64,000 nt of DNA from Hydrotalea sandarakina (GTDB taxonomy: Bacteria; Bacteroidota; Bacteroidia; Chitinophagales; Chitinophagaceae), in contig NZ_QKZV01000001.1 of NCBI RefSeq assembly GCF_003254115.1, positions 527,585 to 591,584 on the forward strand. Direction: 5' to 3'. The notes under the pieces were generated by a model, which saw nothing but the letters and a program-made list of their open reading frames with translations, searched no databases and had not been told where the DNA came from. Position numbers and translations under genes: made by a program. Each line of letters opens with the position of its first letter. Positions within the stretch are counted from its first letter, which is position 1. Positions 1 to 64,000 of this stretch are shown here, piece after piece.

Positions 1-726
1 AAATAATGCAGCCATTTTACCATTATTTACAGCCAATTCTAAGTAATTAGCAGCATTAAACATAGCCAGCACCTCTCCTTTTGGCACATCAGAATAGTGA
101 TTACTAATTTTATTTATGCCGGCACTATGAGGTACACTAATTTCGAATGGTCTTCCGGCAGCTGCTTCTTCAAATTGTTGGCGGGTAATATTAACAATTA
201 CATTATCAAACTTATCAATCAACAATATTTGACCTTCAATCCAGTTACTACCTACTAAAGGTTGTAGCGCAATTTTTTGTTGAAAATTGGTCGCATTTTT
301 TAAAAAATCTTCCGGTAATACATTACACAATAATTGATGAATCACCAATGCTAATTGTTGTGTTATGTTTAATATGGAAAAATGTGTACTTAAAGGAATG
401 CTATAAACAAATTTTGGGGAAGGCACCAACATGGTAGCAATACCATTATCGGGGCATATTATAAATTGATCATTGTGTTTTATCAACAAAAACTGCTCGT
501 TATTGCCTTCAAAACAATCAATTAATAAAACATGAATAGTGCCTTTGGGGAAATAGGTGTAAGCTTGACTACATACAAATGCAGCATGAGGATAATTTGT
601 TGCATTTAATTCATGATTGATATCAACCAATAAAGCTTGTGCATTTTGAGATATAATTTGTCCCTTAAAAGCAGCAATAATATAATCATGAAAACCTATA
701 TCGGATGAAAGTGTTATAACTGACAT
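1..726 (-). CDS. SAM hydroxide adenosyltransferase (DUF62), partial
   Basis: The gene begins at an ATG (complement of 724-726) and runs off the left edge with no stop, giving 242 codons. The N-terminus MSVITLSSDIGFHDYIIAAF matches the opening of the DUF62 family, enzymes that split S-adenosylmethionine to adenosine and methionine using hydroxide; the early Asp and the following aromatic and Lys/Gly positions are typical. A later stretch reading GSNWIEGQILLIDKFDNVIV fits the start of the C-terminal barrel domain. It lies 27 bases downstream of the SDR gene on the same strand, so the two may be cotranscribed. The cellular role of this family is not settled. I am fairly sure of the family and less sure of the exact reaction. 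Confidence 0.82.
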   Translation of the reverse strand, partial: MSVITLSSDIGFHDYIIAAFKGQIISQNAQALLVDINHELNATNYPHAAFVCSQAYTYFPKGTIHVLLIDCFEGNNEQFLLIKHNDQFIICPDNGIATMLVPSPKFVYSIPLSTHFSILNITQQLALVIHQLLCNVLPEDFLKNATNFQQKIALQPLVGSNWIEGQILLIDKFDNVIVNITRQQFEEAAAGRPFEISVPHSAGINKISNHYSDVPKGEVLAMFNAANYLELAVNNGKMAALF

Positions 727-753
727 GTTTCTGGAACGTTCGCAGCACTAAAA

Positions 754-1557
754 TTATTTTACCAATTCGCCATCTTTATAAAAAAAACGCTTAATTAATT
801 TATCTGTTAACGATGGGAATAATTTATTCATCCAAACAGTTTCTTTTCCTTGTGCAGTTAATACCAACGTGCGTTTACGCTTTTCAATGGCTTTCATAAT
901 ATGCTGGGCACATTCTTCTGCAGTCATTAACTTAGACTCATCCAAAGGACTTTCGCCTTGTGGTTTAGCATCTTTATTCAACGCTACATTTCTAATATTG
1001 GATGCAGTAAAACCCGGGCAAACCCACATTACATTTACGCCCTCATCCATTAATTCTGTTCTTAATGCTTCCAACCAGCCGTTCATTGCAAATTTCGAAG
1101 CTGAGTAGCCACATCTTCCGGGCAAACCTCTATAACCGGCAATTGATGAAACACCCAATAGAGTGCCTTTAGTCTGAATTATATATGGAAGTGCAAATTT
1201 TGTACAATAAACAGCCCCCCAAAAGTTTACATCCATTAAACGTTGTAAGGTTTCAATACTTGTTTCCTTGAATAAGGAACGCATGGAAATTCCCGCATTA
1301 TTAATCAAAATATCTATCGTGCCATAAACTTTTATTACGGCATTGATAAAATTTTTACAATCAGTTTCATTACTTACATCAGCAGCTTGTACCATTAATG
1401 GTTTTCCGGCATGAATAGATTGCAACATATATAATTTATCATAGTTACGGCCACAAGTTGCCACCTTAGCACCTTGCGCTATAAATGCTTCAACTAAGGC
1501 TTTCCCTATACCTTCAGAACCACCGGTAATAACAACTACTTTATTTTTAAACACCAT
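754..1557 (-). CDS. Short-chain dehydrogenase/reductase (SDR)
   Basis: A 267-residue soluble NAD(P)-dependent oxidoreductase of the classical SDR family. Visible motifs are the Rossmann glycine motif TGGSEGIG at residues 11-18, NNAGIS in the middle, and the catalytic Ser followed by YSASK (Tyr-x3-Lys). The open frame extends upstream to 1716, but that stretch overlaps the promoter and 5' end of tRNA-Lys on the other strand and is unrelated to the family; the ATG at 1557 directly precedes the conserved VFKNKVVVITGG sequence, so it is chosen. The basic C-terminal tail (KLIKRFFYKDGELVK) resembles DltE/YqjQ-type SDRs that act on lipids or ketones. The substrate is unknown. Confidence 0.88.
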   Translation of the reverse strand: MVFKNKVVVITGGSEGIGKALVEAFIAQGAKVATCGRNYDKLYMLQSIHAGKPLMVQAADVSNETDCKNFINAVIKVYGTIDILINNAGISMRSLFKETSIETLQRLMDVNFWGAVYCTKFALPYIIQTKGTLLGVSSIAGYRGLPGRCGYSASKFAMNGWLEALRTELMDEGVNVMWVCPGFTASNIRNVALNKDAKPQGESPLDESKLMTAEECAQHIMKAIEKRKRTLVLTAQGKETVWMNKLFPSLTDKLIKRFFYKDGELVK

Positions 1558-1637
1558 AAATGAATGTATTATTTGCAAAATTAAGGTTCTGTTTTTGTAG
1601 TGTGTATAAATATATTGAGAATTGATTGTAAAAAAAT

Positions 1638-1667
1638 TTGGTGAAAAAAACTTTTCTCCTATTTTTG
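1638..1667 (+). promoter_or_regulatory. Promoter of tRNA-Lys
   Basis: TTG at 1638-1640 and TATTTTTG at 1660-1667 are separated by exactly 19 bases, the TTG-N19-TAnnTTTG pattern of the Bacteroidota primary sigma factor. It sits 22 bases before the mature tRNA start. The tRNA-His gene has nearly the same arrangement. Confidence 0.75.
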
Positions 1668-1689
1668 CACTCCCAAAAACAAACGGTAC

Positions 1690-1762
1690 GATTCCGTAGC
1701 TCAGTTGGTAGAGCAATACACTTTTAATGTATGGGCCCTGGGTTCGAGTCCCAGCGGGATCA
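1690..1762 (+). tRNA. tRNA-Lys (anticodon TTT)
   Basis: A complete 73-base cloverleaf. The acceptor stem GATTCCG (1690-1696) pairs with CGGGATC (1755-1761), with A at 1762 as discriminator. The D arm is GCTC/GAGC, the anticodon stem ATACA/TGTAT encloses CTTTTAA with TTT at the anticodon, and the T arm CTGGG/CCCAG encloses TTCGAGT. The CCA end is not encoded. A strong promoter lies upstream and a hairpin terminator directly downstream, so this is a single-gene transcript. Confidence 0.96.
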
Positions 1763-1769
1763 CTGAAAA

Positions 1770-1797
1770 CCTCATCAAATATTGATGAGGTTTTTTT
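1770..1797 (+). terminator. Terminator of tRNA-Lys
   Basis: Nine-base-pair stem CCTCATCAA/TTGATGAGG (1770-1778 with 1782-1790), three-base loop, then seven T residues. Intrinsic terminator just after the tRNA. Confidence 0.88.
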
Positions 1798-1880
1798 ATT
1801 TTAATAAATTTTCTAACATTATACAATTTCTCTATCAACGGTATAATATTGACGATTAAACATTTTATCAATAAAATAAA

Positions 1881-1902
1881 AAAAGAGGCAAATGCCTCTT
1901 TT
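1881..1902 (-). terminator. Terminator after the ferredoxin gene
   Basis: AAAAGAGGC and GCCTCTTTT pair around a four-base loop. Read on the minus strand it follows the ferredoxin stop by about 30 bases and ends in a run of T, so it ends that transcript; it may also work from the other side. Confidence 0.75.
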
Positions 1903-1931
1903 ATGGATATTGGGTCAGGGATAATTGTATT

Positions 1932-2261
1932 TTAATTCGGCTCAATAATTTTAATAACGGCGTTTTGTAAGTTTGAATTAATAAACAATTGACATGACAA
2001 GCGCACAGGCTGTTCAGTTTTTACGACAGTTTGTAAAGTTTTACTTTCATTACGCCGTAAATTCAGATCTAAATTTTGAGCAACCATTATTTCAATAGCG
2101 CAGGTACCACATTTTCCCATACCCTTGCAGTCGCCAAAATCATCTAAACAAAATTGGTCTGCTAATAAATACATGAGATTCCTATAAGAATTGGCATAAG
2201 TATGTATCAACTTCATTTCATGCTGAAAAAAAACATTGAAGCTAATTTCATTATAGTTCAT
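1932..2261 (-). CDS. 2Fe-2S ferredoxin
   Basis: A 109-residue soluble electron carrier. The cluster ligands are the three Cys in DCKGMGKCGTCAIEI (spacing C-x5-C-x2-C) and a fourth Cys in RLSCQL near the C-terminus, the adrenodoxin/ISC-type arrangement. Either the first ATG or the Met at residue 16 (MKLIHTY) could be the start; the second gives a more usual ferredoxin N-terminus. It is a single gene with its own terminator. Its partners are not visible, although it lies next to the stress-response unit and could feed electrons to it. Confidence 0.87.
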   Translation of the reverse strand: MNYNEISFNVFFQHEMKLIHTYANSYRNLMYLLADQFCLDDFGDCKGMGKCGTCAIEIMVAQNLDLNLRRNESKTLQTVVKTEQPVRLSCQLFINSNLQNAVIKIIEPN

Positions 2262-2489
2262 AAAATAATATTAAATGATCCTTAAAACATTCTACTGTCT
2301 TACTTTATATTTTCATTATCATTCATGTTAGAAAAAGTATTTTACATAATTGCTCTATTTTTAAATAGAATTACCTATTAATTAACATCCTATCAATTTT
2401 CACAAACTTTGCAACATTTTAAACAGGCTTATGTTTGTTGGAAAATCAAATCCAGCGACTGCATCATTTGTTGATGTAACATGCAATAT
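2262..2489. other. Intergenic region between ferredoxin and the iron-sulfur repair gene
   Basis: 228 AT-rich bases with no coding frame and no clear hairpin or palindrome. It must hold the ferredoxin promoter. The AAGAT-N6-ATCTT motif found near the Rrf2 gene is absent here. Confidence 0.5.
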
Positions 2490-3440
2490 TTATACCTCTT
2501 TTTCTAATACCAAAGCTTTTGAAAAAAGTATATTATTTTCTAAATGTATATGAATATATAAATCGTTTTCAAATTCTTCCATTTTTTTAAATAAATAAGC
2601 ATAACTATTACAAGCATCTGAAGGAAGTGTATAATTATTGGTTAATTTTCTAAAAAATCGTAAGTCTTCACCAGAAACTTCGTGCTCTTGCATCATCATT
2701 TTAATAGCCCCCGGAATAATTCCTTTCATGAAATTTCCTTGTTTGTGTTCGCGTTCATGCTGCACCAATGATTTTATTTGTGGAAATAAAACCTTTTCTT
2801 CTTTCTCCATGTGTTGCAACATGTCAATTAAAAACAGGTTCACTCTTTTTGAAAAATCATACAATTCCGGATGATTACTACCATGATGTTCAGTAACCTT
2901 ACGAGCTAATTCATTAATGATACCTGAAGCTTCTTTAACATATCGGTGATGGATATTAATGATATAATCCACTAAAAAATCAACTTCCCATTTATTATAA
3001 TCTTCAAATAAATTTTTATGTACATGTTCATCTACAGCACTTAATGCTGCTCTTAAGTTTGTTTCTGAAATATTTATTTCTGCAGCAACTTCAGCCAAAG
3101 TTTTATTACCACCGCAACAAAAATCGATACCTAATTTTTTAAATACTTCTGCCTTACGTAAGTCATTTGCAACTATACTTCCCACTGTATCATTTGACCG
3201 GTATGAAATTAATTTTTTAGTAATTCGTATCCGCCAATTTACAGGACCATCCTCTAAATATTCCCAGGTAAATGTATTACCTCTTTCACTTAATAACTGC
3301 TCATAAAAAATTTTAGGATTATGATCGTTTAAAATTAAAAAAGCTTCGCCTTCTTGTAAATTATCGAAGTAATTAAATATGGTGGCATGTTTTTCTTGCG
3401 TAGGCAAGATAGTAACATTTAAAACAGGTATTGCTGACAT
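2490..3440 (-). CDS. ric: Iron-sulfur cluster repair di-iron protein with N-terminal DUF2249
   Basis: A 316-residue cytoplasmic protein with three parts. Residues about 5-75 match DUF2249 (HATIFNYF, LQEGEAFLI, FTWEYLEDGPVNWRI). Residues about 80-120 match the ScdA N-terminal domain, including the DFCCGGNKTL motif. Residues about 140-310 are a hemerythrin-like helical domain with His/Glu ligands in HHRYVKEA, HHGSNHPEL, HMEKEEKVLF, EHEVSGEDL and HIHLENNILF. ScdA/YtfE/RIC proteins repair iron-sulfur clusters damaged by nitric oxide or oxidants. It is the last gene of the stress unit, 29 bases after its neighbour. The DUF2249 fusion is the unusual part. Confidence 0.92.
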   Translation of the reverse strand: MSAIPVLNVTILPTQEKHATIFNYFDNLQEGEAFLILNDHNPKIFYEQLLSERGNTFTWEYLEDGPVNWRIRITKKLISYRSNDTVGSIVANDLRKAEVFKKLGIDFCCGGNKTLAEVAAEINISETNLRAALSAVDEHVHKNLFEDYNKWEVDFLVDYIINIHHRYVKEASGIINELARKVTEHHGSNHPELYDFSKRVNLFLIDMLQHMEKEEKVLFPQIKSLVQHEREHKQGNFMKGIIPGAIKMMMQEHEVSGEDLRFFRKLTNNYTLPSDACNSYAYLFKKMEEFENDLYIHIHLENNILFSKALVLEKEV

Positions 3441-3469
3441 AATTAAAATTTGAAATGATAACGTGAATT

Positions 3470-3922
3470 TTATTGCTTAAAATGAAATATTTGGATAGCG
3501 AAATAAATTAATAACACTACTTTAATGCACTCAGCTGCAACAAAAAAAATGTGAAGTGAATTTGCCGGTAAAGTTTCCCCGGCCATTATTAATTGTGCTC
3601 TTTTGTCTAATTTAGGTAATAACCAAAAAGTTTGTGCAAGTAATAAGCATATTATCCAAAAAAAAGTGAATCCAATGTCTTTTAAAAAAAGTTTATGACT
3701 TTGTATGTTGAATGACAGATAAATAAAAACAGCAATTATAACAAAAGCTATCACCCACTCTACTTTATTGAGTGCAGCAAAAACCAAACGACCAATTCCT
3801 AGTCCGATTGATAGTGTAACACCAGGCGCCCTGAATTTTAACCAGGCTTCCATAAAGCTGATAGCACCAATAAAACCAATCCAAATAAATACTGCAGCTG
3901 TAAAAATATCATTTATTCTCAT
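3470..3922 (-). CDS. Small integral membrane protein in the stress unit
   Basis: 150 residues with about four hydrophobic helices (FTAAVFIWIGFIGAISF; VEWVIAFVIIAVFIYLSF; IGFTFFWIICLLLAQTFWLL; IFFVAAECIKVVLLIYFAI). The open frame could begin at 4015, but that would overlap the preceding haemoglobin gene; the ATG at 3922 precedes the first helix and leaves a 46-base gap. No catalytic motif was recognised. A Glu in the second helix (VEWV) and another in AAECIK could matter in a membrane carrier. Its place between the truncated haemoglobin and ric suggests a role in the same stress response, which is inference only. Confidence 0.7.
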   Translation of the reverse strand: MRINDIFTAAVFIWIGFIGAISFMEAWLKFRAPGVTLSIGLGIGRLVFAALNKVEWVIAFVIIAVFIYLSFNIQSHKLFLKDIGFTFFWIICLLLAQTFWLLPKLDKRAQLIMAGETLPANSLHIFFVAAECIKVVLLIYFAIQIFHFKQ

Positions 3923-3968
3923 TATTAAAGGATTTAATATTTTATAGGTAAAAAAGTAATTTTTAAGG

Positions 3969-4358
3969 TTAAATTGCTCTGTTTTTGTTGGATAGATAAT
4001 TAAGTTTACTTTCAAAAATTATAGCCATTTTCGATGCTCGCCATTTGGCTTCCTCTGCTCGTTCGCCCACAAAATAGCAATCAACAGTTTCAGTAAATAA
4101 TGTTAACCATCGTTCAAAATGTGCATGACCAATAGGTAAATTACTATGTGGCGGAAAGGGTGCTCCGTAATAAGTGTGTTTATCTACCAATAAAGTTTCC
4201 CAAAAACGATACATTTTTTCTAAATGTTTGGGCCAATCATCTTTTATTACATTATTGAATATAGGTGCTAGCAATTCATCTTGTTGCACTTTTGTATAAA
4301 ATGCATTGACCAAATACTGAATATCTTGAAATGAGTGTATGTCATTTTTTATGTTCAT
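3969..4358 (-). CDS. Group III truncated haemoglobin
   Basis: A 129-residue haem protein. The block with FWETLL, YYGAPFPPH and LPIGHAHFERW is typical of group III truncated globins; the proximal haem ligand is the His in HFERW, and the aromatic residues of the N-terminal half (VNAFYTKV) line the distal pocket. These globins bind oxygen and nitric oxide with high affinity and often appear in microaerobic or nitrosative stress operons. It lies between the two small membrane proteins and ric, consistent with nitric oxide handling. Length is normal for the family. Confidence 0.92.
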   Translation of the reverse strand: MNIKNDIHSFQDIQYLVNAFYTKVQQDELLAPIFNNVIKDDWPKHLEKMYRFWETLLVDKHTYYGAPFPPHSNLPIGHAHFERWLTLFTETVDCYFVGERAEEAKWRASKMAIIFESKLNYLSNKNRAI

Positions 4359-4432
4359 AGATAAATAGATTGATTTTAAAACTTATTACGATTTCATCGA
4401 TCATAAAACGTTTCTAAATTCATAAAGCTTCA

Positions 4433-4840
4433 TTATGGATGCAATGACAAATACCGTGTTAAATAAAATAAAGCCCAAGCAATAAAGGAAATCGTAATTA
4501 CCCATACCCAAGAAGGAATACTTTTAGGGGATTCACTACCAATGATTAAAAATTCTTTTTGATTACCTTTTCCATATGCATTAATCATTAAAGGTAAAAC
4601 ACCATCTACAACTGCATTTTCCTTTATTCCTTCTACTTCAATGGCTGGCCCATTCCTAACCTCGAATGGAATAATTCGAATACCTTCCTTACCAACTGGA
4701 TCCTTACTAACAATTCGAAGGCTATGCTTTCCATCAACTAACTTAGTAGTATCTAATTCAAACCTTACGGGTGATTCGAAAGATGCAATAGGTTTTATTT
4801 CATCATCTAAAAAAATGAAAATTGAACTTTTATCTTTCAT
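4433..4840 (-). CDS. C-terminally anchored membrane protein, Ig-like, in the oxidase operon
   Basis: About 135 residues. The N-terminal 100 residues look like beta-strands of an immunoglobulin-like fold (FELDTTKLVDGKHSLRI, IRIIPFEVRNGPAIEVEG), followed by one transmembrane helix near the C-terminus (WVWVITISFIAWALFYLTRYL). There is no signal peptide. The frame opens at 4876, but the ATG at 4840 (MKDKSSIFIF) fits better. It follows the Cys-containing small protein by 53 bases and precedes the globin by 74. I do not know this family's function; the position suggests an accessory subunit or assembly factor of the haem-copper enzyme. Confidence 0.65.
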   Translation of the reverse strand: MKDKSSIFIFLDDEIKPIASFESPVRFELDTTKLVDGKHSLRIVSKDPVGKEGIRIIPFEVRNGPAIEVEGIKENAVVDGVLPLMINAYGKGNQKEFLIIGSESPKSIPSWVWVITISFIAWALFYLTRYLSLHP

Positions 4841-4893
4841 ATATATTAAGTTTAATAATGTCAATTGCACTAACACAATTCTTAAATGAAATA

Positions 4894-5169
4894 TTATTTT
4901 AAGCTAATGTCATCTTTAAGAATTGATTGCTTAATGTGATTAATGTTGTTTTCACCCGGTTTTATTAACCATTTTATTGAATAATAAAGTGTTAGCAGCG
5001 TTATTATAATGGCTATTACAACAATGATATAATCAAAATTTCCATCAGGTCCCGGTCCATGAGTAATGCCTTTTAAAAAAGCCGGTTGTTGTTCTTTACA
5101 AGCTGCACATGCCAAAACTTGCACTTTAGAAAAAATTATACACAAAAAAATAATAATAACTTTTTTCAT
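4894..5169 (-). CDS. Small Cys-containing membrane protein beside the cytochrome c gene
   Basis: 91 residues. An N-terminal signal peptide or helix (MKKVIIIFLCIIFSKVQVLA) is followed by CAACKEQQP, a GPGPDGNFDY segment and a transmembrane helix (IIVVIAIIITLLTLYYSI), then a charged tail. The two Cys just after the probable cleavage site could bind metal or haem, or form a lipid anchor plus disulfide. It lies 18 bases downstream of the dihaem cytochrome gene, so it is in that operon. No known subunit of cbb3 oxidases looks like this; I treat it as an accessory protein of unknown role. Confidence 0.7.
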   Translation of the reverse strand: MKKVIIIFLCIIFSKVQVLACAACKEQQPAFLKGITHGPGPDGNFDYIIVVIAIIITLLTLYYSIKWLIKPGENNINHIKQSILKDDISLK

Positions 5170-5187
5170 ACTATTTCATTTAAAAAA

Positions 5188-6210
5188 TTATTGATTAGAT
5201 GCGACTTTTTTTGCTAAATCCATCAACTTTTTTACTTCATCTACCGATACTTGTTTAGCATTATTTCCCCAACTTGTTTTTTCATGGTTCATAATAGCAG
5301 CAATTTCTTCGGCAGATAAGTTGTTGTTGGTACCAACAGGCGGCATGGGGCCAAAACCTTCCTTCTCTCTTCCGGTGTAACCATTCATAATTATATTTAC
5401 CATTAAAGCTGCATTATCATCCAATACCACCTTGCTTCCTTTTAAAGGCGGAAATGCACCTGGCAAACCCTCACCGTTGGCTTGATGACAACTTTGGCAA
5501 TTGGCCACATACAACGCTTCACCATTCAAAGTATTTCCCGATACATTTTGACTATTATTATTTGCAGCTAACGATTGTTGTTTATATAAAAAATCGGGTG
5601 TCGGACTTCCATCAGGTAATTTTGTTTGTTTCAATGAAGCTAAGTAGGCTACGAGTTGTAAAGCTTCAGGTTTAGCTACAACTTTTCCCTTCTTACCATA
5701 TAAATAAGCTTCCGGAACATTAATTACAACATCATTTTTATCCGGATTTTCTTTTACTTCAAAAAGGAAGGAATAAGATGGCATAATAGATTCTTTCACC
5801 ACAATTCTAGGATTGTATAAATGAACTAAATTCCAATCTTTACTGGGTTGCCTTAAGCCAATGTTGGTTAAATCAGGACCGGTACGTTCAGTTCCCATTA
5901 AAGTTGCCGTATTAACCCATATGCTTTGACGATGAATATCTGCATAATCAGCAGCAATACTTGGACGCTCGCCCCAAACTTTATCCATTGAAATATTTCG
6001 AACTTGTTGTGTATGACAAGCTACACAACCATTTGATATGAAGACTTCTTTTCCTTTAGCAGCATCAGCAGATAAAGGAACTGAGTTGGGTAAAGGTGCA
6101 TTATTATATTGATTTCGCCATGCAGGAATAATAGCCACCAATATGGTTAATACAATGAAGAATAATGCTGCAGTAGAAAATAATTTTTTATGATTATCGA
6201 ATAATTCCAT
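5188..6210 (-). CDS. CcoO-like dihaem cytochrome c, fused monohaem domain
   Basis: A 340-residue membrane-anchored cytochrome. One N-terminal helix (residues about 10-30) is followed by a CcoO/FixO-like domain with CVACH at 62-66, then GTERTGPDLTNIG, HLYNPR and the axial Met region SIMPSY at 142-146. A second cytochrome c domain follows with CQSCH at 238-242 and a likely axial Met in GPMPPVG. In cbb3 enzymes these jobs are split between CcoO and CcoP; here one chain carries both haems. It probably donates electrons to the catalytic subunit encoded just upstream. The start at 6210 is preferred because the longer frame would overlap the oxidase gene. Confidence 0.87.
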   Translation of the reverse strand: MELFDNHKKLFSTAALFFIVLTILVAIIPAWRNQYNNAPLPNSVPLSADAAKGKEVFISNGCVACHTQQVRNISMDKVWGERPSIAADYADIHRQSIWVNTATLMGTERTGPDLTNIGLRQPSKDWNLVHLYNPRIVVKESIMPSYSFLFEVKENPDKNDVVINVPEAYLYGKKGKVVAKPEALQLVAYLASLKQTKLPDGSPTPDFLYKQQSLAANNNSQNVSGNTLNGEALYVANCQSCHQANGEGLPGAFPPLKGSKVVLDDNAALMVNIIMNGYTGREKEGFGPMPPVGTNNNLSAEEIAAIMNHEKTSWGNNAKQVSVDEVKKLMDLAKKVASNQ

Positions 6211-6226
6211 ATAAAAAAATGAATAG

Positions 6227-8395
6227 TTAAATAATAGTGTTTGTTTCAGTGGTATTGGCATTTCCAAGTTTTAGTTTTTCAATTGCTAAATCAGTAACAG
6301 AAATATTACTCGTATCAACTAACATTTTATAAACATTATACCCGAACAACAAATGTGAAAACCACATTAAACTACCACCGATAGCGCGCCATAACCAATA
6401 GGGCGCCATCATTACTACCGATTCAATAAAAGGTTTTCCTTCTAACCACATATTTCCTTTAAAAGTTGCGCCAATCATTAATGGTATCGTATAAAACAAT
6501 AACCCAATTAAAGCAAACCAAAAATGTGCACCAATTGTAAGCTGTGGTGCTTCTTTTCCTGTTAGTCTGGGTACAACAGCATAAATAGCTGCCCAAAGAA
6601 AAAATGATATGATTCCATACATTGTTAGGTGTGAATGTGCCACAGTAAAATCAGTAAAATGCCATATTAGATTTGAAGAACGGAAAGCCTCTGCCGTTCC
6701 TTGCATGGAACCTGAGAAATAAAAAATAATACCTACCAAAAAAAATGGAAGCGTGTAACTATCAGCAACTTTGTACCATGCACCTTTAAAGGTCATTAAA
6801 AAGTTAGTAGTACCTGCAATTACAGGAATAGCCATTCCGGCACTTCCAACAATTGCAACAGTTTGCAACCACCAAGGTATAGCACTGAACACAAAATGGT
6901 GCGTGCCAATTAATGTGTAAAATAAAATTTGGGTCCAGAAAGCTAAAATACCTAAGCTATAGGAATATATTGGATGATTTAGTTGTTGTGGCAAAAAATA
7001 ATAAACAATACCTAAAGTAAACAGCATAAACCACATACCCACACCCTGATGCATATAATAACCTTGTATGATGGTTTCCCCTAATGCATCTTGCCAAAAA
7101 GGAAGATACGCAACCAATGCAATGATTAATCCAAACATTATGGCAGAAACAATGTACCAATTGGAAATATAAATTTCCTTGGTTGTTCTTTTAGCAATGG
7201 TTTGTAAAAAATTGATTAGTGTTAAAACAAGGCCAATACCAAATAACAACATAACCGGCCAAATGTATTCTCTATATTCACCTCCGGCATTATTAATACC
7301 TGCCATTAAACAAAGAGTTCCAAGAATAACAGCTGCATTGATTAAGTACAAACTATACCATCCTTTTTTTAAACTAGCCAATGGCGCATTACTAACTTTA
7401 GGAACAATATAGTAACCCAAACCCAACATACCCAATGAAGCCCATCCCCAAAAAACTGCATTCGTATGTACCGGTCTTAATCTTCCAAAACTCAACCAAC
7501 TAACATGGTCTGCATCAGGTGCAACGAATTTAATACCAAGATACTCACCAATAGAAGTACCGAAGATTAACCAAAAGGCTGCACAGCCAATATACCATAA
7601 TACTAATTTTGATAAAGCAGGATCAATATTGGGGCGCTTCAATGCGCGTTTTTTTGTTGCGGCAATAGGTAATTCCCCTTGAATTGTACTATTTTGAATT
7701 AATCCTCTTTCATCTAACGGTAATGCATTGCCTGATAATTCATTATTTTGCAATGAAAAACTTAAAGCAACTTTCCTTTGATTTAAAACATCAGCTAATT
7801 CAGTATCCTCATTTTTTTCTAAAAAATCGGCTAATTTTTCTGCTTCTTTAAATTTTAAATTATCTCTATACTTTTGTAATACACTCATTACTTTTACAAT
7901 CATAATAATTATACCCAAAAGAATAGGGGTTAAAATGAGAATAGTTGTAATAATAATACCGGCCTCACCTGTTACAGTTTGTGTTGGTTGCGCCAGTAAA
8001 GATTGAATGGAAAATACACTCATCAACAACAATAATATTTTAGTAGTATGCCTATTGCCATAGGTATGCTGCTTTGTAACTTTTTTTTGCTTCCATTCAA
8101 AATATTGATCGATTTGTTCTTTGGTAAATTGTTGTATATAATGGCTGATGTTTTGAGTAATATTTTTCTTTTCAATGTCAAATTGTGCTTTATTCATCTC
8201 CTTCACCTTTAATAGCAGCACAATGGCTGCAACCAACACCAGTATTAGTAGAGTAATAATGATTAACATAATTCCTGTTAAAGATTGAAAGCTAAATGAA
8301 CTTGGCAGACTGCTTTGTGCATACAAATGCGAAAAAGGAAATACTACTAAGCATACGAAACATACAACCACAGAAAATTTAATAGACTTTATCAT
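6227..8395 (-). CDS. CcoN-type haem-copper oxidase subunit I, extended N-terminus
   Basis: A 722-residue polytopic membrane protein. From about residue 260 it follows CcoN of cbb3 oxidases: low-spin haem ligand H310 (SFGRLRPVHTNAVFW), CuB ligands H449 (YYMHQGVGMW), H499 and H500 (IGTHHFVFS), and the HSH pair H587/H589. Y493, six residues before the HH pair, matches the active-site Tyr of cbb3 oxidases, which nitric oxide reductases lack. The first 260 residues are extra: two similar blocks, each a hydrophobic stretch ending in AQ, a short linker and a long helix, then a charged region. An oxygen-reducing role is the simplest reading; nitric oxide reduction cannot be excluded given the neighbours. 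Confidence 0.88.
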   Translation of the reverse strand: MIKSIKFSVVVCFVCLVVFPFSHLYAQSSLPSSFSFQSLTGIMLIIITLLILVLVAAIVLLLKVKEMNKAQFDIEKKNITQNISHYIQQFTKEQIDQYFEWKQKKVTKQHTYGNRHTTKILLLLMSVFSIQSLLAQPTQTVTGEAGIIITTILILTPILLGIIIMIVKVMSVLQKYRDNLKFKEAEKLADFLEKNEDTELADVLNQRKVALSFSLQNNELSGNALPLDERGLIQNSTIQGELPIAATKKRALKRPNIDPALSKLVLWYIGCAAFWLIFGTSIGEYLGIKFVAPDADHVSWLSFGRLRPVHTNAVFWGWASLGMLGLGYYIVPKVSNAPLASLKKGWYSLYLINAAVILGTLCLMAGINNAGGEYREYIWPVMLLFGIGLVLTLINFLQTIAKRTTKEIYISNWYIVSAIMFGLIIALVAYLPFWQDALGETIIQGYYMHQGVGMWFMLFTLGIVYYFLPQQLNHPIYSYSLGILAFWTQILFYTLIGTHHFVFSAIPWWLQTVAIVGSAGMAIPVIAGTTNFLMTFKGAWYKVADSYTLPFFLVGIIFYFSGSMQGTAEAFRSSNLIWHFTDFTVAHSHLTMYGIISFFLWAAIYAVVPRLTGKEAPQLTIGAHFWFALIGLLFYTIPLMIGATFKGNMWLEGKPFIESVVMMAPYWLWRAIGGSLMWFSHLLFGYNVYKMLVDTSNISVTDLAIEKLKLGNANTTETNTII

Positions 8396-8407
8396 AATTA
8401 AGATATT

Positions 8408-8423
8408 AAGATGTTTTTATCTT
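8408..8423. promoter_or_regulatory. Candidate Rrf2 operator before the oxidase operon
   Basis: Palindrome AAGAT-GTTTTT-ATCTT ends 13 bases before the oxidase ATG, in the gap after the Rrf2 gene. With the following TTTATT it matches the site at 8917 at all but one of 21 positions. A further AAGAT half-site lies at 8400-8404. The regulator is inferred from proximity. Confidence 0.6.
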
Positions 8424-8441
8424 TTATTAAATCAAAAAAAA

Positions 8442-8873
8442 TTATCTTTTCAAAACTGCTAATCTTTTATCTAATAAATCATTAAACTCACCCAATTTTG
8501 AGTTTTCAAGTAACTTAAAAATATCTGAACGTATTTTCTTAAACTCTTTATGAATGGGGCAAGGTTGCTTCTCTGAGCATTGTTTTAAACCCAACCCACA
8601 ACCATTAAAAATCTTATCCCCGTCAATGGCTATGACAACATCCGCTAAAGAGTATTGCATACTTTCATCGTCTAAATAAAATCCACCTGTAGGTCCCTTT
8701 AATGATTTTACTATTCCCTTTCTACTTAATTCTTGTAAAATTTTACCAAGAAAAAATTCAGGTGAGTCAATTCCTTTTGCAACATCCTTTATACTTACCT
8801 TAACTCCTTGCTTCGATTTTTGAGCTATAAACAGAATTGCACGTATTGCATATTCACATGTTTTTGAAAACAT
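8442..8873 (-). CDS. Rrf2 family transcriptional regulator, three-Cys (NsrR/IscR-like)
   Basis: 143 residues from the ATG at 8873, the usual Rrf2 start (MFSKTCEYAIRAILFIA); an ATG seven codons upstream is also possible. The winged-helix domain spans about residues 1-80 with the recognition region SPEFFLGKILQELSRKGIV and a wing GPTGGFYL. The sensing loop has three Cys in NGCGLGLKQCSEKQPCP (spacing C-x6-C-x5-C), suited to bind an iron-sulfur cluster. Such regulators sense nitric oxide (NsrR) or cluster status (IscR). It is followed after 46 bases by the oxidase operon and is flanked by paired palindromes, so it probably controls both. Confidence 0.88.
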   Translation of the reverse strand: MFSKTCEYAIRAILFIAQKSKQGVKVSIKDVAKGIDSPEFFLGKILQELSRKGIVKSLKGPTGGFYLDDESMQYSLADVVIAIDGDKIFNGCGLGLKQCSEKQPCPIHKEFKKIRSDIFKLLENSKLGEFNDLLDKRLAVLKR

Positions 8874-8891
8874 ATTATTACTTTGAGAGAA

Positions 8892-8934
8892 CAAAAGTAG
8901 AGAAAAAAATTAATAAAAGATATTTTTATCTTTT
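8892..8934 (-). promoter_or_regulatory. Rrf2 gene promoter with overlapping operator
   Basis: On the minus strand TACTTTTG (complement of 8892-8899) fits the -7 element TAnnTTTG. The palindrome AAGAT-ATTTTT-ATCTT (8917-8932, with extended arms AAAAGATA/TATCTTTT at 8915-8934) covers the -33 region, where no clear TTG is seen. A bound repressor would block the promoter, which suggests autoregulation. Confidence 0.6.
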
Positions 8935-8956
8935 ATTTTTTTAGAATTAAAAAATT

Positions 8957-10507
8957 TTAATTCATAAAAAATTGATTTATCACTTTCCAAAGCGTAATTA
9001 AACTAGTAGTCATAACCAAAATTCCTACAGCAATGTACATTTTCTTAATGGGCAATTTACCCACCAACTTAGCAGCAATGGGCGCAGCAATTACTCCGCC
9101 AATAATCAATCCGGCAACATCGAAAAGTGGAATATGTTTCAGTACAATAAAAAAAGTAATAGCACTTGCAAAAACAATAAAAAACTCTGCTAAACACACC
9201 GAACCAATAACATAACGAGGATTCTTGCGTTTTGCAATCAAAGTACTTGTAACTAAAGTACCCCAACCACCGCCGGCAAATGCATCGGTAAAACCTCCAA
9301 AACCTGCCAACCATCCAGCCCGTTTAACTTTAGAACCAACCATTTTTTTGGAAAATGCTTTGCGTATAATATGATAACCTAAAAATAAAGTATAAATAGA
9401 TAATGGAATTTTAATATAAAAAGCATAAGCTTGTAACAAGCACGCCAAAGTTGCACCTAACACAGCTCCTATTGTGCCGGTAATAACCAAATTTTTAAAT
9501 AGCTTCTTGTTAATGTTCCCAAAACGATGATGTTGGTAACCTGAAACACCACTTGAAAATACACGGGCTGCATGTACGCGACTACTAACAATAGCAGGAT
9601 TAACCCCATTAGCTAAAAGAAACGTAGTTGAAATTGTGCCATAACCCATTCCTAAAGAACCATCTACGAGTTGTGCAATAAATCCTGTTAATAGCATCAT
9701 CAAAAAAACTTTCCAATCCATTAAATCTATCAACTTTAAAATGCCCGATTTCCAACTGAAGGAAGGCAACAACGATAATAATGTATGGCCTAAAATCATA
9801 AATACAAAAGCCAACAAACACCATTTTACAATCTGTTGCCATTTTTTTTCTTTGGTTTGGAACAACTTATTGGGTGAAATATTATTAGAAACTAAAGATT
9901 GTGTTAATGAATTAAGTTGTTGAACTTTTAATCTGAAATCACCATTGAGGCGTTGGCGAATATGGTGCATATTATACAACAATGCATCTACGTCATTTGG
10001 AATTGTTTCAATTAATAACTCTTTTAAACGCTTTGCTATTGTTGGCGATTTACCGTTTGTAGATATAGCAATTTTTAGATTGCCTTTTTGCACAATTGCG
10101 CCTAAATAAAAATCACATAAATCAGGCGTATCGGCTACATTCACCAATAGATTACAAGCATGTGCATCATCAAAAATACGCGAAGCTAAAGCAATGTTAT
10201 TAACGGCAACAAATACCAATTGTTGGTTTTGCAGAAAAGAAGGCGTATATGCAGTAGAAATAATTGTTATATTATTGTATTGTTGTTGAAGTTCAATAAT
10301 TTCAGCATGAAATTGAATAGCTACCATTGTAATTTGACTACCGAGTGCATTTTGCAATATGCTTCTTAACTTTTCTAAAGCAACATTTCCGCCGCCAATA
10401 ATTAACACTCGTAAGGTTTCCAATTTTATAAAAACAGGAAATAAATTATTTTGCTCAATGGTATGAGCCAATGCCTGCTTTTGATATGTCTTTGTATTAT
10501 CAATCAT
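8957..10507 (-). CDS. Met8/CysG-N siroheme synthase domain fused to TauE/SafE transporter
   Basis: 516 residues in two parts. Residues about 20-205 match the precorrin-2 dehydrogenase/sirohydrochlorin ferrochelatase domain: the NAD motif GGGNVALEK at 38-46 and NVADTPDLCDFYLGAI at 123-137, whose D126 sits where the catalytic Asp lies. A linker and helix lead to a TauE/SafE (TSUP) transporter from about residue 265 (QLVDGSLGMGYG, HAARVFSSGVSGYQHHRFG, FGGFTDAFAGGGWGTL). The first part would finish siroheme, the cofactor of the sulfite reductase made by the same operon; the second would move sulfite, sulfate or a similar anion. Its start overlaps the previous stop by four bases (ATGA). Confidence 0.9.
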   Translation of the reverse strand: MIDNTKTYQKQALAHTIEQNNLFPVFIKLETLRVLIIGGGNVALEKLRSILQNALGSQITMVAIQFHAEIIELQQQYNNITIISTAYTPSFLQNQQLVFVAVNNIALASRIFDDAHACNLLVNVADTPDLCDFYLGAIVQKGNLKIAISTNGKSPTIAKRLKELLIETIPNDVDALLYNMHHIRQRLNGDFRLKVQQLNSLTQSLVSNNISPNKLFQTKEKKWQQIVKWCLLAFVFMILGHTLLSLLPSFSWKSGILKLIDLMDWKVFLMMLLTGFIAQLVDGSLGMGYGTISTTFLLANGVNPAIVSSRVHAARVFSSGVSGYQHHRFGNINKKLFKNLVITGTIGAVLGATLACLLQAYAFYIKIPLSIYTLFLGYHIIRKAFSKKMVGSKVKRAGWLAGFGGFTDAFAGGGWGTLVTSTLIAKRKNPRYVIGSVCLAEFFIVFASAITFFIVLKHIPLFDVAGLIIGGVIAAPIAAKLVGKLPIKKMYIAVGILVMTTSLITLWKVINQFFMN

Positions 10508-11211
10508 CTTCTGGAAAAATCTTGTAAAATATTAATACGAATTATGTGTTGATTATCACGATAATGTGCCAAAGCATCCACTTTGTACTGGCATTGATAT
10601 AAATATTGAATTTGGCAACGAACATTATTATTTAGGGAAACATACATTCCCCCGAAAGCTCTCAGTAAATCCATCATATTCGATTGATGTGACACAACCA
10701 TCACTTCGGTTCCCATTTCTGCCATAAGTGTAGAAGATAAAGGATAAGTAATACTTACTTTATTACGTAAACGATTGATATAGTTTATGCCTACTGTACT
10801 ATCTGTTACAGGTCGCTGTAACCACCTTTGCTCCATTCTGGTTCGAAAAAATAAACTAAAAGGTGATAAATCCAATTGCAAAGCATTTTCTTGCCATAAG
10901 CGAAATTCATTCAATAAAATAGCTTCATTAAAAACTTTACCAGTGGATTGAAAATTGGCTGTACCTACAATAATTGACCAATTAGGGCGAACATTGTATG
11001 CAACACCTGCTCTTATTAAAAATTGGGAAAGTTGTGAAAAGCCATTTTTAGATCGAACTTGTGCATCGCCTACCAACGACCATTTGGATGATACCGGCGC
11101 AGTAAAAAAATAACCGCCCCAAGCAGCCATAGTGGTTGTTGTTTGCACCTGTGCCGTTGCAAAGTAATAGCAGCCCGAAAAAGAAATGGTATATATTAAT
11201 CTTTTAATCAA
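10504..11211 (-). CDS. DUF2490 family protein, likely outer-membrane barrel
   Basis: 235 residues with an N-terminal signal peptide (about 1-20, ending in ATAQ). The rest alternates polar and hydrophobic residues, with WGGYFF, SKWSLVGDAQVRSK, RAGVAYNVRPNWSIIVG and FFRTRMEQRWLQRP, features of the DUF2490 family, whose members are predicted outer-membrane beta-barrels. It lies 11 bases after cysI and is coupled by an ATGA overlap to the siroheme/TauE fusion, so it belongs to the sulfur operon. Its role there is unknown; uptake or export of a sulfur compound across the outer membrane is a guess. Confidence 0.78.
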   Translation of the reverse strand: MIKRLIYTISFSGCYYFATAQVQTTTTMAAWGGYFFTAPVSSKWSLVGDAQVRSKNGFSQLSQFLIRAGVAYNVRPNWSIIVGTANFQSTGKVFNEAILLNEFRLWQENALQLDLSPFSLFFRTRMEQRWLQRPVTDSTVGINYINRLRNKVSITYPLSSTLMAEMGTEVMVVSHQSNMMDLLRAFGGMYVSLNNNVRCQIQYLYQCQYKVDALAHYRDNQHIIRINILQDFSRR

Positions 11212-11222
11212 AAAAAATGAAT

Positions 11223-12902
11223 TTATGATTTAAAAAAATATTCATTCGAAAAATCGCCAAAGGATTGTCCCCTTTTTCGAAATTGCGAAAATGCTTTAAA
11301 GCATGCATCTAACTCCTGCAAAATGGCTGTTTCATCTAAACTTTCTTTGTAAAGTTTATTCAATCGAAATCCGGCATAATCACCACCTAAATACAAATTA
11401 TACTTTCCAATAGCTGTTCCAATTAAACCAATTTCGGCTGCATAAGAACGAGCACATCCATTGGGGCAACCTGTCATTCGAATAATAATAGGCTCGTTTT
11501 CCAAATGATGGTTAGCTAACAATAACTCAATTTTGGAAATTAAAGAAGGGAAATAGCGCTGGGCTTCAGCTAAGGCTAATGGACAAGTAGGTAATGCTAC
11601 ACAAGCCATTGAACGCTGTCGAATTGCTGAAAACAATGCATTTGCTTGAATGATTCCATATTGTACTAAAACAGATTCAACGGCAGGTTTATTGACTGGT
11701 AATATATCACTGAGAATCAAATTTTGATTACAAGTAAACCGAAAGTTTGCTAATTTTTTAGTTGCAATTTCATATAAAGCTGTTTTTAACTGAGCTGTGT
11801 CGGTATCAAGTACTCTTCCATTTTCTACAAATACCGTATAATACCATTTCCCTTCATGGTTTTGATGCCAACCAATTATATCGGCCCGTTCCAATAACTG
11901 ATAAGGTTTTAATGGCAGAAATGGATAACCACTTCGCTTTTCAATTTCTTGTTTAAACCAATCAATACCGTATTTATCTACGGTATATTTTAATCTGGCG
12001 AATTTTCTGTCGGCTCTGTTTCCATAATCGCGTTGAATAGCAGCAATGGCATAAACCACGTTTATAAGATTTTCTTCACCTTGCACAAAGCCAATCTCCG
12101 TTGCTAATCTGGGATAAGTATCCGGGTTGCCATGTGTAGATGCAAGGCCGCCACCAATGGCAACATTAAATCCCACTAATCGATTATCTTCTTCAATTGC
12201 AATTAACCCAATATCATTAGCAAAAACATCCACATCATTATGTGGTGGTATGGCAATGGCAATTTTAAATTTCCTTGGCAAATAACGATTCTCATATAAT
12301 TCATCTTTTTCTAACTCGGGATTGCCTAAACGTTCTTCATCTAACCATATTTCGGCATAGCCATGAGTTTTTGGCAATAATTTTTCTGTAATTTTTTTTG
12401 CTACATCAAAAACTTGTTCATGCAATACCGAATATGCAGGATGTGCTGAACATAAAACATTTCTATTAATATCACCACAAGTTGCAATAGTAGTTAATTC
12501 AGCCTGATGGAAACTTTTTAAAGTAGGCTTAATATCAGCTTTGATAATGCCATGCAATTGTAAGGTTTGACGACTGGTTATTTTAATTACTTCAGTACTA
12601 TATTTACCTGCAACATGATGTATAGCTGCCCATTGATGCGGCAATAATAATCCACCGGTTAAACGTAACCGCACCATAAATGAATATAATCGTTCTAGTT
12701 TCTTTTCAGCCCGTTCCTCTCGCCTGTCTCTATCATCCTGCTGATACATACCATGAAATTTTATTAAAGCTTGATCATCTTCACGTATTGCACCTGTATA
12801 ACTATCTTTCAGGCTTTCAGCAAGGGTTCCCCGTAAACCGTTACTTTTCAATTTAATTTTCTCAATTGTTGAAAGTTTGTTTTCATTTTCCATATTAGCC
12901 AT
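11223..12902 (-). CDS. cysI: Sulfite reductase hemoprotein (beta) subunit
   Basis: 559 residues. It reduces sulfite to sulfide with six electrons at a coupled siroheme/4Fe-4S centre in the cytoplasm. Cluster ligands are C434 and C440 (ACVALPTC) and C479 and C483 (TGCPNGC). Siroheme-binding basic residues are expected in RLTGG and RQTLQLHGI. The two-fold repeated nitrite/sulfite reductase domains are both complete and the length is normal. It follows cysJ by nine bases. The start could be the first Met or the Met at residue 4. I read it as assimilatory because of the cys neighbours. Confidence 0.95.
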   Translation of the reverse strand: MANMENENKLSTIEKIKLKSNGLRGTLAESLKDSYTGAIREDDQALIKFHGMYQQDDRDRREERAEKKLERLYSFMVRLRLTGGLLLPHQWAAIHHVAGKYSTEVIKITSRQTLQLHGIIKADIKPTLKSFHQAELTTIATCGDINRNVLCSAHPAYSVLHEQVFDVAKKITEKLLPKTHGYAEIWLDEERLGNPELEKDELYENRYLPRKFKIAIAIPPHNDVDVFANDIGLIAIEEDNRLVGFNVAIGGGLASTHGNPDTYPRLATEIGFVQGEENLINVVYAIAAIQRDYGNRADRKFARLKYTVDKYGIDWFKQEIEKRSGYPFLPLKPYQLLERADIIGWHQNHEGKWYYTVFVENGRVLDTDTAQLKTALYEIATKKLANFRFTCNQNLILSDILPVNKPAVESVLVQYGIIQANALFSAIRQRSMACVALPTCPLALAEAQRYFPSLISKIELLLANHHLENEPIIIRMTGCPNGCARSYAAEIGLIGTAIGKYNLYLGGDYAGFRLNKLYKESLDETAILQELDACFKAFSQFRKRGQSFGDFSNEYFFKS

Positions 12903-12911
12903 GTTGTACTA

Positions 12912-14615
12912 TTAATAAATTTCTTTTACATACCTACCTTCTTTTTTCAATTGTTGCAACTTTGCCAAAGCTGCCTCTTTCCCATTTTTATTTTCCATAA
13001 TTTGTAATAAAGCATCATCAATTACTGAACCGGTATATTCTTTTTCACCACTTACATATATGTAAGCACCATTATTAATTAATTGCAACAACTCATCGCT
13101 ATTATTAATTAATTGTTCAGTTAAAGTGCTGGATTGAAAAATGTTTTTTTGAAAACAAACATGCAAATTGTTTAAATGCCCAAGTGCTAACCAATTTTGA
13201 ATTTCGGTTTGATATAAAAAGTCTGTTACAAAATTCTGATTTTCAAAAAACAACCAATTCAAACCCTCATCACCATTGGCATCGCGTTGATGAAGAAATG
13301 AACGAAAAGGTGCTATACCTGTTCCATGAGCAATCATAATAACAGGTATGTGGCTTTCGGGCAGTTTAAACCTTTTGTTTTTTTGCACAAAAAATGACAA
13401 CTGACTGCCAACTTCTAAATTTTTTAAATAAGATGAACCGACACCATATTTAATAGTTTGTTGCACCAAAAATGTTTCAAGATTAACTGTTAAATGAAGA
13501 GAATCATCATGTACATTCGGCGCTGAAGCAATGGTATATAACCTGGGTAATTGTGGGGTCAATAACTGAATAATTTCATTCAATTGATTTTTGGGATTGA
13601 TGGGATAAATCTTTAACAAATCCAATAAATCCATGCGAGTTAACGGAATTTCACATTGAACAAATTGGGCATAATTTTGAATCCACTTTTCAGATAAGTA
13701 GTGAATGTTTACTTTTTTCTTCAATAGATTTTCAATCGTAAATTTTTCACCACGCCATTCTACAATATAATTGGGATTTAACTGCAAACAATCTACAATT
13801 GATTGTACAGTTTCAGGGTTATTTTCCGGGTAAATACCAATTGAATCTCCAGGCAAATAATCAATATCAGCTACACTTAATTCTATATGATAGGTATTGT
13901 GCGTTGAACCCACATCATTCAGCAATATTTGTTTTGTTACATATCCCTCATAAAATTTTTTTTCATTTTTTCCGGTTATACTAATGGTGTTATTTTGGGA
14001 TTGTTGTTGAATGGGTGATTGTTGATTTTTCAATATCTGCAACAATTCATGAAACCAATGCATGGCAACAGCTTCATATTCTACATCACATTTTAATAGC
14101 TGCTGTAAACGATTGGCACCTAATTTAGCTAACTGGGTATCTACATCAACACCTGCCTTACAAAATTCAGGATAACTACTATCGCCCAAACCCACAACAG
14201 CATAACTTAAGTTGTTCAATTGAATATTTTCACTAAATAATGAATTGAAAAAAACTTTTGCAGCCGCAGGCGGTTCACCATCACCCTGTGTACTAATTAC
14301 AACAATTAATATATTTTCCTTTGGAAGTTGATTAAAAACATATTGATCTACCGAATAAAGTTTTACGGGTAGTTTATTTTTTTTTGCAATACTTGCAAAT
14401 TGAGTGGCCAATTGTTTTGAGTTGCCCGTTTCGGTAGCGTAAACAATGGTTATTTTGTTGTTAACCCTGATGGGCTTTTGATTATCGACTTCAGTAGCTT
14501 GCTGTTCGTTAATAATTCCGGCAATATATCCGTTAATCCATATCAGTTCTTCTTTACTGGATGTTTGTACCAAATTAAGAACAGTTTGCATTTTAGGTGT
14601 TGCTAACATAATCAA
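12912..14615 (-). CDS. cysJ: Sulfite reductase flavoprotein (alpha) subunit
   Basis: 567 residues. It passes electrons from NADPH through FAD and FMN to CysI. A flavodoxin domain spans about residues 50-200 (YATETGNSKQLA for FMN phosphate, STQGDGEPPAAA, VVGLGDSSYPEFC). The FAD-binding domain follows (PRLYTIASAP, VGSSYLKNL), then the NADPH domain (IMIAHGTGIAPFRSFL, YVSGEKEY) and the C-terminal RYVKEIY typical of the family. The first ATG overlaps the end of cobA by 23 bases; Met9 would place the start just after that stop. Both are possible. Confidence 0.95.
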   Translation of the reverse strand: MIMLATPKMQTVLNLVQTSSKEELIWINGYIAGIINEQQATEVDNQKPIRVNNKITIVYATETGNSKQLATQFASIAKKNKLPVKLYSVDQYVFNQLPKENILIVVISTQGDGEPPAAAKVFFNSLFSENIQLNNLSYAVVGLGDSSYPEFCKAGVDVDTQLAKLGANRLQQLLKCDVEYEAVAMHWFHELLQILKNQQSPIQQQSQNNTISITGKNEKKFYEGYVTKQILLNDVGSTHNTYHIELSVADIDYLPGDSIGIYPENNPETVQSIVDCLQLNPNYIVEWRGEKFTIENLLKKKVNIHYLSEKWIQNYAQFVQCEIPLTRMDLLDLLKIYPINPKNQLNEIIQLLTPQLPRLYTIASAPNVHDDSLHLTVNLETFLVQQTIKYGVGSSYLKNLEVGSQLSFFVQKNKRFKLPESHIPVIMIAHGTGIAPFRSFLHQRDANGDEGLNWLFFENQNFVTDFLYQTEIQNWLALGHLNNLHVCFQKNIFQSSTLTEQLINNSDELLQLINNGAYIYVSGEKEYTGSVIDDALLQIMENKNGKEAALAKLQQLKKEGRYVKEIY

Positions 14616-15432
14616 ATAAAAAAGAAGGTGAAAAATTTAAATTATATGTTTGGCTTAATGCAGGAAAGTATAAAGCATTTTTAGAATTACTACTCTTAAA
14701 CCAACTAAATGCAGTTGACAATTCAGCCACTTTACCCACAATTACTAAGGAAGGGGATAAAAAGCTTAAGTGCCCAAATTTCTCAGAAAATTGCAATATT
14801 GGTGCTGTAAACACACGCTGCAGTGGTGTACTAGCTTGTTCAATAACGGCAATCCATTTACTATGATCAATTCCGTTAGCAATTAAACTTTCAACTAGTT
14901 GATTCAAATTTGCAGAAGACATATACCAAACCAATGTATCAGATGTTGCCGCTAATTCTTTGAATTGATTATTTGAAAGTTCATTTGCATTATGCAAAGT
15001 CAAAAAACGAACTGCAGAAGCATAGTTTCGTGCTGTGAGTGGAATACCTGCGTATGCTGAAGCTGCTGAAGCTGCAGTTATTCCGGGAATAATCTCAAAT
15101 GGTATTTTATTTTCCTTCAACACCTGTAATTCATCTAAAACATTGGAAAAAAAAGCAACATCACCACCTTTTAAGCGAATAACCAAAGCATGATTTGCAG
15201 CATAGTGTACAATTAAATCATTAATGGCATGCTGAGGTGTAGATACCTTTTTACTGCATTCTTTACCAACCGAAATAATGATTGCAGAGCTTGAAACATA
15301 TTGATTTAAAATTTCTTCACTCACTAACCTATCTACCAATACAACATTAGCTGATTGTAAATATTTTACAGCTTTGATGGTAATTAAATCAGGATCACCC
15401 GGCCCTGCTCCAATTATTACAACTTTACCCAT
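14593..15432 (-). CDS. cobA: Uroporphyrinogen-III C-methyltransferase
   Basis: 279 residues, SAM-dependent, making precorrin-2 from uroporphyrinogen III, the first step to siroheme. Typical SUMT motifs are VVIIGAGPGDPDLITIKA at the N-terminus, VIRLKGGDVAFF in the middle and IPGITAASAASAYAGIPLT, followed by the partner region WYMSSANLNQL. It completes siroheme supply together with the Met8-like domain further down the same operon. A separate palindrome at 15450 lies 18 bases before its start, so it may begin a second transcript. Some bacteria fuse these activities as CysG; here they are split. Confidence 0.94.
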   Translation of the reverse strand: MGKVVIIGAGPGDPDLITIKAVKYLQSANVVLVDRLVSEEILNQYVSSSAIIISVGKECSKKVSTPQHAINDLIVHYAANHALVIRLKGGDVAFFSNVLDELQVLKENKIPFEIIPGITAASAASAYAGIPLTARNYASAVRFLTLHNANELSNNQFKELAATSDTLVWYMSSANLNQLVESLIANGIDHSKWIAVIEQASTPLQRVFTAPILQFSEKFGHLSFLSPSLVIVGKVAELSTAFSWFKSSNSKNALYFPALSQTYNLNFSPSFLFDYVSNT

Positions 15433-15449
15433 GGTTTTTTATTTATTAG

Positions 15450-15466
15450 TCTACTGAAATAGTAGA
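15450..15466. promoter_or_regulatory. Sulfur-operon palindrome, cobA copy
   Basis: TCTACTGAAATAGTAGA, a 17-bp palindrome with six-base arms, between cysK and cobA and 18 bases before the cobA ATG. It matches the two copies before cysH, including the flanking TAG and GAG bases. Probable operator of an unidentified sulfur regulator. Confidence 0.65.
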
Positions 15467-15500
15467 GTTATTGTTTAAAAAATTTAGTATTTAAATCACA

Positions 15501-16412
15501 TTAAAACAAGCCATCTACCGATAGATAACGCTCACCTGTATCGTAATTAAACGTAAGTATTAATTTATTTTCAGGAATATTGGAAATAATTTGTGCTATT
15601 GCGGCCAATGATGCACCGGTTGAAATACCGGCTAAAATACCTTCCTTACGTGCCAGCATTTGTGTAAAATGAAAAGCATCTTCTTTACTAACTTTAATTA
15701 CTCCATTCAATAATTCGGTTTTAAGTATGGCAGGTATAAAACCTGCTCCTAAGCCTTGTAAGGGATGCGGCCCCGGGTTTCCACCACTTAAAACAGGTGA
15801 AAGTTCGGGCTCAACTGCAAATACTTGTAATTGGGGCCAATGCTTTTTCAATACTTCGGCAACACCGGTTATATGACCACCGGTTCCAACCCCAGTTATT
15901 AAATAATCAACACCATCAGGAAAATCATTCAATATTTCCTGAGCTGTAGCTTGATGATGTATAGCTACGTTTGCAGGATTATTAAATTGTTGAGGCATCC
16001 AGGCATTGTTATTTTCCTTTAATAATTCATTGGCCTTTTCAATTGCTCCCTTCATTCCTTTTTCACGAGGGGTTAACACAAATTCAGCCCCGTAAATCGC
16101 CATTAGTTTTCTTCTTTCAACACTCATGCTTTCAGGCATCACTAAAATCACTTTATAACCTTTAACGGCTGCAACCATAGCCAAACCAATACCGGTATTA
16201 CCGGATGTAGGCTCAATAATAATACCGCCGGATTTTAATAATCCTTTTTGCTCAGCATCTTCTATCATGGCAAGTGCAATTCTATCTTTAATGCTGCCAC
16301 CGGGATTGGCACGTTCCAGCTTCATCCAAACCTGTTGGTGATTGGGAAAAATATGATTCAACCTTACATGAGGTGTATTACCAATAATGCCTAAAATATT
16401 ATTTGCCTTCAT
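15501..16412 (-). CDS. cysK: Cysteine synthase (O-acetylserine sulfhydrylase)
   Basis: 303 residues, PLP-dependent, combining O-acetylserine with sulfide to give cysteine. The PLP lysine is K42 in GGSIKDR. The substrate loop [12 protein letters not shown], the phosphate-binding VGTGGHITG loop and the C-terminal GISTGAS region are all present. Residues and length fit CysK type A. It starts nine bases after the stop of the serine acetyltransferase gene, so the two are cotranscribed and their products probably form the cysteine synthase complex. Confidence 0.95.
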
Positions 16413-16420
16413 AATAAATA

Positions 16421-17254
16421 TTAAATAACATAATTTAATGGTTCGGGAAATGGATTATTGTCACGAACCTTTACTTCACTTTTATGATACACCACAGAAA
16501 ATGGTTCAACACTATAGGTTAACCAAACATTACCTCCAATAATACTGTCGTGCCCAATAATGGTATCACCGCCTAAAATTGTAGCCCCTGAATAGATTAC
16601 CACATTATCTTCAATAGTAGGATGCCTTTTGGTGGTAGCATCTTTTTTATCGACACTCAAAGCACCCAATGTTACACTTTGATATAATTTAACATTGTTA
16701 CCAAGAATACAAGTTTCACCAATTACAACACCGGTACCATGATCAATAGAAAAAGAATGACCAATTGTAGCACCCGGGTGTATATCTATACCGGTTTTAC
16801 TGTGTGCAATTTCAGTTAACAAACGAGCTAATAACCGCAGGTTCAGGTGCCACAATACATTGGAAAAGCGATAAACAGCTGTTGCAAAAAAACCCGGGTA
16901 AGCAACCAATACCTCTTCCAACGATTGCGCTGCCGGATCAGAACTTAAAATAGCTTGTGCATCCGCTAACAACACTTCGTACACTTCAGGAATCTTTTCA
17001 AAAAACTGATTGGTTATATCATCTATTGCTTTGGCATCGGGCAAAAAACCACTTACAATACTTTGAAATCGAACTTTTAAATCAGCATAATCACGTTGTA
17101 TGGCCATTAAACCACCTAAGCCATTATTCTTGGGCACGAAACACAAATGAAATAAATCATCAATAAAACTTTCAGTAGCATGTTTATCGGGGAAAACCTG
17201 ATAACATTTTTTATTGCGATGATACAATGTTTGTAAAAAAGTAGATTCGTTCAT
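16421..17254 (-). CDS. cysE: Serine O-acetyltransferase
   Basis: 277 residues, transferring acetyl from acetyl-CoA to serine. The N-terminal helical domain (1-150) is followed by a left-handed beta helix with hexapeptide repeats ([36 protein letters not shown]). The catalytic His lies in the HPGATIG and IDHGTG motifs. The C-terminus ends in [11 protein letters not shown]; cysteine feedback in this family acts at the active site. Between cysN and cysK, it supplies the carbon skeleton for sulfide capture. This is the longer form common in Bacteroidota. Confidence 0.93.
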
Positions 17255-17319
17255 AACTAATAAACAATTATTTTAAATCATTGTTGCGCAATGAAATTAT
17301 AACTTTTTAACGAATACTA

Positions 17320-18567
17320 TCATTGTATCATACAAGCCCCTACTGTTACATTGGTTGCCTCATCAATTAAAATTGCTGCACCATTAACAGGTAATGATTC
17401 ATATTTATCATAAACTAATGGCGTTGCCGTTTTTAAAGTTATTGATGCAATTTCATTCAACTGAATTTTATCTATGTGCTCCTGCTTAGTAAGTGAATCA
17501 ACATTTAGCACATAATTGATATTTGTAACAATACATTTTACCAATGTGCTATTTAATTGTAACCAGTAACGATTGCCTATTTGCAAAGGTTTTGTATCCA
17601 TCCAACAAATCATGCTGGAAAACGCTTTATCTGACAAAGGTTGTTGTTGAACAGGAACAATTACATTTCCTCTACTTACATCAACATCATCAGCCAAATG
17701 CACAATAATGCTTTGTGGCGCAAATGCTTCTTCCACATTTTTTCCATTGTGTTCAATAGATGCAATATGGGTATTAATACCCTGTGGCAAAACACTAACT
17801 GCATCTCCAACTTTTAGTATACCACTAATCAATTTCCCTGCATAACCTCGGTAATCATGCAAGGTTTCCCCTTGTGGTCGTATAACATATTGAACCGGAA
17901 AACGTGTAACAGATAAGTTAACATCATTGCGTACCGGCACATTTTCTAAAAATGACAACAACGAACTTCCATCATACCATGACATTGCTGTTGATTTTTC
18001 TACAATATTATCGCCCTTCAATGCACTGATGGGAATGTAGGTTACATTTTTTAACCCTAACTTTTCTGCCACAACGGCATAATCAATCATAATATTATTA
18101 AAAACATCTTCTGCATATCCCACCATATCCATTTTATTTACAGCCACCACCACATGCGGTATTTTTAAAATAGAAGCAATTAATGAATGTCGTCTGGTTT
18201 GTTCAACAACGCCATTTCGTGCATCAATTAATACAATAATTAAATTAGCGTTAGAAGCACCTGTAATCATGTTTCGGGTATATTGAATATGCCCCGGTGC
18301 ATCGGCTATAATAAATTTTCGTTTAGGGGTTGAAAAATATTTGTAAGCTACATCAATGGTAATACCTTGCTCACGTTCGGCACGCAAGCCATCGGTTAAT
18401 AATGCCAAATCAATTTCGCCCACTGCTTTATGCTTAGTTTGTTGTTGTATAGCTGTTAATTGATCAATCATGATTGATTTACTATCATACAATAACCTTC
18501 CTATTAAGGTACTTTTCCCATCATCAACACTTCCGGCAGTTATAAAACGTAAAATATCCATATGCAC
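17320..18567 (-). CDS. cysN: Sulfate adenylyltransferase subunit 1 (GTPase)
   Basis: 415 residues. It couples GTP hydrolysis to APS synthesis by CysD. GTPase motifs are the P-loop GSVDDGKS at residues 12-19, the switch region REQGITIDVAYKYF, DAPGHIQYTRNM and the NKMD base-recognition motif. Two beta-barrel domains follow. No APS kinase (CysC) domain is fused at the C-terminus, in line with the APS-type reductase upstream. The start may be the first or third codon (MDILRF). It follows cysD by 13 bases. Confidence 0.95.
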   Translation of the reverse strand: MHMDILRFITAGSVDDGKSTLIGRLLYDSKSIMIDQLTAIQQQTKHKAVGEIDLALLTDGLRAEREQGITIDVAYKYFSTPKRKFIIADAPGHIQYTRNMITGASNANLIIVLIDARNGVVEQTRRHSLIASILKIPHVVVAVNKMDMVGYAEDVFNNIMIDYAVVAEKLGLKNVTYIPISALKGDNIVEKSTAMSWYDGSSLLSFLENVPVRNDVNLSVTRFPVQYVIRPQGETLHDYRGYAGKLISGILKVGDAVSVLPQGINTHIASIEHNGKNVEEAFAPQSIIVHLADDVDVSRGNVIVPVQQQPLSDKAFSSMICWMDTKPLQIGNRYWLQLNSTLVKCIVTNINYVLNVDSLTKQEHIDKIQLNEIASITLKTATPLVYDKYESLPVNGAAILIDEATNVTVGACMIQ

Positions 18568-18580
18568 TTATTTACAATAT

Positions 18581-19486
18581 TTAAAAATATCCGTTTTTCT
18601 TGCGGTCTTCCATAGCAGCTTCAGACACCTTATCATCAATACGAGTTTCACCACGTTCACTGGTTTTGGTAGCTACAATTTCATTAATAATTTTTTCAAG
18701 TGTATCCGCATTCGACTCCACAGCAGCAGTACAACTCATATCACCAACAGTTCTATAACGTACCCGCCTTTTTGTAATAACATCAGTTTCATCAATTTTA
18801 ATATAAGGTGAAACAGCTACTAACTGACCTTCATGTTCAATTACTTCACGTTCGTGGGCAAAATAAATAGAGGGCAATTCTATTTGATGGCGTTGAATGT
18901 AATGCCAAACATCTAACTCAGTCCAATTACTAATGGGAAATACACGAACATTTTCTCCTTTGTGAATTTTACCATTGTAAATATTCCATAATTCGGGTCT
19001 TTGCAATTTAGGTTCCCATTGTCCAAATTCATCACGAACAGAAAATATTCTTTCTTTGGCTCTTGCTTTTTCTTCATCTCTACGAGCGCCACCTATACAG
19101 GCATCAAATTTAAATTCGTCAATGGCATCGAGTAAGGTAAATGTTTGTAAAGCATTTCTGCTGGCAAATTTACCCTTAGGTTCAGGTAAATTTTTAACTT
19201 TCATTGTATCTTCTACTTTCCTAACAATTAAATGTTCCTGAATTTCATGCACTAACTGATCTCTAAATGCCAGGGCTTCAGGAAAATTATGGCCGGTATC
19301 AATGTGTAATAAAGGAAAGGGAAAATTACCGGGTCTAAATGCACGCAAAGCCAAATGAACTAATGTAATAGAATCTTTCCCCCCACTAAACAGTAGAACA
19401 GGCCTTTCGAACTGACCGGCAACTTCCCTTAGAATATGAATAGCTTCTGATTCCAACTGATCTAAATGATCTAAATATCTTTCCAT
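18581..19486 (-). CDS. cysD: Sulfate adenylyltransferase subunit 2
   Basis: 301 residues, the catalytic subunit that forms adenosine 5'-phosphosulfate from sulfate and ATP. The PP-loop SGGKDS is at residues 34-39, with further family motifs PFPLLHIDTGHNFPEAL and CIGGARRDEEKARAKER. The open frame reaches 19552, overlapping cysH; the ATG at 19486 (MERYLDHLDQLE) matches known CysD N-termini and leaves a 20-base gap. It forms a heterodimer with CysN. Confidence 0.95.
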   Translation of the reverse strand: MERYLDHLDQLESEAIHILREVAGQFERPVLLFSGGKDSITLVHLALRAFRPGNFPFPLLHIDTGHNFPEALAFRDQLVHEIQEHLIVRKVEDTMKVKNLPEPKGKFASRNALQTFTLLDAIDEFKFDACIGGARRDEEKARAKERIFSVRDEFGQWEPKLQRPELWNIYNGKIHKGENVRVFPISNWTELDVWHYIQRHQIELPSIYFAHEREVIEHEGQLVAVSPYIKIDETDVITKRRVRYRTVGDMSCTAAVESNADTLEKIINEIVATKTSERGETRIDDKVSEAAMEDRKKNGYF

Positions 19487-19506
19487 GTACTTTTCTTTAA
19501 ATCGAT

Positions 19507-20244
19507 TTACGATTGAATGGTTGTTAATTGGGAATGTATATGCAAGCCACATTCCTTTTTATTGGCATCTTCCCACCACCATCTTCCTGCTCTAAAATTT
19601 TCGCCGGGTTGAATGGCACGGGTACAGGGTGCACAACCAATGCTCACAAAACCTTTATCGTGTAACGGATTGTAAGGTATGTTTTGGTTTTGAATATAGC
19701 TTTTGACTGCTTCAGTTGACCAATGTAAAAGCGGATGAAACTTAAAAACTGCATAAGCACTATCCCACTCCAAGATGGGCAATTGTTGTCTATGCTGTGA
19801 ATGTTCCGCTCTAAGCCCTGTAATCCATACTTTTTGATTGGCTAAAGCTTTTTGTAACGGTTGAACTTTCCGAATATGGCAACAGGTTTGACGGTTTTCA
19901 ACTGATTGATAAAAAGCATTAGGGCCATTTTGGGAAACAAAATTTTGAATTTGCAAAGCATCAGGGTAATATGCCTTTATTTCTAAACCATATTTTTCCC
20001 TACTTCGCTCCCACACAGCATAAGTTTCAGGAAACAACCGTCCGGTATCTAAAGTAAAAGGTTGAATATTAATGTGATGCTGATATATCCAAAACAAAAT
20101 AATTTGATCTTCCCAACTAAAACTGGTTGAAAAAACTACCTGATTTGGGAATGATTGAGCCAAAAAATCTAAAGCTTCCCATTCATTTTTTCCCTGAATT
20201 TGCCTTTGTAATTGTTGTAGTTGTTCGTTTGATGTATGATTCAT
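19507..20244 (-). CDS. cysH: Adenylyl-sulfate (APS) reductase
   Basis: 245 residues, reducing activated sulfate to sulfite. The catalytic Cys is C232 in KECGLH. C121/C122 and C204/C207 (CC...CxxC) are the 4Fe-4S ligands of the APS-reducing type; PAPS reductases of the E. coli type lack them. This predicts direct use of APS with no APS kinase, and none is present here. The PP-loop-like SFSWEDQ segment binds the nucleotide. It is the first gene of the operon and two palindromes lie about 100-140 bases upstream. Confidence 0.93.
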   Translation of the reverse strand: MNHTSNEQLQQLQRQIQGKNEWEALDFLAQSFPNQVVFSTSFSWEDQIILFWIYQHHINIQPFTLDTGRLFPETYAVWERSREKYGLEIKAYYPDALQIQNFVSQNGPNAFYQSVENRQTCCHIRKVQPLQKALANQKVWITGLRAEHSQHRQQLPILEWDSAYAVFKFHPLLHWSTEAVKSYIQNQNIPYNPLHDKGFVSIGCAPCTRAIQPGENFRAGRWWWEDANKKECGLHIHSQLTTIQS

Positions 20245-20342
20245 TGTTGCAATTGTTTGTGATTAATTAAATTGTATTAAACTGATAATCAACAACAATT
20301 GCATGTTTTAAGGGTGTAAATTTTCAATAAAATACTCATTAG

Positions 20343-20359
20343 TCTACCAATTTAGTAGA
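20343..20359. promoter_or_regulatory. Sulfur-operon palindrome, cysH copy 1
   Basis: TCTACCAATTTAGTAGA, 17 bp, flanked by TAG before and G after. It lies 27 bases centre to centre from the next copy, so two dimers could bind on nearly the same helical face. About 100 bases upstream of the cysH ATG. Confidence 0.68.
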
Positions 20360-20369
20360 GCAAATATAG

Positions 20370-20386
20370 TCTACCAAATTGATAGA
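20370..20386. promoter_or_regulatory. Sulfur-operon palindrome, cysH copy 2
   Basis: TCTACCAAATTGATAGA, 17 bp, with the same flanks (TAG before, G after) as the other two copies and slightly weaker symmetry. Tandem with copy 1. Confidence 0.65.
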
Positions 20387-20478
20387 GTAATTGAAATAAG
20401 CTTAAAATTTTTATTAACAACACAGAGCAATGGCTGAAATGCAGCAACAATAGATGTTATTATCAAAATAAAAATATT

Positions 20479-21729
20479 TTATTCAAATCGGTTAACATCA
20501 AAAGCCGATAAAGAAATAGAAGGTTGTTGCTCATTTAGCAACTCAGACACCAATTTCCCTGTACCTGCCCCTAAACTTAACCCCAACATAGAGTGGCCGG
20601 TTGCAACCACCAAATTATTCCATTGTTTTGGCTTGCCGATATAGGGCAAACCATCTGCTGAGCAAGGTCTAAACCCATACCAAACTTGTTCTATTGATGG
20701 AACAGGAACCATAAATTCAGGAAAGAATCTTTGCACTGCCTGCAATAAACCAACAACACGTTGCATTTTAGGTGGCGATTTAACGCTAGTAATTTCCATT
20801 GTTCCTCCAAAACGAATTTTATTTCCATCCATTGGTGTTAATGCAGCCCTTCCTTCCACCAAAATTGCGGGATGATTAATTTTATAAGGTGAATTTTCTA
20901 ATGTAACGGAATACCCACGCCCCGGCATTAGTGGTATAGATAGTTTTAATTGTGCCGCTAATTCGCGGCTCCATGAACCGGCGGCCAAAACAACAGCATC
21001 AGCCTCATAAAAATTATTTTTAGTAATAACTGCATTAATTTTTTGTTGTTGGGTATTGAACCCGATTACAGGTTCATTACGCAACAAGGCAACACCGTTA
21101 TTTTGTAAATACTGCAGCAATTGAGCCATTAATTTGTTAGGATATAAATGTGCATCGCATTGAAAAAAAATAGCCCCCAAGGCATTTATTTTGGTTTGAG
21201 GTTCCATTGCTTGCAAAGCATTATAATCTAACAATTGAGTATCCGTTAAACCTAATGCATGGGCTTTTTCCACCGTGTGCTTAGCATGTTCGGCCCCTTT
21301 TTCAGTTTGAAATATCTCTAACAAACCCTTGTGTTCATAGGCAAAATTAAATCCCGGCTGTTCGGCCAAAGCATTATACATATGTTGACTAAACAAAGCA
21401 ATATCACGCAATGGGATGGCTGCTTTTTCAACTTTTTCCGGTGTTGCACTGCGCATAAACTTTATGCCCCAATCAATTAATGATTTACTGAATCGGGGTT
21501 GTACATAAAAGGGGCTGGTATCTTTCAGCATCCAACGCAAACCTTGCTGTACTATTCCCGGTGTGGCTAAAGGAATGAAATGGCTGGGACAAACATAACC
21601 TGCATTACCATAGGAACAATTATTCAGCATATCAGTTTGATCAATAACGGTAACCTGATGCCCCGATTGATACAAATAAAAGGCACTGCTTAAACCAATA
21701 ATACCACCGCCAATAACTATAATTTTCAT
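20479..21729 (-). CDS. FAD-dependent D-amino-acid dehydrogenase, likely cis-4-hydroxy-D-proline oxidase
   Basis: 416 residues. The FAD Rossmann motif IVIGGGIIGLSSAFYLYQSG opens the protein, and GRGYSV, GFRPCSADGLPYIG and VATGHSMLGLSLGAGTGKL near the C-terminus are typical of DadA-like oxidases. In this operon it should oxidise cis-4-hydroxy-D-proline to 1-pyrroline-4-hydroxy-2-carboxylate. The ATG at 21729 places the FAD motif at residue 4. It is the last gene of the unit, ten bases after the epimerase. A plain D-amino acid dehydrogenase is the alternative, but the neighbours argue for hydroxyproline. Confidence 0.85.
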   Translation of the reverse strand: MKIIVIGGGIIGLSSAFYLYQSGHQVTVIDQTDMLNNCSYGNAGYVCPSHFIPLATPGIVQQGLRWMLKDTSPFYVQPRFSKSLIDWGIKFMRSATPEKVEKAAIPLRDIALFSQHMYNALAEQPGFNFAYEHKGLLEIFQTEKGAEHAKHTVEKAHALGLTDTQLLDYNALQAMEPQTKINALGAIFFQCDAHLYPNKLMAQLLQYLQNNGVALLRNEPVIGFNTQQQKINAVITKNNFYEADAVVLAAGSWSRELAAQLKLSIPLMPGRGYSVTLENSPYKINHPAILVEGRAALTPMDGNKIRFGGTMEITSVKSPPKMQRVVGLLQAVQRFFPEFMVPVPSIEQVWYGFRPCSADGLPYIGKPKQWNNLVVATGHSMLGLSLGAGTGKLVSELLNEQQPSISLSAFDVNRFE

Positions 21730-21739
21730 GTATAATTTT

Positions 21740-22741
21740 TTATAAAACTTGAAAACCTAATGCATAAGGATCATCATCCGTATCAATCTGTATGGTGTTA
21801 TAGCCATACACTTTTGCCCAACCTTCAATAGCAGGTCGAATGGCGGGCTTTCCATCCAAAATCAATTCCTCGGCAATGGTTCCTTTGAATATAGAGCCTA
21901 TAATACTTTCATGAATAAAAACATCGCCCTTTTTTAATTTTCCTTTGGTGTACCATTGAGCCATGCGGGCAGAGGTACCGGTTCCGCAAGGACTTCTATC
22001 AATGGCTTTTTCACCATAAACAACAGCATTTCTTGCGGTTGAAGTGGCATTCATTACATTTCCTGTAAATAAAACGTGGCTGCAACCACGAATGGTTTCA
22101 TTTTCAGGATGCACAAAATTCATGGCTTTGTTTACTTCCCTTTTAATAATTTGCGCAAAGTGAATTAACTGGTCGGCCTTGTAATTATCTATCCCCAAAA
22201 AATTTTCTTGTTGGTCAACTATTGCATAAAAATTGCCACCATAAGCCACATCCACACTTAGGGTTCCCAATCCTTCACAGTAAACAGCTATATTTTCTGC
22301 AGCTAAATAAGCAGGAACGTTGGTTAGCTGAACACTTGTAACTTTTTTATTCTGCTCTGTATAAGAAATAGGCACAATGCCGGCCGGTGTTTCTAATCGC
22401 AAAGAACCCGGTTTTTTGGGTATGATCAATCCTTCTTGTATGGCAATAGTTACAGTACCAATTGTTCCATGACCACACATGGGTAAACAGCCGCTGGTTT
22501 CAATAAACAAAACGGCAGCATCATTTTCAGGTTGATGAGGTGGATATAAAATACTGCCACTCATCATATCGTGCCCACGGGGTTCAAACATCAGTCCTTT
22601 TCTAATCCAGTCATATTCTTTTAGAAAATATTGTCGTTTTTCGCTCATATTATTGCCATACAATACCGGGCCGCCGCCGGCCACTAACCGTACGGGATTG
22701 CCGCAAGTATGCGCATCAATGCAAAAGAAAGTTTTCTTCAT
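21740..22741 (-). CDS. 4-hydroxyproline 2-epimerase (proline racemase family)
   Basis: 333 residues, cofactor-independent. The two catalytic Cys are C89 in MCGHGTIG and C252 in DRSPCGTGTSA; both are present, so it is an epimerase and not a dehydratase of the same family, which has Thr at the second site. The N-terminus IDAHTCGNPVRLVAGG is characteristic. It would convert trans-4-hydroxy-L-proline to the cis-D isomer, the first step of the pathway encoded by its neighbours. The gene starts 15 bases after the dehydrogenase stop. Confidence 0.92.
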   Translation of the reverse strand: MKKTFFCIDAHTCGNPVRLVAGGGPVLYGNNMSEKRQYFLKEYDWIRKGLMFEPRGHDMMSGSILYPPHQPENDAAVLFIETSGCLPMCGHGTIGTVTIAIQEGLIIPKKPGSLRLETPAGIVPISYTEQNKKVTSVQLTNVPAYLAAENIAVYCEGLGTLSVDVAYGGNFYAIVDQQENFLGIDNYKADQLIHFAQIIKREVNKAMNFVHPENETIRGCSHVLFTGNVMNATSTARNAVVYGEKAIDRSPCGTGTSARMAQWYTKGKLKKGDVFIHESIIGSIFKGTIAEELILDGKPAIRPAIEGWAKVYGYNTIQIDTDDDPYALGFQVL

Positions 22742-22756
22742 ATTTATATGGTGGCA

Positions 22757-24220
22757 TTATATAGCAGCTTGGGTAAATTGTGCATTCACCATGCGCCAAA
22801 TGTTTAATGGATTTTCATTTTTTAATGCAGAAGGAAGCAAGGCCTCAGGTGCATTTTGAAAAGCAACCGGCCTTACCCATCGTTTAACAGCGTGAATGCC
22901 TACAGCTGTGAAACGACTATCAGTACAAGCAGGAAATGGGCCACTGTGTACCATTGCAGGACATACTTCAACACCGGTAGGAACACCATTAAATACTAAA
23001 CGTCCGGCAACATCAGCTGCAATATCAATTAATTCGGGTAGCGCTTCAAAATCAATTTTATTCCCAATAATTGAAGTGGTTAACTGGCCACTCACAGATT
23101 TCCAAACTTTCAATAACTCTTGTAAATCGGCACATTGTACAATTAAAGAGTAAGGTCCAAACACTTCTTCACGCAATAAGGGATTGGCTAAAAAAACTGA
23201 TGCCTCAACTGTTGCAATAGTGGGCAACGCATCCATTTCATTAATGGGTTGCTTGCTTTGCTGTACCAGGTTTACCCCTTTTTGGGCCAATGCATTTTTC
23301 ATTTTATTAAAGTAAGCATCGTGTATGCCTTTGTGTAGCATAGGTGCAGGCATTGCCTTTTCAATTTGTTCACTTAATGTTTGCAAAAAAACCGGCATAT
23401 ATTCATTCGCAATACCTAATATTAAACCCGGATTAGTGCAAAATTGCCCCATACCCAAAACAATAGATTGGGCATATTCCTTTGCAATGGCTTCAGCCCT
23501 TTCATGCATGGCATTAGGCAGTAGTACAACAGGATTTATACTGCCCATTTCGGCAAAAACCGGAATGGGCTTTTCGCGTTCAGCGGCATATTGCATTAAT
23601 GCTTTTCCACCACTTAATGAACCGGTAAACCCAACGCCAGCGGTTAAAGGATGTTGCACTAAATTTTTTCCTGCTTCAAAAGAGGTGTCAGTTACGTGTT
23701 GCACAATGTACTGTGGCATTTTATTGGTAGCTATGGCTTTCTGTATGGCACTAAATACCATGGCCGATGTTGCTGCATGTGCAGGATGTGCTTTTACCAC
23801 TACCGGGCAACCGGCAGCTAAAGCACTTGCAGTATCGCCACCAGCGGTTGAATAAGCAAACGGAAAATTACTGGCACCAAAAACTATAATCGGGCCAATA
23901 GGAAATAACATTCTTCTTAAATCAGGCTTAGGTGGTGTTCTGTCAGGTATAGCAGTATCTATAACTGCCTCAACCCAACTACCTTCTAACAGCATATCAG
24001 CAAACAAATGGAGTTGATTGGTCGTTCTGAATCTTTCACCCTTTAGTCGTTCAATGGGCAAATTAGTTTCATTGGCGGCTTGTTGCAATAATGTATCGCC
24101 TAATGCTTCAATTTCAAAAGCAATGCTGCGTAAAAAATCAGCTTTTTGTTTAGGAGAGTAGTGTTTATATGACTGAAATGCTTGATATGCATTTTGCATA
24201 ACTTCATCAATTGCTACCAT
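22757..24220 (-). CDS. 2-oxoglutarate semialdehyde dehydrogenase (ALDH, NADP-type)
   Basis: 487 residues of the aldehyde dehydrogenase superfamily. The catalytic Cys lies in GMGQFCTNPG and the general-base Glu in FAEMGSINPVVL; FGASNFPFAYSTAGGDTASA and GFTGSLSGGK line the cofactor site. Sequence style and context match 2,5-dioxovalerate dehydrogenase, which makes 2-oxoglutarate in the last step of hydroxyproline breakdown. Length is normal for the family. It lies 33 bases downstream of the DapA-like gene. Confidence 0.9.
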   Translation of the reverse strand: MVAIDEVMQNAYQAFQSYKHYSPKQKADFLRSIAFEIEALGDTLLQQAANETNLPIERLKGERFRTTNQLHLFADMLLEGSWVEAVIDTAIPDRTPPKPDLRRMLFPIGPIIVFGASNFPFAYSTAGGDTASALAAGCPVVVKAHPAHAATSAMVFSAIQKAIATNKMPQYIVQHVTDTSFEAGKNLVQHPLTAGVGFTGSLSGGKALMQYAAEREKPIPVFAEMGSINPVVLLPNAMHERAEAIAKEYAQSIVLGMGQFCTNPGLILGIANEYMPVFLQTLSEQIEKAMPAPMLHKGIHDAYFNKMKNALAQKGVNLVQQSKQPINEMDALPTIATVEASVFLANPLLREEVFGPYSLIVQCADLQELLKVWKSVSGQLTTSIIGNKIDFEALPELIDIAADVAGRLVFNGVPTGVEVCPAMVHSGPFPACTDSRFTAVGIHAVKRWVRPVAFQNAPEALLPSALKNENPLNIWRMVNAQFTQAAI

Positions 24221-24253
24221 AATTTCCGAATTTAAAAGTTACCAAATTTAAAG

Positions 24254-25162
24254 TTACACATTCGGCAAACCGGGATGATTGGCTACACATTTTTTAATTA
24301 AGTTTAAAACATTTTCAAGTTCAGCACCTTCGGGCATTAAGCGTGGTGAACGAACATATGCAGTTCCCAAACCGGTAACCTGTTGTGCCAATTTAATGTA
24401 TTGCACCAATTTCGTATGAATATCTAACTCTAATAAGGGTAAAAACCATCTGTGCAATGCAATTGCTTCGTCAATTCGTTTCTGTTGTATTAATTCATAT
24501 AAAACCACCGTTTCACGGGGAAAAGCATTCACCAAACCGGCAACCCAACCATCAGCCCCCATTATAATGCTTTCGGCTGCAATAGTATCCACCCCACAAA
24601 ACAATGCAAAACGCTTCCCGAAATTATTTTTCAAAACAGTTAGGTTAGTAACATTTCTGGTAGATTCTTTGATGGCAATGATATTTTCATGTTTCGCCAA
24701 TTGATTTAAAATTGTAATGGTTAATTCTGTACCATAGTCAACCGGATTATTGTATAACATAATTGGCAAATTAGTGGCAGCAGCTACTGATTGCAGAAAA
24801 TAAGTAGTTTCTCTTGCATCACTTTTATACCGCATAGGTGGCAGCAGCATAAAGCCATTGGCGTTATTGGCCTCGGCCATTTTTACCGTCTCAAAAGCTT
24901 CCTTTAATGTGGCGGCAGCTATATTTAACAAAACCGGCACTTTGTTTTTATTGGTGTTTATGGCAGTTTGCAATAACTGTTCTTTTTCTTGTAATGATAA
25001 AACCGCTGCCTCACCCAACGAACCACCAATAATAATGCCATGCACACCGGCATTTAATTGTGCCTGAATTTGATTATTAAATAAGGGTAAATCTAATGTG
25101 TCGTGTTGTGTAAAAGGAGTAGTTAATGCGGGAAAAATACCTTTCCAAATATGTGCTTCCAT
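24254..25162 (-). CDS. 1-pyrroline-4-hydroxy-2-carboxylate deaminase (DapA family)
   Basis: 302 residues, a TIM-barrel Schiff-base enzyme. The catalytic Lys is K165 in IIAIKEST, with Y137 in LYNNP and a GGSLGEAA motif near residue 46-53. DapA itself would sit in a lysine operon; here the company of the epimerase, oxidase and semialdehyde dehydrogenase points to the deaminase that yields 2-oxoglutarate semialdehyde. It is the first gene of the operon. No hydroxyproline transporter or regulator adjoins it. Confidence 0.88.
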   Translation of the reverse strand: MEAHIWKGIFPALTTPFTQHDTLDLPLFNNQIQAQLNAGVHGIIIGGSLGEAAVLSLQEKEQLLQTAINTNKNKVPVLLNIAAATLKEAFETVKMAEANNANGFMLLPPMRYKSDARETTYFLQSVAAATNLPIMLYNNPVDYGTELTITILNQLAKHENIIAIKESTRNVTNLTVLKNNFGKRFALFCGVDTIAAESIIMGADGWVAGLVNAFPRETVVLYELIQQKRIDEAIALHRWFLPLLELDIHTKLVQYIKLAQQVTGLGTAYVRSPRLMPEGAELENVLNLIKKCVANHPGLPNV

Positions 25163-25216
25163 TTTTTTTGCTAAAGCTACACAAGAAAATTGTACAAATT
25201 AAAAGCAAGAAAAAAT

Positions 25217-25444
25217 TTATTTCAGGAAGGAAAAGAGTTTTTGAAAAAAAGAAAGATTATGGTTAACCGGTTGAGCAGTAACTATACAAGGAACTAAATG
25301 TGCTAATTGTTCTACAGGAGTCCAATCTTCTAAGCCTTCATACCATATTTTATCGGTAACTTTTAGCCCTTTTTGAGCAATTTTTTTACTATTAAAAGGG
25401 CCTATGATAAGCTTATCTTTTCGTAAAATATAAATTTTTTCCAT
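25217..25444 (-). CDS. Small GYF_2-like domain protein
   Basis: 75 residues. The segment from YILRKDKLIIGPFNSKKI to KIWYEGLEDWTPVEQL resembles the GYF_2 (DUF4339) domain, with the GPF and W-x10-W style aromatic positions. Such domains are found alone or on membrane proteins and are thought to bind peptides. The C-terminal LSFFQKLFSFLK could be a short amphipathic helix. It stands between the hydroxyproline operon and the S41 protease; no partner is obvious. Confidence 0.68.
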   Translation of the reverse strand: MEKIYILRKDKLIIGPFNSKKIAQKGLKVTDKIWYEGLEDWTPVEQLAHLVPCIVTAQPVNHNLSFFQKLFSFLK

Positions 25445-25497
25445 TAAGCAAGTTCGGTTTACACATCGTTAATTTCTTAAACGCATTACTTTTACAA

Positions 25498-27078
25498 CTA
25501 TTGCAGTACTTGCAATGCTTTTTTAAAAGTTTCATTATTGGCATTCATTATTTCGTAAAAACCCGTAGTGCCAAAAAGTTGACGTGCCAATAAAGCTTTA
25601 ATATGCACAGCCAGTTCCTTCTGTGCTTCTGCATTTTTCGGCATTTGCAATGAGTCGGCCTGTAAATAATTTTCCAGTTCCTTCCAATTATTTGTGTTGA
25701 GTTGAAAGGACTGCTGAAATTCATTTATATTTTTAAAATTATGAAAATAGGTTGAATCTTTCAGATATAATTTATACACATACCTGTTAATAGTATTCTT
25801 GGCAAAAATTTTGTCGAGTGAAGCACGGAATAAAGTTGTGTCGAATGGCACAAAAATATCGGGTGTAATTCCGCCACCACCGTACACTAAATGTCCATTG
25901 GGTGTTTTAAATGCAGGACCTTTTAGTTTAGAGGAATCTAACTTAAGCAACTCACCATCATGAAAACGATTAATTAACTCTTCATCGTAAGCATCTTTAC
26001 CTTTATTATAGGGTTTTTGTATATTTCTTCCCAAAGGCGTATAATAACGTGCAACTGTTAACCGAAGTGCGCCCCCGTTACTCAATTGAAATTGTTGTTG
26101 CACCAACCCTTTACCAAAAGTTCTTCTACCCACTATTGTTGCTCTGTTCCAATCTTGCAAAGCTCCGGATAACACTTCGCTGGCAGATGCGGTAGTTTCA
26201 TTTACCAAAACCACTAAAGGATTTTTTTCAAAAATGCCATCCCGTTTACAACGGTAATCAATACGTGGCGAATGTGCCCCTTCTGTATAAACAATTAGTT
26301 TTTCATCATCCAAAAACTGATCGGCAATAGCAGTAGCTTCTGTTAGAATTCCGCCACCATTACCTCTTAAATCTAATATTAATTTTTTCATTCCCTGCTT
26401 CTGCAATTGCTCCAATTTTTGCATAAACTCTTCAAAGGTGCGTTCCCCAAACTTGTTAATTTTAAGATATCCAATATCGGGGGTTACCATATAAGCAACA
26501 TCTACGGAAGGAACTAAAATGCTGCCTCGTGTTAGAGCTAATTGTATGATTTTTCCATTACGTAAAAGCGTTAATTTAACCGTTGATCCGGCGGGACCGC
26601 GCAACTTACTTTTAATACTATCTGTTGATAATTTACCAACAAGATTGATTGTGTCATTGGCTTTTAAAATAGCATCACCTACTCTAATTCCCGATTTCTC
26701 TGCAGGACCGTTGGGCATAACTCCCAAAACATTGATGGTATCATTGAATACCTGAAACTCAACGCCAATTCCTTGAAAATTGCCCATCAATTCTTCATTC
26801 ACCTCCTTTAAATCTGCCGGTGAAATATAAACAGAATGGGGATCTAAATTGGCCAATGTTTGCTGAATAAGTGCTTGTTTAAAACTATCGGGTTTAATTT
26901 CGTCAACGTACTTATTGTCAATTAAATGAATGATTTCCTGTAATGTTGAAGGTGCCCCATTTTTTAAAAACCCATCGGAAGAATTATTTACATTAAGCTG
27001 ATAACCCAAAACCATTCCTATTACCAAAATAACCGCCAATAGAAAAGGTAACCAAATACTTAATTTTTTTCCTGACAT
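25498..27078 (-). CDS. S41 family C-terminal processing peptidase
   Basis: 526 residues from the ATG at 27078, which directly precedes a signal anchor (WLPFLLAVILVIGMVLGYQL); the frame is open to 27219 but that part lacks a recognisable start. A PDZ domain spans about residues 95-180 (GIGVEFQV, GPAEKSGIRVGDAI) and the protease core holds the catalytic Ser S298 in TASASE and Lys K323 in FGKG, the expected 25 apart. It probably trims periplasmic proteins from their C-termini. A longer tail-specific relative is at 54599. Confidence 0.9.
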   Translation of the reverse strand: MSGKKLSIWLPFLLAVILVIGMVLGYQLNVNNSSDGFLKNGAPSTLQEIIHLIDNKYVDEIKPDSFKQALIQQTLANLDPHSVYISPADLKEVNEELMGNFQGIGVEFQVFNDTINVLGVMPNGPAEKSGIRVGDAILKANDTINLVGKLSTDSIKSKLRGPAGSTVKLTLLRNGKIIQLALTRGSILVPSVDVAYMVTPDIGYLKINKFGERTFEEFMQKLEQLQKQGMKKLILDLRGNGGGILTEATAIADQFLDDEKLIVYTEGAHSPRIDYRCKRDGIFEKNPLVVLVNETTASASEVLSGALQDWNRATIVGRRTFGKGLVQQQFQLSNGGALRLTVARYYTPLGRNIQKPYNKGKDAYDEELINRFHDGELLKLDSSKLKGPAFKTPNGHLVYGGGGITPDIFVPFDTTLFRASLDKIFAKNTINRYVYKLYLKDSTYFHNFKNINEFQQSFQLNTNNWKELENYLQADSLQMPKNAEAQKELAVHIKALLARQLFGTTGFYEIMNANNETFKKALQVLQ

Positions 27079-27181
27079 ATTAAGTTGCTTCTTTGTATCT
27101 TGATTTGAATTTGCGAATATCTGTATTAATGTTGAAATGTATGGGTATTGTTGCACACATTTACAGTATAACCTTATAATT

Positions 27182-28024
27182 ATGGCAGTTAAATTAGTTG
27201 CAGACAGTGGCGCTACCAAATGCGAATGGTGCCTGATACAACCTCGTAAAACAACCAGTTTTGTTACCCAAGGCCTTAGCCCCTATTTTTTAGGCAAAGA
27301 AGCAATGACTGACATAATTCGAAAAGAAGTATTACCTAACTTATCAAAAAATACAAGCATTGATGCAGTTCACTTTTATGGAACCGGTTTGGGTAATTCC
27401 AATCACGTTAAAATGGTACTCAATGTACTAAAATCAATCTTCCCTAAAAGCAAAATTGAAGTGAATACCGATATTTTGGCAGCAGCCAGAGCATTATGTG
27501 GAAATGAAAATGGTATAGCCTGTATTTTAGGAACCGGCTCTAATTCATGTTATTACAATGGCAAGAAAATTGTAAAAAACAGAGCAGGTATCGGTTATAT
27601 ATTAGGCGATGAAGGCAGCGGCGCCTATTTGGGTAAAAAAGTAATTCAATATTACTTGTATGAAACCTTTGATGCGGAATTAATGGAGAAATTTAAAAAA
27701 CAATATGGCCTCAGCAATACTGAGATTTTAGAAAATGTATATCAAAAGCCATTAGCGAATCGATATTTAGCAAGCTTCACCCTATTTCTTGCAGAAAACC
27801 GCGGCCATTATATGATTGAAAATATTATTGAAGATGGTTTAAACGATTTTTTTTATCAACATTTGCTTAAATACAAGGAAATTTGGGAATATCCTATTAA
27901 TTTTATTGGCAGTGTTGCATTTGGATTTAGCGATATTTTGCAGGAACTTTGTGCCACATACGAATTTAAAGTAGGCAAAATACTGCAAAAACCTATGGAG
28001 GGGTTAATTGCCTATCATCGATAA
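27182..28024 (+). CDS. BadF/BcrA-type amino-sugar kinase (MurK/NagK-like)
   Basis: 280 residues. The phosphate motifs of the ASKHA fold are visible: LVADSGATKCEW at the N-terminus, ACILGTGSNSCYY in the middle and GIGYILGDEGSGAYLG after it. BadF-type kinases of this kind phosphorylate N-acetylglucosamine and N-acetylmuramic acid. The next gene encodes MurQ, so a MurNAc 6-kinase role is plausible. The frame is open from 27137, but MAVKLVADSG at 27182 places the phosphate motif at the expected position. It is divergent from the S41 protease gene with a 103-base gap. Confidence 0.82.
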   Translation: MAVKLVADSGATKCEWCLIQPRKTTSFVTQGLSPYFLGKEAMTDIIRKEVLPNLSKNTSIDAVHFYGTGLGNSNHVKMVLNVLKSIFPKSKIEVNTDILAAARALCGNENGIACILGTGSNSCYYNGKKIVKNRAGIGYILGDEGSGAYLGKKVIQYYLYETFDAELMEKFKKQYGLSNTEILENVYQKPLANRYLASFTLFLAENRGHYMIENIIEDGLNDFFYQHLLKYKEIWEYPINFIGSVAFGFSDILQELCATYEFKVGKILQKPMEGLIAYHR

Positions 28025-28033
28025 TAAGTAAAC

Positions 28034-28864
28034 ATGAACCAACAGACGAAAATTACGGAACAAGCATCCAAATACCGACATTTAGAAAAAATGTCGGTGA
28101 TGGAAATTTTACAACATATTAATGACGAAGATAAATCTGTACCCATAGCTGTTGAAAAATCCTTACCCCAAATTGAAGCCTTAGTTTCTGCCATTAGCGA
28201 TGTAATGTTGGCCGGTGGACGTTTATTTTATATTGGTGCAGGAACCAGTGGCCGTTTAGGCATTTTAGATGCCAGTGAATGCCCCCCCACATATGGTGTT
28301 CCCTACGGTTTAGTAGTAGGCATTATTGCAGGCGGTGAAAAAGCAATTACACAGGCTGTAGAAAATGCCGAGGATGATACTGAGCAAGGTTGGAAAGACC
28401 TTCAACAATACAATATCAGTAAAAATGATTTTGTGGTGGGTTTAGCGGCCAGTGGCAGTACACCTTATGTTATTGGTGCTTTGCAAGCTTGTAAACAAAA
28501 CAACATACTTACGGGTAGCATTTCCTGTAACCCCAACTCTGACATAAGCAATATAGCCGATTTCCCAGTTGAAGTAATTGTAGGTCCTGAATTCGTTACC
28601 GGAAGCACGCGAATGAAAAGCGGAACTGCACAAAAATTAGTATTGAACATGATTTCCACCAGTGTTATGATTCAATTAGGCAGAGTTGAAGATAACAAAA
28701 TGGTAAATATGCAATTAACAAATGCAAAGTTGGTTGATCGCGGTGCCAAAATGGTTATGGAACAACTGCACAATATGACCTATGAACAAGCAAAATCTTT
28801 ATTATTGCAGTATGGCAGCGTAAAAAAAGCCATAGAAGCTGCTAAGAGTCATCAACATGCATAA
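28034..28864 (+). CDS. murQ: N-acetylmuramic acid 6-phosphate etherase
   Basis: 276 residues, cytoplasmic, removing the lactyl ether from MurNAc-6-phosphate to give GlcNAc-6-phosphate and D-lactate. A SIS domain holds GAGTSGRLGILDASECPPTYG-like sugar-phosphate motifs (residues about 74-94), then AASGSTPYVIGAL and the diagnostic PEFVTGSTRMKSGTAQKLVLN. The short C-terminal helices (AKSLLLQYGSVKKAIE) are also present. It begins nine bases after the kinase stop, indicating a peptidoglycan recycling operon. Confidence 0.94.
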   Translation: MNQQTKITEQASKYRHLEKMSVMEILQHINDEDKSVPIAVEKSLPQIEALVSAISDVMLAGGRLFYIGAGTSGRLGILDASECPPTYGVPYGLVVGIIAGGEKAITQAVENAEDDTEQGWKDLQQYNISKNDFVVGLAASGSTPYVIGALQACKQNNILTGSISCNPNSDISNIADFPVEVIVGPEFVTGSTRMKSGTAQKLVLNMISTSVMIQLGRVEDNKMVNMQLTNAKLVDRGAKMVMEQLHNMTYEQAKSLLLQYGSVKKAIEAAKSHQHA

Positions 28865-29423
28865 TATTGAACCTTTTTATAATTGGCGGCATATCTATAT
28901 TTCTGAAGAAGATAAACATTCACCCTTCTTTGGAAGAACTTATAGTGAATTTGAATACTCTCACACCGTATATAATTACTACATTCATCCACAATGGGAC
29001 GATTTTGGGAGTAGAACATTGTATATTAAAATTTTATTTGCCGACTATGATGCCCACTATGCCATAATTGAGATGCTTGGCGAATGGAACGATGCTATTG
29101 AAAATGATATTATGGAATTAAAACGCGAAGTTTTAGATCCGCTTTTCTCCGAACATATTACTAAATACATTTTAATTACTGAAAACGTATTAAATTTTCA
29201 TAGCAGCGATAAAGAATATTACCAGGAATGGTTTGAAGAAGTAACTGAAGAAAATGGATGGATTGTAGCATTAAATATGCCTTTAGCAACACAACAAGAT
29301 TTTAAAAAACAAAAGCTGAATTATTATATTGAACTTTTGGAAATACCCGAGTGGCGTGTATTTAAACCCCAACACCTTTTTAAGAAAATAGATGATATGT
29401 TTGCCAAGCGTTTAAGTACTTAG
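28857..29423 (+). CDS. Conserved-looking hypothetical protein coupled to murQ
   Basis: 188 residues, rich in aromatic and acidic residues, with no signal peptide and no transmembrane helix. Its ATG overlaps the murQ stop by eight bases, so translation is likely coupled. Notable stretches are HSPFFGRTYSEFEYSHTVYN, YIHPQWDDFGS and EVTEENGWIVALN. I do not recognise the family and give no function; the position suggests a link with muropeptide salvage or only shared transcription. Confidence 0.75.
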   Translation: MHNIEPFYNWRHIYISEEDKHSPFFGRTYSEFEYSHTVYNYYIHPQWDDFGSRTLYIKILFADYDAHYAIIEMLGEWNDAIENDIMELKREVLDPLFSEHITKYILITENVLNFHSSDKEYYQEWFEEVTEENGWIVALNMPLATQQDFKKQKLNYYIELLEIPEWRVFKPQHLFKKIDDMFAKRLST

Positions 29424-29499
29424 CAATTTTTAAAACCAATTTTATATTCATATTTTGTAGCTCTGCTGCTTTCGTGTATATTCACACTTCATTCCCGGT

Positions 29500-31725
29500 A
29501 TGAAGGTAGTAGTAACTTATATCCTGCTTTTATTTTATACATCAAATCTTTTTGCACAACAACCTGCTGTAGGCTTAACATTAAGTGGCGGTGGTGCCAA
29601 AGGTTTGGCGCATATCGGCATTTTAAAAGCTATCGATTCTGCACAACTGCCCATAAGTTATGTAACCGGAACCAGTATGGGTGCAGTAATTGGTTCTCTT
29701 TATGCAATAGGTTATTCAGCCGACACTATTGAAAAAATTGCTCGTCAAACCAATTGGGATCAACTCTTATCCAATAGTATTTCTCTTCGCTCATTTAGCA
29801 TGCAAGAAAAGGATGATTATGGGAAATATGCAATTGAATTACCATGGGTAAACAACAGTTTTCGTCTCCCCAGTGGCGTTATTGAATCGGAAGAATTATG
29901 GCTTAAACTAAACGAGTTATTTTTTCCTGCCTATCAAATAAAAAATTTCAAACAATTTCCAAAAGCATTTGAATGTATTGCAACCAATATTTCAACCGGT
30001 GATGGCGTAGTATTGGATAGTGGCGAAATTGTTTATGCAGTGCGGTCCAGTATGGCCATTCCTTCCGTTTTTACAGCAGTAGATTATCAAGGAAAGAAAT
30101 TAGTAGATGGAGGTGTGGTAAGAAACTTTCCCGTTATTGATGCACAAAAAATGGGAGCAAATTATTTAATAGGAAGTAATGTAGCCGGGGGTTTACTACC
30201 ACAAGAAAAAATAAACAACATTATTCAAGTACTATTGCAAATTGCATTTTTCAGAAATGATGAAGACGCCATTAAAGAGAAAGCTTTATGTAATATTTAT
30301 ATTCCCCAACATTTGGAAGAATACAATATGGGCAGTTTTGGCTCTGCTAACGAAATTATTGATTCGGGAAATGTTAGAGGAGAAATGTACTATCCTAAAT
30401 TTAAACATATTGCCGATTCTTTGCGTTCCATTTTTGGTCCACTTCATTTTGAAAAACAAGCTTTACCCAAAATTTCATCTGTAAAAATAACTGCATTTAC
30501 AATTCATGGCTTGCACCAAACTGATGCCAGTTTCTTTTTAAAACGCATGCAATTTTCATTAAACCAATGGTATAGCGCTAACGATTTATCTGAACACATC
30601 AGAAAAGCCTTTGGAACTCGTTATTACAATAAAATTGTGTATTCATTATTACCCATAACCGATACTACTGCACAAATTATTTTTGATGTTGAAGAGAACC
30701 CATTAACATTTGCTAAATTGGGTATTAATTACAATCAATTTACAGGCATCAGTTTAATTACCAATTTAACTAGTAGAAACTTTTTCACTCCCTATTCAAA
30801 AAGCCAAATTACCGTTAACATAGGCGAAAACATGCGTTTAAGGGGTGAGCATATTCAAAATTTTGGAAAACATAAAGCTTTCTCCGCTACAGCAACAGCC
30901 CAAATAGAATCGCTTAGCATTAACAGCTATAACAATTTTTCGAAACAAGGATTATTTAAACAAAATTATTTTCTTGGCGACTTAAATGTACGCTACTCTC
31001 CTACTCGCGAACTATCTGTAGGAACCGGCATTCGTTTTGAAAATTTATATTATAAACCCCAAATACCCGCTGCATTTGAAGCAAGAGGCGGTATCAGCTA
31101 TTTTAACCCCTATCTGTTTATAAAAGCCAATTCACTTACCAATTCAATATATCCCAAAAATGGCAGTAAAACAGATATTGAATTAGGTGCAGTCATTAAT
31201 CAAACACCCAATGTTGATTATTACATCAATGGCACTGAAGTACAAAACCTCGATTCTATTGGTATTCAATATAAAAATTACTATCGGGCATTCATCAATG
31301 CAGAAAAGTATATTCCTATTACAAAAAAGAAAACATTGTTTACCCAATTTCAAGGCGGCTTTAATTGGCGAAATGCAGGTGATGTTATTAACGCATTTAA
31401 TGTAGGCGGATTAACCAACGTTTATAAAAACCAAATAACGTTTGCCGGATTAGCAGAAGGAACTGTTGTTACGAATAGTATTGCAGCTATGCAAGTGGGT
31501 TTACGTTATCAAATTTTTAACAATGGTTATATTATTCCCAGGGCAAATGTGGCTTTTTATGATTTTATTAATGGAAATTTTATGCCTGAAAAAGCAAAAT
31601 TTTTATCGGGTTATGCCATTTCATTTGGCTACAATTTTGTTTTAGGTCCACTTGAGATTAGTGTAATGTATTCAGATCAAAGTAAAATGCTTTTACCCTA
31701 TATAAACTTGGGTATTCCCTTTTAA
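29500..31725 (+). CDS. Patatin-like phospholipase with Omp85-type barrel
   Basis: 741 residues with a signal peptide ending SNLFAQ. The patatin domain (about 22-320) has the oxyanion loop SGGGAKG at residues 29-35, the catalytic Ser S59 in GTSMG and the catalytic Asp D203 in VDGG. About 320-400 resembles one POTRA-like domain (VKITAFTIHGLHQTD), and the rest is a beta-barrel ending in the aromatic residue F of NLGIPF. This is the two-part plan of PlpD-type autotransported lipases, in which the barrel sits in the outer membrane and shows or secretes the lipase. Confidence 0.9.
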   Translation: MKVVVTYILLLFYTSNLFAQQPAVGLTLSGGGAKGLAHIGILKAIDSAQLPISYVTGTSMGAVIGSLYAIGYSADTIEKIARQTNWDQLLSNSISLRSFSMQEKDDYGKYAIELPWVNNSFRLPSGVIESEELWLKLNELFFPAYQIKNFKQFPKAFECIATNISTGDGVVLDSGEIVYAVRSSMAIPSVFTAVDYQGKKLVDGGVVRNFPVIDAQKMGANYLIGSNVAGGLLPQEKINNIIQVLLQIAFFRNDEDAIKEKALCNIYIPQHLEEYNMGSFGSANEIIDSGNVRGEMYYPKFKHIADSLRSIFGPLHFEKQALPKISSVKITAFTIHGLHQTDASFFLKRMQFSLNQWYSANDLSEHIRKAFGTRYYNKIVYSLLPITDTTAQIIFDVEENPLTFAKLGINYNQFTGISLITNLTSRNFFTPYSKSQITVNIGENMRLRGEHIQNFGKHKAFSATATAQIESLSINSYNNFSKQGLFKQNYFLGDLNVRYSPTRELSVGTGIRFENLYYKPQIPAAFEARGGISYFNPYLFIKANSLTNSIYPKNGSKTDIELGAVINQTPNVDYYINGTEVQNLDSIGIQYKNYYRAFINAEKYIPITKKKTLFTQFQGGFNWRNAGDVINAFNVGGLTNVYKNQITFAGLAEGTVVTNSIAAMQVGLRYQIFNNGYIIPRANVAFYDFINGNFMPEKAKFLSGYAISFGYNFVLGPLEISVMYSDQSKMLLPYINLGIPF

Positions 31726-31794
31726 ATAAAACAAGTTAAGCCTAGCCTTGTTATTGTATGTTAATGCTTTACTTTGTGAGGCTAATAATATAGC

Positions 31795-32427
31795 ATGGAA
31801 GATTATTATCAAATATTAAGGGTTCATCCCAATGCCAGCGAAACTACAATTAGAAAAGCATACAGAAAACTGGCACTGCAATACCACCCCGATAAAACCG
31901 GAAATTCGGAAGAATTGAATGCCTATTTTAAAAAAATAAATGAGGCATACAAAGTACTATCCAATGCAGAACAAAGAAAACAGTTTCATTTACAATATTA
32001 TGCACTACACCATTATGAACCTCTTTTAAACAATAGTAACGAAATATTATCTGCATGTAAAAACTTATTAAAGCAAATAATTCAACAGGGTGATTATATA
32101 AATGAAGAAGCGATTGTGTTGAACATTCAAGAAAACATTTTAAACGACAATAATTTGTTCATTCTAAAAACCGAAAAGAACAAGTTTATTCAGCAACAAA
32201 TTCAAAAAGAGATATTACAAATTGTTAATAAATTGAATTTCATAAATGGAAATGATTTGTATAATTTTTTAATAAAAAAATTTCCATTTGCCGAAGAAGT
32301 TGAAAAAGAAATGTTTTTGGAAGTATTAAAGAAAAAGAAACAAGAATATTATTGGGATAAATACAAATTCTTTTTGGCATTGTTAATTGCCCTACTTATT
32401 TGTTTAGGCATTTATTCCATAACTTAA
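31795..32427 (+). CDS. J-domain protein with C-terminal membrane anchor
   Basis: 210 residues. The J-domain spans about 1-70 with the HPD motif at residues 31-33 (YHPDKTGN) and AYKVLS, so it should stimulate an Hsp70 ATPase. The middle is a charged, coiled-coil-like region. One hydrophobic helix at the end (FFLALLIALLICLGIYSI) would tail-anchor it with the J-domain in the cytoplasm. The zinc-finger and substrate domains of full DnaJ are absent, so it is a specialised co-chaperone. Confidence 0.85.
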   Translation: MEDYYQILRVHPNASETTIRKAYRKLALQYHPDKTGNSEELNAYFKKINEAYKVLSNAEQRKQFHLQYYALHHYEPLLNNSNEILSACKNLLKQIIQQGDYINEEAIVLNIQENILNDNNLFILKTEKNKFIQQQIQKEILQIVNKLNFINGNDLYNFLIKKFPFAEEVEKEMFLEVLKKKKQEYYWDKYKFFLALLIALLICLGIYSIT

Positions 32428-32432
32428 CCTCA

Positions 32433-33194
32433 TTATTTAGCAAAAACTTTTTTAAGTAAATCAGTAGTTCTTGCTAATGGATCTTTTCTAATTTTTTGTT
32501 CTTCTTGTGCAACCTGATAAAATAAACCATTTAAAGCTTTTTCAGTTACATAACTGGTAAGATCCGGATTAATTTTTTTAACAAATGGCACTTTGTTATA
32601 AGTTGAAAATACAGAATTCCAATATTTGGTTGCATCAACTTTCTCTAATGATTGCGCCACAATAGGTTTGAATGCTGTTGTTAAAGAAGCTGTTGTTTTT
32701 TCACGCAAATAATGTGTAGCGGCAGAATCACCGCCTTGCAATAGTTGCATTCCATCTTGAATAGTCATTCCTTTAATTGCATTCACAAAAATAGGTGCAG
32801 CACTTTTAGCCGCATCTTCAGCAGCCCTATTCATAGCCAGTACAGCATTATCAACTTCATTACCCAACCCCATATCACGTAAAGTTTTTTCAACTTTTTG
32901 TGCTTCAGGGGGCATTAATATTTTTATGGCATTATTTTTAAAATACCCGTCTAAAGCTGAAAGTTTTGTAACACTATTATTAGTACCCACTTCTAAAGCC
33001 TGCTTCAATCCGTTTATAATATCATCTTTCGACAATGCTGTTCCGTTAGTACCACCTTTTATTAAACCAGAAACTGCAGAAACTGCATTATTAGCAGTTG
33101 AATCTTTGCCATTATTCAATAAACCCTTTAATATTTGAGCTTGCGAAACATGTATCAACAAAAAAAGACTAAGAGAAAAAATAAGTTTTTTCAT
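32433..33194 (-). CDS. DUF4197 family exported protein
   Basis: 253 residues with a signal peptide ending VSQAQ. The sequence is alpha-helical with KDDIINGLKQALEVGTNNSV, IKILMPPEAQKVEKTLRDMG, AAEDAAKSAAPIFVNAIKGM and DLLKKVFAK, the DUF4197 pattern. The function is unknown; members are predicted periplasmic helical proteins. It is convergent with the J-domain gene, five bases away, and stands alone on its strand. Confidence 0.87.
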   Translation of the reverse strand: MKKLIFSLSLFLLIHVSQAQILKGLLNNGKDSTANNAVSAVSGLIKGGTNGTALSKDDIINGLKQALEVGTNNSVTKLSALDGYFKNNAIKILMPPEAQKVEKTLRDMGLGNEVDNAVLAMNRAAEDAAKSAAPIFVNAIKGMTIQDGMQLLQGGDSAATHYLREKTTASLTTAFKPIVAQSLEKVDATKYWNSVFSTYNKVPFVKKINPDLTSYVTEKALNGLFYQVAQEEQKIRKDPLARTTDLLKKVFAK

Positions 33195-33272
33195 ATATTC
33201 AATTATACTATCGAAGTTAAGGCTAAAGTTAAATATAGAATAATGATAATTGTTAAAATAGGGAAATAAAAA

Positions 33273-33290
33273 GGCTGCATTACTGCAGCC
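33273..33290 (-). terminator. Terminator of the SusCD-DUF4397 operon
   Basis: GGCTGCA (33273-33279) and TGCAGCC (33284-33290) form a seven-base-pair stem with a TTAC loop. On the minus strand it is followed by TTTTTAT, about 25 bases after the DUF4397 stop. Confidence 0.82.
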
Positions 33291-33315
33291 AAAAAACGAA
33301 TCGCCGAAAAAAAAT

Positions 33316-34167
33316 TTATTGATTAATATAAGATGAAAGGGTCCTTGCTTTTGTACCTGTTGTTAGATTAGCATTTCCTTTATAATATAAGGTGAAAACC
33401 CGTTGGGGCGATGCACCTGTTAAATTGGTTGAAAAAGGCAACTTTGCTAAAATTGTTCTATTTGCTAATGGAGTATTAGAAGGTTGCCCGGGAGCAAGAG
33501 AACGAGTAACATAAAAAGTATCTACCACCCCCGTATTATACCCTAAACTTTGAAAGGCTGTAGTTGAATCAGGTGGAATATTCGTTAAGATAGTAGTATT
33601 TCTTGCATAAGAAAATACATCCACTTTTTTTCCAACTGTATCATTTAACACAGCATGAATAAAACGCAAACTAATATTTCCAGGTAATGGTGTCGTAAAT
33701 ACATCTTGCACAAAAATTCTAGAAGAATCACGTTTTGATAAAATAGAATCTGTAATGAGTAGTGTATAAAAACTTCCCGGATTTAAATTTTTGGTAAAAG
33801 CAAACAATTGCACAGAATCCTGTTTAATTACCCCGGGTATAGAAAAGTGAAACTGTTGTAAACCTGCAGGCACTGCCATATAGGTATTTGTAATGGTAGA
33901 TGTATTAGGATTAACAGCATTCGGGAAAAGACCACCGTACGTTAAAAAAGGTACATTATTTAATCGAATATTTCCTAAATACACATTAAAGGTATCCTGT
34001 GCTCCGGTTGATAAACGAAAAAATGGAGAGGCATGAATAATTTTTAAATACGCTTTTGTTGAATCAACCACCTGATAAGGAGTGTTGATTATAAATGTTT
34101 TTTTGCATGCATAAGCAGCCACAAAAAACATAAAAACTAAAAATAATTTAACAAAAATTCGCTTCAT
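33316..34167 (-). CDS. DUF4397 domain lipoprotein
   Basis: 283 residues with a lipoprotein signal (FMFFVAAYAC, lipid on Cys 21). The remainder contains two beta-sandwich-like repeats typical of DUF4397 (YLKIIHASPFFRL, FNVYLGNIRL, IPGVIKQDSVQL and LRFIHAVLNDTVGKKVDVF). It follows the SusD-like gene by 12 bases and is the last gene before a strong terminator, so it is part of the uptake locus, probably as a surface glycan- or protein-binding lipoprotein. The substrate is unknown. Confidence 0.82.
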   Translation of the reverse strand: MKRIFVKLFLVFMFFVAAYACKKTFIINTPYQVVDSTKAYLKIIHASPFFRLSTGAQDTFNVYLGNIRLNNVPFLTYGGLFPNAVNPNTSTITNTYMAVPAGLQQFHFSIPGVIKQDSVQLFAFTKNLNPGSFYTLLITDSILSKRDSSRIFVQDVFTTPLPGNISLRFIHAVLNDTVGKKVDVFSYARNTTILTNIPPDSTTAFQSLGYNTGVVDTFYVTRSLAPGQPSNTPLANRTILAKLPFSTNLTGASPQRVFTLYYKGNANLTTGTKARTLSSYINQ

Positions 34168-34179
34168 GTTATAATAATT

Positions 34180-35844
34180 TTATTGTTGTGAAAACCAGCA
34201 TTCGTATGTATGATAATCTAAATTCAGCCCACCAACTTTTTGTAAAGAAGGGATATCGTACAGATATTCTGAATTATATCGAGGTCTTGCTCTATAAACA
34301 TACTTACCATTATTATTAATAAACAATGTGCCACCACCCGGAACAAAATCAGCATACACTTGTGCACCGGTAACAGGATCTAAATCGGTATAATGAAACC
34401 GACGCATATCAGCCCAGGTTTCATGTACCCCCCAACCGTATAATGCAATGTATTTTTGAAGCATAATTTGGGTTAGCGTTAAATTACCCGGATTAGTTGG
34501 AACAACATTTGGATTAGTTAAATAAGCCGATTTTGATGATGGTGTAATTAAAGCAAAAGAAGGAACATTAAATGAATACTGATTGGCAAGCATATCAAAA
34601 TGTAAAGAAATTCCATTAGTGTATGCAGCTAAGGCTGTAGCTTTATCACCTTTACGATAAGAAGCCTCCGCAATAATAAACTGCATTTCTGAGGCAGTCA
34701 TTACCGGGAATTGTGCTGTATCTCTAAACACAAATCTACCCGAGTCAGCCAAAGGCGCACCTACAGACGTAAATGGATTTCCCCAAAAATTTTTAGGTAA
34801 ATCGGGCGTTAAGATTCCTGCTGAACCTTGACCTGGCTGCACCCCCTTGAATGTACCATTTGAATTTTCACGTATTAAATACCATGCTCTGGGGTCTTGA
34901 ACACCTGTAAATGCAACAGAATTTAATCCAGACAAAAGATTAGCAACGTAGGCAGATTGACGAAGACTTCCAATATTACCTCTAAAAGGACCAAAATAAT
35001 TGGATGTACCTGAAGTTTTTTGCCCGGCAAATTTCAGTGTAATATTATCTGAGTTACTTGCAGGGCCAAGATTTGCATAGTAAATGGCAGAATCGGCATA
35101 GTGATTAGATAAATAAGCAGACTTATTAGACAAGTATTGGTAAGATCGAGCCAATACACCATAAACAAATTTCTTCCATTTATTTACATCGCCTTGATTC
35201 ATGTAAGCATCCCCAATAGCTAAGTTAGCAGCACTTACAGCACCATCAGTTCTGTTTAAATTAGTTAAAGCCCTATAACAAGTAGCCCTAACAGTGTCAT
35301 ACACATCAGATGGGTCATCATAGTTAAATTGCTGCAAACTAGTGTTAAAAGCTTGTTTCAAAATAATACTATTGTATTGATTCACCATTTCTAACCACCC
35401 CCATGCACGAATGGCCTGTGCAACACCAACGTAATCCCATTTCTGCTGTTGGCTACCCCATTCTATAATTCTATTCAAATTTTGGCCTTGACCATAATAA
35501 AACATAGCCCAAACAGAACCTAATAAATCACTGCCACCTACTGTACCACCCATCTGATCGTATTGGGTACCCCCATTATCACTCGAGGTTACTGCATAAT
35601 TATTCCAATACTGTATATACCTGCCAATAATTGTAGCATCACCACCCAAGCCATAACCGCTACCGGCTGAAGAAGCATTACCCAAAAAATTACCTATAAC
35701 ACCCGGCAATAAACTTTCAATGGGCTCAACGGTTTGTGCATTAGGGTTTTGATAAGCAGCATCAATTTTTTTTGAACAACTATTCAAAAAAATTAGTATA
35801 GCTACTAAAGAAAATACACCAGTTTTTATTTTTATATTTTTCAT
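34180..35844 (-). CDS. SusD/RagB-like nutrient-binding lipoprotein
   Basis: 554 residues with a lipobox at FLNSCSKK. The family's helical repeats are seen in QAIRAWGWLEMVNQYN, LARSYQYLSNKSAYL, MTASEMQFIIAEASYRKGDK and the closing YNSEYLYDIPSLQKVGG. SusD proteins cap SusC channels on the cell surface and hold the substrate before uptake. It follows susC by 33 bases. No enzyme gene adjoins the pair, so the substrate cannot be guessed; peptides are as likely as glycans. Confidence 0.93.
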   Translation of the reverse strand: MKNIKIKTGVFSLVAILIFLNSCSKKIDAAYQNPNAQTVEPIESLLPGVIGNFLGNASSAGSGYGLGGDATIIGRYIQYWNNYAVTSSDNGGTQYDQMGGTVGGSDLLGSVWAMFYYGQGQNLNRIIEWGSQQQKWDYVGVAQAIRAWGWLEMVNQYNSIILKQAFNTSLQQFNYDDPSDVYDTVRATCYRALTNLNRTDGAVSAANLAIGDAYMNQGDVNKWKKFVYGVLARSYQYLSNKSAYLSNHYADSAIYYANLGPASNSDNITLKFAGQKTSGTSNYFGPFRGNIGSLRQSAYVANLLSGLNSVAFTGVQDPRAWYLIRENSNGTFKGVQPGQGSAGILTPDLPKNFWGNPFTSVGAPLADSGRFVFRDTAQFPVMTASEMQFIIAEASYRKGDKATALAAYTNGISLHFDMLANQYSFNVPSFALITPSSKSAYLTNPNVVPTNPGNLTLTQIMLQKYIALYGWGVHETWADMRRFHYTDLDPVTGAQVYADFVPGGGTLFINNNGKYVYRARPRYNSEYLYDIPSLQKVGGLNLDYHTYECWFSQQ

Positions 35845-35877
35845 AATATCTTTTTTTTGCTTTGCAATGAAATGAAA

Positions 35878-38800
35878 TTAAAATCCGGCACGTAAACCAA
35901 CATTTACTGAAATGGGTGTGGCTATGTTTCCAAAATCAAATCCAAAAGCCCCTACCCCTTTTGTTGCGGCAGTATTGCCGTTTACAGCAGGATCTGCACC
36001 ATTGTAATTCGTAAACAATATCAAATCATTACCGGTAACAAAAAAACTTAATGATCTAAAACCTTTTAGTTTCTTCACTACATTCTCAGGCATTAAGTAA
36101 TTCAAAGTAATATCGCGTAATCTTAGCCAATTCACATTTTTTTGAATAAACTCCTCATCAGGCATACCGGTAGTTTCACCATAATATGCTGTACTGTTAT
36201 AGTAAGGTGTAATTAAAATATTATTGACTGTAGGATTACTTGTGTTTTCTAACCCATCTTTTAAAACACCGCTTACAACCCTGGGTTTCATTCTATCATT
36301 TGTACGTGGACTTTTTCCGATATTCGTTAAATACATATCGGTTGCATTAAATATATCGCCACCAACTTTTAAATCCCACAAAAAGTTTAAGCTCCAATTT
36401 TTGTAACGTAAGCTATTAATTGTACCCAATGTAAAAGCAGGGTTTCTGTCGCCGATAGGAATAAAGTTTGCATTCACTAAGGGCAAGCCGGTTGATGGAT
36501 TGATTAGAATTTTACCCTGATTATTACGCATGTAACCGTAACCCGTAATTAATGTGGTAGGATGATTTCTTACATAACCGCCACGAGCATTAGCATATAA
36601 CCAAGTATCAGAAATATAATAATCCATATTTTGGGCAATAGAAGCAGGTATAGCAATAACATTGCTCCACATATGATTGAAATTGAAACGAATATCCCAA
36701 CCCCAATCCTTCTTACGAATAGGTGCTACATCCATTGTAATTTCAACACCCTGATTACGTGATTCGGTTGCATTTTGAGTATTTAACACAAATCCGGTAC
36801 CGTAACTGGCCCTAAAACCAACACTAATTTGGTCAGTACAATGTGTGTTATAATATGCTGCTTCCAATGAAATTAAATTGTTGAATAATTTAAATTCTGC
36901 ACCTACTTCATAAGTTTGCTGTTTTTCAGGTTTTAAGTTGGGATTATTATTATAAAAACCGTAAGAATAAGCAGGAATAATTGAACTTGATAAATTATTT
37001 ACAAATACAGATTGGTTAGAATAAGGATCTGCTAACCTTGCAGTTGTTGCCGATGAGGCTCGAAGTTTAGCATAATTAATAACATTCCCTTTTTTAATCC
37101 ATGGGAATATGTCGCTAATTATTGCACTGGCACTAAATCCGGGATAATTATAATTTCTATTGGCTTTAGGGAATACAGATGCAGCCTCAAAACGATGCGT
37201 ATAACTTAAAAATAATAAGTTCTTGTATCCAAAGCCTGCTTCAAAGAAATAGGCAGACTGACGAATGATATTTAAGTTGGGTAAACCATATGCATTACGA
37301 AGTAATCTAATACGCGTACCTGGTGAAGTATTGCTGCTGTCGGTACTAGTAGAATCAATTAATCTGCTTCCGCTAATAGCAAATTCAGAAGTTTCATAAT
37401 CCTGCCACATTGTTCCAACCATTCCACGGAATGAAAAATTTTTAACTGTTTTATTGGCTGTAGCAGTAATGGTATGATTATAACCTTTGTAGGTTAAATA
37501 GTAATTGTCTAACGAACCACCGGTTGCTTGTGTTAACAAACTTGATTCCGGATGATAAAAAGTATAACCATTTGTTTTATAGGTATCATATCCAAATCGT
37601 CCGGCAATATTTAACCATGAAAACGGATGAATATTCACTCCTAAAGTACTTACTATTCGGTCGGTTTTATCCTGACTGTGATTCTTTGCTACACTAAAAA
37701 ATGGATTGTCAATTAACTCTGAATTATAGGTAGTGGCATATAATAAACGCTTATTGCCGGTTTTATCTAAGTAATTAGCTGCATTATCGGTTGTAGGCCA
37801 TGCATATAAATCCAGTAAAAAACCGCCGGCCCCTCTAATGGGTTTATCATTAATGGTATTGATATAAGAGATGGTAGGATTGAAATCAATATATTTATTA
37901 ATTTTTGTATAATTAGAAAGACGTAAATTTATGCGCTTAAAAGTATTGTTGGGAATAACACCATCTTGATCAAAATAAGCACTTGAAAAACGAAAGCCAA
38001 CATTTTTCTTTCCAAAATCAACACTTAAATTATGTGCTTGTGCAAAACCGGTTTTAAAGAAGTTATGAATATTATCATAGGTTTTTGTATCAGAAGGTAA
38101 AGCGGGGCCAAAATAAGTAAATGAGTTAAATAACGGCAATCCATTTGCGCCTGGACTATAATTGTTGTTTAGTTTAGGAAAACGATTTACCCTTTGTATT
38201 CTAAAGCTATTATCATAACCAACTGCAAAACGTCCATTCATATTTGGCCGCTTTGTAGTTATTACTATGGCGCCTGAACTAGCCTGGCTACCATATAATG
38301 CAGTAGCTTCAGGGCCTTTCAATACAGTTACAGATTGAATATCGCTGGGGTTTAAGTCTGCAATACGATTGGTATAATCGTTATTTCTATTTGGCCTGTC
38401 AGAAGCTAAACCAATACCTGAACCACCATTAGAAGTTTCATTAAACGTTGAATTATCTACAATAACACCATCCACAATAAATAATGGCTGGTTACTTAAG
38501 GAGGCAGAATTAAAACCCCTTAAAATAATGCTGGAAGAAGCGCCTGCCTGACCATTGGTAGGCGTGATAGTTAAGCCGGCAACCCTTCCTTGCAAACTAT
38601 TTACAAAATTCTCACGTTGGGTTTCGGCAATTTCCTTTCCGGAAATAGTTTGAACAGAATATCCTAATTCTCTTGGTTTTCTTTTAATATCCATAGCCAC
38701 TACCACTTCATCCAAATCGGCAGCGGCACTTTTCAAACTTAAATTAATCCGTTCACCGGTCACTTTAACAGATTGCGGCGCAAAGCCTACATGGCTAATT

Positions 38801-39036
38801 TCCAATGTTTGCCCTTTAGCAGCCTTAATTACAAATATGCCCTCTTCATTTGTTTGGGTAGCAATATTGGTTCCGGCAACTTTTACAGATACACCCTGAA
38901 TGGGCGTTTTCTTTTCAGCATCTAAAATTTTACCAGAAATGGTTTGTGTTTGCGCATATAAAATTTGTAAACCCAACACAAACATAAGTAGCAGAATAAC
39001 GCCCTTACATTTTCTCATAAGCAATTTTTTAAGCAA
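35878..39036 (-). CDS. SusC/RagA-like TonB-dependent outer-membrane transporter
   Basis: 1052 residues. A signal peptide (to about residue 28, ending LYAQ) is followed by a carboxypeptidase-regulatory-like domain (ISGKILDAEKKTPIQGVSVK), the plug domain (LQGRVAGL, SSIILRGFNSASLSNQPLFI, ALYGSQASSGAIVITTK) and a 22-strand barrel ending in the C-terminal aromatic NVGLRAGF. It imports large nutrients with energy from TonB. The first ATG or Met7 may be used. It heads the operon with susD and DUF4397. Confidence 0.95.
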   Translation of the reverse strand: MLKKLLMRKCKGVILLLMFVLGLQILYAQTQTISGKILDAEKKTPIQGVSVKVAGTNIATQTNEEGIFVIKAAKGQTLEISHVGFAPQSVKVTGERINLSLKSAAADLDEVVVAMDIKRKPRELGYSVQTISGKEIAETQRENFVNSLQGRVAGLTITPTNGQAGASSSIILRGFNSASLSNQPLFIVDGVIVDNSTFNETSNGGSGIGLASDRPNRNNDYTNRIADLNPSDIQSVTVLKGPEATALYGSQASSGAIVITTKRPNMNGRFAVGYDNSFRIQRVNRFPKLNNNYSPGANGLPLFNSFTYFGPALPSDTKTYDNIHNFFKTGFAQAHNLSVDFGKKNVGFRFSSAYFDQDGVIPNNTFKRINLRLSNYTKINKYIDFNPTISYINTINDKPIRGAGGFLLDLYAWPTTDNAANYLDKTGNKRLLYATTYNSELIDNPFFSVAKNHSQDKTDRIVSTLGVNIHPFSWLNIAGRFGYDTYKTNGYTFYHPESSLLTQATGGSLDNYYLTYKGYNHTITATANKTVKNFSFRGMVGTMWQDYETSEFAISGSRLIDSTSTDSSNTSPGTRIRLLRNAYGLPNLNIIRQSAYFFEAGFGYKNLLFLSYTHRFEAASVFPKANRNYNYPGFSASAIISDIFPWIKKGNVINYAKLRASSATTARLADPYSNQSVFVNNLSSSIIPAYSYGFYNNNPNLKPEKQQTYEVGAEFKLFNNLISLEAAYYNTHCTDQISVGFRASYGTGFVLNTQNATESRNQGVEITMDVAPIRKKDWGWDIRFNFNHMWSNVIAIPASIAQNMDYYISDTWLYANARGGYVRNHPTTLITGYGYMRNNQGKILINPSTGLPLVNANFIPIGDRNPAFTLGTINSLRYKNWSLNFLWDLKVGGDIFNATDMYLTNIGKSPRTNDRMKPRVVSGVLKDGLENTSNPTVNNILITPYYNSTAYYGETTGMPDEEFIQKNVNWLRLRDITLNYLMPENVVKKLKGFRSLSFFVTGNDLILFTNYNGADPAVNGNTAATKGVGAFGFDFGNIATPISVNVGLRAGF

Positions 39037-39291
39037 TTTTAGTCATTTTTGAAACTAAATTAAGTTTATTTCGAAATGCTATTTTCATTAAAAATTGCAA
39101 AATACTGCAACTTTACCAGTAATAGCATAAGAAATACGCAACTTAATTGCCAAAACAATCGGCAATACATAATTACAAAGATTTTTTAAATAAAAAAATA
39201 AAAATCAGCAAAAAATCATTTTTTTAATAAAAAACCCGCAAAAAATTGCAAAAAAGAATTTTAATAGGGCATTAAATACACTAAGAAATAC
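39037..39291. other. AT-rich region upstream of susC
   Basis: 255 bases with many A and T runs and no gene. It contains one clear inverted repeat listed separately and must hold the susC promoter; the exact elements could not be placed with confidence. Confidence 0.5.
39146..39166. promoter_or_regulatory. Inverted repeat upstream of susC
   Basis: ATTGCC and GGCAAT arms separated by nine bases, about 110 bases upstream of the susC ATG. Possible operator; the DeoR protein encoded next door is a candidate binder, without direct evidence. Confidence 0.4.
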
Positions 39292-40038
39292 TTATAAAAT
39301 TTTCAGCCCGGCTTCTTTATACCGAGATAAACGAGGGTCGGCAGGATCTAATTCTGTAATTAAAGTATCTATTGCATCCAAATGACAAACTTGAAGACGT
39401 TGTGTAGTATTTACTTTTTCTGATATTGCTAAAGAAACAGTTCGTAATGCATTATTAATCATGGCGCGTTTCACTTCAATTACTTCCCATTCTAAGTCTG
39501 TAATTCCTTTTTCTACATCAATACTATTGGTTCCTAAAAAACAAATGTCTGCCGTAATTTGGCTTAATCTACTAACTACCTCTGCGCCTATGGCAATTTG
39601 AGCATTTTTAGAAAGTAAATTTCCTAAAAAAATTACTTGGCAATTGGGATGATTCAAAAGCTCTAAAGCAACGGGTAAACTAACGGTAATAAATGTTACA
39701 TTTAATTCTTTGGGTAATATTTTTACCATTTCTACAATGGTTGTTCCACCCGAAAGCAAAACAAACATACCATCTCTTAATAGTGATATAGCCTTTTGTG
39801 CAATGATTCGTTTTTCGGTTTGTTGATAAACGATGTTGTTTTGTAAAGTAAAATGAAACGCTTTAGATAAAGCACCACCATGTACTTTGGTTATTTTTCC
39901 TTGTTCATCTAATTCTTGTAAATCTCTGCGAATAGTATCTTCGCTAACATTCATTTGCACACTAAGGTCAGACGATAAAACTTTATTATGTATGTTAATT
40001 TGCTGTAAAATATAAGCCTGGCGTTCCTTCTTTAACAT
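39292..40038 (-). CDS. DeoR family transcriptional regulator
   Basis: 248 residues. The N-terminal helix-turn-helix has ERQAYILQQI, SSDLSVQMNVSEDTIRRDLQEL and EQGKITKVHGGA, the DeoR signature. The C-terminal effector domain has LLSGGTTIVEMVKIL and VEKGITDLEWEVIEVKRAMI and ends in LDAIDTLITEL. DeoR regulators sense sugar phosphates. It lies upstream of the SusCD operon on the same strand and divergent from dnaG; its targets may be itself, the uptake locus or distant sugar genes. Confidence 0.92.
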   Translation of the reverse strand: MLKKERQAYILQQINIHNKVLSSDLSVQMNVSEDTIRRDLQELDEQGKITKVHGGALSKAFHFTLQNNIVYQQTEKRIIAQKAISLLRDGMFVLLSGGTTIVEMVKILPKELNVTFITVSLPVALELLNHPNCQVIFLGNLLSKNAQIAIGAEVVSRLSQITADICFLGTNSIDVEKGITDLEWEVIEVKRAMINNALRTVSLAISEKVNTTQRLQVCHLDAIDTLITELDPADPRLSRYKEAGLKIL

Positions 40039-40041
40039 ATG

Positions 40042-40053
40042 CTAATATATTAG
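40042..40053. promoter_or_regulatory. Palindrome next to the DeoR start
   Basis: Perfect 12-bp palindrome CTAATATATTAG, three bases before the DeoR gene's ATG and in the gap shared with dnaG. Its purpose is unknown; DeoR autoregulation is possible. Confidence 0.4.
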
Positions 40054-40057
40054 TAAG

Positions 40058-40080
40058 GTTTAATAGTAAAGCTACTAAAC
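40058..40080. promoter_or_regulatory. Candidate DeoR operator between deoR and dnaG
   Basis: Inverted repeat GTTTAATAG-N5-CTACTAAAC with nine-base arms and one mismatch, 20-42 bases upstream of the DeoR gene. Position and symmetry fit an autoregulatory site. Confidence 0.45.
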
Positions 40081-40134
40081 TACAAATAATTTTTAAACTA
40101 CACTGAATTACAGATATTCGTACATTTAAAATAA

Positions 40135-42054
40135 ATGATCTCTCCACAAACCATAGAACAAATTAAAAACAGAATTGATATTCTGGATGTAATTGGCGAT
40201 TACGTAAAGCTGAAAAAACGTGGTGCCAATTATTTAGGCCTTTGTCCTTTTCATAATGAAAAAACACCTTCATTTACCGTATCGCCGGTTAAAGAATTAT
40301 ACAAGTGCTTTGGTTGCGGCAAAAGTGGCAACACCATTACTTTTTTAATGGAACATAATAAACTAAGTTATGTTGAAGCATTAAAATGGTTAGCTGAACG
40401 ATACCAAATTCCAATTGAAGAAACAGCAGTAAGTCCTGAACAAGCACAACAACAACAAACTGCCGATAGCCTTTATATTATTAATTCAAATGCACAAAAA
40501 TTTTTTAGTAATGCACTTGTCAATTCCGATGAAGGAAAACAAATTGCTTTAACTTATTTATATGAGCGAGGCTTTTCCGATGCCACCATACAAAAATTTC
40601 AATTAGGTTATAATCCTTCTGCTTCAAACATATTATCAACGCATTTATTACAACAACAGTTTAATCCCGATTTATTAATAAAAACAGGTTTAATAAAAAA
40701 GAATGGTGAAGAATGGGTTGATAATTACAGAAACCGTATCATTTTCCCAATACATAACAATACAGGAAAAATTATTGGGTTTGGGGCAAGAATTATTGGT
40801 AAGAACGATAAAGCACCTAAGTACATCAACACCCCTGAAAATGAAATTTATGTAAAAAGCAAAGTGCTTTATGGTATTTACTTTGCCAAGCAGGCAATTG
40901 ATAAAGCTGATGAATGTTTATTGGTTGAAGGTTATACAGATGTTATTAGTTTACACCAGGCAGGCATTGAGAATGTTGTTGCCAGCGGTGGAACCTCGCT
41001 AACGGTTGAGCAATTACGAAACATAAAAAAATACACAGATAATTTAACAATTATATACGACGGTGATGCTGCAGGAGTAAAAGCTGCACTACGAGGGTTA
41101 GATATGGCTTTGGAAGAAGGCCTAAACGTAAAACTGGTTTTAATTCCCAATAATGAAGACCCCGACAGTTATGTACGTGCATTAGGTACCAATGCATTCA
41201 AATCTTTTATTGCAGAAAACAAGAAAGATTTTATCATTTTTCAATTAGAGCTGCTTTTAAAAGAAGCAGGAAATGATGTTACGAAGAAGAATGCAGTTGT
41301 AAACCAAATTGCAGAAACGCTAAGTAAAGTTAATAAGGCAGAAGATTTTTCAAAACAGCAACAATATGTAAAACAAAGTGCAGCCTTATTAAATGTTGAT
41401 GAAGCGGGATTGTATAATTTGATAAATACCTACAAAAGAAATGAGTTAGCCAAAGCAGAAAAGAAAAACATATCGAATAATACAATTTTAACTGAGACCA
41501 ATAATATACCTGCAGAAACGGATTATAATAGTTTAGTTCAGCAAGATGAACCGCATGAACGGAACTTACTGAGAGCGCTATTAGAACATGGTTTAAAAAA
41601 ATGGGAAGATGATACTACAATGGCCGACTTTATTTTTCATGAAATTGAAAATTTTGAAATTGACAACAACTTGATTCTTCAAATTTTCAATGAATACAAA
41701 TCACTTTACATACAAGGGCAACAACCCACTGAAAAAACTTTTTTGTACCATGAAAATAACAACATTCGCCAATTGGTAATTGCTGCCACTGTATCACCAT
41801 ATGAATTAAGTCAGAAATGGGATGAAAAAATTGAGGGCTTAAATATAACCAATCGAGATGTTGCTCATCAAGACGTGCTTTTAAGTGTAAATTATTTTAA
41901 ATTGAGAAAAATTAAAAAGATGTTTCTTCAAAATCAAAAAGATATGGAGAATGCTGATTTAGATGAACAATTGCGCTTAATTGAGGTACACAAGCACTTA
42001 AAACAAATAGAAAAAGAACTGACACAGCAAATAGGTACCGTTATTTTAAAATAA
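40135..42054 (+). CDS. dnaG: DNA primase
   Basis: 639 residues, making RNA primers for replication. The zinc-binding domain has C37, H40, C58 and C61 (CPFHNEKTPSF and CFGCGKSGN). The polymerase core holds GFGARIIG, the TOPRIM Glu in LLVEGYTDV and the acidic pair in IYDGDAAG. The C-terminal domain that contacts the helicase is long and helical. Length is normal for the family. It is a single gene, divergent from the DeoR gene and convergent with the CYTH gene. Confidence 0.96.
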   Translation: MISPQTIEQIKNRIDILDVIGDYVKLKKRGANYLGLCPFHNEKTPSFTVSPVKELYKCFGCGKSGNTITFLMEHNKLSYVEALKWLAERYQIPIEETAVSPEQAQQQQTADSLYIINSNAQKFFSNALVNSDEGKQIALTYLYERGFSDATIQKFQLGYNPSASNILSTHLLQQQFNPDLLIKTGLIKKNGEEWVDNYRNRIIFPIHNNTGKIIGFGARIIGKNDKAPKYINTPENEIYVKSKVLYGIYFAKQAIDKADECLLVEGYTDVISLHQAGIENVVASGGTSLTVEQLRNIKKYTDNLTIIYDGDAAGVKAALRGLDMALEEGLNVKLVLIPNNEDPDSYVRALGTNAFKSFIAENKKDFIIFQLELLLKEAGNDVTKKNAVVNQIAETLSKVNKAEDFSKQQQYVKQSAALLNVDEAGLYNLINTYKRNELAKAEKKNISNNTILTETNNIPAETDYNSLVQQDEPHERNLLRALLEHGLKKWEDDTTMADFIFHEIENFEIDNNLILQIFNEYKSLYIQGQQPTEKTFLYHENNNIRQLVIAATVSPYELSQKWDEKIEGLNITNRDVAHQDVLLSVNYFKLRKIKKMFLQNQKDMENADLDEQLRLIEVHKHLKQIEKELTQQIGTVILK

Positions 42055-42072
42055 TTGGTACTAAAGAAAGTG

Positions 42073-42594
42073 CTATATTTCCCCTAATAGCATATCGCTA
42101 TAACTCACATGAATTAAATCGTCTTTATTTATTTTCAAAGCATTCATGTAATAATTGCATTGTTCGTTCAGTTGTGCTTCTGTTTTGGTTGGATGCATTA
42201 AATTACTGGCTTCAATTTCAACAAAGAAACCTAAGCCTTCAACTTCATCAATGTGAAACTTTACGTTATCTATAAAATATATCTTGCGTTTTTTTTCTAC
42301 TACAACTTTTTTTCCAATTGCACGACTTAACATATCTAACAAAACGCCTGATTCATTAACGGGGTATAATTGAAAATAAGACGGCTTCGGTTCAGCAGTA
42401 TTGGAACGTTCATAGTAAATTAAATTATTTTCAATATTGCCCTGACGCAATTTTAAACGTCCATTAGCTACTTTAAAATAAGTGTCTTTCTGATAATCAA
42501 TGCCTTTAAAATAGGCATTGGCATTTAACAAAAATGCTTCCACTTCTTTTGGGTGAAAGCATTTTGCTTTTATTTCTACATTAATAAATGACAT
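42073..42594 (-). CDS. CYTH domain protein (class IV adenylate cyclase-like)
   Basis: 173 residues. The opening VEIKAKC matches the EIKAK/EIKAR form of the CYTH signature, followed by the charged strand residues DTYFKVANGRLKLRQG, YYERS and EKKRKIYFIDNVKFHIDEVEGLGFFVEIE that line the triphosphate tunnel. CYTH enzymes act on triphosphates, and this subgroup is often named class IV adenylate cyclase, though many are phosphatases. It lies three bases after the DUF3052/YdeI gene. Confidence 0.85.
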   Translation of the reverse strand: MSFINVEIKAKCFHPKEVEAFLLNANAYFKGIDYQKDTYFKVANGRLKLRQGNIENNLIYYERSNTAEPKPSYFQLYPVNESGVLLDMLSRAIGKKVVVEKKRKIYFIDNVKFHIDEVEGLGFFVEIEASNLMHPTKTEAQLNEQCNYYMNALKINKDDLIHVSYSDMLLGEI

Positions 42595-42597
42595 ATT

Positions 42598-43302
42598 TTA
42601 TTTCTCTTGTGGATTCAATTTACCGGCCATTAATTTTTCAATAACTGCTTCCAAACGGCGTTGTTTGGTATCTTGTCTTTTGGCACTTTCTATCCAATTC
42701 ACATATTCTTTTTGATGTGTTGAAGGTAAAGAAGCAAATATTTCCTTAGCCTTCTTGTGTTTTGTGAATATTTTCTCTAATTCAGCCGGCGGTACCACTA
42801 AATTTTTATCAAAATCAATTCTTTTTTTGGTTTCCTTTCTTGCCTCAACAACCGCAGGTGCATTATTGATTACAGTAACAGTTTCAACAGCAACATTTTC
42901 AGGTATAACATTGTTTGAATTACGTTTAAAACGCATAGCACACCAAACATGATCAATATCAATTTGATCAATTGTTTCGTAACCTTTTTCTGTTAAACAA
43001 TTCCAACTGCAATCCCTGTTCAAATCGCTAACAATTTTGCTAGTTTGCTTTGGAAAAGCAATCCATAATTTACTTTCAGCATGTAAGGCACTCAAAACCT
43101 CTTTTAAAATTGAGGTTAGTTGGCATACATTTATGGCAAACACCAATGCAAAATCAACTTTTTTTGACTTTAATAACGGAGTTACATTTTTGGCATAAGA
43201 TAATTTCACAAATTGCTTTTCAATAGATGAAGGCAAACCTTGGATGAGAATTGTCCTTTCGTTGTTGATAGCTAATTTTTCAAATAAACTCATATTCGAC
43301 AT
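42598..43302 (-). CDS. DUF3052-like / YdeI (OmdA) two-domain protein
   Basis: 234 residues. The N-terminal 120 residues resemble DUF3052 (ILIQGLPSSIEKQFVKLSY, KLWIAFPKQTSKIVSDLNRD). After a variable linker the C-terminal 70 residues match the YdeI/OmdA domain: KKAKEIFASLPSTHQKEYV and WIESAKRQDTKQRRLEAVIE. YdeI relatives are linked to resistance to cationic peptides, but the biochemical role is unknown. It is cotranscribed with the CYTH gene. The start may be at Met1 or Met4. Confidence 0.82.
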   Translation of the reverse strand: MSNMSLFEKLAINNERTILIQGLPSSIEKQFVKLSYAKNVTPLLKSKKVDFALVFAINVCQLTSILKEVLSALHAESKLWIAFPKQTSKIVSDLNRDCSWNCLTEKGYETIDQIDIDHVWCAMRFKRNSNNVIPENVAVETVTVINNAPAVVEARKETKKRIDFDKNLVVPPAELEKIFTKHKKAKEIFASLPSTHQKEYVNWIESAKRQDTKQRRLEAVIEKLMAGKLNPQEK

Positions 43303-43435
43303 GCCTAAAACAAATTTCAGGTGATGTAATTGGGAGATGAATAGATTTGCAAAGGTAATGAAATTTATTGGTTTTAGATTATTTTTTCGATCTTAAACGC
43401 AATTTCTTTCATAAAAAAACTTTAATCTTCTTTTT

Positions 43436-44248
43436 TTAATTATTGGCAGGCTTATAATAGGTCAACGCTTCGGGCATTAATGCTTCCAATTTTTTTATTC
43501 TATCTGCATCTGCCGGGTGGTCACTTAAAAAAACCGGGGGCTTAGCACCACCTAAAGCTTCCATGCGTTTCCAAAACGGAATAGCCTCTCGAGGATCATA
43601 ACCGGCCATAGCGGCAAAAATCAATCCATAATGATCGGCTTCATATTCCTGCTTTCTTGAATTAGGTAACAAAACCCCAACTTGTGCAGTTGGTGCATAT
43701 ACTTGATTAAACAAATTAACAGCTTGATCATTATTAGATAAAGCGACATTACCTGCTAATTGAATGCCTTGTGCCAATAATTGTTGGCTCATACGTTCAC
43801 GACCATGTCCGGCCACGGCATGTGTAATTTCATGTCCCAACACAATAGCTAATGCAGTTTCATTTTGGGTTATGGGTAATATTCCTGTGTAAACAACTAC
43901 TTTTCCGCCCGGCATACACCATGCATTTACTTCCTTGCTTTCAACCAAGTTAAACTCCCAATGATAATCTTTTAAAGCATTAGGTTGGCCATGTTCAGTG
44001 TAATATTTTTGAATGGCATTGGCTATACGTTTACCTACTCGCTGAACCATTTCAGCATCCTTATTGGTTAAAGGTACAACCTTATTAGAGGTTAAAAATG
44101 ATTTATACTGTGTAATGGCCATTGCTTGTACTTCGCTTTCAGGCACTAAACTTAATTGACTACGACCTGTAATTGTGTTTCTGCTACAACCTAAAATCAA
44201 TACCGAAGAAAAAAAGATCAATAGTCCTTTACCTATGTTCAAAAACAT
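43436..44248 (-). CDS. M48 family lipoprotein metallopeptidase
   Basis: 270 residues. A lipoprotein signal ends at LILGCSRN (Cys 21). The zinc site HEITH is at residues 139-143 and the third ligand Glu is expected in KQEYEADHYG. FNLVESKEVNAWCMPGGKVVVYTG is typical of the BepA/LoiP/YcaL group. These proteases cut misfolded outer-membrane proteins in the periplasm. There are no PDZ or TPR domains. It is a single gene. Confidence 0.92.
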   Translation of the reverse strand: MFLNIGKGLLIFFSSVLILGCSRNTITGRSQLSLVPESEVQAMAITQYKSFLTSNKVVPLTNKDAEMVQRVGKRIANAIQKYYTEHGQPNALKDYHWEFNLVESKEVNAWCMPGGKVVVYTGILPITQNETALAIVLGHEITHAVAGHGRERMSQQLLAQGIQLAGNVALSNNDQAVNLFNQVYAPTAQVGVLLPNSRKQEYEADHYGLIFAAMAGYDPREAIPFWKRMEALGGAKPPVFLSDHPADADRIKKLEALMPEALTYYKPANN

Positions 44249-44388
44249 ATACTGTAATAGATTTTTGGAGTTTTAAATTATTTCAAATAAAAATATACTA
44301 AAACAGTGCCGAAAATTTGGCGGGTATTAATTCTAAAACTAAATGTAAAAAATAAAAAGCGAGAAAAATTAAATAGTTAAAAGAAATA

Positions 44389-45036
44389 TTATCCATTTCT
44401 TTTCTTGCGCTTATCGCGATGTTTTAGAATTGGCACTTTACTTTCAGTACCTTTAATAATGCGTGTGATGTTTTTTTGATGTGTTAGTACTATCATCAGC
44501 GCAACTATTACTGCAAAAATGCGATATAAGGTTTCTTTCTCATTAAAAATAAAAAGAATAAAAACCATAAAAGCAATGCCTGCCAATATTGAACTTAAGG
44601 AAACAAAGCGGGTTAAATACAACACCAATAAAAATACGCCAACACAACTAACTGCAACAATGGGTTGAATAGCTAAAGCCATACCAAATAAAGTGGCAAC
44701 TCCTTTGCCTCCTTTAAAATTAGCCCAAATGGGGAATATATGACCCAGTACAGCAGCCAAGCCCAGCCCAATCATTAAATTGGTACGATGTAATTCATTA
44801 TTTAAATATTCCGGAAAGAAAATATACAATGAAGTAGCCACTACTCCTTTCAGCATATCAATAATCATTACAAAAGTTCCCCATTTGCTACCTAACACAC
44901 GATATGTGTTGGTAGCACCGGCATTGCCACTGCCATAATCACGTATATCAATGCCAAAAAAACGTTTGCTAACCCAAACAGAAGTAGGAATTGAACCAAT
45001 TAAATAAGCTGCTATGATAAGAATAATCTCTTTCAT
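44389..45036 (-). CDS. plsY: Glycerol-3-phosphate acyltransferase PlsY
   Basis: 215 residues and about five transmembrane helices. It transfers acyl groups from acyl-phosphate to glycerol-3-phosphate at the inner membrane, starting phospholipid synthesis. Three PlsY motifs are visible: SGNAGATNTYRVLG, GHIFPIWANFKGGKGVAT and a third region near the C-terminus rich in NEKETLYRI. The last residues are basic. It stands alone, 140 bases away from the M48 gene. Confidence 0.95.
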   Translation of the reverse strand: MKEIILIIAAYLIGSIPTSVWVSKRFFGIDIRDYGSGNAGATNTYRVLGSKWGTFVMIIDMLKGVVATSLYIFFPEYLNNELHRTNLMIGLGLAAVLGHIFPIWANFKGGKGVATLFGMALAIQPIVAVSCVGVFLLVLYLTRFVSLSSILAGIAFMVFILFIFNEKETLYRIFAVIVALMIVLTHQKNITRIIKGTESKVPILKHRDKRKKRNG

Positions 45037-45176
45037 GTAATCAGGTATTCGAGTTTTGTATGCAAACTTTATAATGTTAACTACATCAGTTTACAAACAA
45101 TGAAATTGGGACGTCAAATATAATTTAGCTTTTTTAAATTTTGCAATTATCTGAAAACGAAAAAAAATTGAAAAAA

Positions 45177-45995
45177 TTATACACACCATTGCATCGCCAC
45201 CCATCCATCTTTTTCAATTAATTTTTGTAAAGTGCATTTTTTTAATTTTTTCAAAGCATTTTCAATTTCAGAAACATCTGAAACCAGTAAACCACTTAAT
45301 AAAATTAAGCCATTTACTGAGATACTATTGACAAAATATTGCAAATTCTCTAAAATAATGTTTCTATTAACATTGGCGAGTATAATGTTAAACTGCTCAT
45401 TTGTTTCAGCAGTAGAAGCTTTTAACAAGGTACAATTTTGAATTTTATTGATTTCGAAATTTTCTGCCGAATTGGCTATACTCCATTCATCACAATCAAC
45501 CGCCAAAATTTTAGTTGCACCTAACTTTTCAGCCATAATTGCCAATATACCGGTTCCGGTACCAAAATCGAACACGCTTTTTTGTTGAAAGTCAATAGAT
45601 GCCATTAACTGCAACATGAGATAAGTGGTAGCATGATGTCCTGTACCAAAACTCATTTTGGGCGTAATAACAATTTCATGTTGGGTAGTTGTAATAGGTG
45701 CATGAAAATTAGCCCTAATGGCAACAAAATCATCAACTATAACGGGCGAGAAATTAGCTTCCCATTGTGCATTCCAATTTTGCTGTGCAACCAATTTAAC
45801 CTCAAAAGGAACAGAAAAATTGTTTAGTAAAGTCTCTACATCGTCAGATGGGTAATTTTCTTGTGAAATATAAGCCATTAAAAAGCCGGCATTTTCTTCA
45901 AAGCCCTCAAACTCCAACACAGTTAATTGAGCTATCAATAACTCAGCCAGCTCATCATTTCCTGAAACTTTTATTTTTAGTTGTATATAACTCAT
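45177..45995 (-). CDS. prmA: Ribosomal protein L11 methyltransferase
   Basis: 272 residues. It methylates L11 with SAM. The N-terminal substrate-recognition domain is followed by the Rossmann domain with VFDFGTGTGILAIMAEKLGA, the acidic AVDCDEWS motif and ILANVNRNIIL, where NPPY-like catalytic residues are replaced by ANVN as in PrmA. The preceding TPKMSFGTGHHATTYLM is diagnostic. A strong terminator separates it from pnp upstream. Confidence 0.93.
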   Translation of the reverse strand: MSYIQLKIKVSGNDELAELLIAQLTVLEFEGFEENAGFLMAYISQENYPSDDVETLLNNFSVPFEVKLVAQQNWNAQWEANFSPVIVDDFVAIRANFHAPITTTQHEIVITPKMSFGTGHHATTYLMLQLMASIDFQQKSVFDFGTGTGILAIMAEKLGATKILAVDCDEWSIANSAENFEINKIQNCTLLKASTAETNEQFNIILANVNRNIILENLQYFVNSISVNGLILLSGLLVSDVSEIENALKKLKKCTLQKLIEKDGWVAMQWCV

Positions 45996-46022
45996 TACTC
46001 AATATCGGGTATTGTTAAAAAA

Positions 46023-46047
46023 GCTGCTTACCTCATCAGTAAGCAGC
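46023..46047 (-). terminator. Terminator of pnp
   Basis: Nine-base-pair stem GCTGCTTAC/GTAAGCAGC around a seven-base loop, flanked by A and T runs on both sides. On the minus strand it lies about 30 bases after the pnp stop and ends in TTTTTT. Confidence 0.88.
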
Positions 46048-46074
46048 TTTATAATTTCATTTTAAAACCATGTG

Positions 46075-48225
46075 CTATTTGTTGGAAGCATCATCGCTCT
46101 TTCCGGGCTCCGGTTTAGGCATCAATACTTTTCGGCTTAATTTATACTTACCGGTTTTATTATCAATACCAATTAACTTAACCTTTAATTTGTCACCTTC
46201 TTTTAAAACACCGTCTAAATTTTCCAATCGTTTCCAACTTATTTCACTAATGTGCAATAAGCCTTCTTTTTTGGGTAAGAACTCAACAAATGCACCAAAT
46301 TCTTTAACGCCTTTCACAACAGCATCATATACCTCGCCTACTTCGGGCACCATCACAATGCTTTTAATTTTAGCTACAGCTTTGTCTAAACCTTCTTTAT
46401 TAACAGAGAAGATACTAACTTCACCTGTATTTCCAACTTCTTCAATATTGATGGTGGTGTTGGTTTCACGTTGTAATTCTTGAATCACTTTTCCTCCGGG
46501 ACCAATGATTGCTCCAATAAATTCCTTATCAACAATTATTTTTTCCATGCGTGGTGTATGCGGTTTAACCTCAGGACGTGCTGCGGGAATAGTTGCATAC
46601 ATTGCATCTAAAATATGTAAACGAGCAACTTTAGCTTGATGCAATGCTTCACGCATAACCTCCATACTTAACCCATCTATTTTAATATCCATTTGCACAC
46701 CGCAAATACCATCACGAGTGCCCGTTACTTTAAAATCCATGTCACCTAAATGATCTTCATCACCCAAGATATCGGTTAAAATGGCGTATTTTTTATCGGA
46801 ATTTCTGGTTATTAGTCCCATGGCAATGCCGCTAACATGCTTAGAAATGGGCACGCCTGCATCCATTAATGCCAATGAACCGGCACAAACAGTAGCCATT
46901 GATGAAGAACCATTTGATTCTAAAATATCACTAACAACTCTCACCGTATAGGGGTATTCATTTCCAGGCATCATTTGTTTTAGAGAACGCATTGCTAAGT
47001 TGCCATGCCCTACTTCGCGACGACCCGGCCCACGCATGGGTTTTATTTCACCTGTAGAAAAGGGTGGAAAATTATAGTGCAATATAAACTTTGAATAATC
47101 GGATTTAGCAGCACTTTCAATAAGCAATTGATCTAAGGGCGTACCTAAAGTAACAGTGGTAAGTGATTGAGTTTCACCACGTGTAAATAATGAAGATCCA
47201 TGAGTGGCAGGTAAAATATCTACCTCCATTGACAAAGGCCTAATTTGAGTTAGGTTTCTGCCATCTAAGCGTTTGCCTTCATCTAAAATCATGTTTCTCA
47301 CCAATTCCCACTGTAAATCATCAAAATATTTTTTGGCTAATGATTTTGTTGTTTCATCAGCTTCTTCACCGAAACTTTCTACCAATGCATTTTTTAATTC
47401 AGAAAAGGCCTCGGTTCTTTGTTCTTTACTACTGGCACTTCGGGCAATTTCATTTATTTTATCAGTACAAAATGCAGCTACTTTTTGTTGAATATTTTCG
47501 TCTGAAGGGGGCTTTGGATAATCTCTTTTACCCGTAACACCTTTTTTATCGCGTAATGCTTGTTGAGCATTTATTTGAACACGAATGGCATTATGTGCTA
47601 ACTCTAAAACTTTTACTAAATCTTCTTCTTGGCACTCTTTGGCTTCGCCCTCCACCATCATTAAATTCTTTTCAGTAGCGGCAATAATAAAATCCATATC
47701 AGCCTGCTCACATTCTGTACGGGTTGGATTAATAATATATTGCCCATTTACTCTTCCTACTCTAACTTCAGAAATAATTTCTTTAATTGGAATATCAGAA
47801 ACGGCTAATGCAGCCGATGCGGCTAAACAGGCCAATGCATCGGGCATTACTTCAGGATCAGACGAAATAAGGGTAATTAACACCTGTACATCACAAAAAT
47901 AATCTTCAGGAAATAAAGGGCGTAAAGCACGGTCAACTAAACGAGAAATTAATATTTCATAATCACTCAAACGTCCTTCTCTTTTAAAGAATGAGCCCGG
48001 AATACGACCGGCAGAACCAAATTTTTCTTGATAATCAACACTTAATGGAAAGAATGACTGGCCTTCTTTTGGCTCTTTATTGGCCACTACGGTAGCCAAC
48101 AAAATACAGTTACCCTGACGAACCGTAACGGCTCCATCGGCTTGGCGAGCTAATTTTCCGGTTTCTATAACTACCTCAGCACCACTGGGTAAATTAAAAC
48201 TTACTTGAATAGGTTGTGACAACAT
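46075..48225 (-). CDS. pnp: Polyribonucleotide nucleotidyltransferase (PNPase)
   Basis: 716 residues. Two RNase PH domains carry out phosphorolysis of RNA 3' ends: the first with the FKREGRLSDYEILISRLVDR region, the second with GETQSLTTVTLGT, GRREVGHGNLAMRSL and SNGSSSMATVCAGSLALMDAG. A KH domain (IIGPGGKVIQELQRETNTTI) and an S1 domain (GEVYDAVVKGVKEFGAFVEF, GLLHISEISW) follow. Length and domain order are normal. rpsO lies upstream on the same strand, the usual order, with a terminator and a hairpin between. Confidence 0.97.
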   Translation of the reverse strand: MLSQPIQVSFNLPSGAEVVIETGKLARQADGAVTVRQGNCILLATVVANKEPKEGQSFFPLSVDYQEKFGSAGRIPGSFFKREGRLSDYEILISRLVDRALRPLFPEDYFCDVQVLITLISSDPEVMPDALACLAASAALAVSDIPIKEIISEVRVGRVNGQYIINPTRTECEQADMDFIIAATEKNLMMVEGEAKECQEEDLVKVLELAHNAIRVQINAQQALRDKKGVTGKRDYPKPPSDENIQQKVAAFCTDKINEIARSASSKEQRTEAFSELKNALVESFGEEADETTKSLAKKYFDDLQWELVRNMILDEGKRLDGRNLTQIRPLSMEVDILPATHGSSLFTRGETQSLTTVTLGTPLDQLLIESAAKSDYSKFILHYNFPPFSTGEIKPMRGPGRREVGHGNLAMRSLKQMMPGNEYPYTVRVVSDILESNGSSSMATVCAGSLALMDAGVPISKHVSGIAMGLITRNSDKKYAILTDILGDEDHLGDMDFKVTGTRDGICGVQMDIKIDGLSMEVMREALHQAKVARLHILDAMYATIPAARPEVKPHTPRMEKIIVDKEFIGAIIGPGGKVIQELQRETNTTINIEEVGNTGEVSIFSVNKEGLDKAVAKIKSIVMVPEVGEVYDAVVKGVKEFGAFVEFLPKKEGLLHISEISWKRLENLDGVLKEGDKLKVKLIGIDNKTGKYKLSRKVLMPKPEPGKSDDASNK

Positions 48226-48309
48226 AATACATTGAATAATTTGTATTGAAATTTAGTCGGCCAGTTTAGTTAACGGCATGCAAATAAATGGCAATATATG
48301 AATGAAAAT

Positions 48310-48326
48310 GCAGTGCATAGCACTGC
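48310..48326 (-). promoter_or_regulatory. Hairpin in the pnp leader
   Basis: GCAGTGC and GCACTGC form a seven-base-pair stem around ATA, about 85 bases upstream of the pnp ATG and just after the rpsO terminator. No T run follows. It could be a 5' leader hairpin of pnp, processed as in other bacteria where PNPase limits its own mRNA. Confidence 0.45.
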
Positions 48327-48336
48327 TTCTAAAAAA

Positions 48337-48374
48337 AGCTATTCCTAACCGAAAACAAACAGTCAGGAATAGCT
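48337..48374 (-). terminator. Terminator of rpsO
   Basis: Ten-base-pair stem AGCTATTCCT/AGGAATAGCT around an 18-base loop. On the minus strand it follows the rpsO stop and is trailed by seven T residues, so only part of rpsO transcription would reach pnp. Confidence 0.83.
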
Positions 48375-48391
48375 TTTAAAAACATGTTTTT

Positions 48392-48661
48392 TTATTTTCT
48401 AAGCCCTAATTTTTCAATTAATGCTCTATAGCCGGTTAAATTATTTTTTTGCAAATAAGCCAATAAGCGTTTCCTTTTACCAACTAATTGCATTAAACCG
48501 CGCTGGGTTGAATAGTCTTTTTTATTTGCTTGCAAATGAGCGCTAATTTGGGCTATACGCTCGGTTAACAATGCTATTTGGCCCTCAATTGAACCGGTAT
48601 TTGTAGCTTTACCGCCAAACTGGGTTATAACAGCAGCTTTTTTTTCTTTTGTAAGTGGCAT
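48392..48661 (-). CDS. rpsO: 30S ribosomal protein S15
   Basis: 89 residues, full family length. It binds 16S rRNA at the platform of the small subunit. The motifs TGSIEGQIALLTERIAQISAHL, KDYSTQRGLMQLVGKRKRLL and YLQKNNLTGYRALIEKLGLRK are characteristic. It lies upstream of pnp on the same strand, the conserved gene pair of many bacteria. Confidence 0.97.
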   Translation of the reverse strand: MPLTKEKKAAVITQFGGKATNTGSIEGQIALLTERIAQISAHLQANKKDYSTQRGLMQLVGKRKRLLAYLQKNNLTGYRALIEKLGLRK

Positions 48662-48854
48662 CTCAGTTTCTTTTTTACTTCTTTGTTGTTTTTATAATAT
48701 GGCGGCGAAGGTAATAATAATTTTCTAATTTTTACGAAAGCTTTATTTAAATTATGTTTTTAGTTGTAATTTTTTAAACAAAAGCCTTCTATTTTTCGGT
48801 TCCGGGTAACTTTTCAAATTTATATTTGTCACTCATCACACATACTCCATTCAA
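48662..48854. other. Divergent intergenic region rpsO/glycosyltransferase
   Basis: 193 non-coding bases between rpsO and a divergent glycosyltransferase gene. It must contain both promoters. I saw no palindrome or RNA structure. Confidence 0.4.
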
Positions 48855-49952
48855 TTGGCAAGAATTTACTTTACTGTTACTAATTCACTCGTTTACGACC
48901 AACGCATGCATCGTATTTGCAGTACTTTGGCACAAAATGGATACTCGGTTCATTTAGTTGGGCGAAAAATGCCCTATCACCCTTTACCCACCCAAACTGC
49001 TTACCAAACTCATTTAATCAGGTGCTTTTTCAATAAAAAAGTTTTTTTCTATGCAGAATACAATATAAAATTATTGTTTTTTTTGCTGCCCCTGAAAATG
49101 GATGCAATTTGTGCAATTGATATAGATACTATTTTACCCTGTTTATGGTATTCAAAATTAAAAGGCGTTACAAGGGTTTATGATGCACATGAATATTTTT
49201 CTGAACAAAAAGAAATTGTTACCAGAAAAAACATTCAGAAAATTTGGCAAAGCATTGAAAAATATTGCATTCCCAAATTTCCAAATGGATATACCGTGAA
49301 TGAAGTAATTGCTGCAGCATTTTTGAAACAATTCGGTGTACAGTATCAAGTTATTAAAAACCTGCCCATACGGCCGGAAGTCTTTCCGGCTAATTCAATT
49401 AGTGAGAAAAAAATAATTTTATATCAGGGTGCTGTAAATCATGGGCGATGTTTTGAAACCCTAATACCGGCCATGCAGCAAGTAGATGCCGAATTATGGA
49501 TTGTTGGTACCGGCAATTTTTTATCTGAAGTAAAAAATTTGATAGAAAAAAATAACCTTACACAAAAGATTAAGTTATTGGGACCCGTTTTGCCTGAGCA
49601 ACTGAAAAACATAACTCCTACTGCCTACCTTGGATTAACATTGTTTGAAGCAACCGGATTTAATCAAATAAATTCATTGGCCAACCGATTTTTTGATTAC
49701 ATAATGGCCGGTATTCCGCAAATTTGCGTCAATTTCCCTGCTTATGCTGCAGTTCAAGAAAAATACAAAGTGGCATATCTAATTAACAATACTGATTCAA
49801 ACTCATTAGCAGCAGCAATGAACAAATTGTTAAATGATACTGTTTTGTATAAACAGCTGCAGCAACAATGTTACGCAGCCCGTGAAATATTGAACTGGCA
49901 AAATGAATCAATTAAATTATTAAGTTTTTGGAGAAACATTTGCATATCATAG
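48855..49952 (+). CDS. GT4-like glycosyltransferase
   Basis: 365 residues. The N-terminus ARIYFTVTNSLVYDQRMHRI is a conserved opening of one glycosyltransferase group, so the start is the TTG at 48855; no in-frame ATG precedes it. The donor-binding half has IILYQGAVNHGRCFETLIPA, ELWIVGTGN, IKLLGPVLPEQL and LTLFEATGFNQINSLANRFF, a GT4-like pattern. It would transfer a sugar from a nucleotide donor to a surface glycan. The end overlaps the next gene by 13 bases. Confidence 0.85.
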   Translation: MARIYFTVTNSLVYDQRMHRICSTLAQNGYSVHLVGRKMPYHPLPTQTAYQTHLIRCFFNKKVFFYAEYNIKLLFFLLPLKMDAICAIDIDTILPCLWYSKLKGVTRVYDAHEYFSEQKEIVTRKNIQKIWQSIEKYCIPKFPNGYTVNEVIAAAFLKQFGVQYQVIKNLPIRPEVFPANSISEKKIILYQGAVNHGRCFETLIPAMQQVDAELWIVGTGNFLSEVKNLIEKNNLTQKIKLLGPVLPEQLKNITPTAYLGLTLFEATGFNQINSLANRFFDYIMAGIPQICVNFPAYAAVQEKYKVAYLINNTDSNSLAAAMNKLLNDTVLYKQLQQQCYAAREILNWQNESIKLLSFWRNICIS

Positions 49953-51067
49953 ATTTTACCATTCCCTACCCTGTGCAATATGGCGGTTTAATTGACCTAT
50001 TTTACAAATTGCCGGCTTTGCAAAATGAGGGTGTACAGATACATTTACATTGTTTTGTTTACAATAATCAAGAACAACCTGCACTTGAAAAATATTGTGC
50101 CTCAGTTCACTATTATCCACGATTAACGGGGCATAAAGCCTTTTGTTTTCATTTGCCTTACATAGTTAGCAGCCGAATGAATGAAGTACTTGCTGAAACC
50201 CTGTTAAAAGATGATTTCCCTATTTTAATGGAAGGAATACATACTACCTTTTTACTAAATGATTTGCGTTTTGCCAAGCGAAAGAAATTTGTACGATTGC
50301 ATAACGTAGAGCATATGTACTATAAAGAATTAGCCTACACTACTCATTCTTACTTCGATAAAATTTATTACTTAAGAGAAAGTTTTCTACTTAAAAAATA
50401 TGAATCAAGTATTAACAAAAGTGCAAATGCCTTTTGGGCAGTTACCCAAAAAGATGTGGCTTACTTCAAAGAAAAATTAAACTATAATAACATAGATTAT
50501 TTGCCGGTTTATTTACCTGACTCATGGCGAATAACCCAACTTTCACCCATTGGAAGTTATTGTTTATTTCAAGCGGATTTAAGTGTTGCCATTAATGAGG
50601 AAGCTGCCTTGTGGTTAATTGAACATGTTTTCAGTAAGAATGATATTCCTTTGGTAGTGGCAGGAAAAAATCCATCACTTCGTCTTCAAAAGAAAGTTCA
50701 TAAGTACAGCAACTGTTGTTTGGTTGAAAATCCTTCGGAGAAAGAAATGCAAGACATGATTAGTAAGGCACATATTTTAGTTGTTTATGGAAAAAGTGAA
50801 GCAGGCATTAAACTAAAATTATTGAATGCTTTATTTAACGGAAGACATTGCATAGTAAACCCTGAAAGCATAGCCGGAACAGGCCTTGAATCACTTTGCC
50901 ATATTGCGAAAACAGCACAAGACTATTTATATTTAACAGCACACTTATTCAATACGCCTTTTAAGGAAGATTGCACAAGAATGCGCAAGGAATTGCTTGA
51001 CAAAACATTCAATAACAGATTGAATGCCCAAAAGCAAGTAAAATGGATTTGGGGAAATGAAATTTAA
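49940..51067 (+). CDS. Glycosyltransferase of the HIIDF-type
   Basis: 375 residues from the TTG at 49940, which puts HIIDFTIPYPVQYGG at the start, as in relatives that open with MHII. A TTG four codons earlier (49928) is also in frame. The sequence has YPVQYGGLIDLFYKLPAL, RLHNVEHMYYKELA, VAGKNPS and KLLNALFNGRHCIVNPE, consistent with a GT-B fold. It overlaps the previous glycosyltransferase gene and faces the PHP phosphatase gene; the stops overlap by four bases. The sugar is unknown. Confidence 0.78.
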   Translation: MHIIDFTIPYPVQYGGLIDLFYKLPALQNEGVQIHLHCFVYNNQEQPALEKYCASVHYYPRLTGHKAFCFHLPYIVSSRMNEVLAETLLKDDFPILMEGIHTTFLLNDLRFAKRKKFVRLHNVEHMYYKELAYTTHSYFDKIYYLRESFLLKKYESSINKSANAFWAVTQKDVAYFKEKLNYNNIDYLPVYLPDSWRITQLSPIGSYCLFQADLSVAINEEAALWLIEHVFSKNDIPLVVAGKNPSLRLQKKVHKYSNCCLVENPSEKEMQDMISKAHILVVYGKSEAGIKLKLLNALFNGRHCIVNPESIAGTGLESLCHIAKTAQDYLYLTAHLFNTPFKEDCTRMRKELLDKTFNNRLNAQKQVKWIWGNEI

Positions 51068-51801
51068 AGTTGGGCATTTTTAAAATGCGCATAGTTAGCT
51101 AATAATTTATAATTATTGGTAGTACATAAATATTTTAAAGCCTCTAAATGCTGGGCATGATGCATATCCGTACCCAATAAATCAATTAATTGAGCTTCTA
51201 AAAGTTTTTCTGCTGCCAGTTTTACATGTTTTCCATAATACCCCGTTAATGATAGTGCATTCAATTGCAACCAACAACCTTTTTCTTTCCACATAACATA
51301 CTTTTCAGGTTGTTTGTGATAATAATTGTAACGCTCAGGATGCGCTAAAATGGGTTGGTATCCATCTAAAATCAGTTGAAAAACACATTCTTCTAAATAA
51401 GGTGAAGCTGCCAAGTAACTCATTTCTATTAAAATATATTGATGCTGGCCAAAGCTTAATAATGAAGTTTTTTGCTGTACCATTTCAACAAAAAATTCAT
51501 CAGCCATATACTCTGCACCCGCTTCTACTTGTACATTTATATTATGTTCGTTTACAGCCTGTTGCAAAACTTTAAAAGCAGGAAGTATGGTAGAAGGATT
51601 GTTCGGATATATATTGCCTAAAATATGTGGTGTACAAATTACTTTTTTATAACCCAGTTCCTGCAATCCCTTTAGCAAAACAATTGAATCATTTATAGTT
51701 TGGGCCCCATCATCCAATCCGGGAATAATATGATTATGTAAATCAGTTCCAATAAACTCAAAATTACCTAACACTTTTTTTTTGGAAAAAATAGAAAACA
51801 T
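51064..51801 (-). CDS. PHP-type tyrosine phosphatase (CpsB/YwqE-like)
   Basis: 245 residues. The PHP metal motifs are visible: TDLHNHIIPGLDDGAQTI, CTPHI, EAGAEYM, LAHPERYNYY and LLGTDMHHAQHL. CpsB-type phosphatases remove phosphate from tyrosine kinases that control capsule or exopolysaccharide export. No kinase is encoded in the window. It is the last gene of the minus-strand polysaccharide set. Confidence 0.9.
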   Translation of the reverse strand: MFSIFSKKKVLGNFEFIGTDLHNHIIPGLDDGAQTINDSIVLLKGLQELGYKKVICTPHILGNIYPNNPSTILPAFKVLQQAVNEHNINVQVEAGAEYMADEFFVEMVQQKTSLLSFGQHQYILIEMSYLAASPYLEECVFQLILDGYQPILAHPERYNYYHKQPEKYVMWKEKGCWLQLNALSLTGYYGKHVKLAAEKLLEAQLIDLLGTDMHHAQHLEALKYLCTTNNYKLLANYAHFKNAQL

Positions 51802-51837
51802 GTACTTTATAAATTGCTGTAAAAAAAGTATTTAAAG

Positions 51838-52302
51838 TTAAGGTATTGACTTTAAAAGTTTAGCCGGATTTCCGACATAAACACCGGGCACTTCAATATT
51901 TTTAGTAACTACTGCTCCGGCACCAATCACTGCACCATCACAAATATTTACAGGTAAAATAGTGGCATTACTGCCAATATTCACATAATTACCAATAATA
52001 GTTCTTTTCCACAAACTTTTATTGCCACCGGCAGGTTTACCATTTGTAAACACATCATTAACAAACATTACACCATGCCCAATGAAACAATGATGACCAA
52101 TTGTTACCATTTCACAAATAAAACTGTGCGATTGAATTTTAGTATCATGTTCAATTACTGCATTTTGTTGTATTTCTACAAATGGGCCAACAAAGCAATC
52201 ATCGCCAATAAAACAATTATATAAATTGCAGGGCTCAATTACCCGAACATTTTTTCCAAATTGCACATTTTGAATACCTACCTTTTTAAATTCATATAAC
52301 AT
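51838..52302 (-). CDS. Hexapeptide-repeat N-acetyltransferase (WbpD/WlbB-like)
   Basis: 154 residues forming a left-handed beta helix: IGDDCFVGPFVEIQQNAVIE, TIGHHCFIGHGVMFVND, IIGNYVNIGSNATILPVNI and AVIGAGAVVTKNI, ending VYVGNPAKLLKSI. The FVNDVFTNGKPAGG segment suits acetyl-CoA-dependent enzymes that acetylate an amino sugar nucleotide at C3. Its neighbour is a WbpB-like dehydrogenase, supporting a role in UDP-2,3-diacetamido sugar synthesis. The aminotransferase and epimerase of that pathway are absent from the window. Confidence 0.85.
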   Translation of the reverse strand: MLYEFKKVGIQNVQFGKNVRVIEPCNLYNCFIGDDCFVGPFVEIQQNAVIEHDTKIQSHSFICEMVTIGHHCFIGHGVMFVNDVFTNGKPAGGNKSLWKRTIIGNYVNIGSNATILPVNICDGAVIGAGAVVTKNIEVPGVYVGNPAKLLKSIP

Positions 52303-52405
52303 GGTATTAAGTTGTTTTGCACCTTATAAAATTAAGTTTTATAACTTAGGAATTATGAATAGAATAACATTGAGTTTTTAAATATCAAACTACCTCTCTT
52401 CAAGC

Positions 52406-53440
52406 TTAGGTACTTGCCGGGCGTATTGTTTTATGTATTTTTTCAATAAAATCAACGGTGTTTAATGCCTCCTCATTTGTAATAAATGGATTATTTTGGT
52501 GCTGTAATAACTGTAAAAAATTTTCATACACTTTATCATGATTGCGCATTGAACCTTCATATCCATTGTATTGATTGGCAGAATAACTTGTTTCAGAAAC
52601 AAGTAAATTACCTTCACCTAAATTTTGATAAGTTATTTCATTTAAATAAGTGCCGCCTATTTTAACAATGCCTTTTTCAGCATTAATTAAAATAGAACCT
52701 TCAGCATTTTTGCCATAAGCATTGGTGCTAAAATGTATAGCTGCCAAGGTGCCATTGGCAAATTGAATATTTACAATTCCAGTATCTTCAAATTCGGTAA
52801 TTGATTGATGAGCCATATTAGCAGCAAATGCTTGAATGGCCGTGGGTTTACTTTGCACAAACCAAAGCAATACATCAACAAAATGACTAAACTGGGTAAA
52901 TAAAACGCCCCCATCTAAATTCAAACTGCCACGCCAACTACTTTCCTTATAATAGTTAGCATTGCGGTGCCACAAACAATTCAGTTGTATGGAATAAATT
53001 TTGCCTAAGGCTTCATTATTAATGAGTTTTTTTACGGCTATAACCGGCGGATTAAAACGATTTTGTTTTACCACCATTAAAACCTTGTTGTTGATTTGGG
53101 CAGCTTGAATCATTAGTTGACAATCAGCAGCTGTTAATGCCATTGGTTTTTCTACAAGCACATGCATACCGGCATTTAAAGCTTGTATAGCGTGTTGTGC
53201 GTGTAAACCATTCGGCGTACATATAACCAATACCTGAGCGGGATTTTTGTTTTCGAGTAGCTGTGTAATGGAAGTAAATGATTGACATTGATATTTTTTG
53301 GCGAAATCATTTGCTTTGGTAACATCAATGTCACAAACTGCTTTAAGTAATCCAACCTGTTGAATTATATCGGCATGTATGTGGCCAATATTACCACACC
53401 CTAATAATGCAAAAGTTACAGGCGGTTGTTGATTATTCAT
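52406..53440 (-). CDS. Gfo/Idh/MocA dehydrogenase (WbpB/WlbA-like)
   Basis: 344 residues. NAD-binding Rossmann motif LLGCGNIGHIHADII, then VEKPMALT with the catalytic Lys and MVVKQNRFNPPVIAVKKLI. The NYYKESSWRG and LDGGVLFTQFSHFVDVLLW segments match WbpB/WlbA, which oxidise the C3 hydroxyl of UDP-N-acetylglucosaminuronate. It abuts the KdsC-like gene, with the start overlapping its stop by one base. A general sugar dehydrogenase is the alternative. Confidence 0.87.
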   Translation of the reverse strand: MNNQQPPVTFALLGCGNIGHIHADIIQQVGLLKAVCDIDVTKANDFAKKYQCQSFTSITQLLENKNPAQVLVICTPNGLHAQHAIQALNAGMHVLVEKPMALTAADCQLMIQAAQINNKVLMVVKQNRFNPPVIAVKKLINNEALGKIYSIQLNCLWHRNANYYKESSWRGSLNLDGGVLFTQFSHFVDVLLWFVQSKPTAIQAFAANMAHQSITEFEDTGIVNIQFANGTLAAIHFSTNAYGKNAEGSILINAEKGIVKIGGTYLNEITYQNLGEGNLLVSETSYSANQYNGYEGSMRNHDKVYENFLQLLQHQNNPFITNEEALNTVDFIEKIHKTIRPAST

Positions 53441-53937
53441 TATTTATTACCCTCAATTAATCCTTGTTTAAATAGCATTTCAATGAATTCTCTTACCGCG
53501 CCTTCACCACCTTTCTTTTCCAAATGAATAATACCTTTAATATTTTTAACTTGTTCAACGGCGTTAGCGGGGCAAGCCGCAATGCCAGCTTCTTGCAGTA
53601 ACTCTATACAATTAATGTCATCACCAATATAGGCTGTTTCTTTCAAGCTAATTCCCTCTTTTAAGCAAATTTCTTTAGCTGCTTCTAATTTACTTCCAAA
53701 GCCACGCCCCTGATATACATAATCAATTTTTAGTTTCGCCGCTCTTCTTTCAACTATTTTAGTGTACTCGGTTGTGATAATGCCTGTTTTTACTCCGGCT
53801 TTAGTGAGTAAATTAAAACCCATTCCATCATGGGTATTAAATTTTTTAAATTCATCACCGCTTTCCGTATAATACATGCCGGCATCGGTCATTACGCCAT
53901 CAACATCTGAAAGAAATAACTTAATTTTTTTAAACAT
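53440..53937 (-). CDS. KdsC-like HAD phosphatase
   Basis: 165 residues. The HAD nucleophile and partner are D11 and D13 (FLSDVDGVMTD), followed by the GIITTE motif, KLEAAKEI and the acidic IGDDINCIELLQEAG. This compact C0-type HAD is the KdsC form, which removes phosphate from Kdo-8-phosphate; close relatives act on neuraminate-like 9-phosphates. The position in a polysaccharide operon allows either role. Confidence 0.87.
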   Translation of the reverse strand: MFKKIKLFLSDVDGVMTDAGMYYTESGDEFKKFNTHDGMGFNLLTKAGVKTGIITTEYTKIVERRAAKLKIDYVYQGRGFGSKLEAAKEICLKEGISLKETAYIGDDINCIELLQEAGIAACPANAVEQVKNIKGIIHLEKKGGEGAVREFIEMLFKQGLIEGNK

Positions 53938-53958
53938 ATTTTTTTACTAATTGTAGAA

Positions 53959-54465
53959 TTAAATCGGCAGTAATTGTTCAATTGGAAATTCAACAACCAT
54001 TACCTGACCAAGTGTTTGTAATTGAACATATACCTTTTTTTTACCGAGACGAACTATTTCGCCTTCATTGTCCATAAAGATGCCTGCTTTAATTTTTACT
54101 CTATTTTTTTCACGCAATATTTTAGCATCCGTAACTTGTATGCTGGCATCGGGCATTAAAAGAAAACTTTTAATGGTTTTAATTTCTTCTTCTTGAATTA
54201 CCGCAGGCTTGCCTAAGTATTTTACAAAATTGATTACACCGTTTGTTTCAAGAACAGGAATTCTATCGGATTCGTCTATGTGCACAAAAACATATGATCT
54301 AAAAATTGGAATATCAATGATTTTTTTTCTGTCCGTCCATTGCCTTTCTACTTTTTGTGTCGGACACCAACTTTCAATTCCTTTTTGTATTAGTAAATTA
54401 TCTGTTTTTTTTTCACAGCGTGATTTTGTATAAATGGCATACCATTTTTTTTCTTTCCCCAACAT
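53959..54465 (-). CDS. UpxY-type transcription antiterminator (NusG-like)
   Basis: 168 residues. The NusG N-terminal domain is recognisable (KWYAIYTKSRCEKKTDNLL, FRSYVFVHID, VINFVKYLGKPAVI), followed by a KOW-like domain (VKIKAGIFMDNEGEIVRLG). UpxY proteins promote read-through of their own capsule operons. It is the first gene of the polysaccharide set on the minus strand, 21 bases before the KdsC-like gene, as expected. Confidence 0.92.
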   Translation of the reverse strand: MLGKEKKWYAIYTKSRCEKKTDNLLIQKGIESWCPTQKVERQWTDRKKIIDIPIFRSYVFVHIDESDRIPVLETNGVINFVKYLGKPAVIQEEEIKTIKSFLLMPDASIQVTDAKILREKNRVKIKAGIFMDNEGEIVRLGKKKVYVQLQTLGQVMVVEFPIEQLLPI

Positions 54466-54544
54466 AGTATAATGAATTCAATTGCAAATGTAAGATTAAG
54501 TAATTCTTACAAAACAAGTACATTTATTTATTGTGTGTAATAAA

Positions 54545-54572
54545 AAAAGAAGACCATTGCAGGTCTTCTTTT
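54545..54572 (-). terminator. Terminator of the tail-specific protease gene
   Basis: AAAAGAAGACC and GGTCTTCTTTT pair around ATTGCA. On the minus strand it follows the protease stop by about 25 bases and ends in a T run. It also separates the protease gene from UpxY. Confidence 0.86.
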
Positions 54573-54598
54573 AGAAAGTTAAAAAGGTTTATTGAAAT

Positions 54599-56764
54599 TT
54601 AGTGGCGTTTCCAGGCTGTTTGCGTTTTACTTGCATCTATCATGTCACTTACTACTTTTGCCGACTGATAAATATACATGTCTTTTGTTCTATCCTTCAA
54701 CCAGTCTTGGTAGCGTTTCCCTTTTGCAGTATCGGGATTGTTGTAATAGGTATCCTTATCTTGTGGCAATACTTGTAAGTCCATAGGTGTCTTCAATTTT
54801 ATTAAATTATTGTCCTGCTCGGCCGTAGCTACAATTTGTTTTTGGTCTTTTTTAAATGTTTGATAATTTAATTGAACAGGTGCATCTGTTTTTTGAGCCA
54901 ACCATTTCGTATTCGCATTTAGAAGACTAAATGTAGTGTCGGCTTGTATGGCAGCATTTTCTTTTTGAATTAATGCACTTCTATCATAATTATCCTGCCA
55001 AGTTTGATAAGTAGCTTTCGCTATTTCATCCCAAGGTAATGCAGATGGATTATCCTTTTCGCGCATCTTCATATAATCGTACAAATCGGGGATAACAACA
55101 TCGGGGGTTACGCCTTTTAACTGAGTGGAACCTCCATTAATTCTATAAAATTTCTGAAAGGTTAATTTTACTGCACCATATTCTGTTCTGCCAGAAAAAT
55201 TGTCTAATGGTTTACCTAATGGTACATTTTTTTGAACTGTACCTTTTCCATAAGAACGACTTCCTATAATAATACCTCGCTTGTAGTCTTGAATAGCTGC
55301 TGCAAAAATTTCACTGGCTGATGCACTACCTTCATTAATCATAACAGCCAATGGGCCATCATACAGAATTGAGTTATCACGATCGGTTAGTACAGTTGAA
55401 TTACCGTCTTTATCACGTACCTGTACAACCGGTCCTTGCCCAATAAATAAGCCCACCATTTGCACTACTTCATATAATGATCCCCCGCCATTAAAGCGAA
55501 GGTCTAAAATAATACCATCTACTTTTTGCTCCTTTAATTTCTTAACTTCCTTTGCAACATCATCTGAACTGCGTGAGCCATTAGCACGTTCAAAATCAGC
55601 ATAAAACTCAGGTAAATAAATGTACCCGATTTTTTTACCATTTTGATTCAATACAAGGCTGCGGGCAAATGACTCATCCAATACAACTTCACTTCTGATT
55701 AATGATACTACTTTAATGCTTCCGTCAGGGTGTTTTACAGTTAATCTTACTTCAGTGCCTTTATCGCCTCTAATTAGTTTAACAGCATCTGTAACATCAT
55801 AACCTGTAATATCAACCGGTTCGGCATTGCCTTGCCCAACTTTTAAAATAATATCATTTGCCATTAATTGACCACTTTTCCAAGCTGCACCTCCATTTTG
55901 AATACTTACAATTTTTATATTTCCATCAGACTCGGTAAGCTGTGCCCCAATTCCATAAAAACGATTGCTCATCATTTCATCAAATTCACGCTTTTCTACA
56001 GGTGGAAAGTAATCAGTATGAGGGTCCATTAAATTACAAATGGTATTTAAGAATAAATTGAAACGTTCATCATCTGAGAACTTTACTTTTATTCTTTCAA
56101 AGATTTTATTTTCTGTACGCAATACACTTTGTCTGGCTTCTTCTTCTAATTGTTTATCGGTTTTATTTTTTATGGAATCAACTGTTGCTTTTTCACGTTG
56201 GTTTTGCAAATCATAATAACGCGTTAAGGTTATGTATTTTAGTTTTTTATACCAACGATCTTTTTTGTCGGCTTCATTTTTAGGAAAATCAAGCTCATCA
56301 ACATTTGTTACAATAGAATCATTAGAAGTGAAAGTGAAAGGCTTAGAAAGAATTGATTTATACAAATCAACTGTTTCAGCTACACGCATATTATAAATGG
56401 TTGAAACCGCTGGAACAAATGAAATAGGCATAGTGCCATGAATTTCATCATCAATAGTTGTAGCATATTTTTTTAATGACTCAATATCCTTTTGCAGAAA
56501 AATACTTTTATCATCATCTGCCCACATGTCAGTTAAATACTTATTAAATACTTTAACAGAGAAAGAATCATTAATTTTTTGCGGACTATAATGTTCATTT
56601 TCCAACAATTGGCCAATGGCAATTAATAATCGCTGCTTTTGTGTAATGGTTAAATCATTCTTAGCTTTAAATGTAGTAAATGCAACAAATGAAACACCAA
56701 ATAAAATAAGTAAGGCTACAACAATTCCTTTAGGAGTCTTCATAAATTTTAAAAAATTTTTCAT
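54599..56764 (-). CDS. prc: Tail-specific protease (carboxy-terminal processing peptidase)
   Basis: 721 residues from the ATG at 56764 (MKNFLKF); one four codons earlier is also possible. A signal anchor (GIVVALLILFGVSFVAF) is followed by a long N-terminal helical domain, a PDZ domain (GIGAQLTESDGNIKI, AAWKSGQLMANDIILKVG) and the S41 core with SASASE and SYGKG as the Ser-Lys dyad. The C-terminal extension makes it the Prc/Tsp form, unlike the shorter protease at 25498. It degrades or trims periplasmic proteins. Single gene with its own terminator. Confidence 0.93.
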   Translation of the reverse strand: MKNFLKFMKTPKGIVVALLILFGVSFVAFTTFKAKNDLTITQKQRLLIAIGQLLENEHYSPQKINDSFSVKVFNKYLTDMWADDDKSIFLQKDIESLKKYATTIDDEIHGTMPISFVPAVSTIYNMRVAETVDLYKSILSKPFTFTSNDSIVTNVDELDFPKNEADKKDRWYKKLKYITLTRYYDLQNQREKATVDSIKNKTDKQLEEEARQSVLRTENKIFERIKVKFSDDERFNLFLNTICNLMDPHTDYFPPVEKREFDEMMSNRFYGIGAQLTESDGNIKIVSIQNGGAAWKSGQLMANDIILKVGQGNAEPVDITGYDVTDAVKLIRGDKGTEVRLTVKHPDGSIKVVSLIRSEVVLDESFARSLVLNQNGKKIGYIYLPEFYADFERANGSRSSDDVAKEVKKLKEQKVDGIILDLRFNGGGSLYEVVQMVGLFIGQGPVVQVRDKDGNSTVLTDRDNSILYDGPLAVMINEGSASASEIFAAAIQDYKRGIIIGSRSYGKGTVQKNVPLGKPLDNFSGRTEYGAVKLTFQKFYRINGGSTQLKGVTPDVVIPDLYDYMKMREKDNPSALPWDEIAKATYQTWQDNYDRSALIQKENAAIQADTTFSLLNANTKWLAQKTDAPVQLNYQTFKKDQKQIVATAEQDNNLIKLKTPMDLQVLPQDKDTYYNNPDTAKGKRYQDWLKDRTKDMYIYQSAKVVSDMIDASKTQTAWKRH

Positions 56765-56867
56765 ATTAATCTCCAAAAATACATGAATTACAACTGTGGT
56801 AAAAGTAAGGTTTCCCTATTAACAAAGGTTTTGTAATCGTAAACTTTTATTTATTTAAAAATTTGCT

Positions 56868-56896
56868 TTGAAAAATGCTGAATTATCTTATTTTTG
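56868..56896 (+). promoter_or_regulatory. Promoter of tRNA-His
   Basis: TTG at 56868-56870 and TATTTTTG at 56889-56896, spaced 18 bases, close to the same arrangement as at tRNA-Lys. The tRNA begins 14 bases after the -7 element. Confidence 0.72.
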
Positions 56897-56909
56897 CTGC
56901 CCATTAAAC

Positions 56910-56984
56910 GGAGAGCGTAGCTCAGTTGGTTAGAGCGACAGTTTGTGGCACTGTAGGTCGTGGGTTCGAGACCCATCGTTCTCC
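56910..56984 (+). tRNA. tRNA-His (anticodon GTG)
   Basis: A 75-base cloverleaf including the extra G at position -1 (56910), which pairs with C at 56984 and is the identity mark of tRNA-His. Acceptor stem GAGAGCG/CGTTCTC, anticodon stem ACAGT/ACTGT around TTGTGGC, T arm GTGGG/CCCAT around TTCGAGA. No encoded CCA. A long open frame that begins inside it is not real in that part. Confidence 0.96.
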
Positions 56985-56990
56985 CTCAAA

Positions 56991-57023
56991 GCCCTCCTAA
57001 ATAAATTAGGCGGGCTTTTTTTT
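56991..57023 (+). terminator. Terminator of tRNA-His
   Basis: GCCCTCCTAA and TTAGGCGGGC form a ten-base-pair stem with one mismatch and a five-base loop, then eight T residues. It ends 12 bases before the next gene. Confidence 0.85.
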
Positions 57024-57035
57024 GAAAACCTTATT

Positions 57036-57638
57036 ATGCAGCATATGCATTGGTATTACCTGCTTCCACTTATTTCCGGACTGATTGGCTGGATATTCAA
57101 TACTATTTTGATCATTTTCCTTTTTAAACCCCATCAACCTAAAAAAATTGTTTTTTTTACATTTCAAGGTATTTTGCCTAAAAAGCAACAAGCACTGGCC
57201 AATAGGTTGGCTACAATTATTGCAGAACAATTTCCTTTAAACGACATTAAAGCAAAAATATCATCGCCCGAAAGTGTGAATGCCATGTTACCTGCAGCAG
57301 AATCTGCAATTGATGATTTTTTAAGAAAGAAGTTGGTTGAAAAAATGCCGATGCTATCAATGTTTGTAAGCGACAGACTTATTAATGAATTAAAAAATAT
57401 ATTTATTGATGAAATTAAAATTCTTTTCCCGGTGCTTATCAATAAATATGCAGATAATATTTTAAATAAAGAGGCATTGAAAAGTGTCATTCACAATTAT
57501 TTGAATAATATAACTGCACAACAAATTGAAATATATATTAAAAAAAATACACCAATTTTAAAAATAATTCAGTGGTGGGGATTGGTTAGCGGATTATTAA
57601 TAGGAGTTGTACAATTATGCTTAATTTTATTAAGTTAA
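57036..57638 (+). CDS. DUF445 family membrane protein
   Basis: 200 residues from the ATG at 57036; the frame is open back to 56943 but that part lies in tRNA-His and its terminator. An N-terminal transmembrane helix with LISGLIGWIFNTILIIFLF and a following FKPHQPKKI...GILPKKQQALA segment fits DUF445, which also has one helix at the C-terminus (GLVSGLLIGVVQLCLILL). The part between is helical. The function of DUF445 is unknown. It sits right after the tRNA terminator. Confidence 0.8.
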   Translation: MQHMHWYYLLPLISGLIGWIFNTILIIFLFKPHQPKKIVFFTFQGILPKKQQALANRLATIIAEQFPLNDIKAKISSPESVNAMLPAAESAIDDFLRKKLVEKMPMLSMFVSDRLINELKNIFIDEIKILFPVLINKYADNILNKEALKSVIHNYLNNITAQQIEIYIKKNTPILKIIQWWGLVSGLLIGVVQLCLILLS

Positions 57639-57754
57639 TCGGTACACTTCCAGTTTTCATCGGTAATCTTATTGAACTTTATCCATTTACAATTGTCATT
57701 TTACCGTTTATCTATTGAACGAACATTTTATATAAAAAACAATAGAATTTTGCA

Positions 57755-60469
57755 ATGAAATTTACAGCAATCATGAGGAAAATTACTTTAACCCTAGTTT
57801 TAATAGTTTCAACTGTAGTTATCGCTTATAGTCAATTTCCCGGTGGAGGAAGGCCGGGTGGCGGACGTATGGGCGGACAAAATATGAATGTTGGCCATTT
57901 TTATGGTAAACTGGTAGATGCAAAAACCAATAAGCCTGTTGCTGATGCTACAGTGCAATTAATTGGAAATAAATTTGATACTGCCACTAAAAAAATGAAA
58001 GAAGTAATATTGGCTACTGTTTTAGCAAAGCCTAATGGTGATTTTAGTATAGAAAACCTTCCGGTTTTCGGCAATTTTAAATTAATTGCATCCGCTATTG
58101 GATACAAAAATTTAAATCAAACTGTTTCATTTAACATAAAATTCCCTTCCGGCGGGGCTGCCCAAGATCCCAACTTTATGCAGCAAATGCTAAATATGGT
58201 TGATAAAGATTTGGGAAATCTTAAAATGGATGCTGAAGCCAATGATTTGGGTAATGTAACCGTATCTGCCCCTATTAAACAACAATTTGAAATGGGTATA
58301 GATAGGAAAATTTTTAATGTTGATAAAAACCTTGAAAGCACAGGGCAAACAGCTACTGAAGTAATGAAAAATATTCCTTCGGTGAATGTTGATATTGATG
58401 GTAATGTTACTTTGCGTAATGCTACACCTACCATATTTATTGATGACAGACCCACTACATTAACATTAGACCAAATTCCTGCCGATATTATAGACAGAAT
58501 TGAAATTATTACCAACCCTTCCGCAAAATATGATGCATCAGGTGGAAATGCAGGAATTATCAACATTATTTTAAAGAAAAATAAAAAAGTTGGATACAAC
58601 GGAGGTGTTAGAGCGGGTGTAGATTCATATGGAAAGTTGAATGGCGGTGGTGATTTTAACGTTAGACAAGGTAAAATAAATGCATTCATCAATTTAAACT
58701 ATAACCAAAGAAAATTTAAATCCGACGGTACAACCAATCAAAATAACTTCTTTAATCCACCCAGTGTTGTTAACTCATCACAAAATGCAGTAAATAACGG
58801 CGAATTTAAATTTTTGAGAGGTGGTTTTGATTTTCTTGCCGATAACAGAAATACATTTACATTAGCCGGAAACTACGTAAAAGGTCAATTTAATTCTACA
58901 ACAGACTTAAATTTAGATTCTACCATCAATTCCATTTATACTGCCAATAATCAAGGCTTAAGCACCGCCTATCGCGAATTCCAAAACACCGGTGCTCAAT
59001 TAAGTTACAAACACAATTTTGCCAAAAATGGGGAGAACCTTACTGCAGATATTAATTATAATGCCAGTACAAATAACAGCAACTCAAATAACAATATTTA
59101 CACATACTTTCCAAATACTACTGCTCAAAAACAACTTCCTTTGCTACAGCAAACCATTACCGATGGTTCTCAAAAATATTATACCTTCCAATCTGATTAC
59201 GAAAACCCAATTTCAGATAGCAAAAAATTTGAAGCAGGTATAAGAGCTGCCATTCGTGATTTTGGCAATAATAGTATTCAATCGAAATACAACAACAATA
59301 CAGGCAACTACGAAGTATTGCCAGGCATTAGTAACAATTATAAATTTAATGACCAGGTTTATGCAGCCTACATAAACTATAAAGGCAAAGTAAACAAATT
59401 AGGTTACCAAATTGGTTTGCGTGCTGAAAGTTCCAATTATACAGGTACCTTACTAAATTCAAAAGGTATTGATTCTGCTACGTTTTCCGTAAAATATCCG
59501 ATTAGTTTATTTCCAAGTGCATTCTTAACTTATAAATTAACGGATAAACAAGATTTACAAATTAATTATTCAAGAAGAGTAAACCGACCAAATTTCTTTC
59601 AATTAATACCTTTTCCAAATTATACCAACTATCCGGTTTCTGTTAGTGTAGGTAATCCGGGCCTAAATCCTGAGTTTACGAATTCCATGGAATTATCATA
59701 CAATAATGCCTATAAGCCAAAAGCTAATTTTTTAGCAACCCTTTACTTTAAATACTCAACCAACTTAATAACTCAATATATATACAGGGGTAAAGACCAG
59801 CTAAATCCGGGCTCAAATGACAGTATTTATTATTCAACTTATATTAATGCCAATAGTGCTGTTTCCTATGGATTGGAATTAACCAACAATATGCCTGTTA
59901 CAAAATGGTGGGATTTATTGTTGAATTTGAACTTATTTAATTCAAAAATTAATGCCGGAAATATAAATGCCAACAATGGCAATGGCGAGGTTTCAATAGC
60001 TACTAATTCCATACTGAGCTATTTTGCAAAAATGAACAGTAATTTTAAATTAGGTAAAGGAATTTCATTGCAGATAAGTGGTAATTACCAATCTAAAACA
60101 GTTTTACCACAAAATAACAGTGGCGGCGGTGGACCGTTTAACCAAGTGCAAACTACTGCACAAGGATATTTATTACCACGTTGGAGCATTGACGCCGCTA
60201 TAAGAAAGGATTGGACATGGAAAAAAGGACAAAGTGGATCATTAACGTTAGGCATGAACGATATATTTAGAACCAATTATCAGGAAGCATATTCAGAACA
60301 GATTGGTTTGTTCAACCAAGACAATCGTAGAATAAGCAACCCACAACTTTTACGTTTAACCTTTAGTTACCGATTTGGTAAATTTGATGCCAGCTTATTT
60401 AAACGCAAAAATTTAAAATCACAAATGCCTGATTCAGGAGGAATGGATATGATGGGTGGTGGTAACTAA
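57755..60469 (+). CDS. TonB-dependent-receptor-like outer-membrane protein
   Basis: 904 residues. A signal peptide (to about 26) is followed by a Gly-rich stretch with GGGRPGGGRMGGQN, a carboxypeptidase-regulatory-like domain (GKLVDAKTNKPVADATVQ), a plug-like domain (VMKNIPSVNVDIDGNVTLRN, IEIITNPSAKYDASGG) and a large barrel. It ends in a second Gly/Met-rich tail (MDMMGGGN) instead of the usual aromatic residue. No SusD partner is encoded. The start could be Met7 (57773). The ligand is unknown. Confidence 0.87.
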   Translation: MKFTAIMRKITLTLVLIVSTVVIAYSQFPGGGRPGGGRMGGQNMNVGHFYGKLVDAKTNKPVADATVQLIGNKFDTATKKMKEVILATVLAKPNGDFSIENLPVFGNFKLIASAIGYKNLNQTVSFNIKFPSGGAAQDPNFMQQMLNMVDKDLGNLKMDAEANDLGNVTVSAPIKQQFEMGIDRKIFNVDKNLESTGQTATEVMKNIPSVNVDIDGNVTLRNATPTIFIDDRPTTLTLDQIPADIIDRIEIITNPSAKYDASGGNAGIINIILKKNKKVGYNGGVRAGVDSYGKLNGGGDFNVRQGKINAFINLNYNQRKFKSDGTTNQNNFFNPPSVVNSSQNAVNNGEFKFLRGGFDFLADNRNTFTLAGNYVKGQFNSTTDLNLDSTINSIYTANNQGLSTAYREFQNTGAQLSYKHNFAKNGENLTADINYNASTNNSNSNNNIYTYFPNTTAQKQLPLLQQTITDGSQKYYTFQSDYENPISDSKKFEAGIRAAIRDFGNNSIQSKYNNNTGNYEVLPGISNNYKFNDQVYAAYINYKGKVNKLGYQIGLRAESSNYTGTLLNSKGIDSATFSVKYPISLFPSAFLTYKLTDKQDLQINYSRRVNRPNFFQLIPFPNYTNYPVSVSVGNPGLNPEFTNSMELSYNNAYKPKANFLATLYFKYSTNLITQYIYRGKDQLNPGSNDSIYYSTYINANSAVSYGLELTNNMPVTKWWDLLLNLNLFNSKINAGNINANNGNGEVSIATNSILSYFAKMNSNFKLGKGISLQISGNYQSKTVLPQNNSGGGGPFNQVQTTAQGYLLPRWSIDAAIRKDWTWKKGQSGSLTLGMNDIFRTNYQEAYSEQIGLFNQDNRRISNPQLLRLTFSYRFGKFDASLFKRKNLKSQMPDSGGMDMMGGGN

Positions 60470-60495
60470 TAAAAGAATTATTATAACCTAAATGA

Positions 60496-60530
60496 AAAGT
60501 GGTAGCTTAGTTTCTACCACTTTTTTTATT
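60496..60530 (+). terminator. Terminator after the receptor gene
   Basis: AAAGTGGTAG and CTACCACTTT pair around an eight-base loop, then a T run. It ends the receptor transcript. Confidence 0.87.
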
Positions 60531-60691
60531 TCTGTTTATAAAAAACTATTAAAATTTCAACCCACTCAATACATTATTTCAATACATTTTTAGGTAATTA
60601 TTATAATTCTGTCAGTTATAATGTCCAATACAACTATATTCTACCAAATAAGTATGGTATGTAAAACTTACCTTTGCAGCAACATTTTAAT

Positions 60692-61072
60692 ATGAAATAT
60701 TTATTATCTATAATTCTTTTGCCCTTATTCATAGCTTGTGGCTCAAAACAAGAGTATGCACCAGCCGAAAATGAATTAGATGCTGGGCGTCAATTTATTG
60801 AAGCTACTTTACAAGGCGATTTTAAAAAAGCAAATTTTTATTTAATGCAAGATAGTACGAACATTAAGCTATTAAAGCATATGGAAGAATCTTACAAAAA
60901 TTATCCTGAAGATATAAAAAAACAATACAACAGCTCATCCATCAATATCAATAGCATAAATGATTTGTCGCCTAATGAAACTGAAATTAATTATGCAAAT
61001 TCCTACGACAAAATTGCACACAGCATTAAAGTGGTTAAGGTAAACGGAAAATGGTTAGTCCAATTCAATTAG
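60692..61072 (+). CDS. Small lipoprotein, NTF2-like (DUF4878-type)
   Basis: 126 residues. The signal ends in a lipobox (LLPLFIACGSKQ). After it, DAGRQFIEATLQGDFKKANFYL and the closing VVKVNGKWLVQF resemble DUF4878 proteins, which share an NTF2-like fold and bind unknown ligands. The ATG at 60692 begins the signal peptide; an upstream frame adds only six residues. It lies 52 bases before the TauE gene and may be part of that unit. Confidence 0.72.
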   Translation: MKYLLSIILLPLFIACGSKQEYAPAENELDAGRQFIEATLQGDFKKANFYLMQDSTNIKLLKHMEESYKNYPEDIKKQYNSSSININSINDLSPNETEINYANSYDKIAHSIKVVKVNGKWLVQFN

Positions 61073-61124
61073 AACAGAATTAAATTTTTTATGTAAAATA
61101 TTAATATAAACCAATATAAAACTG

Positions 61125-61961
61125 ATGTCGATTATTACATTTACTATACTTATTTTTTTTGGTTCATTACTGGCAGGATTTTTAGGTTCATTAACAGGAT
61201 TAGGCGGCGGATTTGTTATTATTCCCATGCTTACACTATTATTTGGCGTTGATATACGGTATGCCATTGGTGCATCATTGGTAGCGGTAATTGCCACTTC
61301 TTCAGGAGCAGCAGCAGCATATGTAAAAGAAGGTATAACCAATATTAGATTAGGAATGTTTCTTGAAATTGCAACTACTACCGGAGCTGTTTTAGGTGCA
61401 TACATTGCATCCTACACGCCTGTAAATACCATTGCAATTATATTCGGCGGAATCTTAATATTTTCTGCGTATTTATCATTGAAAAAGAAAAACGAAAACA
61501 TTTTACAAACAACAAAAAGTAAATTATCATATACATTTAAACTAAATGGCACCTACCCTACACCTGAAGGCGAAATTGGATACAAAGTTACCAATGTTAT
61601 TGGCGGTTTTTTTACAATGATGGGCGCCGGTTTGCTTTCGGGGTTGTTGGGTGTTGGCTCGGGAGCACTAAAGGTTTTGGCCATGGATAATATTATGCGG
61701 ATACCATTTAAAGTATCTACTACTACCAGCAATTTTATGATTGGGGTAACTGCTGCGGCAAGTGCCGGTATATATTTATACAGAGGATATATAGATCCGG
61801 GCATATGCTTACCCGTAACTTTAGGTGTATTAGGCGGCGCACTATTAGGATCAAAATTTTTAACCAATGCTAAAACAAGCAGATTAAGACAAATTTTTGC
61901 TTTTGTAATTATTGCAATAGCATTAGAAATGTTATATAACGGTTTCAATAAAAAATTCTAA
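61125..61961 (+). CDS. TauE/SafE (TSUP) family transporter
   Basis: 278 residues with about seven or eight helices. The two-fold family pattern is visible: GSLTGLGGGFVIIPMLTLLFG and IGASLVAVIATSSGAAAAY in the first half, GLLSGLLGVGSGALKVLAMD and STTTSNFMIGVTAAASAG in the second. It moves a small organic or sulfur anion across the inner membrane. It is followed after three bases by a DUF1634 gene, a common pairing, and is separate from the transporter fused to the Met8-like domain in the sulfur operon. Confidence 0.9.
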   Translation: MSIITFTILIFFGSLLAGFLGSLTGLGGGFVIIPMLTLLFGVDIRYAIGASLVAVIATSSGAAAAYVKEGITNIRLGMFLEIATTTGAVLGAYIASYTPVNTIAIIFGGILIFSAYLSLKKKNENILQTTKSKLSYTFKLNGTYPTPEGEIGYKVTNVIGGFFTMMGAGLLSGLLGVGSGALKVLAMDNIMRIPFKVSTTTSNFMIGVTAAASAGIYLYRGYIDPGICLPVTLGVLGGALLGSKFLTNAKTSRLRQIFAFVIIAIALEMLYNGFNKKF

Positions 61962-61964
61962 CCC

Positions 61965-62351
61965 ATGAAAAAAATAATGCAAGATGATGATTTAGAATAT
62001 GCAATGGGCAACCTATTGCGCTTAGGTGTTGTAATTTCATCAATTATTGTATTTATTGGAGGCATCATTTTTTTATATAAACATGGTACACATATACCTG
62101 AATACCATATTTTCAAGGGTAATGAAAGTATGTTTAACTCTTTACCTAAAATTTTTATTGGACTAAAAAGCTTTAAAGGACAAGCCATTATTCAATTAGG
62201 TATTATTGTACTCATATTAACACCCATTGCGCGAATTATTTTTTCTTTTATCGGTTTTTTGTTTGAAAAAGACCTGTTATACATGCTGTTGACTTTAATT
62301 GTTTTGGCTATTATATCTTTTAGCTTATTGGCTGGAACAAAAATTGTATAA
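61965..62351 (+). CDS. DUF1634 membrane protein
   Basis: 128 residues with three helices (LRLGVVISSIIVFIGGIIFL, IIQLGIIVLILTPIARIIF, LLYMLLTLIVLAIISFSLL) and an N-terminal QDDDLEYAMGNLLR segment, as in DUF1634. It directly follows the TauE gene and probably forms a complex with it; the family is usually found in this pairing. The function is not known. Confidence 0.86.
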   Translation: MKKIMQDDDLEYAMGNLLRLGVVISSIIVFIGGIIFLYKHGTHIPEYHIFKGNESMFNSLPKIFIGLKSFKGQAIIQLGIIVLILTPIARIIFSFIGFLFEKDLLYMLLTLIVLAIISFSLLAGTKIV

Positions 62352-62416
62352 AAAAGGTAAAATAATTTGTTAGAAAAGCAATACACAACCCTTAATTTTG
62401 CTGAAAATATTTCGAA

Positions 62417-62575
62417 ATGGAAAATAAAGCTTCAACCGGAAAATATTGGATTTTATTCTTTCTTTCTTTAATCCTTATCATCTTCATGCTTATTGCACCC
62501 GATGTTCGCCCTTATTTTTGGTTAGCATTACCATTGGTTTGCACCTTCTTTGTGAAAGCTTTAGATGTTATTTAA
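62417..62575 (+). CDS. 52-residue membrane protein
   Basis: A short frame of 52 codons plus stop with ATG at 62417. Two hydrophobic helices (WILFFLSLILIIFMLIA and FWLALPLVCTFFVKA) are joined by a short loop PDVRPY. The codon use and helix pattern look like a real small membrane protein, but the evidence is limited to the sequence itself. It lies 65 bases after DUF1634. Confidence 0.5.
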   Translation: MENKASTGKYWILFFLSLILIIFMLIAPDVRPYFWLALPLVCTFFVKALDVI

Positions 62576-62627
62576 GCAATAACACATTTATTGTTTTTCA
62601 ATCAGTATTTATTTAAAATAGTTGTGA

Positions 62628-63374
62628 CTATTTAAACGATTTAATTAATCGTAATTTATGTGTGCGCTTATTAGTAAGGGATGAAATGATGCCCATACTA
62701 TCAATTTTATCAATTTTTACGTAGCTTGACGCATGAATGATAGAATGACTATTGAGTAAAATTCCTACGTGGGTAATCTTACCATTTTCATCATCAAAAA
62801 ATGCCAGGTCGCCACAACTTGCTTCTTCCAAAAAACCAATATTATTGCCTAATTCCGCTTGCTGGTAAGCATCTCTAGGCAAATATTTACCCATCATTTT
62901 AAATACCTGTTGCGAAAAGCCACTACAATCAATACCAAATATTGATTTTCCACCCCATAAATATGGTGCCCCTAAATATTTTGCTGTAAGTGCCACAATA
63001 TTTTCTTCAGCAAATTGCAAATTACCATTATTTTCTTCACCGGCACATTCAACAAGGTAATTGTTTATATGCAATGGCTTATTAAACCAAGGTGTACCAA
63101 TACTTACCAAAATATTATTTTGATTAATTGCAACATTATTAATGGCATTTAAATGCCATCCGACATTGGGTTCTACATAATCAACTAATGCTAACTGGCC
63201 AACTTGACACCAACCTTCATAGCCATCGTATGTACATTTTATTCTAACAAAATCGCCTTGTTCCTCAAAAAAAGTAGCGGATTCTAAAAACAATAATTGG
63301 GTTACTATTTCACTCTTATGTGAAGGTTCTTTTCTAATGGGTGCAACACTTACAATACAAACGCATAAATGCAT
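62628..63374 (-). CDS. NlpC/P60 (C40) cell-wall hydrolase
   Basis: 248 residues. The catalytic Cys is C150 in GIDCSGFSQQ, with His H202 in THVGIL and H214 in IIHASS. The first 110 residues form two SH3b-like segments (VAPIRKEPSHKSEIVTQLL and PWFNKPLHINNYLVECAG). Enzymes of this plan cut the gamma-D-Glu-diamino acid bond in muropeptides, in recycling or wall remodelling. No clear signal peptide is seen, so a cytoplasmic YkfC-like role is possible. Confidence 0.88.
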   Translation of the reverse strand: MHLCVCIVSVAPIRKEPSHKSEIVTQLLFLESATFFEEQGDFVRIKCTYDGYEGWCQVGQLALVDYVEPNVGWHLNAINNVAINQNNILVSIGTPWFNKPLHINNYLVECAGEENNGNLQFAEENIVALTAKYLGAPYLWGGKSIFGIDCSGFSQQVFKMMGKYLPRDAYQQAELGNNIGFLEEASCGDLAFFDDENGKITHVGILLNSHSIIHASSYVKIDKIDSMGIISSLTNKRTHKLRLIKSFK

Positions 63375-63472
63375 AAGGCATAAATTTTGAGCAATTTATG
63401 GATTAAATGCTATGCAGCATCTAAATAAAAATAGCTTATTTTAATACTGTGAAATTGAACAGATATCAAAAT

Positions 63473-64000
63473 ATGAATGATGAAACCCTATTGGCTTATT
63501 ATTATGCCGATGGGAATACTGAATGGATTGGCATTTTACTTGAAAGATATACATTGTTGCTACTGGGTACTTGTATGAAATATTTAAAAAATCAAGAGGC
63601 AGCCAAAGATGCAGTACAACAAATTTTTTTAAAGGTAATATCTGAATTACCCAAATATAAAGTGCAGTATTTTAAGAGTTGGATTTATATGATTGCCAAA
63701 AACTATTGCTTAATGCAGTTACGCGATAAAAAAATTACCTATTCGATTGAGAATGATAATGCAGCAACAGGATTAGTATTTGAAAATAATACGGATGAAT
63801 TGAAAGAAAAAGAGAAATTAATGAACAACATTGAATTAGCCATTAATGATTTGAATGTTGAACAAAAAAAATGTATTGAAATGTTTTATTTGGAGAAGAA
63901 AAGCTACCGATTAATAGCTCAAATAACCGGATATAGCATTTTGCAAGTAAAAAGTTATATTCAAAACGGAAAACGAAATTTAAAATTATTGGTAGAAAAA
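63473..64000 (+). CDS. ECF-type RNA polymerase sigma factor, partial
   Basis: 176 codons from the ATG at 63473, running off the right edge. Sigma-70 region 2 is visible (LKNQEAAKDAVQQIFLKV, SWIYMIAKNYCLMQLR) and region 4 (IELAINDLNVEQKKCIEMFY, SYRLIAQITGYSILQVKSYI, NGKRNLK). A GTG 24 bases earlier is in frame. It resembles small ECF factors that act with an anti-sigma protein encoded next to them, which would lie past the edge. Confidence 0.88.
   Translation, partial: MNDETLLAYYYADGNTEWIGILLERYTLLLLGTCMKYLKNQEAAKDAVQQIFLKVISELPKYKVQYFKSWIYMIAKNYCLMQLRDKKITYSIENDNAATGLVFENNTDELKEKEKLMNNIELAINDLNVEQKKCIEMFYLEKKSYRLIAQITGYSILQVKSYIQNGKRNLKLLVEK

Follow-up and report, generated by a model that had tools for sequence, protein, structure and literature searches.

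What a cbb3-like catalytic subunit might be doing among genes for nitric oxide (NO) defence is the question raised by a locus in the window analysed here, a 64,000-nucleotide stretch of the Hydrotalea sandarakina genome. The locus is a compact minus-strand operon of eight genes (window 2490-8873), in the order Rrf2 regulator, CcoN-like subunit, dihaem CcoO-like subunit, small CxxC membrane protein, Ig-like membrane protein, group III globin, four-helix membrane protein and RIC. The original prediction of seven minus-strand genes behind a three-Cys Rrf2 regulator, separated by 74 bases or less, held for all eight genes, the gaps from Rrf2 to RIC being 46, 16, 18, 53, 74, 46 and 29 bases. We favour, with a probability of about 0.5, an NO response unit whose NO-induced C-family reductase would most likely convert NO to N2O and may also reduce O2; the cluster may represent an unrecognised way of destroying NO. 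The features are as follows, each with its basis.

8913-8936, no strand: palindromic operator ATAAAAGA-N8-TCTTTTAT, 0 mismatches; counts before Rrf2 genes
8892-8899, minus: putative promoter element TACTTTTG; read off the sequence
8442-8873, minus: Rrf2-family regulator, C-x6-C-x5-C; PF02082 (E 2.8e-25) and Cys motif
8404-8427, no strand: degenerate second palindrome copy before ccoN; 4 mismatches
6227-8395, minus: CcoN-like catalytic subunit, 722 aa; PF00115 (residues 263-675), tree, residues and model
5188-6210, minus: CcoO-like subunit with two c-haem motifs; FixO and cytochrome c domains
4894-5169, minus: small membrane protein with CxxC and one helix; alignment of 26
4433-4840, minus: Ig-like domain and one helix, a CcoP-position protein without haem; alignment of 24
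3969-4358, minus: group III truncated globin; PF01152 and 2ig3
3470-3922, minus: membrane protein of about four helices; gene neighbourhood comparison
2490-3440, minus: RIC iron-sulfur repair protein (DUF2249-ScdA_N-hemerythrin); TIGR03652 above cut-off, Pfam
1932-2261, minus: ferredoxin-like protein, candidate extra member; Fer2 E 0.0022, below cut-off
1881-1902, minus: putative terminator hairpin; terminator-like site scan

The probable starts of Rrf2 (8873), CcoO (6210), the Ig-like protein (4840) and the four-helix protein (3922) are not those of the longest ORFs. The element TACTTTTG fits the Bacteroidota -7 promoter consensus, TAnnTTTG; scans for sigma-70 promoters and terminators performed no better than chance. 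The sole minus-strand terminator-like site in 1700-9100, of a kind that overall occurs at chance, lies at 1902-1881 behind the ferredoxin-like gene. Because of this placement and its proximity at relatives' loci (within 7 kb at 31 of 67 named loci, from the best 80 of 373), the ferredoxin-like gene may belong to the operon too.

Poor conservation of gene order in relatives had been named at the outset as evidence against a unit; the result went in its favour, with the core order intact at 77 of 80 named loci (the best 80 of 373). Neighbourhoods were compared at 59 of these 80 clade loci and 39 of 40 canonical control loci, all at least 17 kb, with one best family per ORF; controls were picked from one family list and clade loci from several families. 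In raw counts, uncorrected for kinship here and throughout, with clade loci again from the best 80 of 373, globin is near 39 of 59 clade loci versus 1 of 39 canonical loci, Rrf2 is near 45 versus 0, hemerythrin near 28 versus 0, the ferredoxin-like gene near 29 versus 0, and the four-helix protein, which matched no Pfam family, beside 17 versus 0. CcoG was found near none of these 59 clade loci, and neither nitrite transport nor nitrate reductase genes were prominent among the conserved neighbours. Matches to canonical CcoN at clade loci represent the CcoO part of a fused query. The assignments of group III globin and ric were borne out: the globin matches PF01152 and, as its sole PDB match, 2ig3, a group III truncated haemoglobin (E 4e-15), while RIC scores 218.4 bits against TIGR03652 (NCBIfam cut-off 204.7) and carries an extra N-terminal DUF2249 domain by Pfam. 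Globins of this family bind or oxidise NO, and RIC proteins repair iron-sulfur clusters. Within one open literature library we found no paper describing the operon.

The three-Cys regulator was likewise confirmed, by PF02082 and by a C-x6-C-x5-C motif in 83 of 83 related ORFs (some species counted twice). It shares with NsrR the Rrf2 family, three Cys and a ric target, ric being among the targets of NsrR, but differs in scoring 37.4 bits against the NsrR equivalog, whose cut-off is 182. The palindrome ATAAAAGA-N8-TCTTTTAT occurs without mismatch at 8913-8936 and nowhere else in the genome. With up to 3 mismatches it lies within 200 bp before Rrf2 at 58 of 65 loci, 25 of them perfect, versus 0.5 for shuffled upstreams; these are 65 of the 80 named loci, themselves the best 80 of 373, and the palindrome was chosen from largely the same upstream sequences, so selection and counting were not independent. 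Before ccoN, too, a copy with no more than 4 mismatches is present at 20 of the same 65 loci (out of the best 80 of 373). A first operator pattern, present in only 9 of 82 upstreams, was replaced by this longer palindrome, and an earlier palindrome count used 77 loci with some species twice. Besides separate ric genes, the palindrome also precedes one hemerythrin gene and, near nosZ, a haem-copper-like gene. Across 40 canonical control loci (688 kb) there are 14 sites at up to 3 mismatches and 2 at up to 2. The window's own genome gave 157 matches at up to 3 mismatches versus 154 for a reversed-pattern control, and we therefore claim no further regulon members there; two near-perfect palindromes (loci L083 and L140) have no gene start within 160 bp.

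Placement in a haem-copper tree, proposed as a check with the original prediction, puts the CcoN-like protein on a separate branch of the C-family enzymes (SH-aLRT 100), its 27 clade rows (two identical) standing apart from 7 NOR rows. Alignment A1 had 51 rows, and one sequence set excluded L003 and L004 (the window itself) and L012 (internal stops). Identity is 53-82% to kin, among the matches listed, which include isolates of Pedobacter, Chitinophaga and Hydrotalea, and about 30% to canonical CcoN; the score against the ccoN equivalog model, 238.8 bits, is far under its cut-off of 583.15. The protein is an extended CcoN as described, with about 255 aa ahead of the PF00115 match. This extension is likely the N-terminus of a Bacteroidota CcoP, judging from a blastp match (E 6e-9, one subject, composition correction off) and an hhalign score of 49.4, the highest of 60 block shuffles reaching 45.6 and the reversed control 20.1.

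In an alignment of 92 rows, three of which are the window's own gene, all rows retain the six His ligands of haem b, haem b3 and CuB as well as Tyr251 at the cross-linking position, upholding the claim that the cbb3 Tyr is kept. All 92 rows also replace Glu323 with Gln, Ser240 with Gly and His243 with Ala; Glu323 lies in the region of the active site, and Ser240 and His243 belong to the cbb3 proton path. Position 243 is Gly in the relative L114, Tyr317 is kept, and Thr293 is kept save for Cys in L113. The predicted structure superposes on cbb3 CcoN with Z 47 and on NorB with Z 39-42. The clade is like cbb3 oxidases in fold, His ligands, both Tyr residues and a FixO subunit; unlike them, it has the three substitutions, low identity, rearranged haem domains, its own Rrf2 operator and no ccoGHIS nearby. 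With cNOR and qNOR it shares the superfamily and the NO context, and with cNOR a cytochrome c subunit, but position 211 is Gly where NorB has Glu and position 251 is Tyr for Ser (one NorB compared). Of 14 other C-family rows not known to be linked to NO, 10 likewise have Gln323 and lack His243.

The CcoO-like protein combines a FixO domain with an additional cytochrome c domain (Pfam), and two CxxCH motifs occur in 115 of 116 related ORFs (some species counted twice). The small membrane protein has a signal-like N-terminus, CxxC, one helix and a W..KPGE..HIK tail; its hhalign score of 18.4 against CcoS was exceeded by 2 of 60 column shuffles. The original prediction stated that ccoG, ccoH, ccoI, ccoS and ccoP are missing from the window, and a tblastn search using the CcoG, H, I, P, Q and S sequences of this same genome gave no match there at E 0.01; the canonical cbb3 cluster of this genome lies on another contig, its FixS and FixP_N named by Pfam and the remainder by inspection. 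The absence of ccoP calls for caution, however, because deep relatives carry an Ig-helix-cytochrome c protein at the CcoP place. In L114-L117 the Ig-helix protein extends into a cytochrome c domain, detected as such in L114 and L116 alongside FixP_N at weak E values of 0.16 and 0.51. The window keeps the Ig-helix part, an Ig-like domain then a single helix with no haem motif, and the second haem domain sits on CcoO instead. The helix is 10% identical to CcoP, and a PDB fold search with the model (pLDDT 77) gave no match under E 0.001.

Uncorrected for kinship, nosZ is found in 23 of 29 clade-positive genomes versus 73 of 166 others and nirK in 9 of 29 versus 13 of 166, nirK being counted above the family cut-off alone (22 of 31 genomes with a match); 20 of the 29 have no nirK over that cut-off. 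In 5 of the 23 genomes nosZ shares a contig with the clade locus at a distance of no more than 50 kb (binomial p 9e-5 assuming an even spread), and it lies within about 8 kb at 1 of 59 named loci (from the best 80 of 373). Three genomes (G400, G430 and G418) encode nirK and nosZ, and their PF00115 proteins are an A-type enzyme, a canonical cbb3, the clade enzyme and nothing further. With NOR classes assigned by us from identity and frame length, no NOR was detected in 6 of 9 nirK-positive genomes with the clade; a missing NOR is not special, because 6 of 13 without it also show none. Six clade-positive genomes possess their own cNOR or qNOR. Among 10 genomes without canonical CcoN, FixS was found in none and no CcoI orthologue in 8; two were excluded from the CcoI argument, G490 for a CcoI fragment at a contig end and G250 for a B-type-like oxidase with a 24% CcoI-like ATPase. 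This leaves eight genomes with the clade enzyme in which canonical CcoN, FixS and CcoI were not found. Other P-type ATPases are present, so copper may arrive by another way.

A working scheme can be drawn. Rrf2, whose Cys motif is of a type that binds iron-sulfur clusters, would repress its own operon at 8913-8936 and release the palindrome once NO damaged the cluster. By homology, electrons would pass from cytochrome c through the two CcoO-like c-haems and haem b to the binuclear centre, where NO is most likely converted to N2O and O2 may be reduced too. The globin would bind or oxidise NO, and RIC would repair iron-sulfur clusters. The genes and their conservation, the operator, the tree branch, the residue changes and the genomes in which we could find neither CcoI nor FixS are observations; the roles of NO as signal and substrate and the identity of the B-site metal are steps that we infer.

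The predicted link to NO handling is substantiated by the conserved neighbours, the operator common to separate ric genes and the nosZ/nirK association, and we lean to NO as substrate because of this company, the changed proton path and the genomes in which neither CcoI nor FixS was found and the clade enzyme is the sole C-family one. Counted in favour of the NO response unit are these neighbours, operator and association, Gln323/Gly240/Ala243, the eight genomes in which CcoI was not found, nosZ within 50 kb in 5 of 23, the three genomes G400, G430 and G418 with nirK, nosZ and no further PF00115 protein, and the ability of cbb3 oxidases to turn NO into N2O, as reported in passages of PMC8780969 and PMC9266656. 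Counted against it is the invariant Tyr251, which speaks for O2 chemistry, the Tyr-His link being described in part of PMC10256718 as missing in known NORs. Also counted against it are the lack of Glu at 211, the six genomes with their own cNOR or qNOR, nirK below cut-off or absent in 20 of 29, nosZ within about 8 kb at 1 of 59 loci (from the best 80 of 373), the unremarkable missing NOR, the recurrence of the Gln323/His243 changes in 10 of the 14 C-family rows outside the clade, and the other P-type ATPases.

The retained ligand His residues and Tyr251, together with relatives that (among the matches listed) include genera regarded as aerobes, would also suit a true O2 reductase, NO-induced and protected by globin and RIC, that works while NO inhibits ordinary oxidases and removes little NO itself. 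Such an enzyme would be useful, since NO is a strong inhibitor of cbb3 oxidases according to passages of PMC9266656; the partly altered proton path, the nirK and nosZ association and the eight genomes in which CcoI was not found beside the clade enzyme as the only C-family one argue against it, and we consider it possible but somewhat doubtful. An ordinary low-oxygen cbb3 isoenzyme with NO genes as passengers would explain the cbb3-type fold and ligands; it is improbable given neighbourhoods sharply unlike the 39 canonical loci, the dedicated regulator and operator, and the separate tree branch. A nitrite-to-N2O reductase fed by nitrite rather than free NO has a precedent in the P. stutzeri cbb3 (reported in part of PMC8780969) but is very improbable, given that nirK does not exceed the cut-off in 20 of the 29 genomes with the clade and that genes for nitrite transport or nitrate reductase were not prominent among the conserved neighbours.

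If the NO response unit does reduce NO, some Bacteroidota counted as nirK/nosZ-positive and NOR-less would have a NOR, and estimates of N2O makers would change. It would also offer a natural test of the path from cbb3 oxidase to NO reductase, with the Tyr kept and the proton path, perhaps also the assembly route, changed. Tentatively, the sequences could reflect a separate C-family origin of NO reduction: a cbb3-derived enzyme retaining the oxidase Tyr, with a changed proton path, no further need of CcoI, possibly iron at the B site, CcoP split into a haem-free anchor and a CcoO haem domain, and a role in filling the nirK-nosZ step in some Bacteroidota. An NO-tolerant oxidase would instead be a haem-copper counterpart of cytochrome bd, the usual example of a solution to that problem.

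If the clade reduces NO, it would join bNOR, eNOR, the proposed sNOR, gNOR and nNOR as haem-copper NORs outside cNOR/qNOR; unlike the clade, which is C-family in our tree, these are reported in passages of PMC11388526 as B-family relatives. The idea of a cbb3-line enzyme acting as NO reductase is shared with SAR11, where part of PMC12816887 proposes an NO reducer beside nirK, but that enzyme is a canonical ccoNOQP with ccoGHIS. Muntyan et al. 2015, as described in part of PMC5492636, placed C-type sequences without the mandatory Glu in an 'unknown group', which, compared by description, probably includes C-family sequences like those with Gln323.

The operon is real, conserved and NO-linked, and it is built round a distinct branch of the C-family (the clade). 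As the original prediction held, it is a minus-strand gene row with gaps of no more than 74 bases; eight genes lie 16-74 bases apart, with a ferredoxin-like gene 228 bases beyond.

8913-8936: palindrome ATAAAAGA-N8-TCTTTTAT, no mismatches, putative operator before the Rrf2 gene
8873-2490, minus strand: the eight genes, from Rrf2 to RIC
6227-8395, minus strand, within the row: CcoN-like protein, 722 aa
8957-10507, minus strand: 516-aa protein joining the N-terminal part of sirohaem synthase (NAD_binding_7, Sirohm_synth_M) to a TauE sulfite exporter domain

A sulfite-reductase-like cluster comes next after the 516-aa protein; only L014 and L018, the Hydrotalea-like loci nearest to this one, also have it next to the operon. 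Poor conservation of gene order had been named as a possible refutation; instead, among the best 80 of 373 named loci, 77 keep CcoN, CcoO, the CxxC protein and the Ig-like protein in this order on a single strand, the exceptions being two loci that reach a contig end (L014, L070) and one with the CcoO frame in two pieces (L044). We compared 59 clade neighbourhoods, drawn from those best 80 of 373 loci, with 39 of canonical CcoNO. Globin (39/59 versus 1/39), Rrf2 (45/59 versus 0/39) and hemerythrin (28/59 versus 0/39) are enriched, which supports the proposal of an NO-linked unit around the CcoN-like enzyme. Ferredoxin (29/59), the four-helix protein (17/59), DUF1858/DUF2249 (9/59) and a haem-copper-like membrane protein (9/59) are each absent near the 39 canonical loci, whereas CcoG (0/59 versus 39/39) and CcoI (0/59 versus 36/39) show the reverse pattern. 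RIC occurs near 27/59 clade loci versus 9/39 canonical ones, the latter being RIC-like ORFs near CcoNO operons among L184-L223.

The window's own genome (G000; 3.27 Mb, 30 contigs, 100% complete) also encodes, on another contig, a canonical CcoNO fusion with CcoP and FixS, beside what look like CcoQ, CcoG, CcoH and CcoI. A hemerythrin-like ORF (L163, 11130-11663) adjoins this cluster. A third protein with the haem-copper catalytic domain PF00115 looks A-type, and no fourth was found in G000; the genome has nosZ and gave no match for nirK.

Among solved sequences, the top match of the CcoN-like protein is cbb3 CcoN. Superposition of the protein's model (mean pLDDT 74) gave Z 47 against cbb3 CcoN and Z 39-42 against cNOR NorB. 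The core is 93% identical to that of Hydrotalea flava over 443 columns. Relatives of at least 53% identity occur in 13 of 395 genomes of the phylum, G000 counted, with the next relative at 36%; within the family, the clade enzyme is present in 29 of 195 genomes. Titles among the best 80 of 373 loci include Hydrotalea, Chitinophaga, Pedobacter, Parapedobacter, Dyadobacter and Larkinella. Placement in a haem-copper tree, suggested with the original prediction, united 27 clade rows as a single C-family branch (SH-aLRT 100; quick tree, 51 rows) apart from seven NOR rows. In this tree, further C-family enzymes of non-canonical type form its sister group (support 92, with a long-branch warning).

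Across 92 aligned rows, three of them the window's own gene, His60, 207, 257, 258, 345 and 347, Tyr317, Thr293 (P. stutzeri CcoN numbering) and Tyr251, the cbb3 tyrosine said to be retained, are invariant. Glu323 is replaced by Gln, Ser240 by Gly and His243 by Ala in 92/92 rows, and Leu247 by Gln in 91/92; beside His207, Trp203 becomes Gly, Trp204 Tyr and Gly206 Met. Deeper rows carry exceptions: Gly243 (L114), Phe204 (L115), Cys293 (L113) and Asn208 (L132). Because 10 of the 14 C-family rows from outside the clade likewise have Gln323 and lack His243, both changes mark a wider group; these ten (L099-L107, L110) are Bacteroidota CcoN proteins of a non-canonical kind. Gly203, Met206 and Gln/His247 are peculiar to the clade within the C-family set compared. 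The single NorB in the comparison differs from the clade in carrying Glu211 and Ser251.

In the accessible text of the sources, cNOR and qNOR are akin to the C-family and the more recent families of NOR are related to the B-family (PMC11388526), NORs lack the His-Tyr link (PMC10256718), NO is a strong inhibitor of cbb3 oxidases and can also be reduced by them (PMC9266656, PMC8780969), and canonical cbb3 of SAR11 may reduce NO (PMC12816887). Our literature search found no published description of the operon. A set of C-type sequences lacking the mandatory Glu, the 'unknown group' of 2015 as cited in PMC5492636, may include the clade enzyme, which limits any claim of novelty.

Of 116 clade ORFs for CcoO-like proteins, 115 have two CxxCH motifs. 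The Ig-like protein of L114-L117 is longer, with a cytochrome c domain following its helix; in the two tested, the cytochrome c match was clear and the FixP_N match at the helix weak, and the post-helix part aligns with the haem domain of G000's CcoP (95.6%). The window's Ig-like protein lacks this domain. CcoP therefore looks split and not just missing, judging from order, topology and weak profiles, and the claimed absence of ccoP calls for care. Residues 1-255 of the CcoN-like protein (6227-8395) form an extension resembling the N-terminal membrane part of G000's CcoP, as though CcoN had gained this part by fusion.

FixS scored above cut-off in 21/21 clade genomes with canonical CcoN and 4/4 canonical-only controls, and in 0/10 clade genomes without canonical CcoN. 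CcoI orthologues (48-100% identity) were present in 11/11 canonical genomes tested. Among clade genomes without canonical CcoN, G490 has a 46% CcoI fragment at a contig end, probably an assembly gap, and G250 a full-length 24% CcoI-like ATPase next to an apparent B-type oxidase. The remaining eight (G460, G445, G499, G568, G409, G418, G459, G294; single-contig: G499, G409, G294) yielded no CcoI orthologue, only P-type ATPases of at most 32%. With neither FixS nor CcoI found in these eight, assembly of the clade enzyme probably does not require the dedicated cbb3 copper route; copper delivered by a different pump would fit, and so would iron at the B site.

The mismatch-free palindrome is the sole such site in G000. 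Of 65 named loci from the best 80 of 373, 58 have it no more than 200 bp ahead of the Rrf2 gene with at most three mismatches (shuffled upstreams, 0.5); it is perfect in 25 of those 58 and mostly begins 56-68 bp ahead of the start codon. It also precedes separate ric genes, with 0-1 mismatch in L045, L047, L066, L124, L130 and L133 (L130 and L133 probably being the same species as L066 and L047, respectively) and with two in L030, L035, L064, L076 and L077. On the nosZ contig of G435, copies also precede one gene for hemerythrin and one of haem-copper-like type; others stand before a DUF488 gene in L021 and, with one mismatch, a gene resembling MauG-type dihaem peroxidase (L025, 4385; L028, 4694). 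This common putative operator is good evidence for one regulon, in which the window's Rrf2 would bind the palindrome and NO would be the signal.

A link to denitrification is suggested by nosZ (23/29 clade-positive versus 73/166 other genomes, p 0.0005) and nirK above cut-off (9/29 versus 13/166, p 0.0014), both p values ignoring kinship. For 5 of 23, nosZ lies within 50 kb on the same contig (G400, G506, G570, G568, G396); after the operon, G506 has genes for a Crp-type regulator, a haem-copper-like protein and a globin, and then the nos genes. G400, G430 and G418 have nirK and nosZ, and their PF00115 proteins are A-type, canonical cbb3 (not G418) and the clade enzyme, with none beyond these. 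Against the link, however, nirK-positive genomes in which no NOR was found number 6/13 among clade-less and 6/9 among clade-positive genomes, and nosZ is near only 1/59 named loci from the best 80 of 373 (canonical controls, 0/39). In G410 (L127, 1861-6038) the operon has beside it, within 11 kb, qNOR and a NorB-like gene, the latter encoding 477 aa and paired with a NorC-like gene. The nos cluster of G000 (L168, 4082-13943) includes a hemerythrin-domain protein, a Crp-type regulator, a second globin-like gene and a 414-aa haem-copper-like membrane protein with no Pfam match.
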